A DNA stretch of 64,000 nucleotides, from NCBI RefSeq assembly GCF_002153425.1, contig NZ_KZ119600.1, positions 1,938,684-2,002,683 of the forward strand, given 5' to 3'. The stretch is from Litchfieldia alkalitelluris (lineage in GTDB: Bacteria; Bacillota; Bacilli; Bacillales; Salisediminibacteriaceae). The position numbers were made by a program, and so were the translations under genes. The notes under the pieces are model-generated. The model searched no databases, was not told where the DNA came from, and saw only the letters and a program-made list of their open reading frames with translations. The first letter of the stretch is position 1, and each line of letters opens with the position of its first letter. This document shows positions 1 to 64,000 of this stretch, one piece after another.

Positions 1-9
1 TTTCTTTAT

Positions 10-47
10 CATTGAATATTTTCAATTATCTTCAAAGATATTCAATG
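10..47. repeat. 10-bp inverted repeat upstream of the RHH gene
   Basis: CATTGAATAT at 10-19 is repeated as the exact inverse ATATTCAATG at 38-47, with 18 bases between the arms. It lies about 30 bases upstream of a strong promoter that drives a ribbon-helix-helix protein gene. Such proteins usually bind short inverted repeats near their own promoters, so an autoregulatory operator is a reasonable inference. It could instead be part of a terminator or another signal of the gene to the left, outside the window. Confidence 0.45.
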
Positions 48-78
48 AGGGAATAAAAATATATTTATAAAAATATTG

Positions 79-107
79 TTGACTTTATTTATTTTTTTAT
101 TTATAAT
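79..107 (+). promoter_or_regulatory. Strong sigma-A promoter for the RHH gene
   Basis: TTGACT at 79-84 and a perfect TATAAT at 102-107 are separated by 17 bases. An AAAGGAG Shine-Dalgarno follows at 118-124, just before the GTG start at 138. The spacing and both hexamers are near consensus for vegetative promoters of Bacillus. Confidence 0.8.
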
Positions 108-137
108 TAGAATTAAGAAAGGAGATGATAATAAAAA

Positions 138-314
138 GTGGTTAGGAAAGCAGTTACAACAAGTATTGATGAAGAATTGCAAAAGAAATTTAAACAGAAG
201 TGCAGCGAACAAGGATTGAAGCAAAATGATGTTTTAGAAGCTTTAATTCGCACGTATTTGGAAGAAGAGTTTGAAGTGGAGAAGGAAGTCATTTTTCGGC
301 TTAAGAAAAAGTAA
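138..314 (+). CDS. Ribbon-helix-helix (CopG/Arc-like) DNA-binding protein
   Basis: A 58-codon gene with a GTG start. The product begins MVRKAVTTSIDEELQKKF, the usual shape of a ribbon-helix-helix fold: a short N-terminal strand (KAVTTSID), then helix A (EELQKKFKQKCSEQGL), a turn (KQND) and helix B (VLEALIRTYLEEEF). The C-terminal tail is charged. Such proteins act as dimeric repressors or copy-number/antitoxin regulators on plasmids, phages and integrative elements. Its promoter is at 79-107, and an inverted repeat at 10-47 could be its operator. It belongs to the inserted element that ends near 1130. The ribosome-binding site to start distance (13 nt) is rather long. The DNA target is unknown. 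Confidence 0.75.
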   Translation: MVRKAVTTSIDEELQKKFKQKCSEQGLKQNDVLEALIRTYLEEEFEVEKEVIFRLKKK

Positions 315-316
315 AA

Positions 317-354
317 GGGAACCCGTGTCACTCTACCAAAGTTGACGGATTCCC
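317..354 (+). terminator. Imperfect hairpin after the RHH gene
   Basis: GGGAACCCGT at 317-326 pairs with ACGGATTCCC at 345-354, with one mismatch and room for further pairs inside. It follows the RHH stop codon by two bases. There is no clear T-run afterwards, so it may be a weak terminator or an mRNA-stabilising hairpin. Confidence 0.4.
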
Positions 355-442
355 AACACCACAAACCTATATAGAGGCTTGTTATTACATATTATAACAT
401 ACTTCATTTCCTCCATATAGGTAAATCCAAGGAGGAAATAAA

Positions 443-703
443 ATGAACATTGTAAAAGCAATCGAGACAAAAAAAGGTAAGCTAGAGGCACACTTAGAGG
501 TTAAATTAACTGTATCTATTGAAGATACAACTATGGTTGAGTTATTACAACAAGCCGATAAAATTAACAATGCGTTACCAGGTGCAGAGATTAAACTACT
601 GGTGGATGTTAACGGAAAGATGAAGCCTTTGTATATTCATGACTCTAGCGCAACTGTCGAGCGTGTTTATAATAAAAATGATGAGTGTATATACAATGGA
701 TAG
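443..703 (+). CDS. Small hypothetical protein (86 aa) of the inserted element
   Basis: A good ribosome-binding site (AAGGAGGAAATAAA) sits directly before the ATG. The 86-residue product has no signal peptide or membrane segment. It reads as a small alpha/beta protein: charged N-terminus, a beta-type stretch (LEVKLTVSIEDTT), a helix (MVELLQQADKINNAL) and a second beta-type stretch (EIKLLVDVNGKMKPLYIH). The family is not recognised. It overlaps the next gene by 8 bases, so the two are probably translated together. Its place between an RHH regulator and the spo0A junction suggests accessory cargo of an integrative element. Confidence 0.7.
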   Translation: MNIVKAIETKKGKLEAHLEVKLTVSIEDTTMVELLQQADKINNALPGAEIKLLVDVNGKMKPLYIHDSSATVERVYNKNDECIYNG

Positions 704-941
704 CGTTAAACTCAAATTGTCACATGGTGAGCTGAGAGAAGTAATTCATGCTATAGATAGCAGAGTTGATCAACTTTCCAATCGACTAGAAAGTTTTCTG
801 AATCGTGATGATACTGACGAAAAAGACAATAAACGTGTTAAAGAAGTCATTGAGCGCTTGAGAAATGCAGTTACATTATCTAATGATTTTCTTATGGATT
901 ATAAAAGCAGGGTAGAGTATATAGATTCAAATGATGTTTGA
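696..941 (+). CDS. Small coiled-coil hypothetical protein (81 aa)
   Basis: The chosen ATG at 696 overlaps the stop of the upstream gene. In-frame ATGs at 678 and 681 are alternatives, and none has a strong Shine-Dalgarno, which fits translational coupling. The product is helical, highly charged and rich in heptad-like leucine/valine positions (ELREVIHAIDSRVDQLSNRLESF). It probably forms a coiled coil. No family is recognised. With its partner upstream it forms a two-gene cargo unit at the right end of the element inserted in spo0A. Confidence 0.65.
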   Translation: MDSVKLKLSHGELREVIHAIDSRVDQLSNRLESFLNRDDTDEKDNKRVKEVIERLRNAVTLSNDFLMDYKSRVEYIDSNDV

Positions 942-1003
942 GAGAGTATTTGAAGGATAAATAAATAGTATATGCTACATCTTCAAAATTAATACTTGTA
1001 AAT

Positions 1004-1068
1004 TTGGATAACCATATGGTATATTTTTACTAACATACACTAGTGACCAACAAAGTATGGTTATCCAA
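1004..1068. repeat. Perfect 13-bp inverted repeat near the element end
   Basis: TTGGATAACCATA at 1004-1016 recurs as TATGGTTATCCAA at 1056-1068, with 39 bases between the arms. It lies about 60 bases left of the point where spo0A sequence resumes. The surrounding 942-1128 has no gene. It may be a recombinase or excisionase arm site, or a hairpin of an RNA. There is no T-run, so it is not a standard terminator. Confidence 0.55.
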
Positions 1069-1128
1069 GCCAACGAATAGAAGCGATTGTTAAAAATGAG
1101 AAAACCCATAAACCCTTGGTATTGCTGA

Positions 1129-1224
1129 AGTTATACTGTAAGTGTAACAAAGGCAAAACCTACTAATTCGGAATTTATTGCGATGGTTGCTGATAAACTG
1201 CGCATTGAACATAAAGTAAGTTAA
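1129..1224 (+). pseudogene. spo0A: 3' remnant of spo0A (last 31 codons)
   Basis: In frame from 1129 the DNA encodes [11 protein letters not shown] and then [20 protein letters not shown], followed by TAA at 1222-1224. This matches the C-terminus of Spo0A, the sporulation master regulator. The A-D-K-L stretch corresponds to the known functional positions A257, D258 and L260 of the B. subtilis protein. A TGA lies in frame immediately before, and homology stops at the residue equivalent to about Y238. A terminator follows at 1243, and steA follows as in related bacilli. The rest of spo0A must lie to the left of the inserted element, outside the window. Whether the left copy carries a replacement 3' end cannot be seen. 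Confidence 0.9.
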
Positions 1225-1242
1225 TGAATATTCATGTTTAAA

Positions 1243-1303
1243 AATCCTTCACTTGGTTAAAGTGTTCTGCATTAAGGACGTTTTAATTAGAGTGAGGGAT
1301 TTT
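1243..1303 (+). terminator. spo0A terminator
   Basis: AATCCTTCACT at 1244-1254 pairs with AGTGAGGGATT at 1291-1301 (one G-T pair), followed by a T-run. The loop is long (about 36 nt). It sits just after the spo0A stop codon and is best read as the original terminator of the intact gene. Confidence 0.7.
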
Positions 1304-1394
1304 TTATTGTTGCTTCTTTTACCATTTTCCTCATTGTTTTTCCGTTTATTGTTCATACTAGCAAAGAAGTAGTTCTTCAAAGGGGCAGATTAAA

Positions 1395-2465
1395 ATGGAG
1401 AAAAAAAGATTAGCTGGGAAAGCGTATTTTGGGGAAATAACAAAAAACCTTATTCACAACATTCCTTCAGGAGCAATTGTTATCCTGAAGCATGAAGATA
1501 TTGATATTGTTGCTGCTGAAGATTTAGTAAGGAAAAAGGTAAAGGCAGTAATAAATACAAAAACATCTGTGACAGGCAATTTACCGAGAACTGGAGTTCT
1601 TTACTTATTACAACATGGAATTCCAGTTTTTGACTTAATAAATAATGAAAAAACTTTTTTAAAACAAGAAATAGAGATTTTCGTTGGAAGTAAAGTGTTG
1701 TTAGAAAAAGAAACAGGTAAAGGGTGGAAGCTGATAGGAGAAGTGAAGGAATACACGGAAAGAGATCTTCAGGAAAAAATAAAGCAAGGGCAAGAAAAGT
1801 TCTCCAATCTTTATTCTCAATTTGCAATTAACAGCTTTAATTATGCTAAGGAAGAAATGAATATTTTCCTTCAGGCAATTGAAAATCTCCCTTCCTATTG
1901 GGAATTAACAGGCAAACAAGTATTTGTAATTGCAAGGGGGGAAGGTGTTGCGAGGGATATTCGCCTTATACGGCCAATTCTAACAAATCCTCAAGCGAAG
2001 GTAATAGCAGTAGACGGTGCAGCATCATTATTATTTCAGTCAAATGTGAAGCCAGATTATATTATTGGTGACATGGATTCTATTCCAGATAACATTGTAA
2101 AATACCGAAGTAGATTTATTTCCCACTCTTATATGGATGGGAGGAGCCCTGGTAGGGATAGGTTAAGAGCGTTATCTGTTGATTCTGAATCGATTCCTTT
2201 CCCAGGTTTAAGTGAGGATTTGGCAATTATGCTTGCTTTTCGGTCAAAAGCAGAACACATTTATACGATGGGGTGTCGAGCTTCTGTTACGGAATTGGTT
2301 GAAAAGGGGAGAAAGGGAATGGGATCAACGTTACTGACTCGGATGTATGTTGGTGATCGCTTGTCAGACCTCAAAGGTATAAACAGACTAATGACTATTG
2401 GAGAAACACCATTGTTTTATGGTGAAAAGAGTTACTTGGGGGAGTATAAAATTGATGAAAGTTGA
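1395..2465 (+). CDS. steA: SteA-like putative cytokinetic ring protein
   Basis: A 356-residue protein. The N-terminal half resembles SteA (KRLAGKAYFGEITKNLI). The C-terminal half resembles the catalytic fold of thiamine pyrophosphokinase: VIAVDGAASLLFQSNVKPDY and then IIGDMDSIPDNIV, around residues 210-240. In corynebacteria SteA works with SteB in cell separation; the bacillar version is less studied. It is the first gene of a three-gene unit with a glycosyltransferase and an MraY-like protein, overlapping the next by a few bases. That suggests a cell-envelope role. The unit lies between spo0A and the bkd locus, as expected for alkaliphilic bacilli. No signal peptide is seen. Confidence 0.8.
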   Translation: MEKKRLAGKAYFGEITKNLIHNIPSGAIVILKHEDIDIVAAEDLVRKKVKAVINTKTSVTGNLPRTGVLYLLQHGIPVFDLINNEKTFLKQEIEIFVGSKVLLEKETGKGWKLIGEVKEYTERDLQEKIKQGQEKFSNLYSQFAINSFNYAKEEMNIFLQAIENLPSYWELTGKQVFVIARGEGVARDIRLIRPILTNPQAKVIAVDGAASLLFQSNVKPDYIIGDMDSIPDNIVKYRSRFISHSYMDGRSPGRDRLRALSVDSESIPFPGLSEDLAIMLAFRSKAEHIYTMGCRASVTELVEKGRKGMGSTLLTRMYVGDRLSDLKGINRLMTIGETPLFYGEKSYLGEYKIDES

Positions 2466-3111
2466 TGTCATCATACCTGCATACAATGAAGAGAAAAGAA
2501 TAGGTAAAACTCTATCTACACTTAATGGAGAGGACTGGGTTAATAACATACTAGTTGTCGATGATGGATCAATAGACAGGACATTTCAAATTGCACAAGG
2601 TTTAACTGACCAAGTTTTAAAGCTACCCAAAAATAAAGGTAAGGGTGCTGCTGTGATGAGTGGATTATCCAGAGTGAGTGGAGAATGGATCATGCTGTTA
2701 GATGCGGATTTAGGTTCGTCTGTCAAAGAAGCTAAAAAATTGATGGAGCCAGTACAAAGTGGAAAGGCTGATCTAGCAATAGCGGCTTTACCGGAACAAA
2801 GTAAAAAGGGGTTTGGTCTAGTTAAAAAGAGAGCGCAAGATATTGTTCTTCGTGAGACTGGAGTAGTGTTGGAATCGCCACTCTCTGGTCAAAGAATGTT
2901 TCATAAAAAATGGATTCCTACTATTTTATCGCAACAAAGCTTTGGTTTTGGACTCGAATTACAATTAAACTTAACCTTTTTGAAAAATGGTGGAAAAATA
3001 GAGGAAGTAGAAACGGAGATGTATCATCGTGCTACTGGAAAAAATTTGAGAGGATTCTACCATAGAGCAAAACAATGGTTTGAATTGGAGCGGACACTAT
3101 GGAACTTTTAA
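2455..3111 (+). CDS. Family 2 glycosyltransferase
   Basis: A GT-A fold enzyme of about 218 residues. It opens with the nucleotide-sugar binding strand VDVIIPAYNEEKRI, followed by VVDDGS and the metal-binding motif LLDADLG. A late G-R/K-type segment (YHRATGKNLRGF) is typical of dolichyl-phosphate-sugar synthase-like members. No membrane segments are seen, so it is a cytosolic or peripheral transferase. The ATG at 2455 overlaps the steA stop; a TTG at 2452 is an alternative with better spacing from GGGGGAG. It overlaps the next gene by 13 bases. Donor and acceptor are unknown, but the MraY-like neighbour suggests polyprenyl-linked cell-surface sugars. Confidence 0.85.
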   Translation: MKVDVIIPAYNEEKRIGKTLSTLNGEDWVNNILVVDDGSIDRTFQIAQGLTDQVLKLPKNKGKGAAVMSGLSRVSGEWIMLLDADLGSSVKEAKKLMEPVQSGKADLAIAALPEQSKKGFGLVKKRAQDIVLRETGVVLESPLSGQRMFHKKWIPTILSQQSFGFGLELQLNLTFLKNGGKIEEVETEMYHRATGKNLRGFYHRAKQWFELERTLWNF

Positions 3112-3869
3112 TTATTGTAGTCATAGCATTTTGGTTGATTACAACTTTATTTGTTCGATTTAACTGGTGTGTCAAAAATTATAAGAGTAAATTTGTTCCT
3201 TATAGTTTAGGGGCAGTTATAACATTTATGCTAATCATTGATCATCTGTATTTTACTTATTTCATCAGGAACTTCTTAGATTTAATATATATTGTTCTCA
3301 TTTGGTTCCTTGGATTTATAGATGATCTATACGGAAGGGCTTATCCAAAAGGGATCAAGGGACATTTTAGTTATTTCTTTAAAAGGAGAGAAGTTACAAC
3401 AGGGTTTATAAAAGCAATTGGTGTCATTGTTGTTTCCTTTACTTATTTTTTAATTGAACTAAGTATACCCGTTTTTTACTTGTTATGTCTTCTTATATTA
3501 CTACCACATTCCATGAATCTTCTTGATACAAAACCTTTAAGGGTATGGAAGCTTTCCATATTTTTTTTATACGTTCCTATAATTATACTGACACAAGAGG
3601 TACTGGCAGTTTTAATTATTTCTGCAGCTTTTATTTTATGGGCTATATTTGAATCAAAAATGAAAGGGATGCTTGGTGATAATGGGGCAATGATCATGGG
3701 AGCATGGATGGCAATTGCGTCTATCCAACTAAATATTGTTAGTTATCAATTTGTCCTCCTTATGTTTAGTATTATCGTAACGTTAATTGCTGAACGTGTA
3801 TCAATACAAGAATGGATTGAAAGAACACCAGGTATTAAGCGTATTGATCAATTAGGGAGGCTTGAATGA
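3099..3869 (+). CDS. MraY/WecA-like glycosyl-phosphate transferase homologue
   Basis: A 256-residue polytopic membrane protein with about eight hydrophobic segments. It carries the family's aspartate motif (GFIDDLYG, near residue 73) and a late conserved loop (GMLGDNGAMIMG, near residue 190) like those of MraY/WecA polyprenyl-phosphate transferases. It is shorter than MraY (about 320 aa), so it may be a divergent or regulatory homologue. It is the last gene of the steA unit and ends at a bidirectional terminator. A role in attaching a sugar phosphate to undecaprenyl phosphate is inferred from family only. Confidence 0.75.
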   Translation: MELLIIVVIAFWLITTLFVRFNWCVKNYKSKFVPYSLGAVITFMLIIDHLYFTYFIRNFLDLIYIVLIWFLGFIDDLYGRAYPKGIKGHFSYFFKRREVTTGFIKAIGVIVVSFTYFLIELSIPVFYLLCLLILLPHSMNLLDTKPLRVWKLSIFFLYVPIIILTQEVLAVLIISAAFILWAIFESKMKGMLGDNGAMIMGAWMAIASIQLNIVSYQFVLLMFSIIVTLIAERVSIQEWIERTPGIKRIDQLGRLE

Positions 3870-3870
3870 G

Positions 3871-3913
3871 AAAGGCGCAAACACCTCTATGTACCCAGGC
3901 GTTTGCGCTTTTC
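3871..3913. terminator. Bidirectional terminator
   Basis: AAAGGCGCAAAC at 3871-3882 pairs with GTTTGCGCTTTT at 3901-3912, extended by CC/GG inside. It has A- and T-rich ends on both sides and separates two convergent genes. Confidence 0.85.
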
Positions 3914-4156
3914 TTATTTCTTTTGGAATTTTGGTGCCACTTTATTGTTCTTCCTATCCCGATGCAAAATAAACCCTCCAATGAACCATACTCCAAATAC
4001 AAAGGCGATTACTCCTACGAAAAACTGAAGCCATAGCCATTCGAAAGGCCAAATTTTAATTTGGAATAATGTATCTCGCATTAATTTAATCCCATATCCA
4101 GCAATAAACCCTGGAATTAATAAAAGGCATAAAGCCATAAAACGTTTTATCGTCAT
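3914..4156 (-). CDS. yqzF: DUF2627 family membrane protein (YqzF-like)
   Basis: An 80-residue protein with two transmembrane helices (FMALCLLLIPGFIAGYGIKL and LQFFVGVIAFVFGVWFIGGF) and a basic tail. This is the DUF2627 family, which in Bacillus sits next to bkdR as it does here. A good GGAG Shine-Dalgarno precedes the ATG at 4156. Its function is not known. The TnpB element is inserted on its upstream side, in the region shared with bkdR. Confidence 0.85.
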   Translation of the reverse strand: MTIKRFMALCLLLIPGFIAGYGIKLMRDTLFQIKIWPFEWLWLQFFVGVIAFVFGVWFIGGFILHRDRKNNKVAPKFQKK

Positions 4157-4268
4157 TTCGTCTAATCTCCTCTACAACACGTGGTTGTGTATATTTAGCA
4201 CAACAGATGAGTTCCATTCTATTTTATCGAAAGAGGTTTATATGGGCAAATGATATTACAGACCCTTC

Positions 4269-4345
4269 CCTCACTTTCACCAAAATCCTTCAGGGGGGGA
4301 AGTGAGGTCGAACAAGGTATGTCTTTAGACATATCAATTGTTCGA
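4269..4345 (+). repeat. Left-end hairpins of the TnpB element
   Basis: CCTCACTT at 4269-4276 pairs with AAGTGAGG at 4300-4307. Immediately after, TCGAACAA at 4308-4315 pairs with TTGTTCGA at 4338-4345 and encloses the 7-bp palindrome TATGTCT/AGACATA at 4318-4333. Subterminal hairpins of this kind are what Y1 transposases recognise at the left end of IS605-type elements. The second one could instead belong to the tnpB leader. Confidence 0.6.
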
Positions 4346-4404
4346 ATTTGTATATTGCGAATGTATGTTCCTGTTTGGTAAAATATAGTCAACAGGAGGT
4401 GAGT

Positions 4405-5862
4405 ATGTTGGCTAAAGCTAAAACACCAAGTTATGTTTTAACATTGAGATTAAAAACTGAACTATATCAAGAAGATATATTATTTAAACGATTCGAACTA
4501 GCTAGAAATATCCACAATGCTTGTTTAGGTGAATTGTCCAAAAGATATGGTGCTTTGAAACAATCAAGGCGATATAGAACGGTTTATAAAATGGAAAAAG
4601 GCAAGGAACGAAATAGACTTTTTTCAGAACTGAACAACGAGTTTGGCTTAGCTGAGTATTCACTTCATGAGTTCGTAAAACCCATGCAACATCAATTTAA
4701 AAAGAATATAGATGCATTCACCAGTCAAAAGATTGCCACGAGAGCCTTCAATGCATTTGAAAAGCTAATGTTTAAGCAGGGTAAGAAAGTACATTTCAAA
4801 AAGCACGGGGAAATGTATTCTGTCGAAGGAAAGTCTAATGCAACAGGGATTAGATACATGGACGGCAATGTTTTGTGGAACGGTCTTGTTCTTCCAACAA
4901 TCATTAAAAAGAATGACGTGTATGCTAAATTAGCCCTTAAAGATAAAATTAAATTTGTTAGGATTAAAAGAGAATGGACGAAGAATAAATTTGTATACTA
5001 CGCACAACTGGTACTCGAAGGCGTGCCCCCGAAGAAATACAATGATAAAGGAATGAAAGACAAAAGTCCTGACCAAAAAAGAGTTGGTATCGATATAGGT
5101 ACTTCTACAGTAGCAGTTTGTTCTGAAACCAAAGTCATCTTGACGGAGTTGGCCCCTAACGTTGCCCAACTGGATAAAAAGATAAGAAATATACAAAGAA
5201 GTTTAGATAGAAGCAAGAGAGCAACTAATCCATTGAAATATAAAGAAGACGGTACCATTAATAAGAGCAATAAAGATAAATGGATCTATTCTAAACGATA
5301 CATGAAAAAGAAAGCTCAACTAAAAGAGCTACAAAGATTAAATAGAGTGAAGAGAAAACAGGATCACGAAACACTTTCTAATACCATCTTATCGTTAGGT
5401 AACATCATTTTTGTAGAAACCATGAGTTTCAAAGGACTTCAAAGAAGAGCAATAGAAACAACGGTCAATGAGAAAGGCAAATTCAATAAAAAGAAAAGGT
5501 TTGGGAGGACAATTGGTAATCGAGCGCCCTCGATGCTTTTAGAGATATTAGAGCGTAAACTCAAATACATAGATAGAAGTTTAAACAAGGTAAACACTGC
5601 TTTGATTAAAGCGAGTCAATACAATCACTTCACTAATTCCTACGAAAAGAAACGTCTTCATGAAAGATGGATTGATTTTGGATTTTGCAAAATACAAAGA
5701 GATTTATACTCTGCATTCCTGTTAATGAACTGTAAAAATAACTTAACTGAAATAGATAGAGATAGGTGTAACCAGAGTTTCGAGCAATTTAGGTCCATGC
5801 ATGATTTAGAGATAGAACGATTGAAATTGAAAGAAAAAACACCCGTTAGCATGGGCGTTTAA
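4405..5862 (+). CDS. tnpB: TnpB-like RuvC nuclease lacking the zinc finger
   Basis: The product has 485 residues, starting at the ATG at 4405 behind a strong AGGAGGTGAG site. It is an RNA-guided nuclease-like protein of the IS605 OrfB/TnpB family. The RuvC parts are in order: D230 in GIDIGTST, E338 in IIFVETMSFKGL, and D433 in IQRDLYSAF, so the catalytic triad is complete. The region where TnpB normally has a CxxC-CxxC zinc finger reads SQYNHFTNSYEKKRLHERW and then IDFGFC: the flanking SQ, W and RD landmarks are kept, but only one cysteine remains. The 3' end of the gene overlaps a structured RNA candidate. TnpB proteins cut DNA next to a short target motif under the guidance of that RNA. No tnpA is nearby. 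Confidence 0.85.
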   Translation: MLAKAKTPSYVLTLRLKTELYQEDILFKRFELARNIHNACLGELSKRYGALKQSRRYRTVYKMEKGKERNRLFSELNNEFGLAEYSLHEFVKPMQHQFKKNIDAFTSQKIATRAFNAFEKLMFKQGKKVHFKKHGEMYSVEGKSNATGIRYMDGNVLWNGLVLPTIIKKNDVYAKLALKDKIKFVRIKREWTKNKFVYYAQLVLEGVPPKKYNDKGMKDKSPDQKRVGIDIGTSTVAVCSETKVILTELAPNVAQLDKKIRNIQRSLDRSKRATNPLKYKEDGTINKSNKDKWIYSKRYMKKKAQLKELQRLNRVKRKQDHETLSNTILSLGNIIFVETMSFKGLQRRAIETTVNEKGKFNKKKRFGRTIGNRAPSMLLEILERKLKYIDRSLNKVNTALIKASQYNHFTNSYEKKRLHERWIDFGFCKIQRDLYSAFLLMNCKNNLTEIDRDRCNQSFEQFRSMHDLEIERLKLKEKTPVSMGV

Positions 5863-6050
5863 AGATGAATATCGGTTTAGGTACGAACCGAAACGAATGC
5901 TAATAGAAACAAAGGTTTCTTTGTTCGTAAAAGACTAGTTGAACATATATGAGTTCTGATGTGTTGTAACTTGAAGAGTTCATTCTCTTTTAGTGAGAGC
6001 ATTGGAGAAGTATATAAGTAAAATAGAACCCCACTCCTTTAGGTGTGGGA
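5837..6050 (+). ncRNA. Candidate right-end (omega/re) RNA of TnpB
   Basis: The tnpB stop lies in a hairpin: AAACACCC 5837-5844 against GGGCGTTT 5853-5860, one mismatch. Its 8-nt loop ends TTAGCAT (5846-5852) and is exactly complementary to ATGCTAA at 5897-5903, which predicts a pseudoknot. Further hairpins follow: CGGTT/AACCG at 5873-5890, GAAAC/GTTTC near 5906-5919 and CTCT/AGAG near 5985-5999. The last is the right-end hairpin CCCACTCC/GGTGTGGG at 6030-6049. This matches the layout of TnpB guide RNAs, whose guide lies just past the element end. Expression is inferred. Confidence 0.65.
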
Positions 6051-6166
6051 GTATCAGATTCGTAACTACGCAATTCCTAATAATTCGTGTATAGTGATAG
6101 TAGGCATGGAAAATCTTGCACAACGTTAAAGAAGTCTATATTAAATCTCATTTCTAGGAGGTTACA

Positions 6167-8233
6167 ATGAAGCGAGTCCTTTTAATTGGTGCAGGTGATG
6201 GTGGTGCGTCCCTTCTAGATGTACTTAAAGAAACGAAACAATTTGTCATTGTTGGTGTTGTGGACAAGCTTGAAGATACAGCTGGTATTAGAAAAGCAAA
6301 AGACTACAACATTCCTGTTTTTAAAGAATGGAAAGATGCGTTTCATCAATTAACGCCCATAGATATTGTTATTGAAGTAACAGGTAATCGTGATTTATAT
6401 GAGGAGATTCGCCTCCTACTAAAAGATGAACCTGTCACCCTAATCCCGAGCTCTATTGCTTCTGTTATGTTTTACTTAATCGATGAGAAAAAAAGCTTAA
6501 TTGAAGAAGTGACCCGCCATAATACACTAATGGATTCAATTTTGAATTCTACACATGATGGAATGATTGCGATCGATTTAGATCATCAAATTACACTTTT
6601 AAATAAGAGGGCGGAAGAAATATCTGGACTAAAAAGTATGGAAGTGATCGGGGAGAAAATTGAAAATGTTATGCAATCAAGCAAGCTCCCAAGAGTTTTG
6701 AAGACAGGGAAGGCAGAAACAAACCGACGTCAAATACTTGCTAATAAACGGAAAATATTAACTACAAGAGTTCCACTATATAAAAATTCCCAATTAACTG
6801 GGGCCCTTGGAGTGTTTAGAGATATAACTGAAATTGTTGATATGGCGGAAGAGGTCACCAATCTTAAGAGTATTCAGGAGATGCTTGAAGCCATTATTGA
6901 ATCATCAGATGATGCTATCTCAGTGGTAGATGAAAAGGGAAAAGGCATATTAATTAATCCCGCTTACACCCGTTTAACTGGTCTTACGAAGGAAGATGTA
7001 ATAGGCCATCCTGCCACTACGGATATTTCAGAAGGGGAGAGCATGCATATGCATGTCCTCAAAACTGGCAAACCTGTCCGCGGGGCAAAGATGAAAGTCG
7101 GACCAAATAGGAAAGATGTCATTGTAAATGTAGCCCCTGTCATAGTAGACGGAAACCTTAAGGGGAGCGTAGGGGTTATTCATGATATGTCGGAAATTGA
7201 AGCTTTAAATACAGAGCTTGAAAAAGCGAAACATATCATTCGTACCCTTGAGGCGAAATATAGTTTTGATGATATTATTGGGCGTTCAGAAGGAATTCAA
7301 GTTGCAATTCAACAAGCAAAACAAGCAGCAGTTACACCTGTGACGATTTTACTCCAAGGGGAATCAGGGACAGGAAAAGAGCTATTTGCTCATGCTATAC
7401 ATAATGCTAGTAAAAGAAAATTTAATAAATTTATAAGAGTTAATTGTGCCGCTATTTCTGAAACATTATTAGAAAGCGAGCTCTTTGGGTACGAAGAAGG
7501 GGCATTTTCTGGAGCCAAACGGGGCGGGAAAAAAGGAATATTTGAGGAAGCGGATAAGGGGAGCGTATTTTTAGATGAAATTGGAGAGATATCACCCCAA
7601 ACGCAAGCAAAACTTTTACGCGTTCTTCAGGAAAAGGAAATTGTACGAGTAGGTGGTACAAAGGCTGTCCCTATTGATGTTCGAATTATTGCAGCCACAA
7701 ATGTTGATATTGAACAAAAAATAGCAAGGAAAGAATTTCGAAGTGACTTATATCATCGGCTAAATCGAATGCCTATTTTTATACCACCGTTAAAAAAGAG
7801 AAAAGAGGACATTCCTATATTGTGTAAGTTTCTTTTAATAAAGCTAAACCAAGATTATGGCAGAAGTGTAGAAGATCTTCACGTGGAAGCGATGGAATGG
7901 TTAATGGAATATGATTGGCCTGGTAATGTGAGGGAATTAGAAAACATTCTAGGAAGAGCGATGATATATATGCATTACCGTGAGAAGAGAATTGACTCTT
8001 CCCACCTTCCTTCTCTGCGTAAAAATGAGATACAAAAACAAGAACCAAGTTGGGTGCACATGGACGGTGGACCTAAAAAGACATTGCAGGAAGTTTTAGA
8101 TGATACTGAGAGGAATCTTATACTTGACGTATTAAAAGAGAATAATGGTAATAAGACAAAGACTGCTAAACAATTAGGTGTTTCAATTAGGAATTTTTAT
8201 TATAAGTTGGAAAAGTATAAAATTATTCAATAG
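6167..8233 (+). CDS. bkdR: BkdR, sigma-54-dependent activator of the bkd operon
   Basis: A 688-residue enhancer-binding protein. Domains in order: an N-terminal Rossmann-like segment (VLLIGAGDGGASLLDVL), two PAS domains (about 120-230 and 240-350), the AAA+ domain and a Fis-type helix-turn-helix at the C-terminus (NKTKTAKQLGVSIRNFYYKL). The AAA+ domain has Walker A GESGTGKE at 398-405, the sigma-54 contact loop GAFSGA at 445-450 (serine replaces the usual threonine) and Walker B VFLDEIGE. It should activate the sigma-54 promoter at 8322, just downstream, from the paired sites at 8234 and 8267. In B. subtilis BkdR responds to branched-chain amino acids. It starts behind an AGGAGG site. Confidence 0.95.
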   Translation: MKRVLLIGAGDGGASLLDVLKETKQFVIVGVVDKLEDTAGIRKAKDYNIPVFKEWKDAFHQLTPIDIVIEVTGNRDLYEEIRLLLKDEPVTLIPSSIASVMFYLIDEKKSLIEEVTRHNTLMDSILNSTHDGMIAIDLDHQITLLNKRAEEISGLKSMEVIGEKIENVMQSSKLPRVLKTGKAETNRRQILANKRKILTTRVPLYKNSQLTGALGVFRDITEIVDMAEEVTNLKSIQEMLEAIIESSDDAISVVDEKGKGILINPAYTRLTGLTKEDVIGHPATTDISEGESMHMHVLKTGKPVRGAKMKVGPNRKDVIVNVAPVIVDGNLKGSVGVIHDMSEIEALNTELEKAKHIIRTLEAKYSFDDIIGRSEGIQVAIQQAKQAAVTPVTILLQGESGTGKELFAHAIHNASKRKFNKFIRVNCAAISETLLESELFGYEEGAFSGAKRGGKKGIFEEADKGSVFLDEIGEISPQTQAKLLRVLQEKEIVRVGGTKAVPIDVRIIAATNVDIEQKIARKEFRSDLYHRLNRMPIFIPPLKKRKEDIPILCKFLLIKLNQDYGRSVEDLHVEAMEWLMEYDWPGNVRELENILGRAMIYMHYREKRIDSSHLPSLRKNEIQKQEPSWVHMDGGPKKTLQEVLDDTERNLILDVLKENNGNKTKTAKQLGVSIRNFYYKLEKYKIIQ

Positions 8234-8280
8234 TGCAAAAAACTGCATGCAACTTTTTTCGAATCATGCAAAAAATTGCA
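8234..8280 (+). promoter_or_regulatory. Two BkdR activator sites (UAS)
   Basis: TGCAAAAAACTGCA at 8234-8247 and TGCAAAAAATTGCA at 8267-8280 differ at one base. Each has TGCA at both ends. Their starts are 33 bases apart, about three helical turns, so both sites face the same way. They sit 42-88 bases upstream of the sigma-54 promoter and directly after bkdR, exactly where enhancer sites for BkdR are expected. Confidence 0.8.
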
Positions 8281-8321
8281 AGGATTCTTAACGATTCACC
8301 CTGTTATGAAGTGGGTTAAAC

Positions 8322-8339
8322 TTGGCATGGTTTTTGCAT
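8322..8339 (+). promoter_or_regulatory. Sigma-54 promoter of the bkd operon
   Basis: TTGGCATGGTTTTTGCAT matches the sigma-54 (SigL) consensus TGGCAC-N5-TTGCA, with the invariant GG and GC at correct spacing. It lies about 50 bases upstream of the ptb start. In B. subtilis the equivalent operon is SigL-dependent. Confidence 0.9.
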
Positions 8340-8386
8340 GTTATTATAACTGGGATGCAATAGCATTCGAAAGGTGGAAAATAGGA

Positions 8387-9289
8387 ATGACCTTAGACGA
8401 GCTTTTGAATAAAGTAAAAAACTTAAAAGAAAACCGAAAAATAGTCATTGCTCATGCTATTGATGAATCATTGTTCCTTGCAGCAAAACAAGCAATTGAG
8501 GAAAAGCTAGCATCGTTTGTGTTTATTGGACCGCTAGAGCAAATGGAACGATTGAAGGAAGATGCTGGATTTACTCAAGAAGATGACAAACATATCACCT
8601 GGGTAGATGCAGAGTCAGATACTGAGTCAGCAAAAAAAGCTGTGCAACTCGTTTCTAATGGTGAAGGCGATGTCTTAATGAAAGGTATGCTCTCTACTTC
8701 TAAGCTCCTGAAAGCTGTTTTACATAAGGAGTATGGTTTGAGGAGTGGTAAAATACTTTCCCATATTGCAGGGTTTTCCATTCCGAATAGAGAAAAAATC
8801 TTGTTTTTGTCGGATGCTGCTATGAATATAAACCCGACGTTACAAGAAAAGGTACAAATTTTACAAAACGCTGTTGATGTTGTCAATCGAATGGGATTAA
8901 ATGAACCAAAGGTTGCAGCTATTGCTGCGGTTGAAACTGTTAACCCCGCTATGGAGGCAACTACTGACGCCGCTTCGTTAACCATGATGAATAGGCGTGG
9001 TCAAATTACAAACTGTATTGTAGATGGGCCATTAGGATTGGATAATGCAATTTCAAAAGAAGCAGCAAAACAAAAAGGCATTACGTCCGAAGTAGGTGGT
9101 AGTGCAGATATATTAATAGTGCCAACCATCGAAGTAGGTAACACATTATACAAATCATTAACCTATTTTGGTGGAGCGACAGTTGGGGGAATGATTATAG
9201 GTGCAAAGGCACCGATTGTTCTAACATCAAGAGCGGATTCCGTTCAAAGTAAATTGTTTTCAATGGCAATGGCTGTTACTTCGTCATAG
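8387..9289 (+). CDS. ptb: Phosphate butyryltransferase
   Basis: About 300 residues from the ATG at 8387, which follows AAGGTGG; the longer reading frame upstream would run through the sigma-54 promoter. It belongs to the phosphate acetyl/butyryltransferase family: GEGDVLMKGMLSTSKLLKA, GRILSH-like GKILSHIAGF, IVDGPLGLDNAISKEAA and a C-terminal GGATVGGMIIGAKAPIVLTS. It converts butyryl-, isobutyryl- or isovaleryl-CoA to the acyl phosphate, which Buk uses to make ATP. First gene of the bkd operon after the sigma-54 promoter. Confidence 0.95.
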   Translation: MTLDELLNKVKNLKENRKIVIAHAIDESLFLAAKQAIEEKLASFVFIGPLEQMERLKEDAGFTQEDDKHITWVDAESDTESAKKAVQLVSNGEGDVLMKGMLSTSKLLKAVLHKEYGLRSGKILSHIAGFSIPNREKILFLSDAAMNINPTLQEKVQILQNAVDVVNRMGLNEPKVAAIAAVETVNPAMEATTDAASLTMMNRRGQITNCIVDGPLGLDNAISKEAAKQKGITSEVGGSADILIVPTIEVGNTLYKSLTYFGGATVGGMIIGAKAPIVLTSRADSVQSKLFSMAMAVTSS

Positions 9290-9337
9290 TCCATTAAATA
9301 TATCCAAAAAGAGAAACCTTAAGAGGAGGAATTTATA

Positions 9338-10438
9338 ATGGAATTATTTAAGTATATGGAGACGTATGATTATGAACAAGTTGTGGTTTGTCAAGACAAG
9401 GAGTCTGGCCTCAAGGCTATCATAGCAATCCATGATACAACACTCGGACCAGCTCTTGGCGGTACGAGAATGTGGACGTATGAAACAGAAGAAGCAGCAT
9501 TTGAAGATGCATTAAGATTAGCAAAGGGAATGACATATAAAAATGCAGCAGCTGGCTTGAATCTTGGAGGAGGAAAAACGGTTATAATTGGAGATCCTCG
9601 AAAAGATAAAAATGAAGCCATGTTCCGCGCATTTGGACGATATATTCAAGGGTTAAATGGCCGTTATATTACGGCAGAAGATGTGGGTACAACAGTAGAT
9701 GATATGGATCTTGTTTATCAAGAAACAGAATATGTAACTGGTATCTCACCTGCGTTTGGATCATCTGGTAATCCTTCTCCAGTAACTGCTTATGGTGTGT
9801 ATGTGGGTATGAAGGCAGCTGCTAAAGAAGCTTTTGGAACAGATTCATTAGAAGGGAAAACTGTTGCTGTCCAAGGAGTAGGAAATGTAGCCTTTACTCT
9901 ATGCCAACATCTTCATGAGGAAGGTGCTAAATTAATTGTAACAGATATAAATAAAGAAGCAGTTAATCGGGCAGTGGAAGAATTTGGAGCTAAAGCAGTA
10001 GACCCTAATGATATATACAGTGTAGATGCAGATATTTATGCTCCATGTGCACTAGGGGCAACTATAAATGATGAGACAATTCCTCAATTGAAAGCAAAAG
10101 TTATCGCGGGGGCTGCAAACAATCAGCTAAGAGAAACGAGACATGGGGATATTATTCAGGAAATGGGCATTGTATATGCTCCAGACTATGTTATTAACTC
10201 CGGTGGTGTTATTAACGTAGCAGATGAGTTGCTAGGATATAACCGAGATCGTGCTTTGAAAAAGGTTGAAACAATTTATGATAAAATATCTACTATTTTT
10301 GAAATATCAAAGCGAGATAATGTACCGACATATGTAGCTGCGGACAGAATGGCAGAGGAACGTATTGAAACGATGCGAAAATCTAGAAAACAATTTTTAA
10401 CAAACGGAATGAACATCCTAAGTAGAGGAAGAAGATAA
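9338..10438 (+). CDS. bcd: Leucine (branched-chain amino acid) dehydrogenase
   Basis: A 366-residue Glu/Leu/Phe/Val dehydrogenase family enzyme. The substrate site ([20 protein letters not shown]) is followed by the glycine-rich [15 protein letters not shown] with its catalytic lysine. The NAD-binding Rossmann motif is [21 protein letters not shown]. It reversibly deaminates leucine, valine and isoleucine to the keto acids that BkdAA/AB/B oxidise. A clean AGAGGAGG site precedes the ATG. Length and motifs match Bacillus LeuDH. Confidence 0.97.
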
Positions 10439-10502
10439 TGAAGTAGTCTCGGTGACCCATGTCTCTTGATGATGTGGGTTCCCGTTAGATGGAGGGAAAG
10501 AC

Positions 10503-11621
10503 GTGGAACAAAAAGAGTTCAGGATACTAACAATTAATCCAGGATCAACATCAACGAAGATTGGTGTCTTTGACAATGAACACATCATACTTGAAGAGAC
10601 GATTAGACATGACCAAGATGTTTTAAATAAATATGAATCCATTATAGACCAATACCCTTTTCGGAAGAACATGATCCTTGAAACTCTTGATGAAAAAGGA
10701 ATTAACTTATCAAAGTTATCAGCAGTTGTTGGTAGAGGTGGTCTTTTAAGACCAATAGAAGGTGGAACGTATTCTGTAAACGAAGTAATGCTGGAAGATC
10801 TCCGTAAAGGGTATGCAGGACAACATGCCTCAAACTTAGGTGGGATTATAGCTAATGAAATTGCATCGCAGTTAAATATAGATGCATATATCGTAGATCC
10901 TGTAGTGGTTGATGAGCTAGAACCAATTGCAAAAATATCAGGATTTGCAGACTTTGAGCGAAAAAGTATATTTCATGCATTAAATCAAAAAGCAGTTGCT
11001 CGCCGTGTTGCTGAAGACTTCCAAAAAAATTATGAGGATTTAAATCTTATTGTTGTACACATGGGTGGAGGAATCACTGTGGGTGTACATCGCTACGGTC
11101 GAGTTATTGATGTGAATAATGGTTTGCACGGGGAAGGACCTTTTTCTCCAGAACGGGCAGGGACTGTTCCGGCAGGGGACTTAGTAGCTATGTGCTTTTC
11201 TGGGGAATTCTTTGCAGACGAGATCATGAAAAAAATAGTAGGGCAAGGTGGCTTAGTAGGCTACTTAGGAACGAATGATGCTGTTGAAGTGGAAAACCGA
11301 ATTGCAAAAGGTGATGAGACTGCTGAATTAGTTTATGATGCAATGGCATACCAAGTCGCGAAAGAAATTGGGGCAGCATCTGCAGTTTTAGCAGGAAAGA
11401 TAGATGCCATCGTATTAACGGGTGGTCTAGCTTATGGTAAACAATTTGTTAAGAAAATAAGTGATCGGGTTGAATGGATGGCTGACGTTATCGTAAAACC
11501 AGGAGAAAATGAACTACAAGCGTTGGCTGAAGGTGCTCTCCGTGTTTTAAGAAATGAAGAAGAAGCAAAGGAATATGGGGTAAGTACGGAGAAACAATCA
11601 ATAGTGTCAAAAACGCATTAG
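10503..11621 (+). CDS. buk: Butyrate kinase
   Basis: A 372-residue ASKHA-fold acetate/butyrate kinase starting at GTG behind GGAGGGAAAGAC. Motifs are [16 protein letters not shown] at the N-terminus, [16 protein letters not shown], the phosphate loop [19 protein letters not shown], and [12 protein letters not shown] near the end. It phosphorylates ADP from butyryl or branched acyl phosphate made by Ptb, so branched-chain amino acid breakdown yields ATP. Its stop is 11 bases before the lpdV start, sharing the GGAGG site. Confidence 0.96.
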
Positions 11622-11632
11622 GAGGAAAAGTG

Positions 11633-13060
11633 ATGGCAGTGGAATATGATTTAGTCATACTTGGAGCGGGTACTGGCGGCTATGTTGCTGCAATTCGTGC
11701 CTCTCAACTAGGCTTAAAGGTTGCAGTTGTTGAAAGGGAAAAGCTTGGTGGGACTTGTCTTCATAAAGGGTGTATACCAAGTAAAGCGTTACTTAGGAGT
11801 GCTGAAGTATTTAAAACCGTTCAAAAGAGTAATGATTTTGGCGTAGAGTCAGGTGAGGCTATCTTAAACTTCACGCGTGTCCAAGAACGTAAGCAAGGGA
11901 TTGTCGATCAACTGCATAAGGGTGTTCAGCACTTGATGAAAAAGGGAAAGATTGATGTTTATAAAGGATTTGGCAGGATCTTAGGTCCTTCTATCTTTTC
12001 CCCTTCACCTGGAACTATATCCGTTGAGATGGAAGATGGCTCTGATAATGAAATGCTTATACCAAAATATGTATTGATTGCAACAGGTAGCCGACCGCGT
12101 TCACTCCCAGGATTGGAAATAGACCATGAGCATATTCTAACGTCAGACGATGCCTTGCAACTTGAGGAACTTCCAGAAACGATGACTATTATTGGTGGAG
12201 GCGTAATTGGTATTGAATGGGCTTCCATGTTAGCGGATTTTGGTGTGAAAGTTACTGTCATTGAATATATGCCGCGAATACTTCCAACAGAAGATGAGGA
12301 TGTATCAAAAGAAATGCTTCGGGCTATGAAGAAAAAAGGTGTCAAAGTTTTCACCAACACTAAAGTTCTACCAGATCAAGTGAAGGTTGATAATGGCAGT
12401 GTGACCGTACATTACGAACACAAGGAAAATGAAAAAAGTATAATATCTGATAAATTGCTAGTCTCTGTTGGTAGAGCAGCAAATATAGATGATATAGGAC
12501 TACAAAATACAAGTATTCAAGTGGATAACGGATTTATCGTTACAAATGAGTTTTATCAAACGAAAGATTCACATATTTACGCCATTGGTGATGTCATCGG
12601 GGGATTACAGCTTGCACACGTTGCATCTCATGAAGGGATTGCAGCAGTAGAACATATGACAGATGGGGATCCCCATTATGTAGATCCTGATATGGTTGCT
12701 AAATGTACGTATTCCTCTCCAGAGGTAGCTAGTGTTGGTTTAACAGAAGCTAGTGCAAAGGAGAAGGGATTTACCGTAAAAACAGGAACTTTCTCCTTTA
12801 AAGCAATTGGCAAAGCTTTAGTTTATGGAGATACGTCAGGCTTTGTAAAATTTGTTTCGAATGCTGAAAATGATGATTTATTAGGAGTACATATGGTTGG
12901 CCCCCATGTGACTGACATGATTTCTGAAGCGGCATTAGCGAAAGTGCTAGATGCCACTCATTGGGAAGTTGGGGATACCATCCACCCGCATCCAAGTTTA
13001 TCTGAGGCAATTGGGGAAGCTGCCCTTGCGGTTGATGGAAAAGCCATCCACGGCGGATAA
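11633..13060 (+). CDS. lpdV: Dihydrolipoamide dehydrogenase (E3) of the Bkd complex
   Basis: Flavoprotein disulfide reductase of about 475 residues. The FAD site is DLVILGAGTGGYVAAIRASQ, the redox-active disulfide GGTCLHKGCIPSK, the NAD site IIGGGVIGIEWASMLAD, and the dimer-interface catalytic histidine lies in HPHPSLSEA. It reoxidises lipoyl groups on BkdB with NAD. The ATG at 11633 has better spacing from GGAGG than the GTG at 11630. It is the first of the four E1-E3 genes, as in B. subtilis. Confidence 0.96.
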   Translation: MAVEYDLVILGAGTGGYVAAIRASQLGLKVAVVEREKLGGTCLHKGCIPSKALLRSAEVFKTVQKSNDFGVESGEAILNFTRVQERKQGIVDQLHKGVQHLMKKGKIDVYKGFGRILGPSIFSPSPGTISVEMEDGSDNEMLIPKYVLIATGSRPRSLPGLEIDHEHILTSDDALQLEELPETMTIIGGGVIGIEWASMLADFGVKVTVIEYMPRILPTEDEDVSKEMLRAMKKKGVKVFTNTKVLPDQVKVDNGSVTVHYEHKENEKSIISDKLLVSVGRAANIDDIGLQNTSIQVDNGFIVTNEFYQTKDSHIYAIGDVIGGLQLAHVASHEGIAAVEHMTDGDPHYVDPDMVAKCTYSSPEVASVGLTEASAKEKGFTVKTGTFSFKAIGKALVYGDTSGFVKFVSNAENDDLLGVHMVGPHVTDMISEAALAKVLDATHWEVGDTIHPHPSLSEAIGEAALAVDGKAIHGG

Positions 13061-13108
13061 AAAAATTGCTAGCTATATTAGTTTTTATAAATTTAAGGAG
13101 GTAATGCA

Positions 13109-14104
13109 ATGAGTGAACTTCGTCATCAGCAAATGGGGTTGTCTGATGCAGATGTCCTACAAATGTTTGAAACAATGCTCTTAGCTAGAATGATTGACGA
13201 ACGCATGTGGTTATTGAATAGGGCAGGAAAGATTCCTTTCGTCATTTCCTGTCAAGGGCAAGAGGCTGCGCAGGTTGGGGCTGCGATGGCCTTAGACAAT
13301 AAGAAAGACTATGTTTTGCCGTATTATCGAGATATGGGAGTTGTACTCCATTTTGGTATGACTGCTCAAGATCTTATGCTTTCTGGTTTCGCGAAAGCGG
13401 AAGATCCAAATTCTGGCGGAAGACAAATGCCAGGTCACTTTGGTCAAAAGAAAAACCGAATAGTAACAGGATCATCACCTGTAACGACGCAAGTACCTCA
13501 CGCAGTTGGCTTTGGGCTTGCGGCAAAAATGAAAAATGAAGAATTTGTTGCATTTACGACATTCGGTGAGGGTTCTTCAAACCAAGGAGATTTCCATGAA
13601 GGTATAAACTTTGCTAGTGTACATGATCTTCCTGTTATTTTCATGTGCGAAAACAATAAATATGCTATATCTGTCCCACTTGAAAAGCAGCTAAACTGTG
13701 AAAATGTTTCTGACCGCGCTGTAGGGTATGGCATTCATGGGGAAACAGTAGATGGAAATGATCCATTAGCCGTTTATGAAGCAATTTCGAATGCGAGACA
13801 AAGGGCCCTAAATGGTGACGGTCCATCACTGATTGAAACTGTATCTTACCGTTTAACACCTCATTCTAGTGATGATGACGATAGCGTCTATCGAGCTAAG
13901 GAAGAAGTGGAAGCAGCTAAGAAAATTGATTCTATTATAACGTTCGGTTCTTATTTAAAGGATGCTGGACTCTTAACAGATGAAAAAGAAGAAGAGATGC
14001 GCAGTAAACTACGAAAAGTAGTTGATGACGCAACAGATTATGCAGAAAAGGCACCATATGCTGAGCCTGAATCTGCGTTGAAACACGTGTACGGGGAGGA
14101 GTGA
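13109..14104 (+). CDS. bkdAA: Branched-chain 2-oxoacid dehydrogenase E1 alpha
   Basis: A 331-residue thiamine diphosphate-dependent E1 alpha subunit. It contains the typical FGEGSSNQGDFHEGINFASVHDLPV stretch, part of the ThDP/Mg-binding region, then FMCENNKYAISVP. The phosphorylation-loop-like region is YRLTPHSSDDD. It decarboxylates branched-chain keto acids and passes the acyl group to lipoyl-BkdB. An AAGGAGG site precedes it, and bkdAB follows after 7 bases. Confidence 0.96.
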   Translation: MSELRHQQMGLSDADVLQMFETMLLARMIDERMWLLNRAGKIPFVISCQGQEAAQVGAAMALDNKKDYVLPYYRDMGVVLHFGMTAQDLMLSGFAKAEDPNSGGRQMPGHFGQKKNRIVTGSSPVTTQVPHAVGFGLAAKMKNEEFVAFTTFGEGSSNQGDFHEGINFASVHDLPVIFMCENNKYAISVPLEKQLNCENVSDRAVGYGIHGETVDGNDPLAVYEAISNARQRALNGDGPSLIETVSYRLTPHSSDDDDSVYRAKEEVEAAKKIDSIITFGSYLKDAGLLTDEKEEEMRSKLRKVVDDATDYAEKAPYAEPESALKHVYGEE

Positions 14105-14111
14105 TGACAGT

Positions 14112-15095
14112 ATGCCAATAATGTCTTATATAGAAGCAGTTACACTTGCCATAAAAGAGGAAATGGAACGAGATGAGAACGTGTTTGTGTTAGGTGAGGA
14201 TGTAGGAAAGCGTGGGGGCGTTTTTCGTGCAACCAATGGTTTGTATGAGCAGTTTGGTGAGGAACGTGTCATTGACACTCCATTAGCTGAATCGGCAATT
14301 GCAGGTGTGGGTATTGGGGCTGCAATGTATGGAATGAGACCAATTGCTGAGATGCAATTTGCTGACTTTATCATGCCTGCAGTCAACCAGATTGTATCTG
14401 AAGCAGCAAAGATAAGATATAGAACAAATAATGATTGGAATTGTCCAATCACCATTCGTGCCCCTTATGGTGGTGGAGTTCATGGAGCCTTATATCATTC
14501 CCAATCCGTTGAAGCATTATTTGCAAATGTACCAGGATTGAAAATAGTCATGCCTTCTACACCTTATGATGTAAAAGGACTTCTTAAAGCTGCGATCCGT
14601 AGTAATGACCCTGTATTATTTTTTGAACATAAGCGGGCATATCGTTTAATTAAGGGTGAAGTACCAACGGACGACTACACGCTACCAATCGGTAAAGCGG
14701 ATGTGAAGCGGGAAGGTGATGATATTACTGTCATCACATATGGCTTGTGTGTTCATTTTGCAATGCAGGCTGCTGATAATTTAGCTAAAGAGGGTTATAA
14801 CGCCCATATTTTAGACTTACGAACAGTTTATCCCCTTGATAAGGAAGCGATCATTGAGGCTGCTAAGAAAACTGGGAAAGTACTTTTATTGACAGAAGAC
14901 AATAAAGAAGGAAGCGTCATGAGTGAAGTATCGGCAATTATTTCAGAAAACTGCCTCTTTGATTTAGATGCACCTATAAAGCGCTTGGCAGGACCTGATG
15001 TACCAGCGATGCCTTATGCACCAACGATGGAGAAATATTTTATGGTCAATCCTGATAAAGTGGAAGAAGCGATGAAAGAATTAGCGGAGTTTTAA
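14112..15095 (+). CDS. bkdAB: Branched-chain 2-oxoacid dehydrogenase E1 beta
   Basis: A 327-residue transketolase-like E1 beta subunit: FVLGEDVGKRGGVFRATNGL near the N-terminus, DTPLAESAIAGVGIGAAMYG, and VILTEDN-like LLLTEDNKEGSVMSEVSAII. It forms the alpha2beta2 E1 heterotetramer with BkdAA. Spacing of 7 bases from bkdAA indicates one transcript. Length and motifs are normal for the family. Confidence 0.96.
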   Translation: MPIMSYIEAVTLAIKEEMERDENVFVLGEDVGKRGGVFRATNGLYEQFGEERVIDTPLAESAIAGVGIGAAMYGMRPIAEMQFADFIMPAVNQIVSEAAKIRYRTNNDWNCPITIRAPYGGGVHGALYHSQSVEALFANVPGLKIVMPSTPYDVKGLLKAAIRSNDPVLFFEHKRAYRLIKGEVPTDDYTLPIGKADVKREGDDITVITYGLCVHFAMQAADNLAKEGYNAHILDLRTVYPLDKEAIIEAAKKTGKVLLLTEDNKEGSVMSEVSAIISENCLFDLDAPIKRLAGPDVPAMPYAPTMEKYFMVNPDKVEEAMKELAEF

Positions 15096-15136
15096 TGAAA
15101 ATAGAAGCTCTAGACCATCAAGGAGGTGCCATATAG

Positions 15137-16459
15137 ATGGCTATGAAGATTACAATGCCTCAACTAGGAGAAAGTGTTACGGAAGGAACTATTACAAAAT
15201 GGCTTGTTAAGCCAGGTGATAAAGTAAATAAATACGATCCTATTGCAGAGGTAATGACCGATAAAGTAAATGCAGAAGTTCCTTCGTCATATACAGGAAC
15301 CATTGGTGAATTAATTGCAGAGGAAGATGAGACAATTGCAGTTGGGGAAGTCATTTGTACAATGGAAGTAGCAGGTCAAAGAACAGAAGGAGACGAAGCT
15401 ACGAGTCAGGACACTGTTGCTTCTCCTGCAACGACTGCTGAAGAAACCTCAACTTCAAAAGTTAAAGATGAATCTAATAAGAAACGGTATTCACCAGCAG
15501 TACTTCGATTGTCTCAAGAACATAATATTGACTTAGAAAAGGTTGACGGCAGTGGTAAAGGTGGAAGAATTACAAGAAAAGATATTTTAGCACTCATTGA
15601 AAATGGAGAAACACCTAAACTTTCAGAAACAACAAGGAACGAAACAAAAGAGGGTGTCGTAAGAGAAGAAGCAATAGAGGCTCCATTCGATGATTCCGAA
15701 ACTACATCGCCTCAACCTCCATTGGCTAAGTCAGATTCATTTCCGAAGGCATCAGGGCGAGTGGAAGAGATTCCTATCAGCGGTGTGCGTAGAGCCATTG
15801 CTAACAACATGGTTAAATCAAAGCATGAAGCCCCACATGCGTGGATGATGATTGAGGTGGATGTAACAAACCTTGTTCGTTACCGTAACAAGGTGAAGGA
15901 CGAATTTTTCAATAAAGAAGATATAAAACTTACATTTTTACCGTTTTTCATAAAAGCAACAGTGGATGCACTTAAGGCTTATCCTGAAGTGAATTCAATG
16001 TGGGCTGGAGATAAGATTCTTCGCAATAAAGATATAAATATTTCACTGGCTGTTGCAACAGAGAAGGAATTATTTGTCCCAGTCATCAAACATGCTGATG
16101 AAAAAACAATTAAAGGATTAGCACGAGAGGTAAATAACCTTGCAACGAAGGTACGTACTAACACTTTGAAGCAGGAGGATATGCAAGGTGGAACATTTAC
16201 CGTAAATAACACGGGTTCTTTTGGTTCTGTTCAGTCACAACCGATTATTAATTATCCTCAGGCTGCTATTCTTTCAGTGGAGTCTATCGTGAAGCGACCT
16301 GTTGTGATGGAAAATGACGCAATTGCAGTTAGGCATATGGTCAATCTTTGTATGTCACTAGATCACAGAATATTAGATGGTCTAATCTGTGGGAAGTTTA
16401 TGGGGCATATCAAAAACAGTTTAGAGTCAATGAATGAAAAGACAATGAGCCTCTATTAA
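15137..16459 (+). CDS. bkdB: Branched-chain 2-oxoacid dehydrogenase E2 (lipoyl transacylase)
   Basis: A 440-residue dihydrolipoyl transacylase. There is one N-terminal lipoyl domain with the lysine in EVMTDKVNAEVPS. An acidic linker follows, then a peripheral-subunit binding domain (RYSPAVLRLSQEHNIDLEKV) and the acyltransferase domain ending in the catalytic MVNLCMSLDHRILDG. It is the core of the Bkd complex, transferring branched acyl groups to CoA. These acyl-CoAs also prime branched-chain fatty acid synthesis. The operon ends at the terminator right after this gene. Confidence 0.96.
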   Translation: MAMKITMPQLGESVTEGTITKWLVKPGDKVNKYDPIAEVMTDKVNAEVPSSYTGTIGELIAEEDETIAVGEVICTMEVAGQRTEGDEATSQDTVASPATTAEETSTSKVKDESNKKRYSPAVLRLSQEHNIDLEKVDGSGKGGRITRKDILALIENGETPKLSETTRNETKEGVVREEAIEAPFDDSETTSPQPPLAKSDSFPKASGRVEEIPISGVRRAIANNMVKSKHEAPHAWMMIEVDVTNLVRYRNKVKDEFFNKEDIKLTFLPFFIKATVDALKAYPEVNSMWAGDKILRNKDINISLAVATEKELFVPVIKHADEKTIKGLAREVNNLATKVRTNTLKQEDMQGGTFTVNNTGSFGSVQSQPIINYPQAAILSVESIVKRPVVMENDAIAVRHMVNLCMSLDHRILDGLICGKFMGHIKNSLESMNEKTMSLY

Positions 16460-16468
16460 GTTGTAAGA

Positions 16469-16500
16469 AACCTGGTGGATCTTTCACCAGGTTTTTTTTT
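16469..16500 (+). terminator. bkd operon terminator
   Basis: AACCTGGTG at 16469-16477 pairs with CACCAGGTT at 16485-16493, followed by ten T residues. A textbook Rho-independent terminator directly after bkdB. Confidence 0.95.
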
Positions 16501-16586
16501 ATAGGAAATATATTTAATTAATTAATATAATTAATCATACCCCATCTACCTTACTTTAGTACCTAAATCCTTGCTCTTTTCCTAAA

Positions 16587-16616
16587 GTATAGAGAATAAC
16601 GGCTTGAATCATACTA
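16587..16616 (+). promoter_or_regulatory. Sporulation-type (sigma-G/E-like) promoter
   Basis: GTATA at 16587-16591 and CATACTA at 16610-16616, separated by 18 bases, match the sigma-G consensus GNATR-N17/18-CATNNTA; sigma-E is also possible. The -10 lies 24 bases upstream of the ATG of the secreted protein at 16640. Assigned by motif only. Confidence 0.5.
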
Positions 16617-16639
16617 AGGAAAAATGAAAGGGTGATTCT

Positions 16640-17104
16640 ATGTCAAAAATGAGAGTTTTATTATTATTTATACTGCTTATTTCTAGTTTTTTAATTACCA
16701 CGCAGGTTTTTGCAGAAGAACCTGAAGAGGATGTGGCAGAAGCAGAATGTGAAAATAAGGAAGATGTCATTCATCGTCATAAAGCTATTCAAACGCATAT
16801 CCAATTTTATTATGAGTTGTTAATAGACAAGTATAAGCCTGAACTTAAAGAAGAGTGGAAAGAAGTTATTAGTGAAAGGGAAGTCATCCTTAAAAAAATG
16901 AAGGAGATGCAAAAAGAGGGATTAGATTTAGATTATTCAGCAATAAGTGAAGAGTGGAAGGAGAAACATCAGAAATACCATGAAGCGTTTTTAGAAGCGG
17001 TGAAAACAAGGGACGATGAGAAAATAAGAGAGTTACTTCCTAAGTTACTAGAACTTCAAAAGTCATGGAATGAGGATCATAAAAAGTTTTTAAGAGAGAA
17101 CTAA
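16640..17104 (+). CDS. Secreted, helical, charged hypothetical protein
   Basis: A 154-residue product with an N-terminal signal peptide (hydrophobic MRVLLLFILLISSFLITTQ, then VFAEE, likely cut after the alanine at about 25). The mature part is an almost uninterrupted run of charged helices rich in Glu and Lys, with one Cys near the new N-terminus. It resembles helical spacer proteins, but no family is recognised. The promoter in front looks sporulation-specific, so export from the forespore or mother cell is possible. Nothing indicates catalysis. It is followed by the Zur-type promoter region. Confidence 0.75.
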   Translation: MSKMRVLLLFILLISSFLITTQVFAEEPEEDVAEAECENKEDVIHRHKAIQTHIQFYYELLIDKYKPELKEEWKEVISEREVILKKMKEMQKEGLDLDYSAISEEWKEKHQKYHEAFLEAVKTRDDEKIRELLPKLLELQKSWNEDHKKFLREN

Positions 17105-17148
17105 AAAATCCTCTCAAATAAAGGGCGAGTTAATCGAGTCATACTTAA

Positions 17149-17203
17149 TTTACAGATCGTAATATTTACGATATAATTCATTTCGGAATCGTAATTATTA
17201 CGA
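17149..17203 (+). promoter_or_regulatory. Sigma-A promoter with two Zur-type boxes
   Basis: TTTACA at 17149-17154 and TATAAT at 17172-17177 are 17 bases apart. TCGTAATATTTACGA at 17157-17171 fills the spacer, and TCGTAATTATTACGA at 17189-17203 covers the expected transcript start. The second is a perfect 7-1-7 palindrome identical to the core of the Bacillus Zur box; the first has one mismatch. Box centres are 32 bases apart. The layout predicts strong repression when zinc is plentiful. The downstream genes are a 38-codon frame and brxB. Confidence 0.75.
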
Positions 17204-17219
17204 AAACGGTAAGCTTTTT

Positions 17220-17336
17220 ATGAAACGATTATCGTCCTTTTTTTGCGAAATAGTTCGTGATGAGGTTGAATATTGTGGCATGATAATGGGTGCTAGAATA
17301 GAAGTGGATCAAATATATGGAAAACCACTTTATTAA
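17220..17336 (+). CDS. Possible 38-aa protein behind the Zur-type promoter
   Basis: An ATG at 17220 opens a 38-codon frame: MKRLSSFFCEIVRDEVEYCG and then MIMGARIEVDQIYGKPLY. It has two cysteines and is the first frame after the Zur-boxed promoter. The Shine-Dalgarno is poor (GGTAAG), and the frame could be chance or a remnant of a decayed Zur-regulated gene. It does not resemble the zinc-free ribosomal proteins L31, L33 or S14 that Zur usually controls. Confidence 0.3.
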   Translation: MKRLSSFFCEIVRDEVEYCGMIMGARIEVDQIYGKPLY

Positions 17337-17382
17337 AGTGTAAAATATAGATAATGGTTCAGAAGAAAGGGTGTAAATATAT

Positions 17383-17808
17383 ATGGATTTTCAAATGTTT
17401 ATGAATGATGTCGTACAAACGGCTAGACAAGAAATGGTTGAGGGTGGTTATCAAGAGCTAAAAACACCTGAAGAAGTAGATAACGTGTTAAGTAAGCCAG
17501 GTACAACTTTTGTAATGATTAATTCCGTTTGTGGTTGTGCTGGTGGGATTGCACGACCTTCTGCATTGTATATGAAAAACTATGAAGTGCAGGCTGATAA
17601 CTATGTGACTGTTTTTGCAGGCCAGGATCGAGAAGCGACTGAGCGTGCAAGGTCATATTTTACTGGTTATGAACCATCTTCTCCTTCATTTGCAGTAATA
17701 AAGGATGGAAAGATCCAACAGATGATTGAGCGACATGAGATTGAAGGTCATGAGCCAATTGAAGTGGTACAAAAACTAGAAAAATCATTTGATACGTACT
17801 TTAAATAA
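17383..17808 (+). CDS. brxB: Bacilliredoxin BrxB (YqiW)
   Basis: A 141-residue thioredoxin-fold protein of the BrxA/BrxB (YphP/YqiW) family, with the diagnostic CGC active site in [15 protein letters not shown]. It removes bacillithiol from bacillithiolated proteins after oxidative stress. yqiW is also next to the bkd operon in B. subtilis. An AAAGGGTG site precedes the ATG. The only strong promoter seen upstream is the Zur-type one at 17149, about 200 bases away. That would be an unusual control for this gene; a closer, weaker promoter cannot be ruled out. Confidence 0.93.
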
Positions 17809-17819
17809 AACGTCATTTT

Positions 17820-17858
17820 AGGGGGCTACCATATAAAGTGGAAGCCCCCTCTTATTTG
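17820..17858 (+). terminator. brxB terminator
   Basis: GGGGGCT at 17821-17827 pairs with AGCCCCC at 17843-17849, followed by a T-rich stretch. Confidence 0.85.
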
Positions 17859-17914
17859 TGCTATAATTTTTTTCTGTAATGTGTAGTATTAGTGTAGATA
17901 AGGAGTGTTCGCAA

Positions 17915-18265
17915 ATGGATGAATTATATAAACAGTTACATATTTACTTAAACATGAATGAAGAAATATCTTTACCCGAGTTTGATAGTTACTACAAAAA
18001 GGTTATTGATTATTTTAATGAAGAAGCAGATAACTTTGACGAGGAAAAACTCTGGAAAGCTTTGTTCATCTCTGAAAATGTCATGTCCAATGCTGATGCA
18101 AGATCAAAGGAATCGAAAAAGTCAGACGCAAAGAAGTTTAAGAAAATTGCACAAAGATTATCACTATGGGCGCAAAACTTTACGGCAAGGTTAGCTGAAT
18201 TGGGTTATAGTCAAGATGAAATGAATGAGCGCTTTGAAAAAATGTTTGATGATAAACCAGAATAA
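17915..18265 (+). CDS. Small acidic helical hypothetical protein (116 aa)
   Basis: The ATG at 17915 follows AAGGAG; the longer frame upstream adds only an unlikely leader. The product starts MDELYKQLHIYLNMNEEISL and is soluble, helical and rich in Glu, Lys and Asp, without Cys pairs or membrane segments. No family is recognised with confidence. It lies alone between brxB and the tRNA promoter, on the same strand. It has normal codon use and a good start signal, so it is likely expressed. Function unknown. Confidence 0.75.
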   Translation: MDELYKQLHIYLNMNEEISLPEFDSYYKKVIDYFNEEADNFDEEKLWKALFISENVMSNADARSKESKKSDAKKFKKIAQRLSLWAQNFTARLAELGYSQDEMNERFEKMFDDKPE

Positions 18266-18297
18266 TTGTTAGAATTATTAAAAGTAAATAAGAAGGC

Positions 18298-18360
18298 TTG
18301 ATTTTTTTATAGCAGATTGTTATACTCCTATAGTACGAATGATAAACGTCTGTTCGTACT
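18298..18360 (+). promoter_or_regulatory. Promoter and leader hairpin of tRNA-Arg
   Basis: TTGATT at 18298-18303, a 17-base spacer and TATACT at 18321-18326 form a strong sigma-A promoter. In the leader, AGTACGAA (18332-18339) and TTCGTACT (18353-18360) are perfect inverted repeats ending 5 bases before the mature tRNA. This is either an RNase P leader hairpin or an operator. Confidence 0.75.
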
Positions 18361-18365
18361 ATTAT

Positions 18366-18440
18366 GCGCCTATGGTGAAATGGATATCATACGAGATTTC
18401 GGCTCTCGCGTTCTGGGTTCGAATCCTAGTAGGCGCGCCA
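18366..18440 (+). tRNA. trnR: tRNA-Arg(UCG), CCA encoded
   Basis: The cloverleaf is complete. The acceptor stem is GCGCCTA/TAGGCGC, discriminator G then encoded CCA. The D stem is GTGA/TCAT with GG in the loop. The anticodon stem is CGAGA/TCTCG around the loop TTTCGGC, giving anticodon TCG at 18399-18401. The T arm is CTGGG-TTCGAAT-CCTAG. It reads CGA (arginine). It has its own promoter and terminator, so it is a single-gene transcription unit. Confidence 0.93.
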
Positions 18441-18454
18441 TTATACATACTATT

Positions 18455-18480
18455 AACTCCAGGTGAACTGGAGTTTTTTT
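18455..18480 (+). terminator. tRNA-Arg terminator
   Basis: AACTCCAG at 18455-18462 pairs with CTGGAGTT at 18468-18475, then a T-run. It lies 14 bases after the tRNA CCA end. From 18481 to 18628 no further feature with good support is seen. Confidence 0.92.
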
Positions 18481-18628
18481 GTTTATTATCCACTTGTAGG
18501 TCAATATTAAAGGAGAGTGGAGGAGGCACACCATCCTCCCACGGAAAGCGAATGGACTGTAACGAAGACCAACACAGCAATTGTATCTTCAAGGTTCCAT
18601 TGAATAAAAACGGAGAGGGAGAAGAGGA

Positions 18629-19597
18629 TTGTTTAGAATAGGATATCGTACAATGAAAACAGCACTAGGCGCCGCACTTGCCATTATGATTGCACAAGCT
18701 TTTCAACTCGAATTCTTTGCATCTGCTGGTATAATCGCAATCCTTTGCATACAAAAAACTCGAAGGAAATCATTACAATTATCTTGGACAAGGTTTTTAG
18801 CTTGTATGATAGGTTTACTTTATGCTGCTTTGCTATTTGAATTTATCGCGTATCACCCCTTAACAGTAGGGTTACTCCTATTGCTATTTATTCCAACGAC
18901 ACTTTTATTAAAAATTCAGGAAGGGATTGTCACCAGCTCAGTCATCATATTACATGTCTATACTGTTGGATATGTTTCAGTGGAGCTTATTTTTAATGAA
19001 GTGCTGCTATTAACCATAGGTATTGGCTGTGCCTTATTAATGAATGTTTATATGCCGAGTGTGGAAACAACATTAAGGAAGTTACAACTGGAAATAGAAA
19101 GAAATTATAGGATTATCTTTCATGAATTTGCTGAATACATAAAAAATGGAGAAAGCAACTGGAGCGGAAAGGAAATAACGGATACGGCGTCCCTGCTTCA
19201 AAAAGCGCAAACTATTGCATTACAGAATATTGAAAACCATATTATGCGCTATGATGACCAATATTATCATTATTTTAAAATGCGAGAAAAACAATTAGAA
19301 ATTATTGAAAGAATGATGCCGTTGCTCACAACGATTGAAATCCAACTAAAACAAGGAGAGATGATCGGAAGTTTTATGGAGGAATTGAGTCAAGGTGTAA
19401 ATACAGGAAATACCTCTTCAAAATATTTGGAAAAACTTGAGGAACTCAAAGAAGCGTTCAGAAGTATGGCGTTACCAAAAAGTCGCGAGGAATTTGAAGC
19501 ACGTTCAGCTCTAATGCACTTAGTTTATGAAATGCATGAATACTTACTGATTAAGCAACAGTTTAAACCAATTAGAAATTATTCCGTGTTCAGGTGA
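18629..19597 (+). CDS. yqjA: YqjA-like aromatic acid exporter family membrane protein
   Basis: A 322-residue protein starting at TTG behind GGAGAGGGAGAAGAGG. The N-terminal half has about five hydrophobic segments (ALGAALAIMIAQAFQLEFF onward). The C-terminal half is cytosolic and helical, with coiled-coil character (KLQLEIERNYRIIFHEF; KYLEKLEELKEAFRSM). This is the DUF939/FUSC-like family to which B. subtilis YqjA belongs, and the gene neighbourhood agrees. The substrate is not known; aromatic acid export is a family-level guess. Confidence 0.88.
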   Translation: MFRIGYRTMKTALGAALAIMIAQAFQLEFFASAGIIAILCIQKTRRKSLQLSWTRFLACMIGLLYAALLFEFIAYHPLTVGLLLLLFIPTTLLLKIQEGIVTSSVIILHVYTVGYVSVELIFNEVLLLTIGIGCALLMNVYMPSVETTLRKLQLEIERNYRIIFHEFAEYIKNGESNWSGKEITDTASLLQKAQTIALQNIENHIMRYDDQYYHYFKMREKQLEIIERMMPLLTTIEIQLKQGEMIGSFMEELSQGVNTGNTSSKYLEKLEELKEAFRSMALPKSREEFEARSALMHLVYEMHEYLLIKQQFKPIRNYSVFR

Positions 19598-19665
19598 ATA
19601 AAAAATATTAGAACTGCAACAACTAATACAAAGGACTCCAATAAAATGAAGGTAGTGATCCATAC

Positions 19666-20184
19666 ATGACATCACTGTTACTTTCTATCTTACTGATCGT
19701 TTCCCCAATTTGGCCCATCGGAGAAAACCCGTTGGTTGGGGATCCTTATCTTATCGTCAATAAAAAGACGAATGAGTTGGCCTATATTGTGGAGGGGGAT
19801 GTAAAACAGGTTTTTGATGTTGCTACTGGAAAAATTAACTCCTTAACTCCTGAAGGGGAGTACAATATAGTGGTCAAGGCAGTAGAGCCTTACTATCGTA
19901 AAAAGGACATTGAAGGTGGAAGTCCCGATAATCCCCTTGGTTCCAGATGGATAGGCTTTGATGCGGAAGATACGGACGGAAGGATATATGGGGTCCATGG
20001 TACGAATAACCCATCATCAGTTGGGGAGTATGTGACCTCAGGGTGTGTAAGAATGAAAAATGAGGACGTAGAAATATTATTTGAAGAAGTTCCATTAGGG
20101 ACAAAAATCCTCGTGACGGAAAGTGACGAGTCATTTTATGAACTTGGAATAAAGCATGGAGCAATTGCTACTGAAGACAGTTAA
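19666..20184 (+). CDS. Secreted L,D-transpeptidase (YkuD domain)
   Basis: A 172-residue protein. It has a short hydrophobic export signal (MTSLLLSILLIVSPIWPI), then one YkuD domain. The catalytic motif is complete: HGTNNPSSVG with the histidine, and SGCVRM with the nucleophilic cysteine. L,D-transpeptidases make 3-3 cross-links in peptidoglycan or modify spore cortex or coat. There is no LysM domain, unlike B. subtilis YkuD, so attachment to the wall must differ. It has no clear operon partner and ends at a bidirectional terminator. Confidence 0.9.
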   Translation: MTSLLLSILLIVSPIWPIGENPLVGDPYLIVNKKTNELAYIVEGDVKQVFDVATGKINSLTPEGEYNIVVKAVEPYYRKKDIEGGSPDNPLGSRWIGFDAEDTDGRIYGVHGTNNPSSVGEYVTSGCVRMKNEDVEILFEEVPLGTKILVTESDESFYELGIKHGAIATEDS

Positions 20185-20196
20185 AGGAATATAAAA

Positions 20197-20240
20197 GAGA
20201 GTGTGTCCATATCATTCAAGTGGACACACTCTTTTATTTT
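20197..20240. terminator. Bidirectional terminator
   Basis: AGAGTGTGTCCA (about 20198-20209) pairs perfectly with TGGACACACTCT at 20221-20232. It is followed by TTTTATTTT on the plus strand and a T-rich run on the minus strand. It serves the transpeptidase gene and the convergent prli42-like gene. Confidence 0.92.
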
Positions 20241-20328
20241 AGAATAATGCAACAGAACCTAAAATCGTTCCTAAAGCCATCGTTGCAATCATAATATAAA
20301 TAATGGTTTTACGAAATTTACGGGGCAT
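20239..20328 (-). CDS. prli42: Prli42-like stressosome-associated membrane peptide (29 aa)
   Basis: A 29-residue frame on the minus strand, with GGAGG placed 8 bases before the ATG (complement of 20336-20340). The product is MPRKFRKTIIYIMIATMALG then TILGSVALF: a short basic N-terminus followed by one transmembrane helix. This is the shape of Prli42, the tiny membrane anchor of the stressosome first described in Listeria and conserved in bacilli. It is too short for most gene finders. It has its own terminator. Identity rests on pattern and length, not on a search. Confidence 0.78.
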   Translation of the reverse strand: MPRKFRKTIIYIMIATMALGTILGSVALF

Positions 20329-20548
20329 CGTCTTACCTCCTTGAATCATACTATAACTATTTTACTGTATTTTTGGGCGTTATGACAAGGGGAAAACTTA
20401 TAACTAAATATGAAGATAGGTGTTTTTATGGATAAAGCAGGAAAAATAAATATATTATCGAAATAATAATTTAGTATGTTATAAATATTCTAATTTTTAA
20501 AAATTTAAGTTGATGTTTGTAGAGAAAGTATAAAGGGGGATTGTTACG

Positions 20549-22183
20549 ATGAGTGAAAAATATTATGAAGATTGGCAGGAGCGGACGAATAAAGAAATTG
20601 AAAAACGCCCAGAAAGGAAAACTTCCTTTTCTACAAGTTCGTCCATTCCAATTAATCGATTATATGTACCTGACGATATGGGTGAGCAATACTTATCAGA
20701 GATTGGATTTCCTGGGGAGTATCCTTATACAAGAGGGATACGCAGGACGATGTACAGAGGGAGATTTTGGACCATGCGTCAATATGCAGGTTTTGGATCT
20801 GCAAAGGAAACGAATGAACGGTTCAAATATTTACTTGAGCAAGGGCAAACAGGGCTGTCTGTTGCCTTTGATTTACCAACGCAGATTGGTTATGATTCTG
20901 ACGATCCAATGGCTCTTGGTGAAGTTGGAAAGGTTGGGGTTGCAATCGACACACTTCAAGACATGGAAATTTTATTTGATGGAATTTCCCTAGCAGAAGT
21001 AAGCACATCCATGACGATTAATGCACCAGCTGCTGTTTTGTTAGCAATGTATATTGCAGTTGCTGAAAAACAAGGCGTTGCAAAGGAAAAGATAAATGGG
21101 ACGATCCAAAATGATATTTTAAAGGAATATATTGCACGTGGAACTTATATTTTTCCACCAAAACCGTCCATGCGACTCATTACGGATATATTTGAGTACT
21201 GTACGGAAAAAACGCCTAAATTTAATACGATCAGTATTAGTGGTTATCACATTAGAGAGGCGGGTTCGACTGCTGTTCAAGAGTTGGCCTTTACATTGGC
21301 AAATGCAATTGCTTATGTAGATGCTGCTTTGGAAGCGGGATTGGATGTGGACGAATTTGCTCCAAGACTGGCGTTCTTTTTCAACGGACATAATCAGTTT
21401 TTTGAAGAAGTCGCTAAGTTTCGAGCTGCAAGAAGAATGTGGGCTAAAATAATGAAAGAGAAGTATGGTGCGAAGAAGGAAAAAAGTATGCAACTTCGCT
21501 TTCATACACAGGTAGCAGGTTCTACACTAACGGCACAGCAGCCTGACAATAATATAGTCAGAGTAGCTATACAAGCGTTAGCTGCAGTTCTTGGTGGTAC
21601 GCAAAGCCTACATACGAACTCTAGGGATGAAGCACTGGCCTTACCAACAGAAGATTCTGCAAGAATAGCGCTTAGGACACAACAGATCATAGCGAATGAG
21701 ACTGGTGTGGCAGATACCATTGATCCATTGGGAGGATCTTATTATATTGAAGCACTAACAGATGAACTTGAAAATAAAGCGAATGAATATATGGAGGAAA
21801 TTGCTTCCCGTGGAGGTGCAGTATCTGCTGTAGAACAGCAATATATGCAGCGGGAGATACAACGGGCAGCCTATGAAACTCAAAAAAAGCTTGAAAAAGA
21901 AGAAGAAATCGTAGTCGGCGTCAATCGATATCAGTTAGATGATGAACCGCAACCTGAATTATTACGTGTAGATGATAGATTAGTAGAAGATCAGTTACAG
22001 AGACTTCAGAATATACGTGAAACGAGAGACAATGAACAAGTACAAATTTCATTGCAAAAGCTTAAAGAAGTTGCTAAAGGGAAAGAAAACCTTATGCCGT
22101 CCATTATAGAAGCAGTGAAAGCTTATGCTTCCATAGGGGAAATCTGTCACGCACTAAGGGATGTATTTGGTGAGTACGAATAA
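20549..22183 (+). CDS. mutA: Methylmalonyl-CoA mutase large (catalytic) subunit
   Basis: A 544-residue acyl-CoA mutase large subunit without its own B12 domain. It shows the TIM-barrel substrate region ([20 protein letters not shown]), [57 protein letters not shown] and [17 protein letters not shown]. The tyrosine in TMYRGR and the arginine in PSMRLITD are the residues expected for methylmalonyl-CoA rather than isobutyryl-CoA use. The next gene supplies the B12 domain. It converts methylmalonyl-CoA to succinyl-CoA. AAAGGGGG precedes the ATG. The GTPase chaperone MeaB is not in the window. Confidence 0.92.
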
Positions 22184-22221
22184 TGTGAACACATAATGGG
22201 AGTAACGTAGGAGGAATGAAG

Positions 22222-23058
22222 ATGAAAATACGTGTTTTAATGGCTAAGCCTGGACTAGATGGTCATGATCGGGGAGCTCTTGTCATTTCACAAGCACTGA
22301 GAGATGCAGGAATGGAAGTAATATACACTGGGTTACGTCAGTCACCAAAGCAAATTGTTCGTGCAGCAATCCAAGAGGATGTGGATGCTATTGGACTCTC
22401 CAGTTTATCTGGGGCACATAATGTTTTATTTCCTGAAGTACTTAGATTGCTTAAAGAGAGTGATGCAGAGGATATATTAGTTTTCGGTGGAGGAGTCATT
22501 CCAATCGAAGATGCTGTAAAACTTGAAAAAGAAGGTATTAAGAAGATATTCACCCCTGGTACTTCTACTAAAGCGATTGCTGCATATATAGAACAGGCTG
22601 TTTTAGAAGAGAAAGGAAATGAATCTCCTTTATTGGAAAAACCATCTGGAATAGATCACATTGGTATTGCCGTCCGTTCTATTGAAGAAGCCTTGTCTTT
22701 TTATTTAAATCATCTACATTTAGAAGTTGAAAAAATCGTTGAAGTACCTGATCAAAAAGTAAAGGTTGCATTCTTACCTTTAGGTAATTGTAAATTAGAA
22801 TTGTTGGAACCGCTTTCAAGCGAGAGTCCTATTGCAAAATTTATTGAAAAAAAGGGAGAAGGGCTTCACCATTTGGCTGTATCCATAACCAGCATTGATG
22901 CTAGACTCAGACAGCTGCAACGAGAGGGGATTCAGCTCATTGATGCCCAACCTAAAATAGGTGCTGGAGGTTATCCTATTGCTTTTTTACATCCGAAAAA
23001 TGCAAATGGTGTATTAGTAGAATTATGTGAGCCAGGTACAGAGGGGACTGAACAGTAG
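22222..23058 (+). CDS. Fused mutase B12-binding subunit and methylmalonyl-CoA epimerase
   Basis: A 278-residue two-domain protein. Residues about 1-130 are the cobalamin-binding subunit of the mutase: [19 protein letters not shown] with the cobalt-ligand DxHxxG, then SSLSGAH and VFGGGVIP. Residues about 140-275 are a vicinal-oxygen-chelate epimerase domain: [20 protein letters not shown], a middle [14 protein letters not shown] and the terminal [11 protein letters not shown], which carry the expected His and Glu metal ligands. Most bacteria encode these separately. The fusion would put the epimerase next to the mutase that uses its product. ATG 22222 has better spacing from TAGGAGG than ATG 22216. 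Confidence 0.9.
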
Positions 23059-23060
23059 AG

Positions 23061-24608
23061 ATGGATATGTATGAAAAAATAAACGAACTTTATGATAAAC
23101 GAAGAAGTGTGGAATTAGGTGGTGGAGATGAACGGATTGATAAGCAGCATGAGAAGGGGAAGCTAACTGCTAGGGAAAGGATCAATGTGTTTTTAGATGA
23201 AGGATCATTTGTTGAACTAGATCCTTTCATTGAGCATCGCACCCATGATTTCGGAATGCAACCTGGCTCTGCACCTGGTGAAGGTGTCGTAACAGGTTAC
23301 GGGAAAGTAAATGGCAGGATGGTTTTCCTGTTTGCACAAGACTTTACAGTATATGGAGGGGCTCTCGGGGAAATGCATGCGAAGAAGATATCAAACGTCA
23401 TGGATTTAGCAGTGAAAAATAAAGCGCCTTTTGTTGGGTTGAATGACTCTGGTGGAGCCAGAATACAAGAAGGTGTACTATCACTAGATGGATATGGGCA
23501 TGTATTTTATCGCAACTCCATTTATTCCGGGGTGATTCCACAAATATCTGTGATCATGGGACCATGTGCAGGAGGAGCCGTTTATTCGCCTGCCATTACT
23601 GATTTTGTTTTTATGGTGGAAAAAACAAGTCAAATGTTTATAACAGGTCCAAAGGTAATTGAAACAGTGACAGGTGAAATCATTTCAGCGGAAGAATTGG
23701 GTGGAGCCAGTATCCATGGCAGTAAAAGTGGAAATGCCCACTTTTCTTGCGAATCTGAGGAAGAAGCACTACTGGAAGTAAGGAAACTTTTGAGTTACCT
23801 TCCACAACACAATGATGATTTACCTCCAACTGTAGAAGAGGAGAGTGGGGATGATTTTTTATATGATTTACTAGATGTCGTTCCAATAGACCCATCTCGC
23901 CCGTATGATGTACGAAAAGTCATTGATCAAATTGTGGATAAAGAAAGCTTTCTGGAAGTGCATAAAGGTTTTGCAAAAAATGCAGTGGTCGGCTTTGCAA
24001 GAATTGGCGGGGAATCCATTGGGATTATTGCAAACCAGCCGAAGGTTATGGCTGGAGGATTAGACATTGATTCTTCAGATAAAATATCAAGATTTATTCG
24101 TTTCTGTGATTGCTTCCATATTCCGTTGATAACATTCGAAGATGTTACTGGATTTTTTCCAGGAGTTAAGCAGGAGCATGGGGGAATTATTCGTCATGGA
24201 GCCAAAATATTGTATGCTTATTCCGAAGCGACAGTACCCAAAATAACAGTTATTACAAGAAAAGCGTATGGTGGTGCATATGTTGCATTAAACAGTAAGG
24301 CAATAGGTGCAGATATCGTCTATGCCTGGCCTAATGCTGAAATCGCTGTAATGGGCCCTCATGGGGCAGCCAATATTATCTTCGCGAAGGATATTCGAGA
24401 GAGTCAAAACCCTGAAAAAACGAGAGCAGAGAAAATAGAAGAATACCGCGAAAAGTTTGCCAATCCTTATATAGCTGCAGCTAATGGCATGGTAGATGAT
24501 GTGATAGATCCTAGGGATACAAGAATAAAACTAAAGCAAAGCTTAGAAATGCTGAAGAGGAAAGAAGAAATGAGGCCGAAAAAAAAGCATGGAAACATTC
24601 CTCTATAA
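23061..24608 (+). CDS. yqjD: Acyl-CoA (propionyl-CoA) carboxylase beta subunit, YqjD
   Basis: A 515-residue carboxyltransferase of the PccB/MmdA family, with two crotonase-like halves. Motifs are GGGDERIDKQHEKGKLTARE, FVGLNDSGGARIQEGVLSL, GPCAGGAVYSPAITDFVFM, GFFPGVKQEHGGIIRHGAK and AYGGAYVALNSKAIGADI. It transfers CO2 from biotin to propionyl-CoA to make methylmalonyl-CoA, the mutase substrate. It starts 2 bases after the fused gene, so it is in the same operon. No biotin carboxylase alpha subunit is in the window. yqjC-yqjD-yqjE is the matching B. subtilis order. Confidence 0.92.
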   Translation: MDMYEKINELYDKRRSVELGGGDERIDKQHEKGKLTARERINVFLDEGSFVELDPFIEHRTHDFGMQPGSAPGEGVVTGYGKVNGRMVFLFAQDFTVYGGALGEMHAKKISNVMDLAVKNKAPFVGLNDSGGARIQEGVLSLDGYGHVFYRNSIYSGVIPQISVIMGPCAGGAVYSPAITDFVFMVEKTSQMFITGPKVIETVTGEIISAEELGGASIHGSKSGNAHFSCESEEEALLEVRKLLSYLPQHNDDLPPTVEEESGDDFLYDLLDVVPIDPSRPYDVRKVIDQIVDKESFLEVHKGFAKNAVVGFARIGGESIGIIANQPKVMAGGLDIDSSDKISRFIRFCDCFHIPLITFEDVTGFFPGVKQEHGGIIRHGAKILYAYSEATVPKITVITRKAYGGAYVALNSKAIGADIVYAWPNAEIAVMGPHGAANIIFAKDIRESQNPEKTRAEKIEEYREKFANPYIAAANGMVDDVIDPRDTRIKLKQSLEMLKRKEEMRPKKKHGNIPL

Positions 24609-24700
24609 ATTGGGTTAGTCCCAATTAGTATGTTAAAGTAATGGAGGATATTTGAGGATATCCGATTACGGCATGATTAAGGATACGGAGGATTAAGTAA

Positions 24701-25810
24701 ATGGTAAACAAAGAACGTTTAGTAAATGAATTTATTGAGTTAGTTCAAATTGATTCTGAGACAAAATATGAACGTGAAATTGCTGATGTTTTAATACAGA
24801 AATTCACAGATCTTGGATTAGATGTAAAAGAAGATGATTCAATACAAGTTACTGGCCACGGTGCTGGAAATTTAATCTGTACATTAAGGGGAACCGGCGC
24901 AGGGGAGATCATATATTTTACATCACATATGGACACTGTCGTTCCAGGGACATCAGTAACGCCTATCCAAGAAGGTGGATACATAAAATCAGATGGTACC
25001 ACCATTTTAGGAGCGGATGATAAAGCTGGTTTGGCGGCAATGCTGGAGGCTATCCGTATTTTACAAGAGACTGGAGAGTCCCACAATACAGTGCAATTCA
25101 TTATCACTGTTGGGGAAGAGTCTGGTTTAGTCGGAGCTAGAGCTTTAAATGCAAAAGATATTATTGCAAGCTATGGATATGCCCTTGATAGTGACGGGGA
25201 GGTTGGGAAGGTCATTGTTGCGGCTCCAACACAATCAAAAGTAAGGGCAACCGTTTATGGCAAAACTGCTCATGCAGGAGTAGCACCTGAAAAGGGTGTT
25301 TCTGCCATTACTATTGCCTCGAAGGCGATAGCACAAATGCCCTTAGGTAGAATCGATGAAGAAACAACAGCAAATATAGGTAGATTCGAAGGTGGATCAC
25401 AAACGAATATTGTATGTGATAGGGTGGATATATTGGCCGAAGCTAGATCCCTTGACCCTGAAAAAATGAAAAAACAAACAGCGGCTATGAAAAAGGCATT
25501 TGAAGATGCAGCGATGGAGATGGGTGGAAAGGTTGATGTTCAAATCGATGTTGTATACCCTGGGTTTAAGCATAAAGATGGTGAACCTGTAGTGGATCGA
25601 GTGAAGAGTGCTATAGAATCCATTGGAAGAAAACCTGAACTAAAGACAAGTGGCGGTGGAAGTGATGCAAATATTATTGCAGGACTAGGGATTCCGTCAA
25701 TTAATTTAGGGATTGGGTATGAAGATATTCATACTACGAATGAAAAAATGCCAATAGAAGAACTGGTAAAAACAACAGAGCTTGTATTAGAACTAATAAA
25801 AATGAGTTAA
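24701..25810 (+). CDS. yqjE: PepT-like M20 family peptidase, YqjE
   Basis: A 369-residue metallopeptidase of the M20/tripeptidase T family. Metal ligands appear in TSHMDTVVPG, LGADDKAGLAA and TVGEESGLVGARA, and the late histidine is in YEDIHTTNEKMP. The dimerisation lid has KTAHAGVAPEKGVSA. It is predicted to be a cytosolic zinc or cobalt aminopeptidase. An AGGAGG-like site precedes the ATG. It sits after yqjD, as in B. subtilis, and ends at a strong terminator. Confidence 0.92.
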   Translation: MVNKERLVNEFIELVQIDSETKYEREIADVLIQKFTDLGLDVKEDDSIQVTGHGAGNLICTLRGTGAGEIIYFTSHMDTVVPGTSVTPIQEGGYIKSDGTTILGADDKAGLAAMLEAIRILQETGESHNTVQFIITVGEESGLVGARALNAKDIIASYGYALDSDGEVGKVIVAAPTQSKVRATVYGKTAHAGVAPEKGVSAITIASKAIAQMPLGRIDEETTANIGRFEGGSQTNIVCDRVDILAEARSLDPEKMKKQTAAMKKAFEDAAMEMGGKVDVQIDVVYPGFKHKDGEPVVDRVKSAIESIGRKPELKTSGGGSDANIIAGLGIPSINLGIGYEDIHTTNEKMPIEELVKTTELVLELIKMS

Positions 25811-25845
25811 ACTCCCAAAAAAATTATTTTTAACTAATATATTTT

Positions 25846-25895
25846 AAGAGAGCAGAGGCTAAGTATTTATCCTAATTAAGACTGCTCTCTTATTT
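25846..25895 (+). terminator. Terminator after yqjE
   Basis: AAGAGAGCAG at 25846-25855 pairs with CTGCTCTCTT at 25882-25891, then TATTTAT. Confidence 0.85.
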
Positions 25896-25989
25896 ATGTT
25901 GGGGAAATAGTGAGGGACATAATAATGGATTTATATATATTTACTATGTTAGGATAAAGGATACGAATAAAGAATAAGGGTGTGAAGTG

Positions 25990-26475
25990 ATGGCAGTTGA
26001 TGATCAATCTGTTTTATTAATAAATTATATGCGAGGTTTAGGGAAAGTATTGGAGGACGAATGGCAAAGCAATGCACAAAATATTGGCCTAACTCTTGCA
26101 GAGCAGCATGTTCTCTGGATTGTATACACAAAAGAAAAAGTATCTGTAACCGATGTGGCAAAAATTGGTCTTTGGGACCGTTCCACTGTTATGCAAATAA
26201 TGAAACGACTTCAACAAAAGCAACTTGTTGAGATTGTTAAGGATGTAAGTGACCTAAGGGTAACATACATTACATTAACTGAAGAAGGTAAGAAGAAACG
26301 TGAAGAATCAGAGCATAAAGATTATAAGCTATTTGATTTTATAAACAAGTATAAGCAAGAGAACCCTGAAGGTTTAGAAGAAGTTGTTCAATTTCATCGG
26401 CGTGTAAATGAACACTTTCATGGAAGTGAATTTGTAGATTGGGTGGAAGAAACTAAGCAAAAATTTGAAAAATGA
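25990..26475 (+). CDS. MarR family regulator, Hpr/ScoC-like
   Basis: About 161 residues with a winged-helix domain: LTLAEQHVLWIVYTKEKVSV, then TDVAKIGLWDRSTVMQIMKR (recognition helix) and VSDLRVTYITLTEEGKK (wing). The layout, including EQHVLWI and AKIG, resembles ScoC/Hpr, which represses protease and sporulation genes in B. subtilis; it is shorter than ScoC. The C-terminal helices would form the dimer. ATG 25990 is chosen over GTG 25987. The gene stands alone, between two terminators. Which genes it controls is unknown. Confidence 0.88.
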   Translation: MAVDDQSVLLINYMRGLGKVLEDEWQSNAQNIGLTLAEQHVLWIVYTKEKVSVTDVAKIGLWDRSTVMQIMKRLQQKQLVEIVKDVSDLRVTYITLTEEGKKKREESEHKDYKLFDFINKYKQENPEGLEEVVQFHRRVNEHFHGSEFVDWVEETKQKFEK

Positions 26476-26481
26476 ACCACG

Positions 26482-26515
26482 AGCACTTTTCCATAATGGG
26501 GAAGGTGCTTTTTCA
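26482..26515 (+). terminator. Terminator after the MarR gene
   Basis: AGCACTTTTCC at 26482-26492 pairs with GGGAAGGTGCT near 26499-26509 (one G-T pair), then TTTTTC. Confidence 0.85.
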
Positions 26516-26546
26516 TTTTAGGAGCAATCTGCTTCTAACAATTCAC

Positions 26547-26591
26547 AAAAAAGAACCTGCAGCTACTTATTGAAGTAAACTGACAGGTTCT
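26547..26591 (-). terminator. Minus-strand terminator overlapping the end of the next gene
   Basis: On the minus strand AGAACCTG (from 26591) pairs with CAGGTTCT (to 26552), with a second CAG/CTG step inside, and is followed by TTTTTT (26547-26552). The stop codon of the small minus-strand gene lies in the loop. Confidence 0.75.
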
Positions 26592-26809
26592 AATCTTCCT
26601 AGCTCAATAGATTCAAGGATGGTTTCTTCTGGATAACCAATCTTTAAGGAAAGATCTCTAATCGTTGGGGACGGCCACGCGTTTCTTTCATATTGGGCTA
26701 ATATTTCAACAATGAGTAATAATACTAGATTGTGGATAGACTCTTGTTGGATAGATTGATCCAATATTATCAACCGCCTTTCCACTAATTGTTTACATAA
26801 TCGTATCAT
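26567..26809 (-). CDS. Small hypothetical protein (80 aa)
   Basis: An 80-residue frame, MIRLCKQLVERRLIILDQSI onward, with a helical N-terminal half and a short C-terminal part (PTIRDLSLKIGYPEETILES) that looks like a small helix-turn-helix. No Shine-Dalgarno is evident before the ATG at 26809. The terminator at 26547-26591 is oriented for it and supports transcription. It lies between a MarR regulator and dinB. The family is not recognised and the start is uncertain. Confidence 0.5.
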   Translation of the reverse strand: MIRLCKQLVERRLIILDQSIQQESIHNLVLLLIVEILAQYERNAWPSPTIRDLSLKIGYPEETILESIELGRLEPVSLLQ

Positions 26810-26942
26810 AATTTCAGAAAATATTATAGAGTCAGACGACTCAAGAAAGCTATAAAATTATGAAAAACTAACTAGATTTCTCCTATGTTTTTTATTTGAT
26901 TTTTCACTTGAAAAAAGGGAAGATAGTTTTAATGATGGTGAG

Positions 26943-28235
26943 GTGATACCGGTGACTGAGGGGAAAGGCGCAAGAAGTAAAGTTATCTTTCATGTTGATA
27001 TGAATAGTTTTTATGCTTCGGTCGAGACAGCCTATGACCCGGAGCTAAGAGGAAAGCCCTTGGCCATTGCAGGAAATGCCGAAGCAAGACGTGGAATTGT
27101 TGTAACTGCCAATTATGAAGCGCGAGCAAAAGGAGTCCACGCTCCGATGCCATTGTGGGAAGCGCTGAAGCTATGCCCTGGACTCCTTGTGAGAGAACCA
27201 AATTTTGACCGTTATAGGGAAGCATCAACTAGAATGTTTCAAGTTTTATATGAGTATACCCCTTTAGTAGAGCCTGTTTCCATTGATGAAGGATACATGG
27301 ACGTGACTCATGTAAACATAGGAATGAACCCAATACAATTAGCCATTCATATACAGAAACGTCTGAAACATGAATTAAATTTACCTTGCAGTATTGGAAT
27401 TGCACCTAATAAATTTTTGGCGAAAACAGCAAGTGACATGAAAAAACCTATGGGTATAACCATTCTTCGGAAACGGGAAGTACAGGAAAAGCTATGGCAT
27501 CTACCAACCGTCGAAATGCACGGAATTGGAAAAAAGACAGCAGAAAAGCTAACTCGCATGGGTATTATTACGATCGGTGATATTGCCAAAACAGATCCCA
27601 TGAAGCTCCAATCAAAATTAGGGGTGCACGGTTTAAGAATTCATGAGAGGGCACACGGAATAGATCTAAGTCTAGTTGATCCCCATGCTGTAGAAGAATT
27701 TAAAAGTATAGGTAATTCTACTACCTTACCAAAAGATGAGAAAAATATTGCTGTGATTCGAAAGACATTCATGAATTTGTCAGATTCAGTAGGTAGACGG
27801 ATTCGTAAAAAAGGAGTCTACGCTGGGAATATTCAAATTACAATTAGATATCATAATTGGAATACGATAACTAGAAGTAGTAAGCTTCCCCACCCTATTA
27901 GTTCTCATCAAGACATACTTGAGGCATCGTGGCAGCTATGGAATAAATATTGGAATGGGGAAGCAGTCCGACTTCTTGGTGTTACAGCAATGGACTTAGT
28001 AGAAAAAGGGAACGCATATAAGCAGCTCGATTTATTTTCTTATGAGAGGGACGAAAAAGAAGAAAAATTGAGTGGTGTAGTCGATAAGTTGAGAAACAAA
28101 TATGGAGAAAGTGCTTTATTAAAAGGAACGCAATTAGGGAAAGACAAAAGTGACCAATTGAGGGATAAAAAAAAGCGGGGAACTAGCTTAGAAAAGGATT
28201 TCTTAAGGGACGGGTTGTATAAGAAAAAAGATTAA
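26943..28235 (+). CDS. dinB: DNA polymerase IV (YqjH)
   Basis: A Y-family polymerase of about 430 residues. Catalytic motifs are FHVDMNSFYASVE and VSIDEGYMDVT (S-I-D-E), with the substrate-binding VTANYEARAKGV between. Helix-hairpin-helix segments follow near GIGKKTAEKLTRMGI, then the little-finger domain and a beta-clamp binding motif QLDLF near the C-terminus. It performs translesion synthesis. The start is GTG at 26943 or 26952 behind GGTGAGGTG. No LexA box is visible upstream, so unlike the yqjW-like gene at 50425 it is probably not SOS-induced. A basic tail follows QLDLF. Confidence 0.95.
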   Translation: MIPVTEGKGARSKVIFHVDMNSFYASVETAYDPELRGKPLAIAGNAEARRGIVVTANYEARAKGVHAPMPLWEALKLCPGLLVREPNFDRYREASTRMFQVLYEYTPLVEPVSIDEGYMDVTHVNIGMNPIQLAIHIQKRLKHELNLPCSIGIAPNKFLAKTASDMKKPMGITILRKREVQEKLWHLPTVEMHGIGKKTAEKLTRMGIITIGDIAKTDPMKLQSKLGVHGLRIHERAHGIDLSLVDPHAVEEFKSIGNSTTLPKDEKNIAVIRKTFMNLSDSVGRRIRKKGVYAGNIQITIRYHNWNTITRSSKLPHPISSHQDILEASWQLWNKYWNGEAVRLLGVTAMDLVEKGNAYKQLDLFSYERDEKEEKLSGVVDKLRNKYGESALLKGTQLGKDKSDQLRDKKKRGTSLEKDFLRDGLYKKKD

Positions 28236-28250
28236 GGTGGAAGCATTTAC

Positions 28251-28278
28251 CGACAGTTATCAAACTGTCGTTTTTTCA
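28251..28278 (+). terminator. dinB terminator
   Basis: CGACAGTT at 28251-28258 pairs with AACTGTCG at 28263-28270, followed by six T residues. Confidence 0.95.
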
Positions 28279-28285
28279 TTTCTCT

Positions 28286-28311
28286 TAACTTTTTTAGTTT
28301 TGTACCGATAT
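28286..28311 (+). promoter_or_regulatory. Sigma-D (flagellar) promoter
   Basis: TAAC at 28286-28289 and ACCGATAT at 28304-28311, 14 bases apart, match the Bacillus sigma-D consensus TAAA-N14/16-GCCGATAT. It lies about 40 bases before the first gene of the flagellar cluster. Confidence 0.65.
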
Positions 28312-28353
28312 ATAAGTATAGATAAATTCACTTTAACAGGAAGTGTATGAGCA

Positions 28354-30447
28354 ATGGAAATTAACACAGTTAAAATAAATATGTCAACAAATGATCGTTC
28401 CTCTCTAATCAAGGAAGGGGAACACTATCACGCAAAAATAGAATCGCGAATGAATGAGCGGGAAGCTGTTATTTCCATTAGGGGTCAGGAAGTAAAAGCT
28501 ACCTTTTCAGGAAAGGTGCCAGACGGTGACAGGGTGTTCGTAAAAGTGGAAGAACGGACAGGAGATGGCATAAAAGTTAGCGTCTCTGAAAATAGCAGGA
28601 AGGGTGGAGAGAAACCTAACGCTTCAGCTCAGGAAAAGGGAGCAAAGGATCCTCATATCCAAATAAACAATAGGGAGTTTTCCCCCGAGCTTCGTTCTGC
28701 ACTTCAGAGGTTTTCAGATAATAATATTCCCCTTACTAGGGAATCGGTGCAAGACCTTAAACAATATTTTTCCCAGAAGGGTGATGCTGCAAGTCGGGCA
28801 GAAACAGTTGATCACCTCATTAATAAGGGATTGCCACCGACAAGTGATCATTTACGAGCAGTACATGAGGCACTACACGGAAGAAGTGTTCATGAACATA
28901 TTCAATCCATAAAGGATACTAATAGTTCAACTAGTCAGTATCAAACAACTGTAACTTCAAGTACAGTCGAGGGGACAGGTCATCAAGCCCAAAGGAAGAA
29001 TGATTTTCATGTCCTTTTAGCACAATGGGCAAAAAATATTAGCAACGAGCCAAATATTCTTCTTGCTCTAGAGAATGTACGATCAGATTTGTGGCAATCT
29101 TCATTTTCCACAGAAGCAGTGCAGCTTATTAATGAGGCACTGAACAAAGCTGTAGACAGTGTGGAGAACGGTAGAGAGTTAAAAGGGCGACAATTAGCTA
29201 TGAATGCCATCCAACAAGTGGAGCAAATGATTTCTGCGCAAGCAGAGGCATCAAACCCATCAAGGGAAGAGGCGTTGCGATATATCTCAAATGAAATACA
29301 ACAGAAGGTTACAGGGGCATCTAAGGATATATTAATTACTCAGGTGACGGAGAGGTTAGCAAGTGCAACAGATGAGTTTAAGGCTTTTCAAAGGGATACA
29401 TCCCGCCAATTAGCAAGGATATCTATATTAATGAATCAATTTAAAGCTCAATCTGTTCAACAAGTGAAGCCAATGCTAGAGACGGTCATTAGACAGTTGG
29501 ACCAAACACTGTTGAAGCAAGATTGGCTTTTATATGCTGATATGAAAACAGAAAAAAGTGTTCTAGAAGCAAGTAGCCGCTTAGCTGAAGCCAAGAACCT
29601 TCTAAATAGAGGTGACCATCACCAAGCTAACCAAATTGTGCGGGAGGTTCAGCAACAGTTAGATAAAATTTTATTTAAACCTTCATCACAAAAAGTGATG
29701 CACTATATGAAAAACGAGCAGGAATGGCATACGCCAAGACCTGATACTCATCGACTAAACCAATTAATGGATACTACAACACGGTCCCTTACGTATAATG
29801 ATGGATCTCCTAGAAATGTCTTTGAAGGGATTCGAACAATGGGGTTAACAAGGGAATCTGAAATAGCACAAATGCTGTCATCAGGCCGTGAGCAAATGTC
29901 AGAGGGACATCAAAGGAACTTAAAATCAATATTATTGCAGATGCAAAATGATTCTGATGGTAATAAACAGTCAACCGCTCAACAAGCGTTGCAGAACATT
30001 ACAGGACAGCAACTGTTAAGTCGTTCCGAACATCAACAGAATATGCAGATGCTTATGCTACAGTTGCCAATTTTATTAAAAGGGCAGTCAGAGAATCTCC
30101 AAGTATATGTAAATTCAAAGAAAAATGGAGAAAAGGTTGACTGGGAAAATTGTAGTCTTTACTTCTTAATCGAAACAAAGAAAATGGGAGAAGTGGGGAT
30201 ATCGTTAAATGTAACGGAACGGGCATTACAAGTAACGTTGAAAAACGACCAAGTATCATTCAAAGAAAAAGTAGAGCCGATTGCTTTGAAGTATATTGAG
30301 CGTTTAAAAGAAGTAGGCTTTTATGTCCAAGGACTTCAATTTTCCAAACTGAATGAGGAAGAAGCCCCTGTTGTCAAGGAGAAGGAGCAGAGTAAGGAAC
30401 GGTTTTCACCTACCCTTACGAAGAAAGGATTTGATTTTAAAGTATGA
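28354..30447 (+). CDS. FliK/YlqG-like flagellar hook-length related protein
   Basis: A 697-residue soluble protein rich in Gln, Ser and charged residues, with long helical stretches. The C-terminal 110 residues (QNMQMLMLQLPILLKGQSEN, VGISLNVTERALQVTLKNDQ, KYIERLKEVGFYVQGLQ) resemble the C-terminal domain of FliK-type hook-length control proteins and the end of B. subtilis YlqG. The pairing with an FhlB-type gene is the same as ylqG-ylqH. A sigma-D promoter precedes it, supporting a flagellar or type III export role. It overlaps the next gene in ATGA fashion. It is longer than YlqG; the Gln-rich middle is probably variable. Confidence 0.75.
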   Translation: MEINTVKINMSTNDRSSLIKEGEHYHAKIESRMNEREAVISIRGQEVKATFSGKVPDGDRVFVKVEERTGDGIKVSVSENSRKGGEKPNASAQEKGAKDPHIQINNREFSPELRSALQRFSDNNIPLTRESVQDLKQYFSQKGDAASRAETVDHLINKGLPPTSDHLRAVHEALHGRSVHEHIQSIKDTNSSTSQYQTTVTSSTVEGTGHQAQRKNDFHVLLAQWAKNISNEPNILLALENVRSDLWQSSFSTEAVQLINEALNKAVDSVENGRELKGRQLAMNAIQQVEQMISAQAEASNPSREEALRYISNEIQQKVTGASKDILITQVTERLASATDEFKAFQRDTSRQLARISILMNQFKAQSVQQVKPMLETVIRQLDQTLLKQDWLLYADMKTEKSVLEASSRLAEAKNLLNRGDHHQANQIVREVQQQLDKILFKPSSQKVMHYMKNEQEWHTPRPDTHRLNQLMDTTTRSLTYNDGSPRNVFEGIRTMGLTRESEIAQMLSSGREQMSEGHQRNLKSILLQMQNDSDGNKQSTAQQALQNITGQQLLSRSEHQQNMQMLMLQLPILLKGQSENLQVYVNSKKNGEKVDWENCSLYFLIETKKMGEVGISLNVTERALQVTLKNDQVSFKEKVEPIALKYIERLKEVGFYVQGLQFSKLNEEEAPVVKEKEQSKERFSPTLTKKGFDFKV

Positions 30448-30743
30448 TGGTAACTAAGCATTTTAATCATATTAAGCGTCGTGAGGTCAATGGTCCATCT
30501 GCTGCAGTCATCAAATATGATGATAAGGCCGATGATCAACCAAAGATAGTTGCTCAAGGAAAAGGCCATGTAGCTCAAAAAATAATTGAATTAGCGAAAG
30601 AACATGAGATTCCAATGGAAGAGAATTTAGGACTATTAGAAAACTTGATTGATATGGATTTAGGGGACAATATTCCTCCACAACTGTATGCGGTCATGGC
30701 TGAAATACTATTATTATTAGAAGAAATGGAACAAAACTATTAA
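30444..30743 (+). CDS. fhlB: FhlB (YlqH), FlhB C-terminal domain homologue
   Basis: A 99-residue protein equivalent to the cytosolic domain of the flagellar export switch FlhB: PSAAVIKYDDKADDQPKIVAQGKG, then ELAKEHEIPMEENLGLLENL and DLGDNIPPQLYAVMAEIL. The autocleavage NPTH of FlhB is replaced by NGPS, so it is not expected to cleave. In B. subtilis the free copy can partly substitute for the FlhB C-terminal domain in substrate switching. It starts inside the stop of the previous gene. ATG 30444 or 30447 could be used. Confidence 0.9.
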   Translation: MMVTKHFNHIKRREVNGPSAAVIKYDDKADDQPKIVAQGKGHVAQKIIELAKEHEIPMEENLGLLENLIDMDLGDNIPPQLYAVMAEILLLLEEMEQNY

Positions 30744-30805
30744 ATTATCAGAATTAATGTCGATAAAGAGTGTAGAGCATTATAGAAGTATTGGGGGATA
30801 AAGCA

Positions 30806-31222
30806 TTGATTTCAAAAGAAGCGTTACATAAGAAAACAGCGCAGGAAATAACAGCTTTGTTGTATGAAGCCGGTTTAGATAACCTAGAAGAAGCAAAATT
30901 AGCTATCAATAAAAATAACTATGCCAATGCCAATGTTCATTTGCAAAAAGTGAGTGATATATTAGAACGGTTAGGCGCTGGGTTAAATTACGAGGCAGGA
31001 ATTATTGCAGACCAACTGGACGCCTTATATAACTATATGGCTGACAAGGTTATTGAAGCAAATTTTAGTAAAAATACAGATTTAATAGATGAAGTACATG
31101 GACATTTATCCACTCTTGCAACAGCTTGGCATAAAGCGCAAAAGAAAAATGTTGATGTTCAACCAAAGCATCTAAAACAAAAGACAAACGTATATGAACA
31201 AAATAGTATGTTTATAGATTGA
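30806..31222 (+). CDS. fliS: FliS-like flagellin export chaperone
   Basis: A 138-residue helical protein starting at TTG 30806, 8 bases after a GGGGGAT site. It opens MISKEALHKKTAQEITALLY, matching the FliS start. The helical bundle (YANANVHLQKVSDILERLGA; YEAGIIADQLDALYNYMADK) is typical of the flagellin chaperone, which binds the flagellin C-terminus. It is followed after 16 bases by a flagellin gene. B. subtilis fliS lies in the fliDST operon, so this may be a second, dedicated chaperone. Confidence 0.85.
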   Translation: MISKEALHKKTAQEITALLYEAGLDNLEEAKLAINKNNYANANVHLQKVSDILERLGAGLNYEAGIIADQLDALYNYMADKVIEANFSKNTDLIDEVHGHLSTLATAWHKAQKKNVDVQPKHLKQKTNVYEQNSMFID

Positions 31223-31238
31223 TTAGGGGGCTATCATA

Positions 31239-32471
31239 ATGAAAATTAACAATAATATCCAGGCTCTAAATGCTTACAGAAACTTATATCAAAATCAAAA
31301 TAATACTTCTAAAAACTTAGAGAAATTATCTTCTGGTCTACGTATTAATCGCGCTTCAGATGACGCGGCAGGACTTGCAATTTCAGAGAAAATGCGATCA
31401 CAAATTCGTGGCTTAAAACAGGCGGAAAGAAATGCGTTAGATGGTATTTCCCTTATTCAAACTGCGGAAGGTGCCATGCAGGAAATGCACTCTATGCTAC
31501 AACGTATGCGAGAGCTTTCCGTTCAGGGAGCTAATGGAACATACAGCGATGAAGACCTAGGTCATATAATGAAAGAAATGGAACAATTAATTGAAGAAAT
31601 TAATGGTATCTCTGAAAAAACTCAGTTTAACAATAAGAATCTATTGTCTCCAAGTAGAGTATCTGAAAACCCAATTGTTCCTGTTGATCCTGAAGTTGGT
31701 GAGGTAGAAGATATTGAAAATGGTGCAGGAGAAGATCTAGTAATTCCAGGAGAAGGTCCAACAGAACCTACAGAGGATCCAGAAGTTCCAGGAGAAGGTC
31801 CAACAGAACCTACAGAGGATCCAGAAGTTCCAGGAGAAGATCCAACAGAACCTATAGAGGATCCAGAAGTTCCAGGAGAAGATCCAACAGAACCTATAGA
31901 GGATCCAGAAGTACCGGGAGAAGATCCAACAGAACCTATAGAGGATCCAGAAGTACCGGGAGAAGATCCAACAGAACCTGTAGAAGATCCAGAAGTTCCA
32001 GGAGAAGATCTAACAGAACCTGTAGAGGATCCAGTTGTTCCGGGAGAAGATCCAGTGGTTAATCCAGTTGACACCGATGACTTTAGTTTTGTATTCCAAA
32101 TTGGCCCAAACCAAGGCCAAAGTGTTAAAATTAACATGGTTAAGCTTAACTCAACAGAATTAGGTTTAAATGATCTGATTGTAGATGGCAAAATATCTGA
32201 GATGGCTATTAGTAAACTTGATAGTGCCATAAATACAGTTTCAAATGCACGTGCGACACTTGGAGCAGCTCAGAACAGATTAGATCATACGATCAATAAT
32301 TTACAAGTTACTCATGAAAACTTATCTTCCTCTGAGTCACGTATTCGTGATGCGGATATGGCTCTTGAAATGACAGAGTTTACGAGAAATAATATTCTAA
32401 ACCAGTCGGCTACTGCAATGCTAGCACAGGCAAATCAACTGCCACAAGGAGTACTACAGTTATTACAATAA
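31239..32471 (+). CDS. hag: Flagellin with an acidic 14-residue repeat insert
   Basis: A 410-residue flagellin. The N-terminal D0/D1 domain is canonical (MKINNNIQALNAYRNLYQNQ, then GLRINRASDDAAGLAISEKM and ELSVQGANGTYSDED), up to about residue 140. The C-terminal D1/D0 is canonical too (ARATLGAAQNRLDHTINNLQ, then IRDADMALEMTEFTRNNILN, ending LPQGVLQLLQ). Between them, residues 165-276 consist of seven and a half copies of a 14-residue unit of type EDPEVPGEDPTEPI, extremely rich in Asp, Glu and Pro. In the filament this domain is surface-exposed. Classical Hag of bacilli has no insert or an ordinary D2/D3. It follows fliS by 16 bases behind GGGGG. Confidence 0.93.
   Translation: MKINNNIQALNAYRNLYQNQNNTSKNLEKLSSGLRINRASDDAAGLAISEKMRSQIRGLKQAERNALDGISLIQTAEGAMQEMHSMLQRMRELSVQGANGTYSDEDLGHIMKEMEQLIEEINGISEKTQFNNKNLLSPSRVSENPIVPVDPEVGEVEDIENGAGEDLVIPGEGPTEPTEDPEVPGEGPTEPTEDPEVPGEDPTEPIEDPEVPGEDPTEPIEDPEVPGEDPTEPIEDPEVPGEDPTEPVEDPEVPGEDLTEPVEDPVVPGEDPVVNPVDTDDFSFVFQIGPNQGQSVKINMVKLNSTELGLNDLIVDGKISEMAISKLDSAINTVSNARATLGAAQNRLDHTINNLQVTHENLSSSESRIRDADMALEMTEFTRNNILNQSATAMLAQANQLPQGVLQLLQ
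31731..32066 (+). repeat. 42-bp tandem repeat within flagellin
   Basis: Seven exact-length 42-base units run from 31731 to 32024, with a degenerate eighth to 32066. The first units differ mostly by GGT/GAT and ACA/ATA/GTA changes. Adjacent copies are nearly identical in sequence, which points to recent expansion by slippage or recombination. All units are in frame. Confidence 0.95.
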
Positions 32472-32481
32472 AAACTACGTG

Positions 32482-32511
32482 GGAGGGCACAGTAAAGCCT
32501 TCCCTTTTTCT
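32482..32511 (+). terminator. Terminator of the flagellin cluster
   Basis: GGGAGGGC at 32482-32489 pairs with GCCTTCCC at 32498-32505 (one G-T pair), then TTTTTC. Confidence 0.92.
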
Positions 32512-32602
32512 ATTATTTACTTGTATTAACTATAAAACTCCCTTGGTAATTAAATTGTTTTCTCTTATAATAAAAAGATAACTTGTAAAAGGAGCAATCC
32601 AT

Positions 32603-33040
32603 ATGGATATACAAAGAGTGGGACGAGCTACGGTAAACTCCGTGGATAATAAGAAATCAAAGACAGAAGCTTCCATATCTTTTAAAGAGATTATGCAGAA
32701 GGGCCGCGACAACCAGGCATATGAAAAATTAGGACAACTTCTTGAAAAAATTGATGATCAAGGGAAGACTTTAGCAGAATCTAGAACAGTAGAAGAATTG
32801 AGAAAATATAAGCAGCTTGTGAAGGAATTTATGGACGATGCAGTAAAACTTGGCTTAAGCTTGGAAGAAAGAAAGGGATTTAATCGTAGGGGAAGAACGA
32901 AAGTTTATAAAATAGTAAAGGAAGTAGATTCCAAGCTAATAGATTTGACGAATGCCGTTTTAAAGGAACAAAGAAAAGGGATAGATATATTAGATATGGT
33001 TGGCGAAATAAAAGGCCTACTCGTAAATGTTTATGCTTAA
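32603..33040 (+). CDS. yaaR: YaaR (DUF327) family protein
   Basis: A 145-residue protein of the DUF327/YaaR family: SISFKEIMQKGRDNQAYEKL, then LLEKIDDQGKTLAESRTVEE, YKQLVKEFMDDAVKLGLSLE and RGRTKVYKIVKEVDSKLIDL. In B. subtilis yaaR is in the tmk-holB region, so this placement after flagellin is different and may reflect a second copy. An AAAGGAG site precedes the ATG. Soluble and helical; function unknown. Confidence 0.88.
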   Translation: MDIQRVGRATVNSVDNKKSKTEASISFKEIMQKGRDNQAYEKLGQLLEKIDDQGKTLAESRTVEELRKYKQLVKEFMDDAVKLGLSLEERKGFNRRGRTKVYKIVKEVDSKLIDLTNAVLKEQRKGIDILDMVGEIKGLLVNVYA

Positions 33041-33067
33041 ATCATTTCCCTTTATATTAGTTATGAG

Positions 33068-33096
33068 TTGACAGTAGATTTGATATATGGTAAATA
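33068..33096 (+). promoter_or_regulatory. Sigma-A promoter of htpG
   Basis: A perfect TTGACA at 33068-33073, 17 bases, then TAAATA at 33091-33096. The CIRCE element starts 12 bases after the -10, covering the transcript start region. Confidence 0.65.
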
Positions 33097-33108
33097 AAGA
33101 GGTAGAGA

Positions 33109-33135
33109 TTAGCACTCGATTGATGAGAGTGCTAA
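33109..33135 (+). promoter_or_regulatory. Perfect CIRCE element (HrcA operator)
   Basis: TTAGCACTC at 33109-33117, a 9-base spacer, and GAGTGCTAA at 33127-33135 match the CIRCE consensus without mismatch. It lies between the promoter and the htpG start codon. HrcA binding here would repress transcription until heat shock. Confidence 0.97.
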
Positions 33136-33182
33136 TTTTTTACGATAAAATATAGTTTTAATCAGTGAAAGGAGCGGTTTTA

Positions 33183-35066
33183 ATGGCAACAAAAATGGAA
33201 TTTAAAGCAGAATCGAAACGACTGCTGGAGATGATGATTAACTCGATCTATACGCATCGAGAGATTTTTCTAAGGGAGCTCATTTCTAACGCTAGTGATG
33301 CGATTGATAAGATTTACTATAAAGCGTTGACAGATGACTCCATATCCTTTGATAAAGATAGCTACTACATAAAGATAACTGCAAATAAGGATACAAGGAC
33401 ACTACAGATAAGTGATACTGGTATCGGAATGACAAAAGAAGAATTAGAGAATAACCTTGGGGTCATTGCTAAAAGTGGTTCTTTAGCATTTAAAAATGAA
33501 ACAGAGCTAAAGGATGGACATGATATTATTGGACAATTCGGAGTAGGCTTTTATTCTGCTTTTATGGTCGCTGATAGTGTGACAGTCATCAGTAGGGCCC
33601 TTGGGAGCGACACTGCTTACAAATGGGAGTCTGAAGGTACTGATGGTTACACGATTGAACCTTGCGAAAAAGATGCTGTAGGAACAGATATTTACTTAAA
33701 GATTAAAGAAAACACAGAAGATGAAAAGTTTGAGGAGTATTTAGAGGAGTATCGATTAAAAAGTATCGTGAAAAAGTACTCTGATTTTATCCGGTACCCA
33801 ATTAAGATGGAGGTTACTACTCAAAAACCAAATGATGATAATGATGAAGATCTTGTTGAAGTGAAAGAAGAACAGACCATTAACAGTATGGTGCCAATTT
33901 GGCGAAAAAATAAGAATGAGCTTACTGACGATGACTATAATAATTTTTATCAGGAAAAACATTATGGTTTTGACAAGCCATTAAAGCATATTCACTTAAG
34001 TGTAGATGGCATGCTGCGATACAATGCTATTCTTTATATTCCAGAAAATGCTCCTTACGATTATTATACGAAGGAGTTTGAGAAGGGATTGGAGTTGTAT
34101 TCTAGTGGTGTCCTAATCATGGAGAAGTGTTCAGATTTATTGCCTGACTACTTTAGTTTTGTAAAGGGAATGGTAGATTCTGAAGACCTATCATTAAACA
34201 TATCACGTGAGATGCTGCAGCAGGATCGTCAACTAAAGATGATTGCGAAAAATATAAAGAATAAGATCAAGAGCGAGCTCCAAAGTTTATTAAAGGACGA
34301 GCGTGAGAAATACGAGAAATTTTATAATGCTTTTGGAAGTCAACTTAAATATGGCGTGTATAGTGACTTTGGTGCAAACAAAGACGATTTAAAAGATTTA
34401 CTCATGTTCTATTCATCCAAAGAGAAGAAACTTGTTACATTGAAAGAATATGTAGAGAGAATGCCTGAGGAACAGAAATTTATTTACTACGCAACTGGTG
34501 ATTCCTATGACCGTATTGAGAAGCTTCCGCAAACGGAGGTTGTTGCAGAGAAGGGATATGAAATCTTGTATTTCACAGATGATGTGGACGAGTTTGCGAT
34601 CCGCATGTTGATGGCCTATGAGGAGAAGGAATTTAAGTCTGTGTCTAGCGGTGACTTAGGAATTGAGATGGACGAGAAAGAAGAGAAGGCAGAGACAGAA
34701 GAGAAGGATAATAAAGAGCTCTTTGACCACATGAAAAACTTACTCTCTGGAAAAGTAAAAGAGGTTCGTCCTTCTAAAAGGCTGAAAAATCATCCTGTTT
34801 GTCTCGCGGCCGACGGAGAAATCTCGATTGAAATGGAAAAAGTGCTTAAGGCAATGCCAGATAACCAAAACATCCAAGCTGATAAAGTACTAGAAATAAA
34901 TCCAAATCATGAGGTATTTTCTTCCCTTAAAAACGCATTTGAAAACGACAAAGAAAAACTTGATCTATATACGAACCTCCTATATAATCAAGCCCTGTTA
35001 ATTGAGGGTTTACCTGTGGAAGACCCGGTGGACTTTACGAATGGGATTTGTAAGATTATGAAGTAA
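33183..35066 (+). CDS. htpG: Chaperone HtpG (Hsp90)
   Basis: A 627-residue Hsp90. The start at ATG 33183 follows AAAGGAGCGG; the frame's earlier GTG lacks a site. The GHKL ATPase domain has [30 protein letters not shown] and [17 protein letters not shown]. The middle domain has [17 protein letters not shown]. The C-terminal domain ends with the dimerising helices. Residues about 505-520 form an acidic linker ([17 protein letters not shown]). In B. subtilis htpG is not under HrcA; here a perfect CIRCE lies directly upstream. It ends at a strong bidirectional terminator. Confidence 0.97.
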
Positions 35067-35068
35067 AT

Positions 35069-35112
35069 AAAACGTGCTAGGTTTCCCTATTGGAATCGCC
35101 TAGCACGTTTTT
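35069..35112. terminator. Bidirectional terminator htpG / MFS
   Basis: AAAACGTGCTAGG at 35069-35081 pairs perfectly with CCTAGCACGTTTT at 35099-35111. It separates convergent genes. Confidence 0.95.
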
Positions 35113-35141
35113 GATGTTTTAATGAACGATTGATTTGTGAT

Positions 35142-36440
35142 TTACACGGAGTAATTATTTGTATTCGAAGGAGGCTCAGTTTTATTCTTACGAATAATGA
35201 TACTTCCTTTTCTCAGGAAATAAAAGGCAATGAAGAAACTCAATGCAGCACCGTAGAAAAGGGAAGGATGTGATATTATATCCATGAACAACCCTAACAG
35301 TCCTGGTGCAACGATGGAAGAAGCCATCGAGAACAAATAATATAAGCCTGTAAAATACCCTATTTTATTTTTACCACCTAGATCCGCAACAAGGGGATAA
35401 GCCTGGACATTAATAAAGGACCAAGCAATACCTCCTGTAAAAAGAACAATTTGTAATAATAGAATTTGGTTAATGCCAGGGAAAAGATTACTCAGTAAAG
35501 GTAGTGAAGGAATACTAATAAAAATAAGCGGCAACAAAATTAACCCAGTTAGCATCATAGGTGCTTTCCCCATTTTACTTCCTAACAATCCTGCTGGAAT
35601 AGCAAATATAACAAATGCAAGGCTAAAAAAACCGAGAGTAAATCCTGCAGCGCTTTCGTCCATTCTTAAGTGTTCTACAGCGTATACTGTAAACTGCGCT
35701 TCTACGCCTGCGTATCCTATAAAGTATAGAAAAATTGCTATCAGGATGAACAAATGCCCCCTAAATTGTTGGTGCTTAAGCTTCCCAATGCCTTTGATAA
35801 AGGAAGTTGCTGCTTTTGCTTCTTCTGTATCTTCTTTCAAACTCTCTACATACGGAGGTTTTCTATCAACCGTAAAGTAGAGAAGGATAAATGAAAAGAA
35901 TAGTAGAAGACCTGCGATTAGAAAGGGGTATGATCGATCAATACCATAAAGGTGGGACAAACCAAAAAGAGCGATGATGGCTCCGATTCCACCCATAAGA
36001 TTGATGACCCCGTTTGCTGTAGAACGTTTCTCTGGAGGTGTATGATCTGGCATTAATGCAATGACAGGCGCACGGTAAATAGTCATTGCCAGTAGGAAAA
36101 TAATGTCTATAACAAGGAGAATCCAAAGTGCAGTAGTAGCCCCATATGGTATGAGTATAAAAAATAGGGCAGCGACAGGCATTCCGATTACAATAAAAGG
36201 GAGCCTATTACCAATTTTCGTATCAATTTTATCCGACCAGGCCCCAATGACAGGTATTAATAATACTGCCAGCAGGTTATCTAAACCCATTATAGCTCCC
36301 CTGATTGCCCTGCTTTCAATATAGTCGCCAAGAATTAACGGCATATAAGCATTGTAAAACGTCCAAATTAGCATTAGTGCAAAGAAACCACTACCGATGA
36401 CGAGTATTTTCCCATATGAAAAGGATTTGTCTTTAATCAC
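35142..36440 (-). CDS. MFS transporter
   Basis: A 432-residue protein with about 12 membrane segments. The loop 2-3 signature resembles the GPH/SLC45-like group: GAWSDKIDTKIGNRLPFIVI, then VIALMPDHTPPEKRSTANGV and LIADLGG-like YPLVADLGGKNKIGYFTGLY. Such carriers move sugars or glycosides with a cation, but the substrate is unknown. A glycerophosphodiester phosphodiesterase lies upstream on the same strand, 138 bases away. A functional link, for example glycerol phosphates or phosphodiesters, is only a guess. Confidence 0.85.
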   Translation of the reverse strand: MIKDKSFSYGKILVIGSGFFALMLIWTFYNAYMPLILGDYIESRAIRGAIMGLDNLLAVLLIPVIGAWSDKIDTKIGNRLPFIVIGMPVAALFFILIPYGATTALWILLVIDIIFLLAMTIYRAPVIALMPDHTPPEKRSTANGVINLMGGIGAIIALFGLSHLYGIDRSYPFLIAGLLLFFSFILLYFTVDRKPPYVESLKEDTEEAKAATSFIKGIGKLKHQQFRGHLFILIAIFLYFIGYAGVEAQFTVYAVEHLRMDESAAGFTLGFFSLAFVIFAIPAGLLGSKMGKAPMMLTGLILLPLIFISIPSLPLLSNLFPGINQILLLQIVLFTGGIAWSFINVQAYPLVADLGGKNKIGYFTGLYYLFSMASSIVAPGLLGLFMDIISHPSLFYGAALSFFIAFYFLRKGSIIIRKNKTEPPSNTNNYSV

Positions 36441-36578
36441 TTGAACACCTCCATATATTAAATTTATTTTTTAATTAATGATTACCAATAAATAGGCCTG
36501 TTGGAACAAATTATGTTTTACTCCCTTTTCCGTTGGTGACTCACAAGCTTCACAGGCTTCTCGTACCTGTTTACAATG

Positions 36579-37310
36579 TTAGAGGCTGTCCCGTACTTTT
36601 AATGCTTTTTCGGGCCAGTCTGTAATAATTGCACTAGATCCACCTTTCATTAATGAAAGCATATGTTTTTCTTCGTTAACTGGAAATGGTCGGACGGGCA
36701 TTTCCGCCTTAGCTGCACCTTGAAATAATTCTGGAACAGCTACTGGTAAATAGCAGTGTAACCCTTTTGCATTGACCGTTTTTGCATATTTCCATGGTTC
36801 ATATAGACCCTCCATAAACAGAATGGCTGTTTCGACGGCTGGGTCTAATCTATTAACCTCGACTAAGCTGTAATGATTAAAGGAAGAGATGATAACACGA
36901 TCCTTTAGCTTGAAGGAAGAGATAGCATCCAGTACTATTTTTTCAATACTGGGGTACCGCACAACTCCACTTTTTAATTCAATGTTTATAAGGAGTGGTG
37001 TATTAGTAATCCATTCTAGCACTTCTTCAAGGGAAGGGATGGTAGCATCTGTAAACTTAGGATCGAACCAGCTTCCTGCATCTAATTTCTTCAGTTCATT
37101 TAGGGTAAAGTCCTTTACCCACCCCTCACCGTTCGTTGTACGGTTAACAGTTTCGTCATGTATGATAACTGGAATGCCGTCCTGCGTCAGTTGTACATCT
37201 AATTCAATACCATCAGCACCTGCTAATAAAGCAGCTTCAAATGCGTCCATTGTATTTTCCGGGTGTGTCCCAGCAGAACCTCTGTGTGCAAAAATTTGTG
37301 TGTTATTCAA
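36579..37310 (-). CDS. Cytosolic glycerophosphodiester phosphodiesterase
   Basis: A 243-residue TIM-barrel GDPD: AHRGSAGTHPENTMDAFEAA at the N-terminus, ADGIELDVQLTQDGIPVIIH with the metal-binding Glu/Asp and the HD, and VIISSFNHYSLVEVNRL. It lacks a signal peptide, so it acts inside the cell, hydrolysing glycerophosphodiesters to glycerol 3-phosphate and an alcohol. B. subtilis has a comparable yqiK in the same chromosomal region. It is divergent from copA, with 308 bases between them. Confidence 0.9.
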   Translation of the reverse strand: MNNTQIFAHRGSAGTHPENTMDAFEAALLAGADGIELDVQLTQDGIPVIIHDETVNRTTNGEGWVKDFTLNELKKLDAGSWFDPKFTDATIPSLEEVLEWITNTPLLINIELKSGVVRYPSIEKIVLDAISSFKLKDRVIISSFNHYSLVEVNRLDPAVETAILFMEGLYEPWKYAKTVNAKGLHCYLPVAVPELFQGAAKAEMPVRPFPVNEEKHMLSLMKGGSSAIITDWPEKALKVRDSL

Positions 37311-37515
37311 AGCATAGTCACCTCATATTTTTTCAGAATGTTAATACTATTCGTTTGAAATTGCTAAAATCCTTTAATAATGAAGACATTAACAAAAGAT
37401 TTACAAGAAAAGTTATGGAGAAGAAGATGGGATCGCCAACAAGGAATGTGTATTTTAATGTTAGTTAAATTTATTTAAATTATTTCTTACATATGATATA
37501 GTATTATTAATACAA

Positions 37516-37530
37516 TACCCCATAAAGGTA
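37516..37530 (+). promoter_or_regulatory. Possible copper-sensor operator upstream of copA
   Basis: TACCCCATAAAGGTA is a partial palindrome (TACC-N7-GGTA) about 90 bases before the copA start. Its C/G-rich arms on an AT-rich background recall CsoR sites. Neither csoR nor copZ is next to copA here. From 37311 to 37618 no other gene is supported. Assignment is tentative. Confidence 0.35.
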
Positions 37531-37618
37531 TATATAAATGATGAGAGAAAACACTATATTTAATATAGGGTGAATTGAATTGGTTTTATCATACCCTAGA
37601 CCAATGGAGGTTTTTGAA

Positions 37619-40081
37619 ATGGCTAATACGAAAGAGACCTTTTCAATAAAAGGGATGACTTGTGCATCCTGTGTGATGAGAGTGGAAAAGGTTGTTCAGA
37701 AGCTTGATGGTGTTGAGTCAGTTAGTGTAAACTTAGCGACTAATCAGGCACAAGTAGAATTTGACCCTGAAGCAGTTAATGAACAGGATATCGAGAGTAG
37801 GATTAATAAAATTGGTTTTGAAGCAAAAGTGAAAAAAGCTTCAACCCAAAAGAAGTATTTATTCTCTGTAAAGGGAATGACTTGTGCTTCGTGTGTAAAC
37901 AGGGTAGAAAAAGTTATTAAAAAAGTAGAAGGTGTAGAGAATGCTACAGTCAACTTAGCATCTAATCAGGCGCAGGTTGAAGTGAATGATCCAGTGTTTG
38001 ATACACAAAAAATTGTTGATAAAGTAACAAAGCTAGGGTATGAAACGACCCTCTTAGAGGCATCAAATCAAGAAGCTGATGAAGATGAACAGGAAAAGGA
38101 AATAACTAAGTTAAAGCGCGATTTTACTTTTGCTACAATTGTTACAACAATCGTTTTAATTGGAAGTATTCCACATATGATGCCCGGGTGGGGTACCTGG
38201 GTACCAGGGTTTTTATCCAATGCTTTTTTCTTATTACTTCTTACGACCTATGTTCAGTTAGTTCCGGGGTGGCGTTTTTATAGTAATAGCTATAAAGTGT
38301 TGCGAAACAAATCTGCAGATATGAACGTATTAGTAGCTATGGGGACGACTTCAGCCTGGCTATACAGTGGAGCGATGACACTTTTTCCAGATACGTTAAC
38401 GTCCATGGGTTTTCCTTATCAGTTGTATTATGATGTGACTACAGTGATAACAACACTCATTCTTTTGGGGCGTTATTTTGAAGCAAAAGCAAAAGGAAAA
38501 AGCTCTACTGCAATAAAAAAGCTGATGAGTTTACAGGCAAAAACAGCTCGTGTATTGAGAGAAGGGGAAGAATTAGATATACCAATTGATCAAGTTGCCT
38601 TAGGAGATGAAATTATTGTCAGGCCAGGTGAACGGATACCTGTGGATGGTATTATTTTAAAAGGTAGTTCAACTGTTGATGAATCAATGTTGACTGGTGA
38701 ATCTATCCCTGTCGAAAAAAACGTGGATGATCAAGTGATAGGGGCAACGATTAATAAATCAGGTAGCTTTCGATTCAAGGCTACTAAAGTAGGAAAAGAA
38801 ACGGCCCTTGCCCAAATCATTCGTCTTGTTAATGAAGCACAAGGCTCTAAAGCACCGATTCAACGAATAGTAGACGTTATTTCCGCTTATTTTGTACCTG
38901 CAGTAGTAATCATTGCAACATTATCTGCGGTAATATGGTATTTTATAGGTCCAGAACCACCCTTTATTTTTGCCTTAACTACATTTATTGCTGTTTTAAT
39001 TATCGCATGCCCATGTGCCCTTGGTCTTGCAACTCCAACAGCAATTATGGTTGGAACTGAAAAAGGTGCAGAAAACGGCGTGTTAATTAAAGATGCATCA
39101 AGCCTCGAAAAAGCACATAAAACGACGACTGTCGTCCTAGACAAAACAGGTACGATAACGGAAGGAAAGCCAAAACTAACAAACATCGTTAATCTAGGAT
39201 CCCATTCAGAGGACGAATTGTTGTCGATGGCTGCATCAGTAGAAACAGCCTCCGAGCACCCACTTGGGGAAGCAATAGTGCAGGCTGCAAAAGGGAAGGG
39301 TTTAAAGCTGGCGGAGCCAGATTCCTTTAACTCAATTACTGGTCATGGAATTGAGGCAGTTTTAGAGGGGAGAAGTGTCTTAATTGGGAATTTAAAGTTA
39401 ATGAGTGAAAGAAATATTAAGCTCGAAGGTGTAAATGTGGAAGCTGAGAAACTAGCAAATGATGGCAAGACACCAATGTATATTTCAGTGGAAGGTGTTA
39501 TAGAAGGTATATTAGCTGTAGCAGATACGGTGAAAAAGGATTCTATTAAAGCCGTAGAAGAAATGAAAAAGCTCGGGATAGAAGTCGTAATGATTACAGG
39601 GGACCACTATAAGACTGCAGAGGCAATTGCCCGTCAAACTGGTGTAGACCGTTTTATTGCAGAGGTTTTACCAGAAGACAAAGCCAAGGAAGTAAAGCAA
39701 CTACAGAATGAAGGGAAAGTGGTCGCTATGGTAGGGGACGGTATCAATGATGCCCCGGCCCTTGCACAAGCTGATGTAGGTGTGGCTATAGGCACAGGGA
39801 CCGATGTGGCGATGGAAACAGCGAATATCACTCTGATGCGTGGTGATATTATGAGCGTTGTTACAGCATTGCGTTTATCAAAAGCTACGATGAGAATGAT
39901 TTGGCAAAACCTTGGTTGGGCCTTTGGGTACAATATTATTTTGATTCCAGTTGCTGCAGGTATGCTTTATCCTTTCTTTGGTATCTTATTAAACCCAATG
40001 CTTGCAGGAGCTGCGATGGCATTTAGCTCAGTATCAGTGGTACTCAATACGTTGAGACTAAGAAAATTCAAGACAATATAA
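37619..40081 (+). CDS. copA: Copper-exporting P-type ATPase CopA
   Basis: An 820-residue P1B ATPase starting at ATG 37619 behind GGAGG. There are two N-terminal metal-binding domains, each with GMTCASC (near residues 12 and 80). Eight membrane segments follow, with the transport motif [20 protein letters not shown]. The phosphorylation site is [12 protein letters not shown], the nucleotide-binding [10 protein letters not shown] includes the HP, and the hinge is [20 protein letters not shown]. It pumps Cu(I) out of the cytosol. Unlike in B. subtilis, copZ and csoR are not adjacent. Confidence 0.97.
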
Positions 40082-40152
40082 GAAATGCACAAGCGTCTTG
40101 GAAAGGGTCCGCCTATAGCAGTTCGAGTATTCAAATAAAAATTACTAGAAAA

Positions 40153-40198
40153 AAGAGAAAGGCTGCCCGAAAATATAATTTTAGGCAGTCTCTTGTTT
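40153..40198. terminator. Terminator between copA and the DUF4236 gene
   Basis: AAGAGA and CTGCC at 40153-40167 pair with GGCAG and TCTCTT at 40184-40194, with a 4-base bulge and a T-rich end. The pair of convergent genes on either side fits a shared terminator. Confidence 0.65.
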
Positions 40199-40222
40199 TG
40201 TATCGAGCTAATAAACGTGTTT

Positions 40223-41392
40223 TTAATCTATTGCTTTAGGTTTATACGGTTCAATTTCTTTGAAGATATATGTCTTTGTAGCATTTAACCTTGGTTCAAA
40301 ATGATCAAAAGCTTTAATGGGGTGAACTTTTTCCATATTCAAATGATAAAGTGTATCCCTGTCCACCTTGAGACTATAGATATATTGATCCTTTTCGTGT
40401 CCAGTAGAATCATCAAGAATCTGATTATAACCTGATATCGTTGTTTTATTTACTGTAGGGAGGTATGCGAGGAAGAAGCTGGCTAAATATAATGCAGTCC
40501 CTCCAACTAGTAAAGCATAATGTTCACGGTGATCTCTTTGTGTTTTTTGTTCTACTTTTAATTTACCACTTTTCAAAACACGAGCTTTTTCATCTGGCAC
40601 TTCATCTATTGTTGGGAGGTCTATATCAATATACACTTCCTCACTAGACATAACTTTAAAATCTATGTCTGTCTCAAGTGGGAAATCAAGTTCTTCTAGG
40701 TAGAGACTCACCCAATCTTCCATTGCGTTGGTATCACCAAATTCAGCCTTTCTAGCTAAGTCATAACGTAATTTCTTTTCTTCTTGAAAGGCGCGTTGTT
40801 TTTCTTCATATGCACTCATACTTTCTTTATATAGAGCTTGTGTTTCTGTTTCAACGGTATTTAAAAATTCCTTTTTATTTTTTGGAAATAATACTTTTAT
40901 CTTTTCAACAAAAGAAAGTTTACTTTTTTTCCTTTCAAGTAAATCAGACTTCATTGTATCTTTAGAGGGTGGAGTTAAATCAAAGTTGAATGTTTTATCC
41001 ACCAAAGCTGTGAGTGAATTTACTGGCTGAAATAATTGCTTATGAAGAACAAGAAGTCGGTTTGTTTCTTCATTTATCAACTTGGCATCATCTTCTGCTA
41101 GTGCTAATAATTCTTCTCTTTGTTCTATTTTTAGTTGTCTTTCTTCTTCTTTCCGTTGAGATGAATAAGAGGGTGTCATTTGGGAGGTTCTACCGTATTT
41201 TTTGTCTTTTGTATCAATTCTTGTACGATATGAAAGGCCACTACCTGGAACTCCTACATTTCCATGTAATCCTCTTTTACCAGCAGTAAAGGAAGCGCCA
41301 CGACGTCCTATAGAAGTACTTACACCACTTTTACTTAAATTGAGACGGATTCCGGGAGCTACGCGAACCCGCTTTTGGAATCGAAAACTCAT
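40223..41392 (-). CDS. DUF4236 domain protein
   Basis: A 389-residue protein. The N-terminal about 55 residues are the DUF4236 domain (SFRFQKRVRVAPGIRLNLSK, then SGVSTSIGRRGASFTAGKRG and GVPGSGLSYRTRI). A long Lys/Glu-rich coiled-coil region follows (EERQLKIEQREELLALAEDD). A hydrophobic segment (HYALLVGGTALYLASFFLAY) near residue 300 and a C-terminal part rich in Tyr and Lys complete it. One membrane anchor is likely. The function of DUF4236 is unknown; the domain occurs in phage-related and defence-like proteins as well as ordinary chromosomal ones. Confidence 0.8.
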   Translation of the reverse strand: MSFRFQKRVRVAPGIRLNLSKSGVSTSIGRRGASFTAGKRGLHGNVGVPGSGLSYRTRIDTKDKKYGRTSQMTPSYSSQRKEEERQLKIEQREELLALAEDDAKLINEETNRLLVLHKQLFQPVNSLTALVDKTFNFDLTPPSKDTMKSDLLERKKSKLSFVEKIKVLFPKNKKEFLNTVETETQALYKESMSAYEEKQRAFQEEKKLRYDLARKAEFGDTNAMEDWVSLYLEELDFPLETDIDFKVMSSEEVYIDIDLPTIDEVPDEKARVLKSGKLKVEQKTQRDHREHYALLVGGTALYLASFFLAYLPTVNKTTISGYNQILDDSTGHEKDQYIYSLKVDRDTLYHLNMEKVHPIKAFDHFEPRLNATKTYIFKEIEPYKPKAID

Positions 41393-41456
41393 TTAATATT
41401 CCTCCTTAAGTCCATATAAAATGTGCCGCTTCCAAACGGAGGCAGCACACGGTTGT

Positions 41457-41918
41457 TTAGTTCCTTTGTTTTTTCTTTAACTCATGGAAGTGTCCATTTA
41501 AATAGGCTAATAGTTTACTACGTGTAATGATGCCCAAAAATGCCTCTTCCATGTCCTCAACACAAATAAATGGGTGATTAATAGAATAAGATAATACACG
41601 TTCTAGCTTTTCATTGTTTTTTACACGTGCGATGGAAGTAGTCATGACATCAGATACTAATGTGTTCTGTAGCCGTTCAGGTTCCATACGCTCTAAACCA
41701 ATAATAGAATCCAAAATTTGTGCCTTACTAATTAATCCTTGAAGTTTAAATTGTGTATCTAAAACTGGAATTGAAGTATAGCCAGATTTTACTAGAATTA
41801 ATAATGCATGTTCTAAAGAATTATCAGGCTGGACGTGAGCTACCTCATCGATGGAAATCATAAAAGTCGTGATGGGTACTTCTAAGATGCTCGATTCATC
41901 AATTTTTTGCATTTGCAT
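41457..41918 (-). CDS. cbpB: CBS-domain protein, YkuL/CbpB (DarB)-like
   Basis: About 153 residues with two CBS domains: the first around FMISIDEVAHVQPDNSLEHA and SGYTSIPVLD, the second around LVSDVMTTSIARVKNNEKLE and HPFICVEDMEEAFLGIITRS. Length and layout match YkuL, called CbpB or DarB, which binds cyclic di-AMP and controls Rel and pyruvate carboxylase in relatives. The ATG at 41918 follows AAAGAAAG; another at 41912 is possible. Not in an operon with its neighbours. Confidence 0.87.
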   Translation of the reverse strand: MQMQKIDESSILEVPITTFMISIDEVAHVQPDNSLEHALLILVKSGYTSIPVLDTQFKLQGLISKAQILDSIIGLERMEPERLQNTLVSDVMTTSIARVKNNEKLERVLSYSINHPFICVEDMEEAFLGIITRSKLLAYLNGHFHELKKKQRN

Positions 41919-42110
41919 GCACACTTTCTTTTTGAGATTTGTTTTTTAAAAAACAATAAAATGTTTCCCATTACTATGTTAGTCGGTAACAGGGAAATTG
42001 TCAACGATTCTTGAAAACGCTTACAAATATTTCTGTAAAATATATTTTTATAGTTTGTCCATCGTTTATGATGACTTGTGTCCACCCATACTAATGATGA
42101 GGTGAAAAAT

Positions 42111-42356
42111 ATGCACAGTAAACAAACTGTAAAATATATTTGTGAGCGCTATCCCTCTGGCAATTGTTATTATTTTAAAATGGAAATGATTACTCATGAT
42201 TCGTGGGAGGATATAAACTCACTTCAATGGGGAAGGAAACGTCCTATTACTAAGGCAACGTTTGAAAAGAGGAAGAAAGAGGGGTATCGTATTGTTGAAG
42301 AATACATTGAAAAATATCCGGCCAAAATTATTCCCTTTAAAAAGCCAGTAAGCTAA
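42111..42356 (+). CDS. Small basic hypothetical protein (81 aa)
   Basis: The ATG at 42111 follows GATGAGGTG. The product (MHSKQTVKYICERYPSGNCY and onward) is basic and aromatic-rich, with two Cys and a C-terminal PAKIIPFKKPVS. No membrane segments. No family is recognised, although small basic proteins of this kind are common in bacilli. It is divergent from cbpB and convergent with the deacetylase gene, from which a hairpin at 42362-42385 separates it. Confidence 0.6.
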   Translation: MHSKQTVKYICERYPSGNCYYFKMEMITHDSWEDINSLQWGRKRPITKATFEKRKKEGYRIVEEYIEKYPAKIIPFKKPVS

Positions 42357-42361
42357 TGGGT

Positions 42362-42385
42362 GAGGGCGTCAGTATTGACACCCTC
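42362..42385. terminator. Hairpin between convergent genes
   Basis: GAGGGCGTCA at 42362-42371 pairs with TGACACCCTC at 42376-42385 (one mismatch). It lies between two convergent stop codons. T-runs are short on both sides. Confidence 0.6.
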
Positions 42386-42390
42386 TGATT

Positions 42391-43200
42391 TCATTCTTGC
42401 CAAAATGTATCAGGCTTTTTTTCAATTTCTGTTTCTAATAAGTGGGATACAGGTACAATAGATATATTTTTCTTTTCTAAATAAGGGAGTGCATCGTTTA
42501 TACCATTAAAGGTGTTTTTACCCTTAATTCCAACATGACCAATTGCTATTGCTTCTCCGTAATTCTCTGCCATATTACAGAGCATGAGCATTTGTTTATA
42601 TACATGTTCACGAGAGGAAAAGGAGTCATCTAAGAAGGAATCTCTTACTGCATATGGTACATTTAATTCAGTCGCTAACTCTGGTATCACTGATTTTCCA
42701 CTAGTACCACTGTCAATAATGTAGAAGTCGTGCTCTTTCGCTACTTCAAGTATTGCCCTCATTATACGTTCATCTTCTACTATTTTTGATCCCATATGAT
42801 TGTTAATTCCCTTTGCATGTGGAACATTTTCTATTGCTTTTTCCACACGTTTTTTCACTTCTTCCGTATCTAAATCTGATGTAATGGGAAGTGGTCCTAA
42901 CCAAGATTTTTTACCTCGCTTTGGTTCTAAGGGGAGATGAATCATTACTTCTAACCCTTGTTCGTAGGCGAGTTCGGCTTGCTCCGTTGAACTTTCTAAA
43001 AAGGGCATTATTGCAAGGGTAATGGGAATGTCAGACTCGAAAAACTGCCTTACACCCCCAGTCTTTCCGCCAAAGTCATCAATGATGATTGCAACTTTTC
43101 CATTATTGTCTAGAATCTCTTCGGCTTCTGCGTTTACTAGGACATTCTGTGCGGTCATCATGATTATCATTAGACATATTATTTTTGCTGAAACTCTCAC
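42391..43200 (-). CDS. Divergent polysaccharide deacetylase family protein
   Basis: A 269-residue exported protein of the YibQ/DUF610 family. The signal peptide is MRVSAKIICLMIIMMTAQNV. Motifs are KVAIIIDDFG at the mature N-terminus, ITLAIMPFLESSTEQAELAY, EVMIHLPLEP, KGINNHMGS and FYIIDSGTSGKSV. It has the barrel of carbohydrate deacetylases, with a metal site formed by the DD and the histidines. The substrate in bacilli is unknown; action on wall or spore sugars is possible. It stands alone. Confidence 0.9.
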   Translation of the reverse strand: MRVSAKIICLMIIMMTAQNVLVNAEAEEILDNNGKVAIIIDDFGGKTGGVRQFFESDIPITLAIMPFLESSTEQAELAYEQGLEVMIHLPLEPKRGKKSWLGPLPITSDLDTEEVKKRVEKAIENVPHAKGINNHMGSKIVEDERIMRAILEVAKEHDFYIIDSGTSGKSVIPELATELNVPYAVRDSFLDDSFSSREHVYKQMLMLCNMAENYGEAIAIGHVGIKGKNTFNGINDALPYLEKKNISIVPVSHLLETEIEKKPDTFWQE

Positions 43201-43288
43201 TATGTGTCACCTCTGTGAAAATGATGTTATAAAAAACCGTTATAGAGTAGTATGTCTCAAGTTTTAGTTCACATGAGGATAAAATAAA

Positions 43289-43318
43289 AAAGCCTTAACA
43301 ATAGTAGTTAAAGGCTTT
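43289..43318 (-). terminator. tnrA terminator
   Basis: AAAGCCTTAAC at 43289-43299 pairs with GTTAAAGGCTTT at 43307-43318. On the minus strand it is followed by T-rich sequence (complement of AAAATAAAAA). It overlaps the tnrA stop. Confidence 0.85.
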
Positions 43319-43622
43319 ATTTACGCATTTTGAACGCTGCATTTAACTGACCACGAAGCATCTTGTCACGAACGTCAGCTTTCTTAAGTTTGCGCATTTC
43401 TTCTTTTCTGATCTCAAAGGTTTGCATACCATCTTCTATTTTGTTTGCAATATCAACAAGTCTTTCCACATCACCAAAGGAGTATTTTCGTGTCCCGCCC
43501 TTGCTTCGATCAGGAAAGATGAGTTTTCGTTCTTCATAATATCTTATTTTTCTTTCTGAAAGTCCAGTTAATTCACTAACAATCCCTATACCTATAACTT
43601 TTTTATCTTTATATGACGTCAA
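43317..43622 (-). CDS. tnrA: Nitrogen regulator TnrA
   Basis: A 101-residue MerR/GlnR-family regulator. The winged helix reads [40 protein letters not shown] and [20 protein letters not shown], nearly identical to TnrA. The C-terminus ([14 protein letters not shown]) matches the glutamine-synthetase-binding tail of TnrA rather than GlnR. It activates nitrogen-scavenging genes when glutamine is scarce. The start is TTG at 43622. A perfect TnrA box lies about 70 bases upstream. Not in an operon with glnA here. Confidence 0.92.
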
Positions 43623-43692
43623 GAGGAATCCCTACCTTCAGTTGTTCGTTTGTAGTTACTATATCATGTCATGTTACATTTGTTTTCAGATT

Positions 43693-43709
43693 TGTCAGAT
43701 AATCTAACA
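43693..43709. promoter_or_regulatory. TnrA/GlnR box upstream of tnrA
   Basis: TGTCAGATAATCTAACA fits the consensus TGTNANAWWWTNTNACA at every fixed position. It ends 71 bases upstream of the tnrA start. It predicts autoactivation by TnrA, as in B. subtilis. Confidence 0.85.
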
Positions 43710-43748
43710 AACTTATGAAAGGGATTCTAACTAGAGGTAATCAAAGGA

Positions 43749-44576
43749 TTAACTTTTTTGATTTATTTGCTTTTCAAGTAAACTCTTAAGCTCTTTCATT
43801 TCCTCACGAAGGGCTAAAACTTCTTGGTGCGTATGTTCAGCTGTTTTTTCTTCTTCCTCTGCCTCTGTTTTTTCCACATTATTAACAATAACCCCAATAA
43901 ACAAGTTGAAGACTACAAAAGTACCTACTAGTACGAATGCAACGAAATAAACCCATGACCAAGGAAGGATTGCTAAAATTGGCCGCATTACATCACTTGC
44001 CCAGGATTCTAAAGTGACTACTTGAAAGAGCGTCAGTAATGACAATTGAAGGGACCCAAAATACTCTGGTGCCACTTCTCGAAAAAGGACGGTACCTGTA
44101 ACTGCAAAGATGTAAAAAATAATACTCATCAACAACATAATATTTCCAAGGGCTGGAATAGTCATCAGTAAAGCATCTACTAAGCGGCGAAGGGAAGGGA
44201 TGACAGATACTGCTCGGAAAACACGTAATACACGTAATATTCTTAAAACAGTAATAAAGTGGGCTCCTGCAAAAAGGTGACCTGCTGAAACAATCAGAAA
44301 ATCAAACCAATTCCAAGGATTATTAAAGAAGTCCCTAATCCGATTTAATGCAAGTAAACGTAATAAAATTTCAATTGTAAAAATCCAAAGTAAAATAATA
44401 TCAATACGAAAAAAAAGTGTTTTGTAGTTATCGTAAATCGTAGGATATGTTTCAAGTCCAACAATAACGGCATTAAACATAATGAGTGTAATGATTGTTC
44501 TAGTAAAATAAGGGTGGTCCACAAGTACTTGTATTTTTTTCTTCCATGTTGGTATATTTTGAGTGTGTGTTGTCAT
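43749..44576 (-). CDS. Voltage-gated sodium channel, NaChBac family
   Basis: A 275-residue, six-segment ion channel. The voltage sensor S4 has arginines every third residue (VLRILRVLRVFRAVSVIPSL). The pore helix and selectivity filter read LTLFQVVTLESWASDV, with the TLESWAS filter of NaChBac. S6 is VAFVLVGTFVVFNLFIGVIV, and the C-terminus is a coiled coil (LREEMKELKSLLEKQI) as in NaChBac tetramers. The start ATG at 44576 follows GGAGG. In alkaliphilic bacilli this channel supports Na+ re-entry for pH homeostasis and motility. Confidence 0.96.
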   Translation of the reverse strand: MTTHTQNIPTWKKKIQVLVDHPYFTRTIITLIMFNAVIVGLETYPTIYDNYKTLFFRIDIILLWIFTIEILLRLLALNRIRDFFNNPWNWFDFLIVSAGHLFAGAHFITVLRILRVLRVFRAVSVIPSLRRLVDALLMTIPALGNIMLLMSIIFYIFAVTGTVLFREVAPEYFGSLQLSLLTLFQVVTLESWASDVMRPILAILPWSWVYFVAFVLVGTFVVFNLFIGVIVNNVEKTEAEEEEKTAEHTHQEVLALREEMKELKSLLEKQINQKS

Positions 44577-44644
44577 GACTAAGCCTCCAAACCTTCTGTT
44601 CACCTATATTATTCTACTAAAAACTTTTAAAACAAGAAACAAAT

Positions 44645-44668
44645 AAACCTCCGTATTTACGGAGGTTT
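44645..44668 (-). terminator. Terminator of the FAD oxidoreductase gene
   Basis: AAACCTCCGTA at 44645-44655 pairs perfectly with TACGGAGGTTT at 44658-44668, followed on the minus strand by ATTTGTTT. Confidence 0.88.
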
Positions 44669-44715
44669 ACTTTACGAATTTTGCTGCCGATGACCAAGGC
44701 GCTTCCGCTTTTCAA

Positions 44716-46035
44716 TTAAGCGCCTCTTCTTGCTGCTTCTTCTTCTAATATCCGCTGGCAAACTTTGTATGAACTTGAGAAAGAGAGCTCAGATAATTGA
44801 CCTTCTCCTTGGCACCAGTCACCAGCGAAATGTACGTTGGGTAGTTGTGGGAAGGATGTCGGTAATCCACGCTGATGCATCGTCCATTTAATTGCCTGCA
44901 CGACAGCGACCTTTGAAACTCTAGGGATAACAAGGTGTTTACGCCAGCCTGGATAATGCTTATCGTAAAAATCTTCAATTCTTTCCTTTAAACGTTCGTG
45001 TTCTTTAGGATCATTTATCTCATTTGATTTTAAATATGCGATCGCTTGTAATAATTGTCCTCCAGGTGGGGCTGCTTCCATATCATAATATGAAATATCA
45101 GAAATGAAAATTTGTCGATCCTTATCAAAAATATACGTATAAGGAGACTCAATCCGCTTTTTCAAACCAATATCATAAAACATCACATAGGTTGGCTCGT
45201 AATCTGTGTAACCTTCTAGCTCTGAATTAATAGCAGACTCTTGGAAAAGTCTTTTTAATTCTTCTGGAGGAATTGCAAAGATGAATTGCTTCGCCATAAA
45301 AGTAGTCTTTTTAGTATGCACGGCTGTCACTTTATCGTCCACTATTGTAACAGACTCTACGCTATTCTTTGTGTAGATTTCTCCTTTGTTACTTTCTATC
45401 ACATGTACAAATTGTTCCACGAGCTTTTTCCAACCACCTTGGATGTAACTCACTGGAATGTTTGTCTTAAAAAGGCGTCGGTAATATCCAAAAAAGACAT
45501 CTGAAGGAATTTTTTCAGGCTCGCCTGTAAAAAAGTTTGACGATGCTAAATTTAACATCATTTCTTTTACTGCAGGACTCACTTTTTTTCGATCTAACCA
45601 CTGCTTAATGGAGACATTTGGGTCTCCCTTTTCAAAGCCTATCATTGTAAATAAAATGTGGTATGCGAATCGGAATTTATCCATACCTTTTAGTAGTTTT
45701 GTTTGTAATAAGCCACCAATATTAGATGGAACAACAGAAACCTCTTCGCCTAAATCATATTTCGCTTTCATTTGCGTAAAGTCAGACCAATACAGTTTTA
45801 AACCGAGATCTTGTTCCATTCTTGTGAGATAGGACTGATCTCGGCCGTATATGGCATGGGCACCAAAGTTAAATTGAAAACCTTTCATATTTATTGTCAT
45901 GGCACGTCCGCCTAGTTTGCCCCGCTCTATAAGAGCTACTTTTTTTCCTTGATCAGAAAGCATAGCAGCTGCTGATATACCGGCTAAGCCACCCCCGACG
46001 ATAACAACGTCGTATTGGCTTTTTTTCATATTCAT
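44716..46035 (-). CDS. FAD-dependent oxidoreductase, phytoene-desaturase-like
   Basis: A 439-residue flavoprotein of the amine oxidase/phytoene desaturase superfamily. The dinucleotide motif is DVVIVGGGLAGISAAAMLSD, followed by RGKLGGRAMTINMKGFQFNF. The C-terminal FAD motif is NVHFAGDWCQGEGQLSELSF. No carotenoid genes lie nearby, so the substrate is unknown. It could begin at ATG 46035 or 46029 behind AGGAGG. It is a single-gene unit between a sodium channel and proC. Confidence 0.85.
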   Translation of the reverse strand: MNMKKSQYDVVIVGGGLAGISAAAMLSDQGKKVALIERGKLGGRAMTINMKGFQFNFGAHAIYGRDQSYLTRMEQDLGLKLYWSDFTQMKAKYDLGEEVSVVPSNIGGLLQTKLLKGMDKFRFAYHILFTMIGFEKGDPNVSIKQWLDRKKVSPAVKEMMLNLASSNFFTGEPEKIPSDVFFGYYRRLFKTNIPVSYIQGGWKKLVEQFVHVIESNKGEIYTKNSVESVTIVDDKVTAVHTKKTTFMAKQFIFAIPPEELKRLFQESAINSELEGYTDYEPTYVMFYDIGLKKRIESPYTYIFDKDRQIFISDISYYDMEAAPPGGQLLQAIAYLKSNEINDPKEHERLKERIEDFYDKHYPGWRKHLVIPRVSKVAVVQAIKWTMHQRGLPTSFPQLPNVHFAGDWCQGEGQLSELSFSSSYKVCQRILEEEAARRGA

Positions 46036-46131
46036 ACCTCCTGGGCAGAATGCAGATTATAGATTAAGTAATATAGTAATAATGTAATTATTATAGCTTA
46101 TTATATAGGCAATTAAAAGGTAAGAAGTGTT

Positions 46132-46956
46132 TTACTCTATATATGCATTTTGATTTCCTAGCTCTTTTGAACGTTCCCATGCCCGTAAAACACATGAAAC
46201 GAGGGATTCCTGCACTTTGTTGTCTGTTAAGACTTTAAATCCAGCCTCCGTAGTTCCACCAGGGCTCATGATTTGATCATATAGATCACGGGGACTAGCG
46301 TCACTTTGCTGCACACGTTGACTCGCTCCGAGTAGTGTCTGTGAAACTAAGGTAGTTGCTAGTTTTGGGTCAATTCCCATTTGTATTGCTGCCATTTCCA
46401 TCGATTCCATTAAGTAATAAATATAGGCGGGACCAGTTCCTACTAAAGCTGTCATGGCATCCATTTGATCTTCTGGTACTTCAGCAGTTTCTCCCACAGC
46501 TTGAAATAAATTAATGATCATATCTCTATATTGATAAGGAACGCTTTTCCCATAACTAATAGGTGTCATGGATTCTCCCACAGTAGCTGATGTATTCGGC
46601 ATGATACGTATGACTGGAACATCTTCATGTTCAAGTTCCTCTTCTATTACCGCAGTAGACACCCCAGCCATTACTGAAACTATTGGAGTCTTATGGTTAA
46701 ATAAATGCTTAAAAGGCTCAATAGCACTTCTCCAGTCTTTAGGTTTACAGGCAAGCAGGATGATGGAACCTGAAGATACGATGTCAGAGCTAACCCTTGT
46801 TGTATTTATATTGTAAACCCTTTGAAGGTCTTCAAGGCGCTCGTTGTTTGAACGATTCGTTATTGTGATCTGAGAATTTTCTAAATACCCTTTTTTTAAC
46901 CAACCAACAATTAAGGCTTCTGCCATATTACCCGCACCAATTATACTAATTTTCAT
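46132..46956 (-). CDS. proI: Pyrroline-5-carboxylate reductase (ProI/ProC type)
   Basis: About 274 residues starting at ATG 46956 behind AAGGAAGG. The Rossmann motif is MKISIIGAGNMAEALIVGWL. Further motifs are SIILLACKP, VSVMAGVS, VPVIRIMPNTSATVGESMT and the catalytic-domain TALVGTGPAYIYYLMESMEM ending MSPGGTTEAGFKVL. It makes proline from pyrroline-5-carboxylate with NADPH. Adjacent to a YqjQ-like SDR, as yqjO (proI) is in B. subtilis. Proline is also a compatible solute, relevant to salt tolerance. No T-box leader is visible upstream. Confidence 0.95.
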   Translation of the reverse strand: MKISIIGAGNMAEALIVGWLKKGYLENSQITITNRSNNERLEDLQRVYNINTTRVSSDIVSSGSIILLACKPKDWRSAIEPFKHLFNHKTPIVSVMAGVSTAVIEEELEHEDVPVIRIMPNTSATVGESMTPISYGKSVPYQYRDMIINLFQAVGETAEVPEDQMDAMTALVGTGPAYIYYLMESMEMAAIQMGIDPKLATTLVSQTLLGASQRVQQSDASPRDLYDQIMSPGGTTEAGFKVLTDNKVQESLVSCVLRAWERSKELGNQNAYIE

Positions 46957-47115
46957 CACATTGTCCTTCCTTTCTCCAACTCTCATAAATTGTTCCTAAT
47001 TATGAAGGTCCTTCACTCAATTGTCAATATTTTCTGAGAAAAACTATCGTTTTCGACAGAAAAGGGGAGTTAAGATATAATATGTACTTAATGATGCCGC
47101 AAAGAAAGGTAGATT

Positions 47116-47910
47116 ATGATGGGAAATTTGGAAAGTAAATATATTGCAATCACGGGGGCATCTAGTGGAATAGGACGGGATATGGCCATTGAAGTAGCCA
47201 AACGGCGGGGAACTCCTATTTTGCTTGCTCGTTCCTATGAAAAGCTGGAGAAACTAGCCGAAGAGATTGAACAAAGCACGAATCAACGACCTCATTTTTA
47301 TACACTGGATGTAACAAATGAAGACGAGGTTAGGGAAGTATTCGAGAAAATATATAAATCTGTAGGGACAATCGATGTTTTAATTAATAACGCAGGCTTT
47401 GCGATTTTTGACTATGTTCATGAAGCGACAGTCGACGAGGTTAAATCCATGTTTGATGTGAATGTATTTGGTGCTATTGCCTGTACGAAGCTAGTACTAC
47501 CACATATGATTAAGAATGGAAAAGGGCATGTTATATTCGTTGCATCTCAGGCTGGTAAACTAGCGACACCAAAGTCAAGTGGCTATTCGGCAACAAAGCA
47601 TGCTGTATTGGGATTTGCCAATAGTCTTCGAATGGAACTTGCAGATAGGGATATTAAAGTAAGTACAGTGAACCCAGGTCCAATAAAAACGCCATTCTTT
47701 GATTTAGCAGACAAATCAGGAGAATATCAAAAGAACGTGGCCCGTTATATGCTGCAGTCCGACTTCGTGGCAAAAAAAACGGTGGACCTTATAGAAAGAC
47801 CAAAGCGGGAGTTAAATCTACCAACTTGGATGAATGTTGGAACAAAATTATATCAACTTTTTCCTGGTCTAATAGAAGCTGTCGCGGGAAAGCAGTTTCG
47901 AAAGAAATGA
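47116..47910 (+). CDS. yqjQ: Short-chain dehydrogenase, YqjQ-like
   Basis: A 264-residue classical SDR: cofactor motif IAITGASSGIGRDMAIEVAK, NAG motif DVLINNAGFAIFDYVHEATV, catalytic serine and YxxxK in SSGYSATKHAVLGFAN, and NPGPIKTPFFD. The C-terminus is hydrophobic (MNVGTKLYQLFPGLIEAVAG). The neighbourhood (proI, MBL hydrolase, Y-polymerase) matches yqjO-yqjP-yqjQ-yqjW. The substrate is unknown. Transcribed away from proI, ending at a bidirectional terminator. Confidence 0.9.
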   Translation: MMGNLESKYIAITGASSGIGRDMAIEVAKRRGTPILLARSYEKLEKLAEEIEQSTNQRPHFYTLDVTNEDEVREVFEKIYKSVGTIDVLINNAGFAIFDYVHEATVDEVKSMFDVNVFGAIACTKLVLPHMIKNGKGHVIFVASQAGKLATPKSSGYSATKHAVLGFANSLRMELADRDIKVSTVNPGPIKTPFFDLADKSGEYQKNVARYMLQSDFVAKKTVDLIERPKRELNLPTWMNVGTKLYQLFPGLIEAVAGKQFRKK

Positions 47911-47939
47911 GTTTTCCAGTAGATTGGAAAAAACAAAAG

Positions 47940-47978
47940 AAGACCTGGTAGCTTATTTTCTAACTACCAGGTTTTTTC
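47940..47978. terminator. Bidirectional terminator
   Basis: GACCTGGTAG (47942-47951) pairs with CTACCAGGTT near 47964-47973, followed by TTTTTT. It separates convergent genes. Confidence 0.92.
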
Positions 47979-47987
47979 TGAGATTAA

Positions 47988-49184
47988 TTATTTAATATAG
48001 CTTAGCGCTTGGTCCAAATCTTCGATCAAATCCTCTACATTTTCAATTCCGACTGAGTAACGGACTAATCCTTCAGGTATTCCTAAAGCAGCGCGTTCTT
48101 CTGGTGTGTTTTCAATATGGCTAGTTGTTCTTGCTGGGCCAACAGTGGTTTCCACAGCACCAAGGTTAGCTGCTTTGTTCGCATATTTTAGCTTTGGTAA
48201 AAAACTTCGAACTGAATCCAGCTCTCCTTTTACTGAAAAGCTTAACATACCGCCATAATCTCGCATCTGCTTTTTGGCTATATCATGGTTAGGGTGATCC
48301 TCTAAGCCTGGATAAAAGACAGCTTCAACCTTCTCATGATTCTTTAAATAATTTGCAATTTTTAGGGCGCTTTCGCATTGCTGTTTTACCCGCAATTGAA
48401 GTGTCTTCATTCCCCGCAATAATAAATAGGCTGCCATTGGATCGAGGCTTGCTCCATTGATTTCACGGTAATGATAGATTTGTTCAATAAATTCCTTGTT
48501 ATTGCTTACGGCAACTCCTCCTAATGCGTCTGCATGGCCCCCAAGGAATTTAGTCGCACTGTGAATGACTAAATCTACGCCATATTCAAGAGGGTTCTGG
48601 AGTATAGGTGTAGCAAATGTATTATCCACGTAGACAAGGGCTCCAACCTCTCGTGCCACTTTTACCATCCGTTCAATATCAGTGATTTTAACCGTAGGAT
48701 TTGTTGGTGTTTCGAGATAGAGGATTTTACATCCTTTCCGGACTTCCTTTTCCATTTCCTCATGATTGCCCGTTTCACATAAGGTCACATCGATGTTCAG
48801 TTTCGGTAAAAACTCTGAAAATATTTTATTTGTTCCGCCATAAGTATCTTTTATGGATACAACTCTGTCCCCTGGGGTGAGCGCGGTTGCTAGTGAATTA
48901 CTTATAGCTGCCATACCTGTAGAAAAACTAGTTACTGCTTCTGCACCTTCTAACTCCTTTACTTTATCTTCAAAGGCTTGCACAGTTGGGTTTGTATTTC
49001 GTCCATATATATGACCTGGTTTATTACCAATGGCTACTTCGAACCAATCATCAATATCGTTATAACCAAAAGAAACACTGTGAACGACAGGAACTTGAGT
49101 AGCACCGTGAACTAAATAATCCTTTTCTCCAGCCCAAACAGATTGTGTCCCTTTCTTCACTACTTTTTTCCCTTTGTTATCCAT
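47988..49184 (-). CDS. PLP-dependent trans-sulfuration enzyme (cystathionine synthase/lyase family)
   Basis: About 398 residues of the Cys/Met metabolism PLP family. The cofactor region has YGRNTNPTVQAFEDKVKELE, FSTGMAAISNSL and LYLETPTNPTVKI, and the PLP lysine is in LVIHSATKFLGGHADALGG. The C-terminal SVGIENVEDLIEDLDQAL is typical. It could be a cystathionine gamma-synthase, a gamma-lyase or a methionine gamma-lyase; sequence motifs alone do not decide. ATG 49184 lies 8 bases after AAAGGAG. No SAM riboswitch or T-box is seen in 49185-49416. Confidence 0.88.
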   Translation of the reverse strand: MDNKGKKVVKKGTQSVWAGEKDYLVHGATQVPVVHSVSFGYNDIDDWFEVAIGNKPGHIYGRNTNPTVQAFEDKVKELEGAEAVTSFSTGMAAISNSLATALTPGDRVVSIKDTYGGTNKIFSEFLPKLNIDVTLCETGNHEEMEKEVRKGCKILYLETPTNPTVKITDIERMVKVAREVGALVYVDNTFATPILQNPLEYGVDLVIHSATKFLGGHADALGGVAVSNNKEFIEQIYHYREINGASLDPMAAYLLLRGMKTLQLRVKQQCESALKIANYLKNHEKVEAVFYPGLEDHPNHDIAKKQMRDYGGMLSFSVKGELDSVRSFLPKLKYANKAANLGAVETTVGPARTTSHIENTPEERAALGIPEGLVRYSVGIENVEDLIEDLDQALSYIK

Positions 49185-49416
49185 GTAGATCACTCCTTTT
49201 GATTATTCCAGTCCCTTTACCTATAGACTACTATTTTTCTAGTGAGAATCCATTCGTCAAACTGTATGAAATCTTAAAAGCTTCGTTATACAAATTTTTT
49301 TCGGATTGGAGGTTAGGTTTGTTTAAATTTTGATATAGAGGGGGCAGATAGGATAAAAAGCCGGTCATTGCGAAAACTACAGTACTGATAGAATATTGAG
49401 AAATGGGGTTTTTTAA

Positions 49417-50280
49417 TTGGATATGGAAAAAGATAACAACATGCATTATGGCAAAGATTATAAATATATTCCTACCACCTCTGTTGGAAGCGGCGTAGGG
49501 ATTAAAGTTTTACCTGATTTGTATAGTCATACGATCCAAATTGTTAATATATGCTACGTTGGTACAGAGAGCGGGTATGTTTTAGTGGACGCAGGTATGC
49601 CTGACTCTGCAGAGAAAATTATTCAAGTTGCTGAGGAGCAGTTCGGAAAAGGTAGTAAGCCAAATGCAATTATTTTGACGCACGGACATTTTGATCATGT
49701 AGGTGCCATTATTGAGCTTGTGAATCATTGGAATATTCCAGTGTATGCACATGAGCTTGAAATTCCATTTTTAACTGGAAAGCAAAATTATCCAGAACCG
49801 GACTCAACTGTAGAAGGTGGTATTGTTGCGAAAATGTCACCGCTATTTCCTAATGAGGCTATTGACTTAGGAAATCGTGTGGAACTGTTGCCAGCAGATG
49901 AGAGTGTACCAGGAATGCCAGGGTGGAAATGGGTACATACTCCAGGACATACCCCTGGCCATATCTCGTTATTTCGTGAAGAAGACCGCTCTTTAATCGC
50001 AGGGGACGCATTTGTAACGGTCAAGCAAGAGTCCTTATACAAAGTTTTAACCCAGGAACAGGAAATCAGTGGTCCCCCGAGGTATTTAACCCCTGACTGG
50101 GATGCGGCTTTTCAATCTGTAAAGACTTTAGCTAATTTAAAACCTTCTGTAGCTGTTACAGGTCATGGATTACCAATGACGGGTGATCTACTTTCTTCAA
50201 GTCTCGAAAAGCTTGTTAATGAATTTGCGGAAATAGCCATACCTGATTATGGAAAATATGTGAACAAGCCAAAACACTAG
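49417..50280 (+). CDS. yqjP: MBL-fold metallo-hydrolase, YqjP-like
   Basis: A 287-residue metallo-beta-lactamase fold protein. Zinc ligands appear in the motif ILTHGHFDHVGAIIEL, in WVHTPGHTPGHISLF and in LIAGDAF. The family covers glyoxalase II-like thioesterases and lactonases. The position next to proI and yqjQ agrees with yqjP. The start is uncertain: TTG 49417, ATG 49423 or ATG 49441, with GGGG at 49405 as the only Shine-Dalgarno. No signal peptide. Confidence 0.88.
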   Translation: MDMEKDNNMHYGKDYKYIPTTSVGSGVGIKVLPDLYSHTIQIVNICYVGTESGYVLVDAGMPDSAEKIIQVAEEQFGKGSKPNAIILTHGHFDHVGAIIELVNHWNIPVYAHELEIPFLTGKQNYPEPDSTVEGGIVAKMSPLFPNEAIDLGNRVELLPADESVPGMPGWKWVHTPGHTPGHISLFREEDRSLIAGDAFVTVKQESLYKVLTQEQEISGPPRYLTPDWDAAFQSVKTLANLKPSVAVTGHGLPMTGDLLSSSLEKLVNEFAEIAIPDYGKYVNKPKH

Positions 50281-50349
50281 AGTGAAGCAACTACCACCTT
50301 CATAGGAGAACTTTTATTTTTGGCGATCAAAAATGGGAAAAAATCTCGG

Positions 50350-50406
50350 TTGCTCAAATGAGTATTTTTACATATAATTAAAAATACAACTACGAACGTT
50401 TGTTCT
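50350..50406 (+). promoter_or_regulatory. Promoter with LexA (SOS) box for the yqjW-like gene
   Basis: TTGCTC at 50350-50355, 17 bases, and TATAAT at 50373-50378 form a promoter. CGAACGTTTGTTCT at 50393-50406 matches the Bacillus SOS box core GAAC-N4-GTTC and lies 14 bases after the -10, at the transcript start. It predicts LexA repression. Confidence 0.85.
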
Positions 50407-50424
50407 AAAACAGGTGGTGGCAAA

Positions 50425-51693
50425 ATGGATGTCATGTATGAATCCTTACCAAAACGAACAATTTTTTGTATCGATATGAAAAGTTTTTATGCGAGCTGTG
50501 CTGCAGTTGCCCTTGGATTGGATCCGTTAACCTGCCACCTCGCTGTTGTAGGGGATACCAATAGGGATGGTAGTGTTATTTTAGCGGCAACCCCAGCACT
50601 GAAAAGGGACTTTGGTTTGAAGACGGGCAATCGCCTTTTTGAAGTGCCGAAGGACTCACGAATCCGTTTAGTAAATGCAACGATGGCGACGTATCTGAAT
50701 GTTTCTGTACAAGTCACCGACCTTTTTCACAAATATGTTCCGATGGAGGCAATTCATACATACAGTGTGGACGAAAGCTTTGTGGATATCCGAGGAACAG
50801 AACGATTGTGGGGAAATGAGTGGGAGCTCGCAAGAAGAATTCAAAAAGATTTATTAAAGCAATTTGGCTTAACCTGTGCTATTGGAATTGGGTCAAATAT
50901 GCTTTTAGCAAAAGTTTGCCTCGATCTTGAAGCGAAAAATCAGCCCGGAGGTATTGCGAAGTGGACATATGATGATGTGGAAGAAAAATTATGGCCAATT
51001 ACTCCGCTTCAGAAAATGTGGGGCATTGGTTCTCGAATTGAAAAGCGCCTTCATCAGATGGGGATTTTTACAGTAGGACAACTGGCGAAATTCCCTTTAA
51101 ATAAGCTGGAAAAGAAATTCGGTATCATGGGTAATCAATTATATTATCATGCTAGGGGAGTCGACCTTTCCGAGCTGGGCGCGCCTATTTTAAGCGGACA
51201 AATTAGCTATGGGAAAAGTCAGATCTTAATGCGTGACTATGATGATCCGGTTCAAGTGAAGCGGGTTATTTTAGAAATGTGTGAAGAAGTAGCGGCAAGG
51301 GCTAGGAAGGAAGAAAGGGCAGGACAGACCATCAGTCTTGGAATTGGTTACAGTAAGGAGGTAGGGCACTCTGGGTTTCACCGTCAAATTACAGTAGCAG
51401 AACCTACAAATATTACAATGGAGCTCTATAATGCTTGTCTGCGACTTTTTGATAGAAATTATGATGGGAGTATTGTCCGCAGAGTTTCTGTAGCATTGGC
51501 TAATATTTGTGAAGATACTTCGATGCAACTAAATCTTTTTGACACGACTCGTCCAAAGCAAAGGGCCCTTGGCTATGTAATGGATGAAATCCGAAGGAAG
51601 CATGGAGCGAATGCACTGCTTCGGGGAATTTCCTATACAGAAGGTGGGACAGCCAGACACCGAAATACTCTTGTTGGTGGACATAAATCTTAA
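50425..51693 (+). CDS. yqjW: Y-family DNA polymerase, YqjW/UvrX type (PolY2)
   Basis: A 422-residue translesion polymerase: CIDMKSFYASCAAVALGLDP at the N-terminus, YSVDESFVDIRGTERLWG (catalytic S-V-D-E), AIGIGSNMLLAKVCLDLEAK and the helix-hairpin-helix MWGIGSRIEKRLHQMGI. The C-terminal MQLNLFD is a beta-clamp binding site. It differs from DinB (26943) and belongs to the UmuC-like YqjW group. An SOS box is present. The following small gene is in the place of yqjX. RBS AGGTGGTGG. Confidence 0.93.
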   Translation: MDVMYESLPKRTIFCIDMKSFYASCAAVALGLDPLTCHLAVVGDTNRDGSVILAATPALKRDFGLKTGNRLFEVPKDSRIRLVNATMATYLNVSVQVTDLFHKYVPMEAIHTYSVDESFVDIRGTERLWGNEWELARRIQKDLLKQFGLTCAIGIGSNMLLAKVCLDLEAKNQPGGIAKWTYDDVEEKLWPITPLQKMWGIGSRIEKRLHQMGIFTVGQLAKFPLNKLEKKFGIMGNQLYYHARGVDLSELGAPILSGQISYGKSQILMRDYDDPVQVKRVILEMCEEVAARARKEERAGQTISLGIGYSKEVGHSGFHRQITVAEPTNITMELYNACLRLFDRNYDGSIVRRVSVALANICEDTSMQLNLFDTTRPKQRALGYVMDEIRRKHGANALLRGISYTEGGTARHRNTLVGGHKS

Positions 51694-51908
51694 GTTTTTC
51701 TTGAAAAAACTGTAGTTCCACCATCTACAATCGTGACTATACTACTTGTTTTTTCCTTATTGAAAATAGGGAATTTTCAGTTATATTTTTTATGAAAAAT
51801 GTTTATAAAATCTTCATAAATTTGGTAAGGGAAAAGTGTAGAAAGGTGTATAGTATAGGTGTGTAGTGAGTAGTTTCACAATACCTTATAGGGGAGAGGT
51901 TGTTTGCT

Positions 51909-52193
51909 ATGATCGTTAAAGATTTGGTCGAAGCAAGGGAACTTATGATCGATGAAGTAAAGGAAAATGTAGTAGTAGTCTACGAATTGTTTGACAATGC
52001 TGATTGCCACTGTGAAGGGGTAGAGATTGAAGAATTTGAGTGTGATCCGGAAGAAATTATTCAAATTCTATCAGGATGTTCAGAAGATTCTCTAACGTGC
52101 ATAAAAGAGTACCACGTTGGTGAAGAGTTTGCCACTGTGGACGACGTTTTGCAGGATATCAGAATAAACTACAGCAGCCTTTTAAAGGCATAA
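51909..52193 (+). CDS. Small acidic Cys-containing protein (94 aa)
   Basis: The ATG at 51909 follows GGGGAGAGG. The product is acidic and has five cysteines spread over NADCHCEGVEIEEFECDPEE and GCSEDSLTC. The C-H-C cluster could bind a metal. It ends with a helical part (VDDVLQDIRINYSSLLKA). No family is assigned. It lies downstream of yqjW but has its own region in between (51694-51908) with AT-rich promoter-like sequence. A long hairpin repeat follows. Confidence 0.65.
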   Translation: MIVKDLVEARELMIDEVKENVVVVYELFDNADCHCEGVEIEEFECDPEEIIQILSGCSEDSLTCIKEYHVGEEFATVDDVLQDIRINYSSLLKA

Positions 52194-52238
52194 ATGCTGC
52201 AGAGCTGATAGGGTTATATGACTATAAAGCCATTAGGC

Positions 52239-52393
52239 GAAAGAGGCTGCCCCAAAAGTAAAAGTATTAATTGAAAAGACGAACAAAAATCACTAAAGCG
52301 AAGTATATTTGTGAAGCGATTTATAAGTAATAGTGATCTTTTTGCTTGTTTGGCTTTTCTAAAATTAATACAACTTTTGGGGCAGCCTCTTTC
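52239..52393. repeat. Long hairpin repeat, copy 1 (155 bp)
   Basis: GAAAGAGGCTGCCCC at the left end pairs with GGGGCAGCCTCTTTC at the right end, and AAAAGT with ACTTTT next to them. The pairing continues through GTATTAATT/AATTAATAC, GAAAAG/CTTTTC and AATCACTA/TAGTGAT, so nearly the whole 155 bases can fold into one rod. The tip holds GCGAAGTATATTTGTGAAGCG-like sequence related to copies 2 and 3. It follows a gene 3' end and could act as a terminator. Confidence 0.85.
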
Positions 52394-52546
52394 CTTATGA
52401 TGCCGACCTAACATATAAAGAAGTGATGAATTTGATATGTGACTAGTTTATAATATACAAAGAAGCAATGTGATTTAAATTTAGCCGCCCTGAAGTAAAA
52501 ACATATTTTCACGGTAGCCGTTAGATTAGTAAAGGGGAGAAATTTA

Positions 52547-53047
52547 GTGATAAAAGTTTTGTTTGTATGTTTGGGCAATATTTGTCGTTCTCCTATGGCG
52601 GAAGCAATTTTTCGTCAAAAGGTGAAAGGTGCTAGCTTAGAAGAAAAGATACTAGTAGATTCTGCAGGGACTGGGAGCTGGCACGTTGGGAACCGGCCTC
52701 ATGAAGGGACGCTAGAAATTTTAGAGAAAAACGATGTGGACCATGAAGGGATTACTGCCCGTCAAGTAACGGAGAAAGATATAACGGAGTATGACTACAT
52801 TATTGGAATGGACTCGTCTAATGTGGGAAATCTTCACCGATTAAAAGTTCCAGGAGACAGTGTAAATAAGGTTGGTGAGATTTCACGGTTATTAGACTTT
52901 GCCCCATCAAGATCTATTGTAGATGTCCCTGACCCATATTTTACTGGAAATTTCATTGAGGTTTATGACCTTGTTGAGGATGGGTGTGAACGCCTCCTTG
53001 ATCATATTTTGAAAAACAACCCTATATTAAATGAAGAAGGGAACTAA
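52547..53047 (+). CDS. Low-molecular-weight protein tyrosine phosphatase
   Basis: A 166-residue phosphatase starting at GTG behind AAGGGGAG. The P-loop is VLFVCLGNICRSPMAEAIF (C-X5-R), and the general-acid aspartate is in IVDVPDPYFTGNF. B. subtilis has the similar YfkJ and YwlE; YwlE is an arginine phosphatase and has a threonine in the P-loop (CTGNTCRSP), while this one has isoleucine (CLGNICRSP), so it is a tyrosine-type enzyme. Single gene. Confidence 0.92.
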   Translation: MIKVLFVCLGNICRSPMAEAIFRQKVKGASLEEKILVDSAGTGSWHVGNRPHEGTLEILEKNDVDHEGITARQVTEKDITEYDYIIGMDSSNVGNLHRLKVPGDSVNKVGEISRLLDFAPSRSIVDVPDPYFTGNFIEVYDLVEDGCERLLDHILKNNPILNEEGN

Positions 53048-53101
53048 TTTAGTTAATTGTTCTTCTAAATAACAAATAATCAACTTATTTTTTGATTAAA
53101 T

Positions 53102-53178
53102 CCCATTGATGATGACCTCCTTATAGGAGAAAAGATTGCATTTACTTGTAATCAACTATACCATCGTCAATGGGCTTT
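53102..53178 (+). terminator. Long-loop terminator after the phosphatase gene
   Basis: CCCATTGA with GATG at 53102-53114 pairs with CATCG and TCAATGGG at about 53162-53174, then seven T residues. The 48-base loop is unusual. The rest of 53048-53333 has no gene; the loop might hold a regulatory element. Confidence 0.65.
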
Positions 53179-53333
53179 TTTTGTGTCCAAAATCTCCGTG
53201 AAAGTGACAAAAAAACTCCCTTAAATGACTGCGGTGTAAGCGTTTACCATGTAATTCTTTAAGAAAAAAAGGTACATTGGACAGAAGTTTAGAATAGCAT
53301 GGTAAAAGAATAAATTGAAATGAGGGATACTTC

Positions 53334-55181
53334 ATGTGTGGAATCACTGGTTGGATTGATTTTCGTAGACCGTTGACTGATGAGAGGAAAACGGTTGAAA
53401 AAATGACAAAACCGTTACACCAAAGAGGACCTGATGCAACGAATACATGGCTTGAAAAACATGTAGCATTTGGACATAAAAGACTAATCGTCATTGATCC
53501 AGACGGTGGAAAACAGCCCATGGTTAGAAACCATCGTGGAAAGACTTTTACCCTCTGCTACAATGGAGAACTTTACAACACTGAAGAGATTAGGCAGGAA
53601 TTACTCTCACAAGGATATTCTTTTCAATCTCATTCAGACACAGAAGTTTTATTAATAGCTTATATTCATTGGAGAGAACAATGTGTTGAAAAGTTAAATG
53701 GGATATTTGCTTTTGCAGTATGGGACGGGGAAAGGAAGCAAGTATTTTTAGCAAGAGATCGATTAGGTGTAAAGCCTCTGTTTTTTTATAAACTCGGTGA
53801 AGGAATATTGTTTGGCTCAGAAATGAAGGCAATTTTGAATCACCCTGATGTGGAACCTGTTATTGGTGAGGAGGGACTACAGGAAGTGTTAGGATTAAGT
53901 CCTTCTAGAACACCGGGACACGGAGTTTATAAAAGAATGAAGGAGTTGCGTCCTGCACATTGGATGCGAGTATCGAAAGATGATATTGAAGTGAGACGAT
54001 ATTGGCAAGTGAAGAGTGAAAGGCACAATGATAGTGTAGAAGATACAGCCGAAAAGGTAAGAACAATATTTAAAGATACAGTTGAAAGACAGCTTGTATC
54101 GGATGTACCAGTCTGTACGTTCTTATCTGGGGGGGTTGATTCTAGTGCAATCACTGCCATTGCATCTAATTATTTTGAGAAACAAGACAGGGAGCAACTG
54201 AAAACATATTCTATTGACTACGAAGAAAACGATAAATTTTTTAAGGAAAGCAAATTCCAGCCGAATTCTGATGCTCCTTGGGTAGAGAGAATGCACCAAG
54301 CATTTGAAACAGAGCATCATAATTGTATCTTATCAAATGAGCTCTTGTTTGATTATCTGAAAGATGCTGTGAGGGCAAGGGATCTTCCAGGCATGGCAGA
54401 TATTGATTCTTCATTGTTATGGTTTTGTAATCAAATAAAACAAGATGTAACAGTCGGCTTGTCTGGTGAATGTGCGGATGAGATTTTTGGTGGATATCCT
54501 TGGTTTCACGATGAAAAGATGATGAATTCTCCAACGTTCCCATGGATGAGGTCTGTTTCAGAGCGGGAAGGAATGCTAAGACCTGAGTGGCGTGATCGAC
54601 TAAAATTAACCAACTATGTCCAGGAGCGATACGAGGAAACGTTGGCTGAAGTCCCTTTACTGGATGGGGAGCAAGGTATTGATAAAAAGCGGAGAGAGCT
54701 ATTCTACGTAAATATGATCTGGTTTATGACGACCCTTTTAGATCGAAAAGACAGAATGAGTATGGCAGCAAGCTTAGAAGTGAGGGTACCATTTGCAGAT
54801 CATCGGTTAGTGGAATATGTTTGGAACATTCCTTGGGATATGAAAATGCTTTATGGGAGAGAAAAGGGGATTCTGAGAAAAGCTCTTGAAGGTATTCTTC
54901 CAGATGAGATATTATACCGTAAGAAAAGTCCATACCCTAAGACGCATCATCCAACGTATACAAAATTAGTGACAAATGGTTTAGGGGAGATAATCAAAAA
55001 AGGTGATTCACCTCTATTTGACTTATTTGACAGAAACGTGTTAAAACAGCTGGTAGAGACTGAAGGGAAATCCTTTAAGGAACCTTATTTTGGGCAACTG
55101 ATGTCAGGGCCACAGTTAATTGCACATCTTATACAGATTGATACATGGTTAAGAGAATATGATGTAAAAATTGAAAAATAA
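53334..55181 (+). CDS. asnO: Asparagine synthase (glutamine-hydrolysing), AsnO-like
   Basis: A 615-residue two-domain enzyme. The glutaminase domain begins with the catalytic Cys2 (MCGITGWIDF) and shows LHQRGPDA and FGHKRLIVIDPDGGKQPM. The synthetase domain has the ATP pyrophosphatase loop CTFLSGGVDSSAITAIA, then SGECADEIFGGYPWF and the late MSMAASLEVRVPFADHRLVE. It makes asparagine from aspartate, glutamine and ATP. Size matches B. subtilis AsnO (YisO), a sporulation-linked copy, better than AsnB. Single gene with its own terminator. Confidence 0.92.
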   Translation: MCGITGWIDFRRPLTDERKTVEKMTKPLHQRGPDATNTWLEKHVAFGHKRLIVIDPDGGKQPMVRNHRGKTFTLCYNGELYNTEEIRQELLSQGYSFQSHSDTEVLLIAYIHWREQCVEKLNGIFAFAVWDGERKQVFLARDRLGVKPLFFYKLGEGILFGSEMKAILNHPDVEPVIGEEGLQEVLGLSPSRTPGHGVYKRMKELRPAHWMRVSKDDIEVRRYWQVKSERHNDSVEDTAEKVRTIFKDTVERQLVSDVPVCTFLSGGVDSSAITAIASNYFEKQDREQLKTYSIDYEENDKFFKESKFQPNSDAPWVERMHQAFETEHHNCILSNELLFDYLKDAVRARDLPGMADIDSSLLWFCNQIKQDVTVGLSGECADEIFGGYPWFHDEKMMNSPTFPWMRSVSEREGMLRPEWRDRLKLTNYVQERYEETLAEVPLLDGEQGIDKKRRELFYVNMIWFMTTLLDRKDRMSMAASLEVRVPFADHRLVEYVWNIPWDMKMLYGREKGILRKALEGILPDEILYRKKSPYPKTHHPTYTKLVTNGLGEIIKKGDSPLFDLFDRNVLKQLVETEGKSFKEPYFGQLMSGPQLIAHLIQIDTWLREYDVKIEK

Positions 55182-55203
55182 TATATAGTGATCAAATATA
55201 TGG

Positions 55204-55240
55204 GGCCGTTACGTTTCAGACGTGACGGCTTTTTGCTTGA
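55204..55240 (+). terminator. asnO terminator
   Basis: GCCGTTACG near 55207-55215 pairs with CGTGACGGC near 55221-55229 (one G-T pair), then TTTTTGC. Confidence 0.9.
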
Positions 55241-55358
55241 AAAATAAATATGTCTTTTCTCCTTTCTAATCATTTCTCGAAATTTACCACAAATAGTTTT
55301 ACTCTGAAAGCAAAAAATAATTAGTGTAAAAAATTAATTATATAAGGGAGATAGTGCG

Positions 55359-56297
55359 ATGAAACAAAATACTTTATATATATTCCTGCTAGTATTTGCA
55401 ATTTCATTAATGGCCTGTAATACAGGAGAAAATGCATTCGACACAAGAGAAGGTAATGGATTAAGTGGTTACGGAGCTAATCCTGAATCACACCCGTACG
55501 GCAGTCAATATTACGGCGATGGATTAAATGGCTCAATGAATAATGACGACAATATATCAAGTGATAAGACCACAATACCAAGTGACAAATATCCTGAGAC
55601 AAAAGCGATTCAGATTCAAGAAGCTAAATACAAGTTTGTTGTAGAAGGGAAACACGGAGGTAGTGGTAAAAAGCAGTGGAGACATGGGCAAAAAGGGGAA
55701 ATCCCAAATAATCAGGCAGGGGAAGAAACGCCTCAGCAAGGACAACCAGAGCAACAAGAGCAACCGGAGCAACCAGAGCAACCAGAGCAACAAGAACAAA
55801 ATGAATCACCCCATCAAGCTGATCCCGCACCTAACCAAGAGCCTGCACAAACGGAACAGCAGCCTCAAATGGAGTCGGAGGGAGAAGGAACAGGAGACAA
55901 TGCAGCTGAAACAGATGGAATTAGTGGCCCTGAAGCGAGAGTAATCGAACTTACAAACGAGCAAAGAAGGAATAATGGTCTCCCAGAGCTTGAAGCTGAT
56001 ACAGAGCTTAGTGGTGTTGCACGAAGGAAATCTATAGATATGCAGGAAAACAATTATTTTTCCCACACAAGTCCAACATATGGATCACCATTTGATATGA
56101 TCAGGGATGCTGGTGTATCTTACAATGCAGCAGGAGAAAACATTGCCCAAGGACAGCAAACTCCAGAACAAGTAGTTGAGTCTTGGATGAATAGTGAAGG
56201 TCACCGTGCGAATATATTAAGTACAGATTTCACACATATAGGTGTTGGATATACAGAAGCGGGTCATCACTGGACGCAAATGTTTATAAGTAGATAA
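55359..56297 (+). CDS. CAP/SCP-domain lipoprotein (YkwD-like)
   Basis: A 312-residue predicted lipoprotein. Signal peptide with lipobox LMAC (Cys20). Residues 21-110 form a Gly/Asn/Ser-rich surface stretch. Residues about 120-185 are a Gln/Glu/Pro-rich linker with repeated QPE/QEQ units. The C-terminal 120 residues are a CAP domain: RVIELTNEQRRNNGLPELEA, FSHTSPTYGSPFDMI, GENIAQGQQTPEQVVESWMN and SEGHRANILSTDFTHIGVGY, with the conserved His and Glu residues. It resembles B. subtilis YkwD. Function of bacterial CAP proteins is unclear; some are sporulation- or wall-related. Confidence 0.9.
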   Translation: MKQNTLYIFLLVFAISLMACNTGENAFDTREGNGLSGYGANPESHPYGSQYYGDGLNGSMNNDDNISSDKTTIPSDKYPETKAIQIQEAKYKFVVEGKHGGSGKKQWRHGQKGEIPNNQAGEETPQQGQPEQQEQPEQPEQPEQQEQNESPHQADPAPNQEPAQTEQQPQMESEGEGTGDNAAETDGISGPEARVIELTNEQRRNNGLPELEADTELSGVARRKSIDMQENNYFSHTSPTYGSPFDMIRDAGVSYNAAGENIAQGQQTPEQVVESWMNSEGHRANILSTDFTHIGVGYTEAGHHWTQMFISR

Positions 56298-56301
56298 ACT
56301 A

Positions 56302-56340
56302 AAAGAAGGAGTGCTTGTTGTAAAGCACCCTTCTTTCTTT
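56302..56340 (+). terminator. Terminator of the CAP lipoprotein gene
   Basis: AAGAAGGAGTGCTT at 56303-56316 pairs with AAGCACCCTTCTTT near 56322-56335 (one mismatch), with T-rich sequence after. It overlaps the extended upstream frame of the next gene, which argues for the later start at 56380. Confidence 0.88.
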
Positions 56341-56379
56341 GTGTGGTATCATATATGGAAAATGAGTGGAGGTACTGGG

Positions 56380-57126
56380 ATGGAGAAAAAATGGCTTGAG
56401 AATGTTGTACTAGTTACTGGAGCTGCAAATGGTATTGGAAAAGCTATCGCGCGAGGGTATGCCAAGCAAGGCGCCAATGTATTTATGGTTGATATAGATA
56501 GGGATGGTGGGAAGGAGTTAGAAAAGGAACTGCAGGATGAGGGCTATCAAGCTCAATTTCTATATGGTGATGTCGGGAAGGAAGAGGATGTATTAAATGT
56601 CATACATGTCATTAAGGACAAGGTCGGACAACTTCATTTCATTATAAATAATGCAGGGGTTTCTAAATTTAAACCTATTGAAGAACTAAGCTTTAACGAA
56701 TGGAGTAGTATTATACATACAAACTTAAGCAGCGTTTTCTTGTTTTCGAAATATGGTTCCACACTAATGTCGAATGGCGGAGCAATCGTTAATATATCGT
56801 CCACAAGAGCTTTGATGTCTGAGGAACATTCGGAAGCTTATGCAGCATCTAAAGGGGGCATCACAGCCTTAACTCATGCGTTAGCTGCAAGTTTATCGAA
56901 AAACAATATTCGTGTTAACTCAATTAGTCCTGGTTGGATTGAAACAGGAGATTATAGTCAACTTAGGAAAATCGATCATAAACAACATTTTTCAAAAAGG
57001 GTAGGGAGACCTGAGGATATTGTGAGGACATGCTTCTTTTTAACAAACTCAAAGAATGTTTTTATAAATGGAGAAAACATTGTCATTGACGGTGGAATGA
57101 CAAGGAAAATGATTTACGAGCATTAA
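56380..57126 (+). CDS. Short-chain dehydrogenase/reductase
   Basis: A 248-residue classical SDR starting at ATG 56380 behind GGAGG. Cofactor motif VVLVTGAANGIGKAIARGYA, acidic VDIDRDG that favours NAD, IINNAGVSKF, active-site YAASKGGITALTHALA and SPGWIETGDYSQ. It ends DGGMTRKMIYEH. The substrate is unknown. It is transcribed alone and is followed by a terminator shared with the permease gene. Confidence 0.9.
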   Translation: MEKKWLENVVLVTGAANGIGKAIARGYAKQGANVFMVDIDRDGGKELEKELQDEGYQAQFLYGDVGKEEDVLNVIHVIKDKVGQLHFIINNAGVSKFKPIEELSFNEWSSIIHTNLSSVFLFSKYGSTLMSNGGAIVNISSTRALMSEEHSEAYAASKGGITALTHALAASLSKNNIRVNSISPGWIETGDYSQLRKIDHKQHFSKRVGRPEDIVRTCFFLTNSKNVFINGENIVIDGGMTRKMIYEH

Positions 57127-57127
57127 A

Positions 57128-57178
57128 GAGAAAGCAGTATCTCCTTGAATGATCAGGAAGATACTGCTTCTTTTCGAG
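57128..57178. terminator. Bidirectional terminator
   Basis: AAGCAGTATCT near 57132-57142 pairs with AGATACTGCTT near 57158-57168, then CTTTT. It separates the convergent SDR and permease genes. Confidence 0.88.
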
Positions 57179-57238
57179 TTCATGTTTAGCTTGATTGCTA
57201 TATACTTGTTCCCATAGCCGCTTGCGATTTTCTAAATA

Positions 57239-58753
57239 TTAAGCGGCATTTACTCTTTCCTTCTCTTTCTCATGTTGTGCTACTCGAACATCTTTTAAAT
57301 AATATGCCCCGAAAAATGCACTAATTAACAAATAACCGAATGCAAACTCTGTTGCGGCACCAAACTGTAATGATGGTGCATGCATGAGTCCAATAAAGCT
57401 TAAGAAGGCTGCAATGAGTGAGAAAGTAGCTGCTTTATGAAACTCATGATCAATAATAAATACCGTAATTGCCCCTAAAAGAATTGCAGTAAACATAGCA
57501 CCTTGACCTAGAGGGACAATACCTGGTGATAAATCTGCAATGATCTCCGGTGCGACATTATTAAATCTAGTCATTAAATAATTTGCGAAATACGGAAGCA
57601 TAGCAATGGCAACAGCAGGATAGTATTTCTTTTCATTCGTAGCAAAGGCCGAGCCCACCATAGAAATACCTACGTAAACAAGAATAGGTGCAACGACAGC
57701 AACTGGAATGATTGCAGAGAATGCAGCTATAACACCTGTCATGGCTGCAAGAGCAAAGACGCCAGCATTTAAGATACTGTAACCACGACCAGCCCCCATC
57801 CATTTTGAACCAACAGATGCAATATACACAGTAGTTGGGAACATACCTCCAAAAACAGCTCCTAGCATTGTTCCAACACCATCTACTGCCTGACATTCAC
57901 GAACATCGTAGCTATCACCTTCTGCAGACATAGCCTCGACATTATTCATCGTTTCGACAGCGTTATAAATTGTTATTGGTAATATAACCGCGAGTAGTGC
58001 AATCATGCCTCCAAATAAATATTGAAATCCTTCAAATACGGCAATAGAAGGAAGAATCGGATAAAAACCTAAATGTCCTAAACCTTCATGTATAGCACTA
58101 ACATCTGCATAGCCAAGGGAAAATGCAAGGACCACCCCGACTACAATGGCAAAAAGTGAAGCTGGAATTTTAAATGGAAGAGAAACTTTACCTACGATTC
58201 CTAATAAAATAACGGCTAGAACAAATAATCCTACGATTGGCATTTCAAGTGTCATAAATAACATCTCACCAGCAATAAATGCTAGTGCTACACCTGCTAA
58301 CGCCCCAAGCATAGCAGCCCTTGGGAGATTGCGCTGGATCCATTTCCCAGTAAAACTTGCTAATACTTCAATCAGTCCACTGATAAAAGCTGCAGCTAAT
58401 GCGATTTTCCAAGCTAATTCAGGGTCACCTGTAAAAGCATGTGCAGGAACTAGTACTCCAAAAAGGAAGATAAACATAACAGGGGTACTTATTCCATAAG
58501 AGAGAGCTGTTACATTCGTACGATTCTCCTTCTTAGCTAGTCGATTGGCCATATAAGCGTAGTATAGGTTACCGAAAATTACTGCTACTGCTGCTCCTGG
58601 AATAACTTTTCCAAAAACTAAACTAGCGGGAAAACCAAGCCCTAGCATTGTCACAGCAATGAGCACAAAATTAGCAATGTTATTTTGAAATAAAGCGAAG
58701 AAAGCATCTGTATCTTCTTTTTTAAACCAAGGATAATATGTTTTTTCAGACAT
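57239..58753 (-). CDS. NCS2-family purine permease
   Basis: A 504-residue membrane protein with about 12-14 segments. It belongs to the uracil/xanthine permease superfamily: the family's TALSYGIST and the late acidic-Asn motif (YNAVETMNNVEAMSAEGDSY, GTMLGAVFGGMFPTTVYIAS) are visible. It is longer than PbuX. It is 68 bases downstream of xpt on the same strand, behind a purine riboswitch. That makes it the functional counterpart of pbuX in the xpt-pbuX operon; xanthine or guanine uptake is the best inference. Confidence 0.87.
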   Translation of the reverse strand: MSEKTYYPWFKKEDTDAFFALFQNNIANFVLIAVTMLGLGFPASLVFGKVIPGAAVAVIFGNLYYAYMANRLAKKENRTNVTALSYGISTPVMFIFLFGVLVPAHAFTGDPELAWKIALAAAFISGLIEVLASFTGKWIQRNLPRAAMLGALAGVALAFIAGEMLFMTLEMPIVGLFVLAVILLGIVGKVSLPFKIPASLFAIVVGVVLAFSLGYADVSAIHEGLGHLGFYPILPSIAVFEGFQYLFGGMIALLAVILPITIYNAVETMNNVEAMSAEGDSYDVRECQAVDGVGTMLGAVFGGMFPTTVYIASVGSKWMGAGRGYSILNAGVFALAAMTGVIAAFSAIIPVAVVAPILVYVGISMVGSAFATNEKKYYPAVAIAMLPYFANYLMTRFNNVAPEIIADLSPGIVPLGQGAMFTAILLGAITVFIIDHEFHKAATFSLIAAFLSFIGLMHAPSLQFGAATEFAFGYLLISAFFGAYYLKDVRVAQHEKEKERVNAA

Positions 58754-58820
58754 GATTAGGATCTCCTTTTTAATAAGATAAAATGAGGTAAAGGTATTAG
58801 CTTAGTGTAATTCACAACGG

Positions 58821-59537
<717 letters not shown>

Positions 59538-59567
59538 TTAGTATAGTAATCCTGTGGATAGACTCTT

Positions 59568-59638
59568 CACTCGTAGTCAAACAATTTACGGTCGTTTGGT
59601 AGAGACTCGTGAGCCTTATTCTCACAGTTATACGAGTG
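59568..59638 (-). promoter_or_regulatory. Purine (guanine-type) riboswitch aptamer
   Basis: On the minus strand P1 is CACTCGTA/TACGAGTG. P2 (TGTGAG/CTCACG) and P3 (CCAAACGAC to TTGTTTG) enclose the conserved loop and junction sequences TCTCTACC and CCGTAAAT. The specificity nucleotide in GACTACGAG is C, so guanine, hypoxanthine or xanthine is sensed rather than adenine. Ligand binding should favour the attenuator and shut xpt and the permease off. Confidence 0.97.
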
Positions 59639-59832
59639 TTTTATAAGTTTGTGGATTGATTATAGCATATAATTCTAGGCTGTAAAACCTTTTTATCCGA
59701 ACTTTATCATAATAAGAAAGGATAAATGTTCGTTTTATGTATAAATATCCCAATGGAAAGGTTTACATTACCACGTGTTAATTTATGAAAATAAAGTAAA
59801 TTACTAATAATGAATGATAGGAGTGATTTATT

Positions 59833-60354
59833 ATGTTAAAAAAGTTATTTGGGTTAGATAAAAAAAATGAAAAAGGAGCTTCAAAAGCAACGGGTAGTGA
59901 TATAGTGAAGAGTCCCATGACAGGAAAAGTTGTTCCTTTATCAGAAGTCCCAGACCCTACTTTTTCACAGAAGATGATGGGGGACGGGATGGCAATTGAG
60001 CCTGCAGACTCTCTAGTTTTAGCTCCTGTAGATGGAGAAGTTATCAATTTATTCCCGACAAAACATGCCATTGGTATAAAAACAGTAAATGGAATTGAAA
60101 TCTTGATTCATATTGGAATTGATACCGTTAACATGAAAGGGGAAGGGTTCGAGGCATTTATTAAGCAGGGTGATAATGTTAAGACTGGAGATAAGCTCAT
60201 TAAATTTGATATGGGACAAGTTGAGAGTAAGGCTGCAAGTACAATTACACCACTCATCATTACTAATGGAGATGCTGTGAGTGAACTAAATAAGGAAGAA
60301 GTAGCTGATTGTATTGCTGGTGAGACTACACTTATGACAGTAATAAAAAAATAG
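59833..60354 (+). CDS. ypqE: PTS IIA component (Crr/YpqE type)
   Basis: A 173-residue free-standing glucose-type EIIA domain: SPMTGKVVPLSEVPDPTFSQ, MMGDGMAIEP, APVDGEVINLFPTKHAIGIK and EILIHIGIDTVNMKGEGFEA with the two active-site histidines, then KTGDKLIKFD. It carries a phosphoryl group from HPr to an IIBC sugar permease lacking its own IIA. No partner permease is in the window. AGGAGTG precedes the ATG. It matches YpqE of B. subtilis in size. Confidence 0.93.
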   Translation: MLKKLFGLDKKNEKGASKATGSDIVKSPMTGKVVPLSEVPDPTFSQKMMGDGMAIEPADSLVLAPVDGEVINLFPTKHAIGIKTVNGIEILIHIGIDTVNMKGEGFEAFIKQGDNVKTGDKLIKFDMGQVESKAASTITPLIITNGDAVSELNKEEVADCIAGETTLMTVIKK

Positions 60355-60371
60355 TCTACCCTAAAAATAAA

Positions 60372-60496
60372 GAAAGAGGCTAGGAAATATCTAAAGTGTT
60401 TAACTGAAATTGCGAACGATAATAAATTATACCTAAGTTCCGTAGCGAATGTTCGAATATTTCATATGTTAAAACACTTTTGTCCCAGCCTCTTTC
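60372..60496. repeat. Long hairpin repeat, copy 2 (125 bp)
   Basis: GAAAGAGGCTAGGA pairs with TCCCAGCCTCTTTC (one mismatch), AAGTGTTT with AAACACTT, and inner GCGAAC with GTTCG. It is about 80 percent like copy 3 by eye: both contain AGTGTTTAACTGAAATTGCG, CCGTAGCGAATGTTCG and CATATGTTAAAACACTTTTG. It lies between the convergent ypqE and ycgQ genes and probably works as their shared terminator. Confidence 0.9.
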
Positions 60497-60534
60497 TTAC
60501 AATCCATTTAATTCAAGTAAAAAAGTCAATTTCC

Positions 60535-61512
60535 TTAATAGTAACTTGGATAAACATAAGGTGAATCAGGTTGATCTACTTCTGTAATAGATGCATCTTT
60601 TATAACAGGAATAATGAAATCATTATATTCTCCCCGGTCAATTGTACCAGTAACATAAATCCAAGTATCTTCGTCATAATGTCGGGCTTCCTCAGACTCG
60701 ACAAGAGTACCATATACACCTGCATCAGCTGTACAACACGTAATAGAAAAACGGGCCACTACAATCTGATTTTCAGTAAAGTCTAGCTCCCTAAAAGCAA
60801 AACCGAGTATTTCAATTTCTTTCCCTATAAATTGATCTAAATAGAGGTCTAATACAGTCATCACATCTAGGTAGTTTCGATCAGTTACAGTAATGATAGA
60901 CTCTTTACTTAATTCTTGAGCGAGTTCATCATAATACTCGTTAAACCAATCCTCATCATAAAAGGATTCAAGTTCATATGGATTATGACCCTCTTCTATA
61001 TAGTCATCACTAAACTGCTCTAAGCTACTTAAATAAGCCTCTGGATCTTCTAAGAAAGCTTCTGCACGAGCCAAGGAATTCTCTTCGCCATCTTCTTTAA
61101 CAGAAGTTTGAGCACTTGCTTGATTGATCCCTAATCCAGAACCATATTGTATCCCACGGTTTGCAGCAATGGAGCTATCAAGTGCTTTGTCAGGAATGAT
61201 AAATCCAAATAGTATTGGAAGAATAAATATACTATAAATCAATAACTTCACAGGTGCGGGTCCCTTTATTTGATGATCATGATCACATTGACAAGATGTA
61301 TCATGCTCACTATCTTTTTTCGTGCTACGAAAAATTTGTACAATCCCTAAAAGGAAGAATGTAATCATAGCAAAATAAATAAAAGGCATCATCATTGGAG
61401 CGATATAGTAAACGATATTACCAGTAATAACCAGTCCTAGAATTAACAAGGCAAACCCAATCAGAATAATCCCTTGAATATAAGCATGAAAAAGGTGGTC
61501 GTATTTTCTCAT
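60535..61512 (-). CDS. ycgQ: YcgQ-like TIGR03943-family membrane protein
   Basis: A 325-residue protein with two pairs of N-terminal membrane helices. Between them is a His/Cys-rich loop (HDTSCQCDHDHQ) that could bind a metal. The C-terminal half is extracytoplasmic, acidic, with the motif ITVTDRNYLDVMTVLDLYLD and a late RFSITCCTADAGVYG. This is the DUF1980/TIGR03943 partner of the YcgR permease. Its gene begins 15 bases after ycgR. The transported substrate is unknown; the His/Cys stretch suggests a metal link. Confidence 0.88.
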   Translation of the reverse strand: MRKYDHLFHAYIQGIILIGFALLILGLVITGNIVYYIAPMMMPFIYFAMITFFLLGIVQIFRSTKKDSEHDTSCQCDHDHQIKGPAPVKLLIYSIFILPILFGFIIPDKALDSSIAANRGIQYGSGLGINQASAQTSVKEDGEENSLARAEAFLEDPEAYLSSLEQFSDDYIEEGHNPYELESFYDEDWFNEYYDELAQELSKESIITVTDRNYLDVMTVLDLYLDQFIGKEIEILGFAFRELDFTENQIVVARFSITCCTADAGVYGTLVESEEARHYDEDTWIYVTGTIDRGEYNDFIIPVIKDASITEVDQPDSPYVYPSYY

Positions 61513-61527
61513 ATAGACTCACTCCTT

Positions 61528-62550
61528 TTATAATATAAATCCAAACAAGATGACTACTGCTGCAAAAACAACAACAGTAACTGTTATCATAAAGGTGATG
61601 ACGAATCGGGACTTAAAAAATGCAAAGAGCATAATTGTATTTTTTAAATCAAGCATAGGTCCATAAACTAAGAAGGCTACCAGTGACATATCCGTAAATT
61701 GTCTACCGAATGATGATGCAACGAATGCATCTGCTTCTGAGCATAATGATAACAAGTAAGCAAAAACCATCATGACAGCTGTGGAAGAATAATCATTTTG
61801 CCCGATTGTAGTAAGAATGGCACGGTCTAGGAATGTTTGGAATAGAGCAGCAATGAACGCACCTATTATTAAATACTTACCCATCATGAAAAACTCATCT
61901 ACGGCATGGTGCAAAACGTCTCTTATTCTAGTGAAAAAGGTTGGTTTCTGAATATTTGTTATGTGATGGTGGTGATGTACAGTTACATCACTTCTTAGCT
62001 GATTACTATTTTTAAATATAGAGTATAGGATTCCACCTATAATGATAGATAAAACAAAGGCTAGTCCCATTCTTGAATATAATATTGTATTGGTCGTTTC
62101 ACTTCGAAAAGCAAAATAAGTTGATGCAAATACGACGGGGTTTAAAATTGGTGCTGCGACGAGAAACACTACTCCGACACTTAATGGCATCCCCTTTTTT
62201 ATTAAACGCCTAACTACTGGTACAATAGCGCATTCACATAAAGGGAGAATAGCGCCTAATAAAGCTGCAGGTAAAAGAGCGACGATAGCATTCCTTGGTA
62301 AAAAACGCTGGATCGTATCTTCTGACACATAAATCTGGATTAAAGCTGAAACGAAAACCCCTAAAAGGATAAAAGGAATCGCTTCAATGACTATACTTAA
62401 AAAAATTGTGTTAACATTTATCCAAGCTCTTGGTATATCATTTAGCATTTCATTATTGTTTAATGTATCACTCATTAAAAACAGGATTAAAAAGAAGAAT
62501 AATAATAAAAGTCCAATAAGATCTTTGAAGAAGTTATTTTTACGATTCAT
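61528..62550 (-). CDS. ycgR: YcgR-like permease (DUF318)
   Basis: About 340 residues with eight or more membrane helices in two repeats. Motifs are IEAIPFILLGVFVSALIQIY, LGAILPLCECAIVPVVRRLI, AAPILNPVVFASTYFAFRSE and, in the second half, LSLCSEADAFVASSFGRQFT and PMLDLKNTIMLFAFF. A His-rich loop (VTVHHHHHITN) lies in the middle. ATG 62550 follows GGGGGA. It forms an operon with ycgQ. The family includes putative metal or arsenic/thiol-related exporters. Confidence 0.9.
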   Translation of the reverse strand: MNRKNNFFKDLIGLLLLFFFLILFLMSDTLNNNEMLNDIPRAWINVNTIFLSIVIEAIPFILLGVFVSALIQIYVSEDTIQRFLPRNAIVALLPAALLGAILPLCECAIVPVVRRLIKKGMPLSVGVVFLVAAPILNPVVFASTYFAFRSETTNTILYSRMGLAFVLSIIIGGILYSIFKNSNQLRSDVTVHHHHHITNIQKPTFFTRIRDVLHHAVDEFFMMGKYLIIGAFIAALFQTFLDRAILTTIGQNDYSSTAVMMVFAYLLSLCSEADAFVASSFGRQFTDMSLVAFLVYGPMLDLKNTIMLFAFFKSRFVITFMITVTVVVFAAVVILFGFIL

Positions 62551-62681
62551 TTGGTCCCCCATCAGTAATCTATACTCTGAATGTATAATATCAATTATGA
62601 TTATATATCTCTTGATATTCTATCAACTATAGGACGTATAGTAAATCATTAAAATATGGCTTTTGTTAATATATAAAATAA

Positions 62682-62809
62682 GATGAGGCTGGGACATAAC
62701 TTAAGTGTTTAACTGAAATTGCGAACAATAATAACTTTTGCGGAGTATATTTCCGTAGCGAATGTTCGGATTTTTTCATATGTTAAAACACTTTTGTCCC
62801 AGCCTCATC
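62682..62809. repeat. Long hairpin repeat, copy 3 (128 bp)
   Basis: GATGAGGCTGGGACA at 62682-62696 pairs perfectly with TGTCCCAGCCTCATC at 62795-62809, and AAGTGTTT with AAACACTT inside. GCGGAGTATATTTCCGTAGCG is at the tip. It follows the uppP stop on the minus strand and is the best-formed member of the family. The remaining part of 62563-62681 has no gene. Confidence 0.92.
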
Positions 62810-62831
62810 CTATTGTCTACAATGCAAATAT

Positions 62832-63665
62832 TTATTCTACTTCCATAATCATCGTTGGATCAAGCAGTGTAAATACAAGAATTGCTACGATAAAGCAGTA
62901 TATGGCAAAATAAATCAGCTTACTCTTCTTTAAGAAATCAATAAGCCAGACTATTCCAATCATCGAAAATATAAACGTAACTACAAAAGAAACTACTAAG
63001 TTCATTGGACCAATATAATCGACCATAGTGACAGAAAAATCATCGATTGCTAATACAGTTGAGCCTAAGATGACAGGGATTGCTAGTAAGAAGGAATATC
63101 TTACAGCTGTTTCTCGGTTTAATCCAGCTAAGAGGGAGACAACGAGTGTTGCACCTGAACGGGAGATTCCCGGTATAACTGCCAACGTTTGCCCTAAACC
63201 TACGAGGACTGAATCCCAAAAAGTCATTGTTTCTTCTGATTTATTTCCAGTACGGTGGAATCTTTCTATAAATATTAAAGCAACCCCAGTAACCGTAAGT
63301 GCTAGTGCAATAAATGGTGGTGTCTTGATTGCATCTGAAGCCACGTCAGTTAAAACCATTCCTAAAACACCTGTAATGATAGTAGCTACTAAAATATATA
63401 TTCCGAAGAAAAATTGTGTTTTGTTCTCTTCTCTTTTTCCACCTAGAAACTTAAAAAATCCTTGAATGACTCGCCATAAGTCTTTCCAAAAATAAATTGT
63501 AACTGCTAACACAGAGGCGAGGTGCAAAAAGATTTCAAAGCTAAGTCCTGGAAAAGTGTAGCCGAATATTAACTGTGTAATAACAATGTGGGCAGTACTT
63601 GAGATTGGTAAAAATTCTGTAAGTCCTTGAACGATTCCGAAGATAATTGCTTCAAATAATGTCAC
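62832..63665 (-). CDS. uppP: Undecaprenyl-diphosphate phosphatase (UppP/BacA type)
   Basis: A 277-residue polytopic phosphatase. The two catalytic motifs are GIVQGLTEFLPISSTAHIVI near residue 10 and TLAVIPGISRSGATLVVSLL near residue 165. It recycles undecaprenyl pyrophosphate to the carrier lipid for wall synthesis and is linked to bacitracin resistance. GGAAGATCC before the ATG is a moderate ribosome-binding site. It is a single-gene unit ending at repeat copy 3. Confidence 0.95.
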   Translation of the reverse strand: MTLFEAIIFGIVQGLTEFLPISSTAHIVITQLIFGYTFPGLSFEIFLHLASVLAVTIYFWKDLWRVIQGFFKFLGGKREENKTQFFFGIYILVATIITGVLGMVLTDVASDAIKTPPFIALALTVTGVALIFIERFHRTGNKSEETMTFWDSVLVGLGQTLAVIPGISRSGATLVVSLLAGLNRETAVRYSFLLAIPVILGSTVLAIDDFSVTMVDYIGPMNLVVSFVVTFIFSMIGIVWLIDFLKKSKLIYFAIYCFIVAILVFTLLDPTMIMEVE

Positions 63666-63938
63666 ATGGATCTTCCTTTCATCATGAGGTTTTGCTACTT
63701 AACAACTTATAGCTGAAACCACTTTAATAATATACATTTATACACTTCAACTATCTTACCAAAAAAAAGATTGTAATAGTATCTTTTTTTAAGACCTATT
63801 TTAATAAATAATATCGCTTGTACATCAAATTTATTACCGTTTTAAGTAGATCTATTTTATAGAATGTTAATTCCTTTCAACTAACATGAATACCATTTAT
63901 ACTGAAGTTGATGAGAAAGAAAATGGAGGAGGCTTATC

Positions 63939-64000
63939 ATGAAGGCTAAACGATTAACCACGATACTATTATTTATAGCTGCCCTTGGCCTTGGGGCCTT
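63939..64000 (+). CDS. Start of a secreted or membrane protein (truncated by the window)
   Basis: ATG at 63939 follows GGAGGAGG. The visible product is MKAKRLTTILLFIAALGLGA, a typical signal peptide or first membrane helix with a basic N-terminus. The gene runs off the right edge. A possible -10 TATACT lies at 63898-63903. From 63666 to 63938 nothing else is supported. Family cannot be told from 20 residues. Confidence 0.8.
   Translation, partial: MKAKRLTTILLFIAALGLGA

Follow-up and report, generated by a model that had tools for sequence, protein, structure and literature searches.

A likely gene-preserving prophage in the last codons of spo0A of Litchfieldia alkalitelluris, and the integrase family found behind spo0A

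The 3' end of spo0A occurs twice in Litchfieldia alkalitelluris, at the two ends of what its genes identify as a prophage of about 35 kb, and we regard it as very probable that a temperate phage has integrated here through a tyrosine recombinase at an attB site in the last spo0A codons, with the gene preserved. The gene is undivided and needs no excision, its end being provided by the element. The window, meaning the whole stretch of 64,000 nucleotides that was analyzed (C1:1938684-2002683 of G000, the label of the window's own genome), opens on the right end of the element, and nearly all of the prophage lies to its left.

Two spo0A 3' ends and the prophage between them

The features at the right junction are the following (window positions):

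1..1060, no strand: prophage right end; same sequence as the 1060 bp left of the 10-N scaffold gap (C1:1938674-1938683)
138..314, + strand: 58-aa ParG-like prophage protein (Pfam ParG, 21.9 bits, cut-off 21.4)
443..703, + strand: 86-aa prophage ORF, no Pfam match at E <= 0.001
1046..1054, + strand: candidate arm-type site ACCAACAAA; motif on the attR side of 14/17 elements, background 0.066 per 230 bp
1069-1077: degenerate second candidate arm-type site GCCAACGAA, 23 bp after the first, from a by-eye reading of the sequence
1104..1127, - strand: inverted repeat beside the att core; partner directly 3' of the spo0A stop at attL; 20/24 matches, 0/500 shuffles
1130..1224, + strand: attR, from the last two bases of codon 233 through codon 263 and TAA; 95/95 identical to C1:1903583-1903677; sits before the native terminator
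1240..1304, + strand: native spo0A terminator (inferred); hairpin of -29.9 kcal/mol, z -6.80; separated from the working spo0A by the element
1395..2465, + strand: steA, the host gene usually found 3' of spo0A (NCBIfam NF040608, 275 bits, cut-off 150)

In the window, identity with spo0A starts at position 1130, the last two bases of the Gly233 codon, and the Tyr234 codon (presumably Y238 under B. subtilis numbering) occupies 1132-1134. From there the fragment stays in frame up to the TAA at 1222-1224 and is followed by the hairpin at 1240-1304, in agreement with the first-pass annotation, which had described spo0A-coding DNA starting abruptly at about 1131 and running in frame to the stop and terminator; the hairpin is absent from the list of a simple terminator scan. 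A TGA in frame with the fragment lies at 1126-1128, just before the spo0A sequence, so that the fragment has no start of its own and is an untranslated remnant.

The complete gene, with 263 codons, is located on the same strand at C1:1902886-1903677, 36.2 kb upstream as assembled. The encoded 263-aa protein matches NCBIfam TIGR02875 with 432.8 bits (cut-off 200), and the one Spo0A_C match in the genome falls in this copy. Its last 95 bp are identical to window 1130-1224 (95/95; BLASTN E 4e-45 in the joined region of 102.7 kb), and leftward the identity between the two copies ends at window 1130. What completes the left spo0A is the stretch of codons between crossover and stop that the element brings along. 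The gene has thus not been parted from its essential codons (the A257/D258/L260 region), as had been supposed at first, and since spo0A is whole at attL, the suggestion of a skin-like element that must excise does not hold either. The underlying proposal, an integrative element in the 3' end of spo0A, is borne out by the direct flanking repeat and by a tyrosine recombinase, found 178 bp behind spo0A by reading leftwards as had been advised.

The locus in the genus is consistent with this. The spo0A 3' end is matched in 8 of 9 genus genomes (G000 included), int is absent behind spo0A in all seven genus relatives whose locus was fetched, which represents the empty site, and steA is matched at six of these seven loci. 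The last 32 residues of Spo0A in G000 are 94-100% identical to those of the seven relatives, and the 95-bp block is 78-92% identical at the DNA level. The idea that the left end of the element supplies a new C-terminus therefore survives in part: the crossover puts element DNA at this position, but the C-terminus that it encodes is an ordinary one. As the two copies in G000 are identical, the origin of each base cannot be distinguished there. In G174, G359, G226, and G392, the shared block ends before the stop and the attL and attR tails both read Ala-Ser-stop in different codons, so that the last spo0A codons in these genomes come from the element with the residues unchanged. Among the other regions that we collected, spo0A is near full-length and in one frame in 21 of 23 (22 of 24 with G000); in G392 it aligned in two frames, broken by a frameshift near codon 50, and no spo0A lies within the fetched stretch of G508. 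A new Spo0A C-terminus was considered for G151, where the tail is longer, and rejected, as the tails of five genus mates are likewise extended and varied; no int was found in the fetched flanks of these five.

As assembled, 36,230 bases separate the two spo0A copies. A scaffold gap of ten N (C1:1938674-1938683) adjoins window base 1 on the left, and its 1060-bp flanks are identical. Most simply, window 1-1060 is probably an overlapping contig end that was left unmerged, with the prophage right end counted twice, in which case the element measures about 35.16 kb (36,230 minus 1,070). A biological origin of the 1060-bp repeat was rejected, since the ten N separate its copies. Because the 36.2-kb span includes the gap, the link between attL and attR rests on the 1060-bp overlap. 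It is a matter of speculation that integrated and excised forms occurring side by side may have caused a contig break so near attR. Further into the window, a 504-aa ORF at 4348-5862 was judged TnpB-like (IS200/IS605-type) by eye only and has no Pfam match.

Twenty prophage ORFs were scanned against PHROG, and the matches include the large terminase, portal, protease, capsid, tape measure and other tail proteins, endolysin, and holin. Together with two short repressor-like (HTH) proteins, these packaging, head, tail, lysis, and repressor genes form one unit, as predicted for a temperate siphovirus-like prophage. The interval also contains an HNH gene and an HTH protein whose matches to replication proteins are weak. 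At L002:9865-12513 a YonO-like RNA polymerase is encoded, with 49% identity to proteins of the SPbeta group over 95% of the protein. The ParM-like actin and FtsK/SpoIIIE-like ATPase (L003:14918-15877 and 16870-18072), with the ParG-like gene in the window, perhaps hint at a plasmid-like stage. No excision factor was identified in the element.

A recombinase family located behind spo0A

The int gene starts 178 bp behind the spo0A stop in G000 and encodes a tyrosine recombinase (Pfam Phage_integrase, 115.5 bits; PHROG integrase). Residues R175, K199, H264, R267, H290, and Y300, which we take to be the catalytic residues alongside an alignment with XerA, are invariant in an int alignment of 18 rows. 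The closest curated families and solved structures are those of XerA, XerC, and XerD, but int scores below the curated Xer cut-offs (178 vs 220; 160 vs 335; 152 vs 330) and is not assigned to them. Among isolated phages, 507 records matched int, all below 60% identity, and the best 20 of the 507 reached at most 32%. Two IMG/VR contigs of 33.5 and 34.4 kb that carry int at one end were searched for attP, and showed no spo0A match.

The association of this recombinase with spo0A was assessed in three draws of genomes. At the level of the order, int was found at E <= 1e-60 in 13 of 397 genomes, G000 included; spo0A is located just upstream in 12, and in the 13th (G332) int is split by an insert, its first part following spo0A. 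In the class draw (398 genomes), eight genomes contained int, six of which were new: five with spo0A upstream, and G508, where a 3' remnant alone represents spo0A upstream of int, as expected for a position behind another element. The phylum draw, for which 398 genomes were searched with a profile at E <= 1e-90, returned G000 and one new genome of another class, G827, with spo0A just upstream of int. Pooled over the three draws, the int family lies behind spo0A in 18 of 20 matching genomes, with one split int and one remnant. A family draw around G359 yielded int in 2 of 36 genomes, both already known. A like layout is present in five named genomes, Cytobacillus citreus, Viridibacillus arvi, Lysinibacillus halotolerans, Neobacillus pocheonensis, and Domibacillus tundrae, the last with a decayed spo0A-adjacent recombinase. 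These are five out of eight loci; L009 and L011 (22-23% identity) have no spo0A, and L008 (46%) begins near a contig edge.

The family looks discrete: 9 of 299 order genomes score 493-581 bits and the next best 175, with the reservation that eight of the nine top scores are raised because these genomes are rows of the query alignment. G222 (505 bits) and G827 (447 bits) stand outside that alignment and yet score high. As a control, neither spo0A nor steA was present in the short flanks of the next-best integrase loci (0/21). Similarity of the recombinases correlates with that of the Spo0A proteins (r 0.50, 21 genomes; 3 of 2000 permutations as high), which suggests that the elements partly follow host lineages. 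Judged by these comparisons, it looks like a spo0A-specific integrase family that is apparently undescribed.

Attachment cores, leader hairpin, and cargo

A second spo0A 3' end is present in 17 of 24 regions (G000 included), 1.5-38.9 kb away from the first. In the other seven (G332, G399, G686, G442, G709, G743, and G508), as well as in G827, attR was not found in the fetched stretch. The shared block is 90-109 bp long in 12 of the 17 regions (43-157 bp overall) and starts around codon 233-235 in 13, or around codon 243-248 in G130, G398, G401, and G606. It ends between the second-last codon and about 20 bases past the stop, except in G401, where it ends earlier, and in G151, where it continues well past that range, as attR is followed there by what is left of a second recombinase leader. 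The intersection of the blocks, leaving out the decayed G401 (Domibacillus), would place the crossover within codons ~246-261, possibly at Met251-Val252; this interval presumably equals the A257/D258/L260 region in B. subtilis numbering. A pseudo-palindrome centered on Met251-Val252 matches at 5.7 of 11 positions on average, a value given without a null model.

Next to the cores, a 9-base RCCRAYAAA-like motif, a putative arm-type site, occurs beside attL in 14 of 17 elements and beside attR in 14 of 17 as well, with 0.066 expected per 230 bp; the attR side is the fairer test, because the motif was read off attL by eye. Five elements have two or more copies spaced 23-24 bp apart on the attR side. 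The att-flanking inverted repeat occurs at <=5% in only 7 of 17 elements.

Over a core of 48 nt, attL equals attR exactly in 12 of 17 elements, with two or three differences in four and nine in G401. Between genomes, core identity has a median of 73% and does not exceed 85%. G142 and G339, which belong to different families, have recombinases that are 89% identical but cores that are only 83% identical. The end that an element carries thus fits its host even where a jump seems to have taken place. Strictly, the mechanism does not require attL and attR to be as nearly identical as they are in most genomes; candidate sources of the match between attP and host are gene conversion involving the two repeats and repeated cycles within a species.

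In the region between spo0A and int we measured 23 leaders (G508 and G827 were left out, and the int start was set by hand in G000, G142, G339, and G743). In all 23, int shares the strand of spo0A and begins 136-192 bp after it, and a hairpin stands just before the int start with a Shine-Dalgarno-like stretch wholly or mostly in its paired 3' arm. A run of four or more T is present in the last 16 bases before the int start in 21 of 23 (all except G686 and G743). The stem in G000 has 22 pairs (-27.5 kcal/mol, z -7.15), and shuffle controls, carried out for six leaders only, gave z values from -4.2 to -7.8. The stem sequences vary between genomes, and RNAalifold on a MAFFT alignment returned a weak consensus (-1.07 kcal/mol; double changes at 7 of 9 pairs), so that the hairpin claim is carried by the single-sequence folds. 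In G000, the listed promoter-like sites include none on the + strand in the spo0A-int interval. We infer that the hairpin of the element replaces the native spo0A terminator and blocks translation of int from read-through transcripts. A similar translation guard operates at the transposases of some insertion sequences. A structured transposase leader has been described, with the guard principle itself not found in the accessible part of the report (PMC8450116).

The cargo differs between elements. When 24 prophage proteins were compared with the other 23 regions by tblastn, relatives of the terminase were found only in G397 and G151, and 12 of the 23 regions, several of them incomplete, gave no match whatever. 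By this comparison, the spo0A elements are not one phage lineage and their cargo is varied. For G142 and G400, ten proteins each were scanned, picked from a longer list. The G142 element (L053:4962-15961) encodes ApeA/HEPN, MrcB_N-HNH, and FRG proteins matching defence models, and its cargo is likely to be defence. In the element of one relative, N. pocheonensis (G400), a Spore_permease (germination) gene is found at L047:5380-6471 (288 bits), along with an ATP-dependent DNA ligase.

Competing explanations and relation to known elements

The observations can be combined in the following model. A temperate phage, roughly 35 kb in size, would enter an attB within the last spo0A codons by means of the tyrosine recombinase. 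Its attP would carry a host-matched spo0A 3' end, and a single crossover within the shared 3' end would leave the whole gene on the left and only a 3' end on the right. Integration would in this way rebuild spo0A at attL, and the host's own 3' end and terminator would be left at attR as a dead remnant. The hairpin brought in by the element would have two roles: to replace the terminator and, as a guard, to keep the int ribosome-binding site out of reach when transcription runs on from spo0A. Upon induction, Int and a putative excision factor would remove the element, and spo0A would be intact either way. The element is predicted to be active. A recombinase at one att site, the repeats, the empty site, and the candidate arm-type sites would together assign it to the gene-preserving tyrosine-recombinase elements.

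Other readings of the two spo0A pieces have less to recommend them. An intervening element of the skin type, by which a broken spo0A would be restored through excision, has precedents in sigK, spsM, spoVFB, gerE, and yabG (as far as the accessible parts of the source extend; PMC10747680), and the element does sit inside a sporulation gene. It is nevertheless very improbable, as the left spo0A is full length and above the Spo0A equivalog cut-off, the gene is in one frame in 21 of the 23 other regions, and the recombinase is of the tyrosine type (Phage_integrase). Moreover, Spo0A acts at the start of sporulation. To a stray segmental duplication of the 3' end, in which no mobile element takes part, we assign an almost negligible probability. 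The complete spo0A elsewhere that such an event would leave beside a partial fragment does exist, but phage genes and a recombinase lie between the repeats and the arrangement recurs in 17 of 24 regions with differing interiors, so that the fragment is an att duplication and not a stray copy. The ten N directly left of the window raise the question of an assembly artefact of the scaffold gap. This is hardly credible, because the gap falls within the prophage, at 1.1 kb to the left of attR; attR, terminator, and steA are joined without a gap; and the other 16 regions with a second copy contain no N.

A different question is whether mobility is coupled to sporulation, in that transcripts of spo0A made when sporulation begins would extend into int and bring about excision or replication in the sporulating cell. 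The position of int on the same strand shortly behind spo0A in all leaders, the lack of a listed + strand promoter-like site in G000, and the Spore_permease gene in one relative would suit such coupling. We consider it unlikely, as every one of the 23 leaders has a hairpin in which most of the probable int ribosome-binding site is paired, which points to insulation rather than coupling. A wider and quite doubtful proposal is that an integrase family specialized for spo0A docks there repeatedly, in two or more classes of a single phylum, and that this position serves as a sensor: read-through from spo0A, gated by the hairpin, would time excision, and the ParM-partitioned element would then enter the spore or leave the committed cell.

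The gene-preserving prophage in spo0A is a known sort of element with an unusual target. Like ICEBs1-type elements, it has a tyrosine recombinase, a core, and, as candidates, arm-type sites. Skin-type elements, in contrast, use serine recombinases. Other gene-preserving elements, such as ICEBs1 in a tRNA-Leu gene and genomic islands, likewise carry the 3' end of their target and keep its function, according to the parts of the reports consulted (PMC3715440; PMC12884075). In contrast to the tRNA-Leu gene, the target here codes for a protein, the master regulator of sporulation, and whereas the ICEBs1 attB is given as 17 bp in the accessible part of its report (PMC3715440), the spo0A block extends over 90-109 bp in most elements. 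The elements skin in sigK, SPbeta in spsM, vfbin in spoVFB, gin in gerE, and yin in yabG are also prophage-like and inserted in sporulation genes (PMC10747680, in its accessible parts; see also PMC4191935 and PMC5595907). However, skin, SPbeta, vfbin, gin, and yin split the gene and excision restores it, whereas spo0A is whole while the element is integrated. With phages of the SPbeta group the spo0A prophage has the YonO-like RNA polymerase in common; these phages are 124-132 kb among the records listed and use another target, in contrast to its ~35 kb. No report of an element integrated in spo0A was recognized in the open-access literature (titles and the starts of abstracts, with subscription papers mostly outside this scope). 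The nearest candidate is IME8 of Lysinibacillus sphaericus, which is located in yolD and for which spo0A is not mentioned in the accessible part of the report (PMC13239906).

As spo0A is the switch of the sporulation decision, elements that rewrite its last codons with the protein unchanged, substitute their own hairpin for the native terminator, and place int directly behind the gene provide a natural setting in which to test how phages and islands coexist with sporulation, and mobile elements may listen to it. The duplication of the att site explains a class of spo0A fragments in genomes, and the spo0A 3' end, being conserved, is a candidate site at which genetic tools for spore-formers could be inserted.
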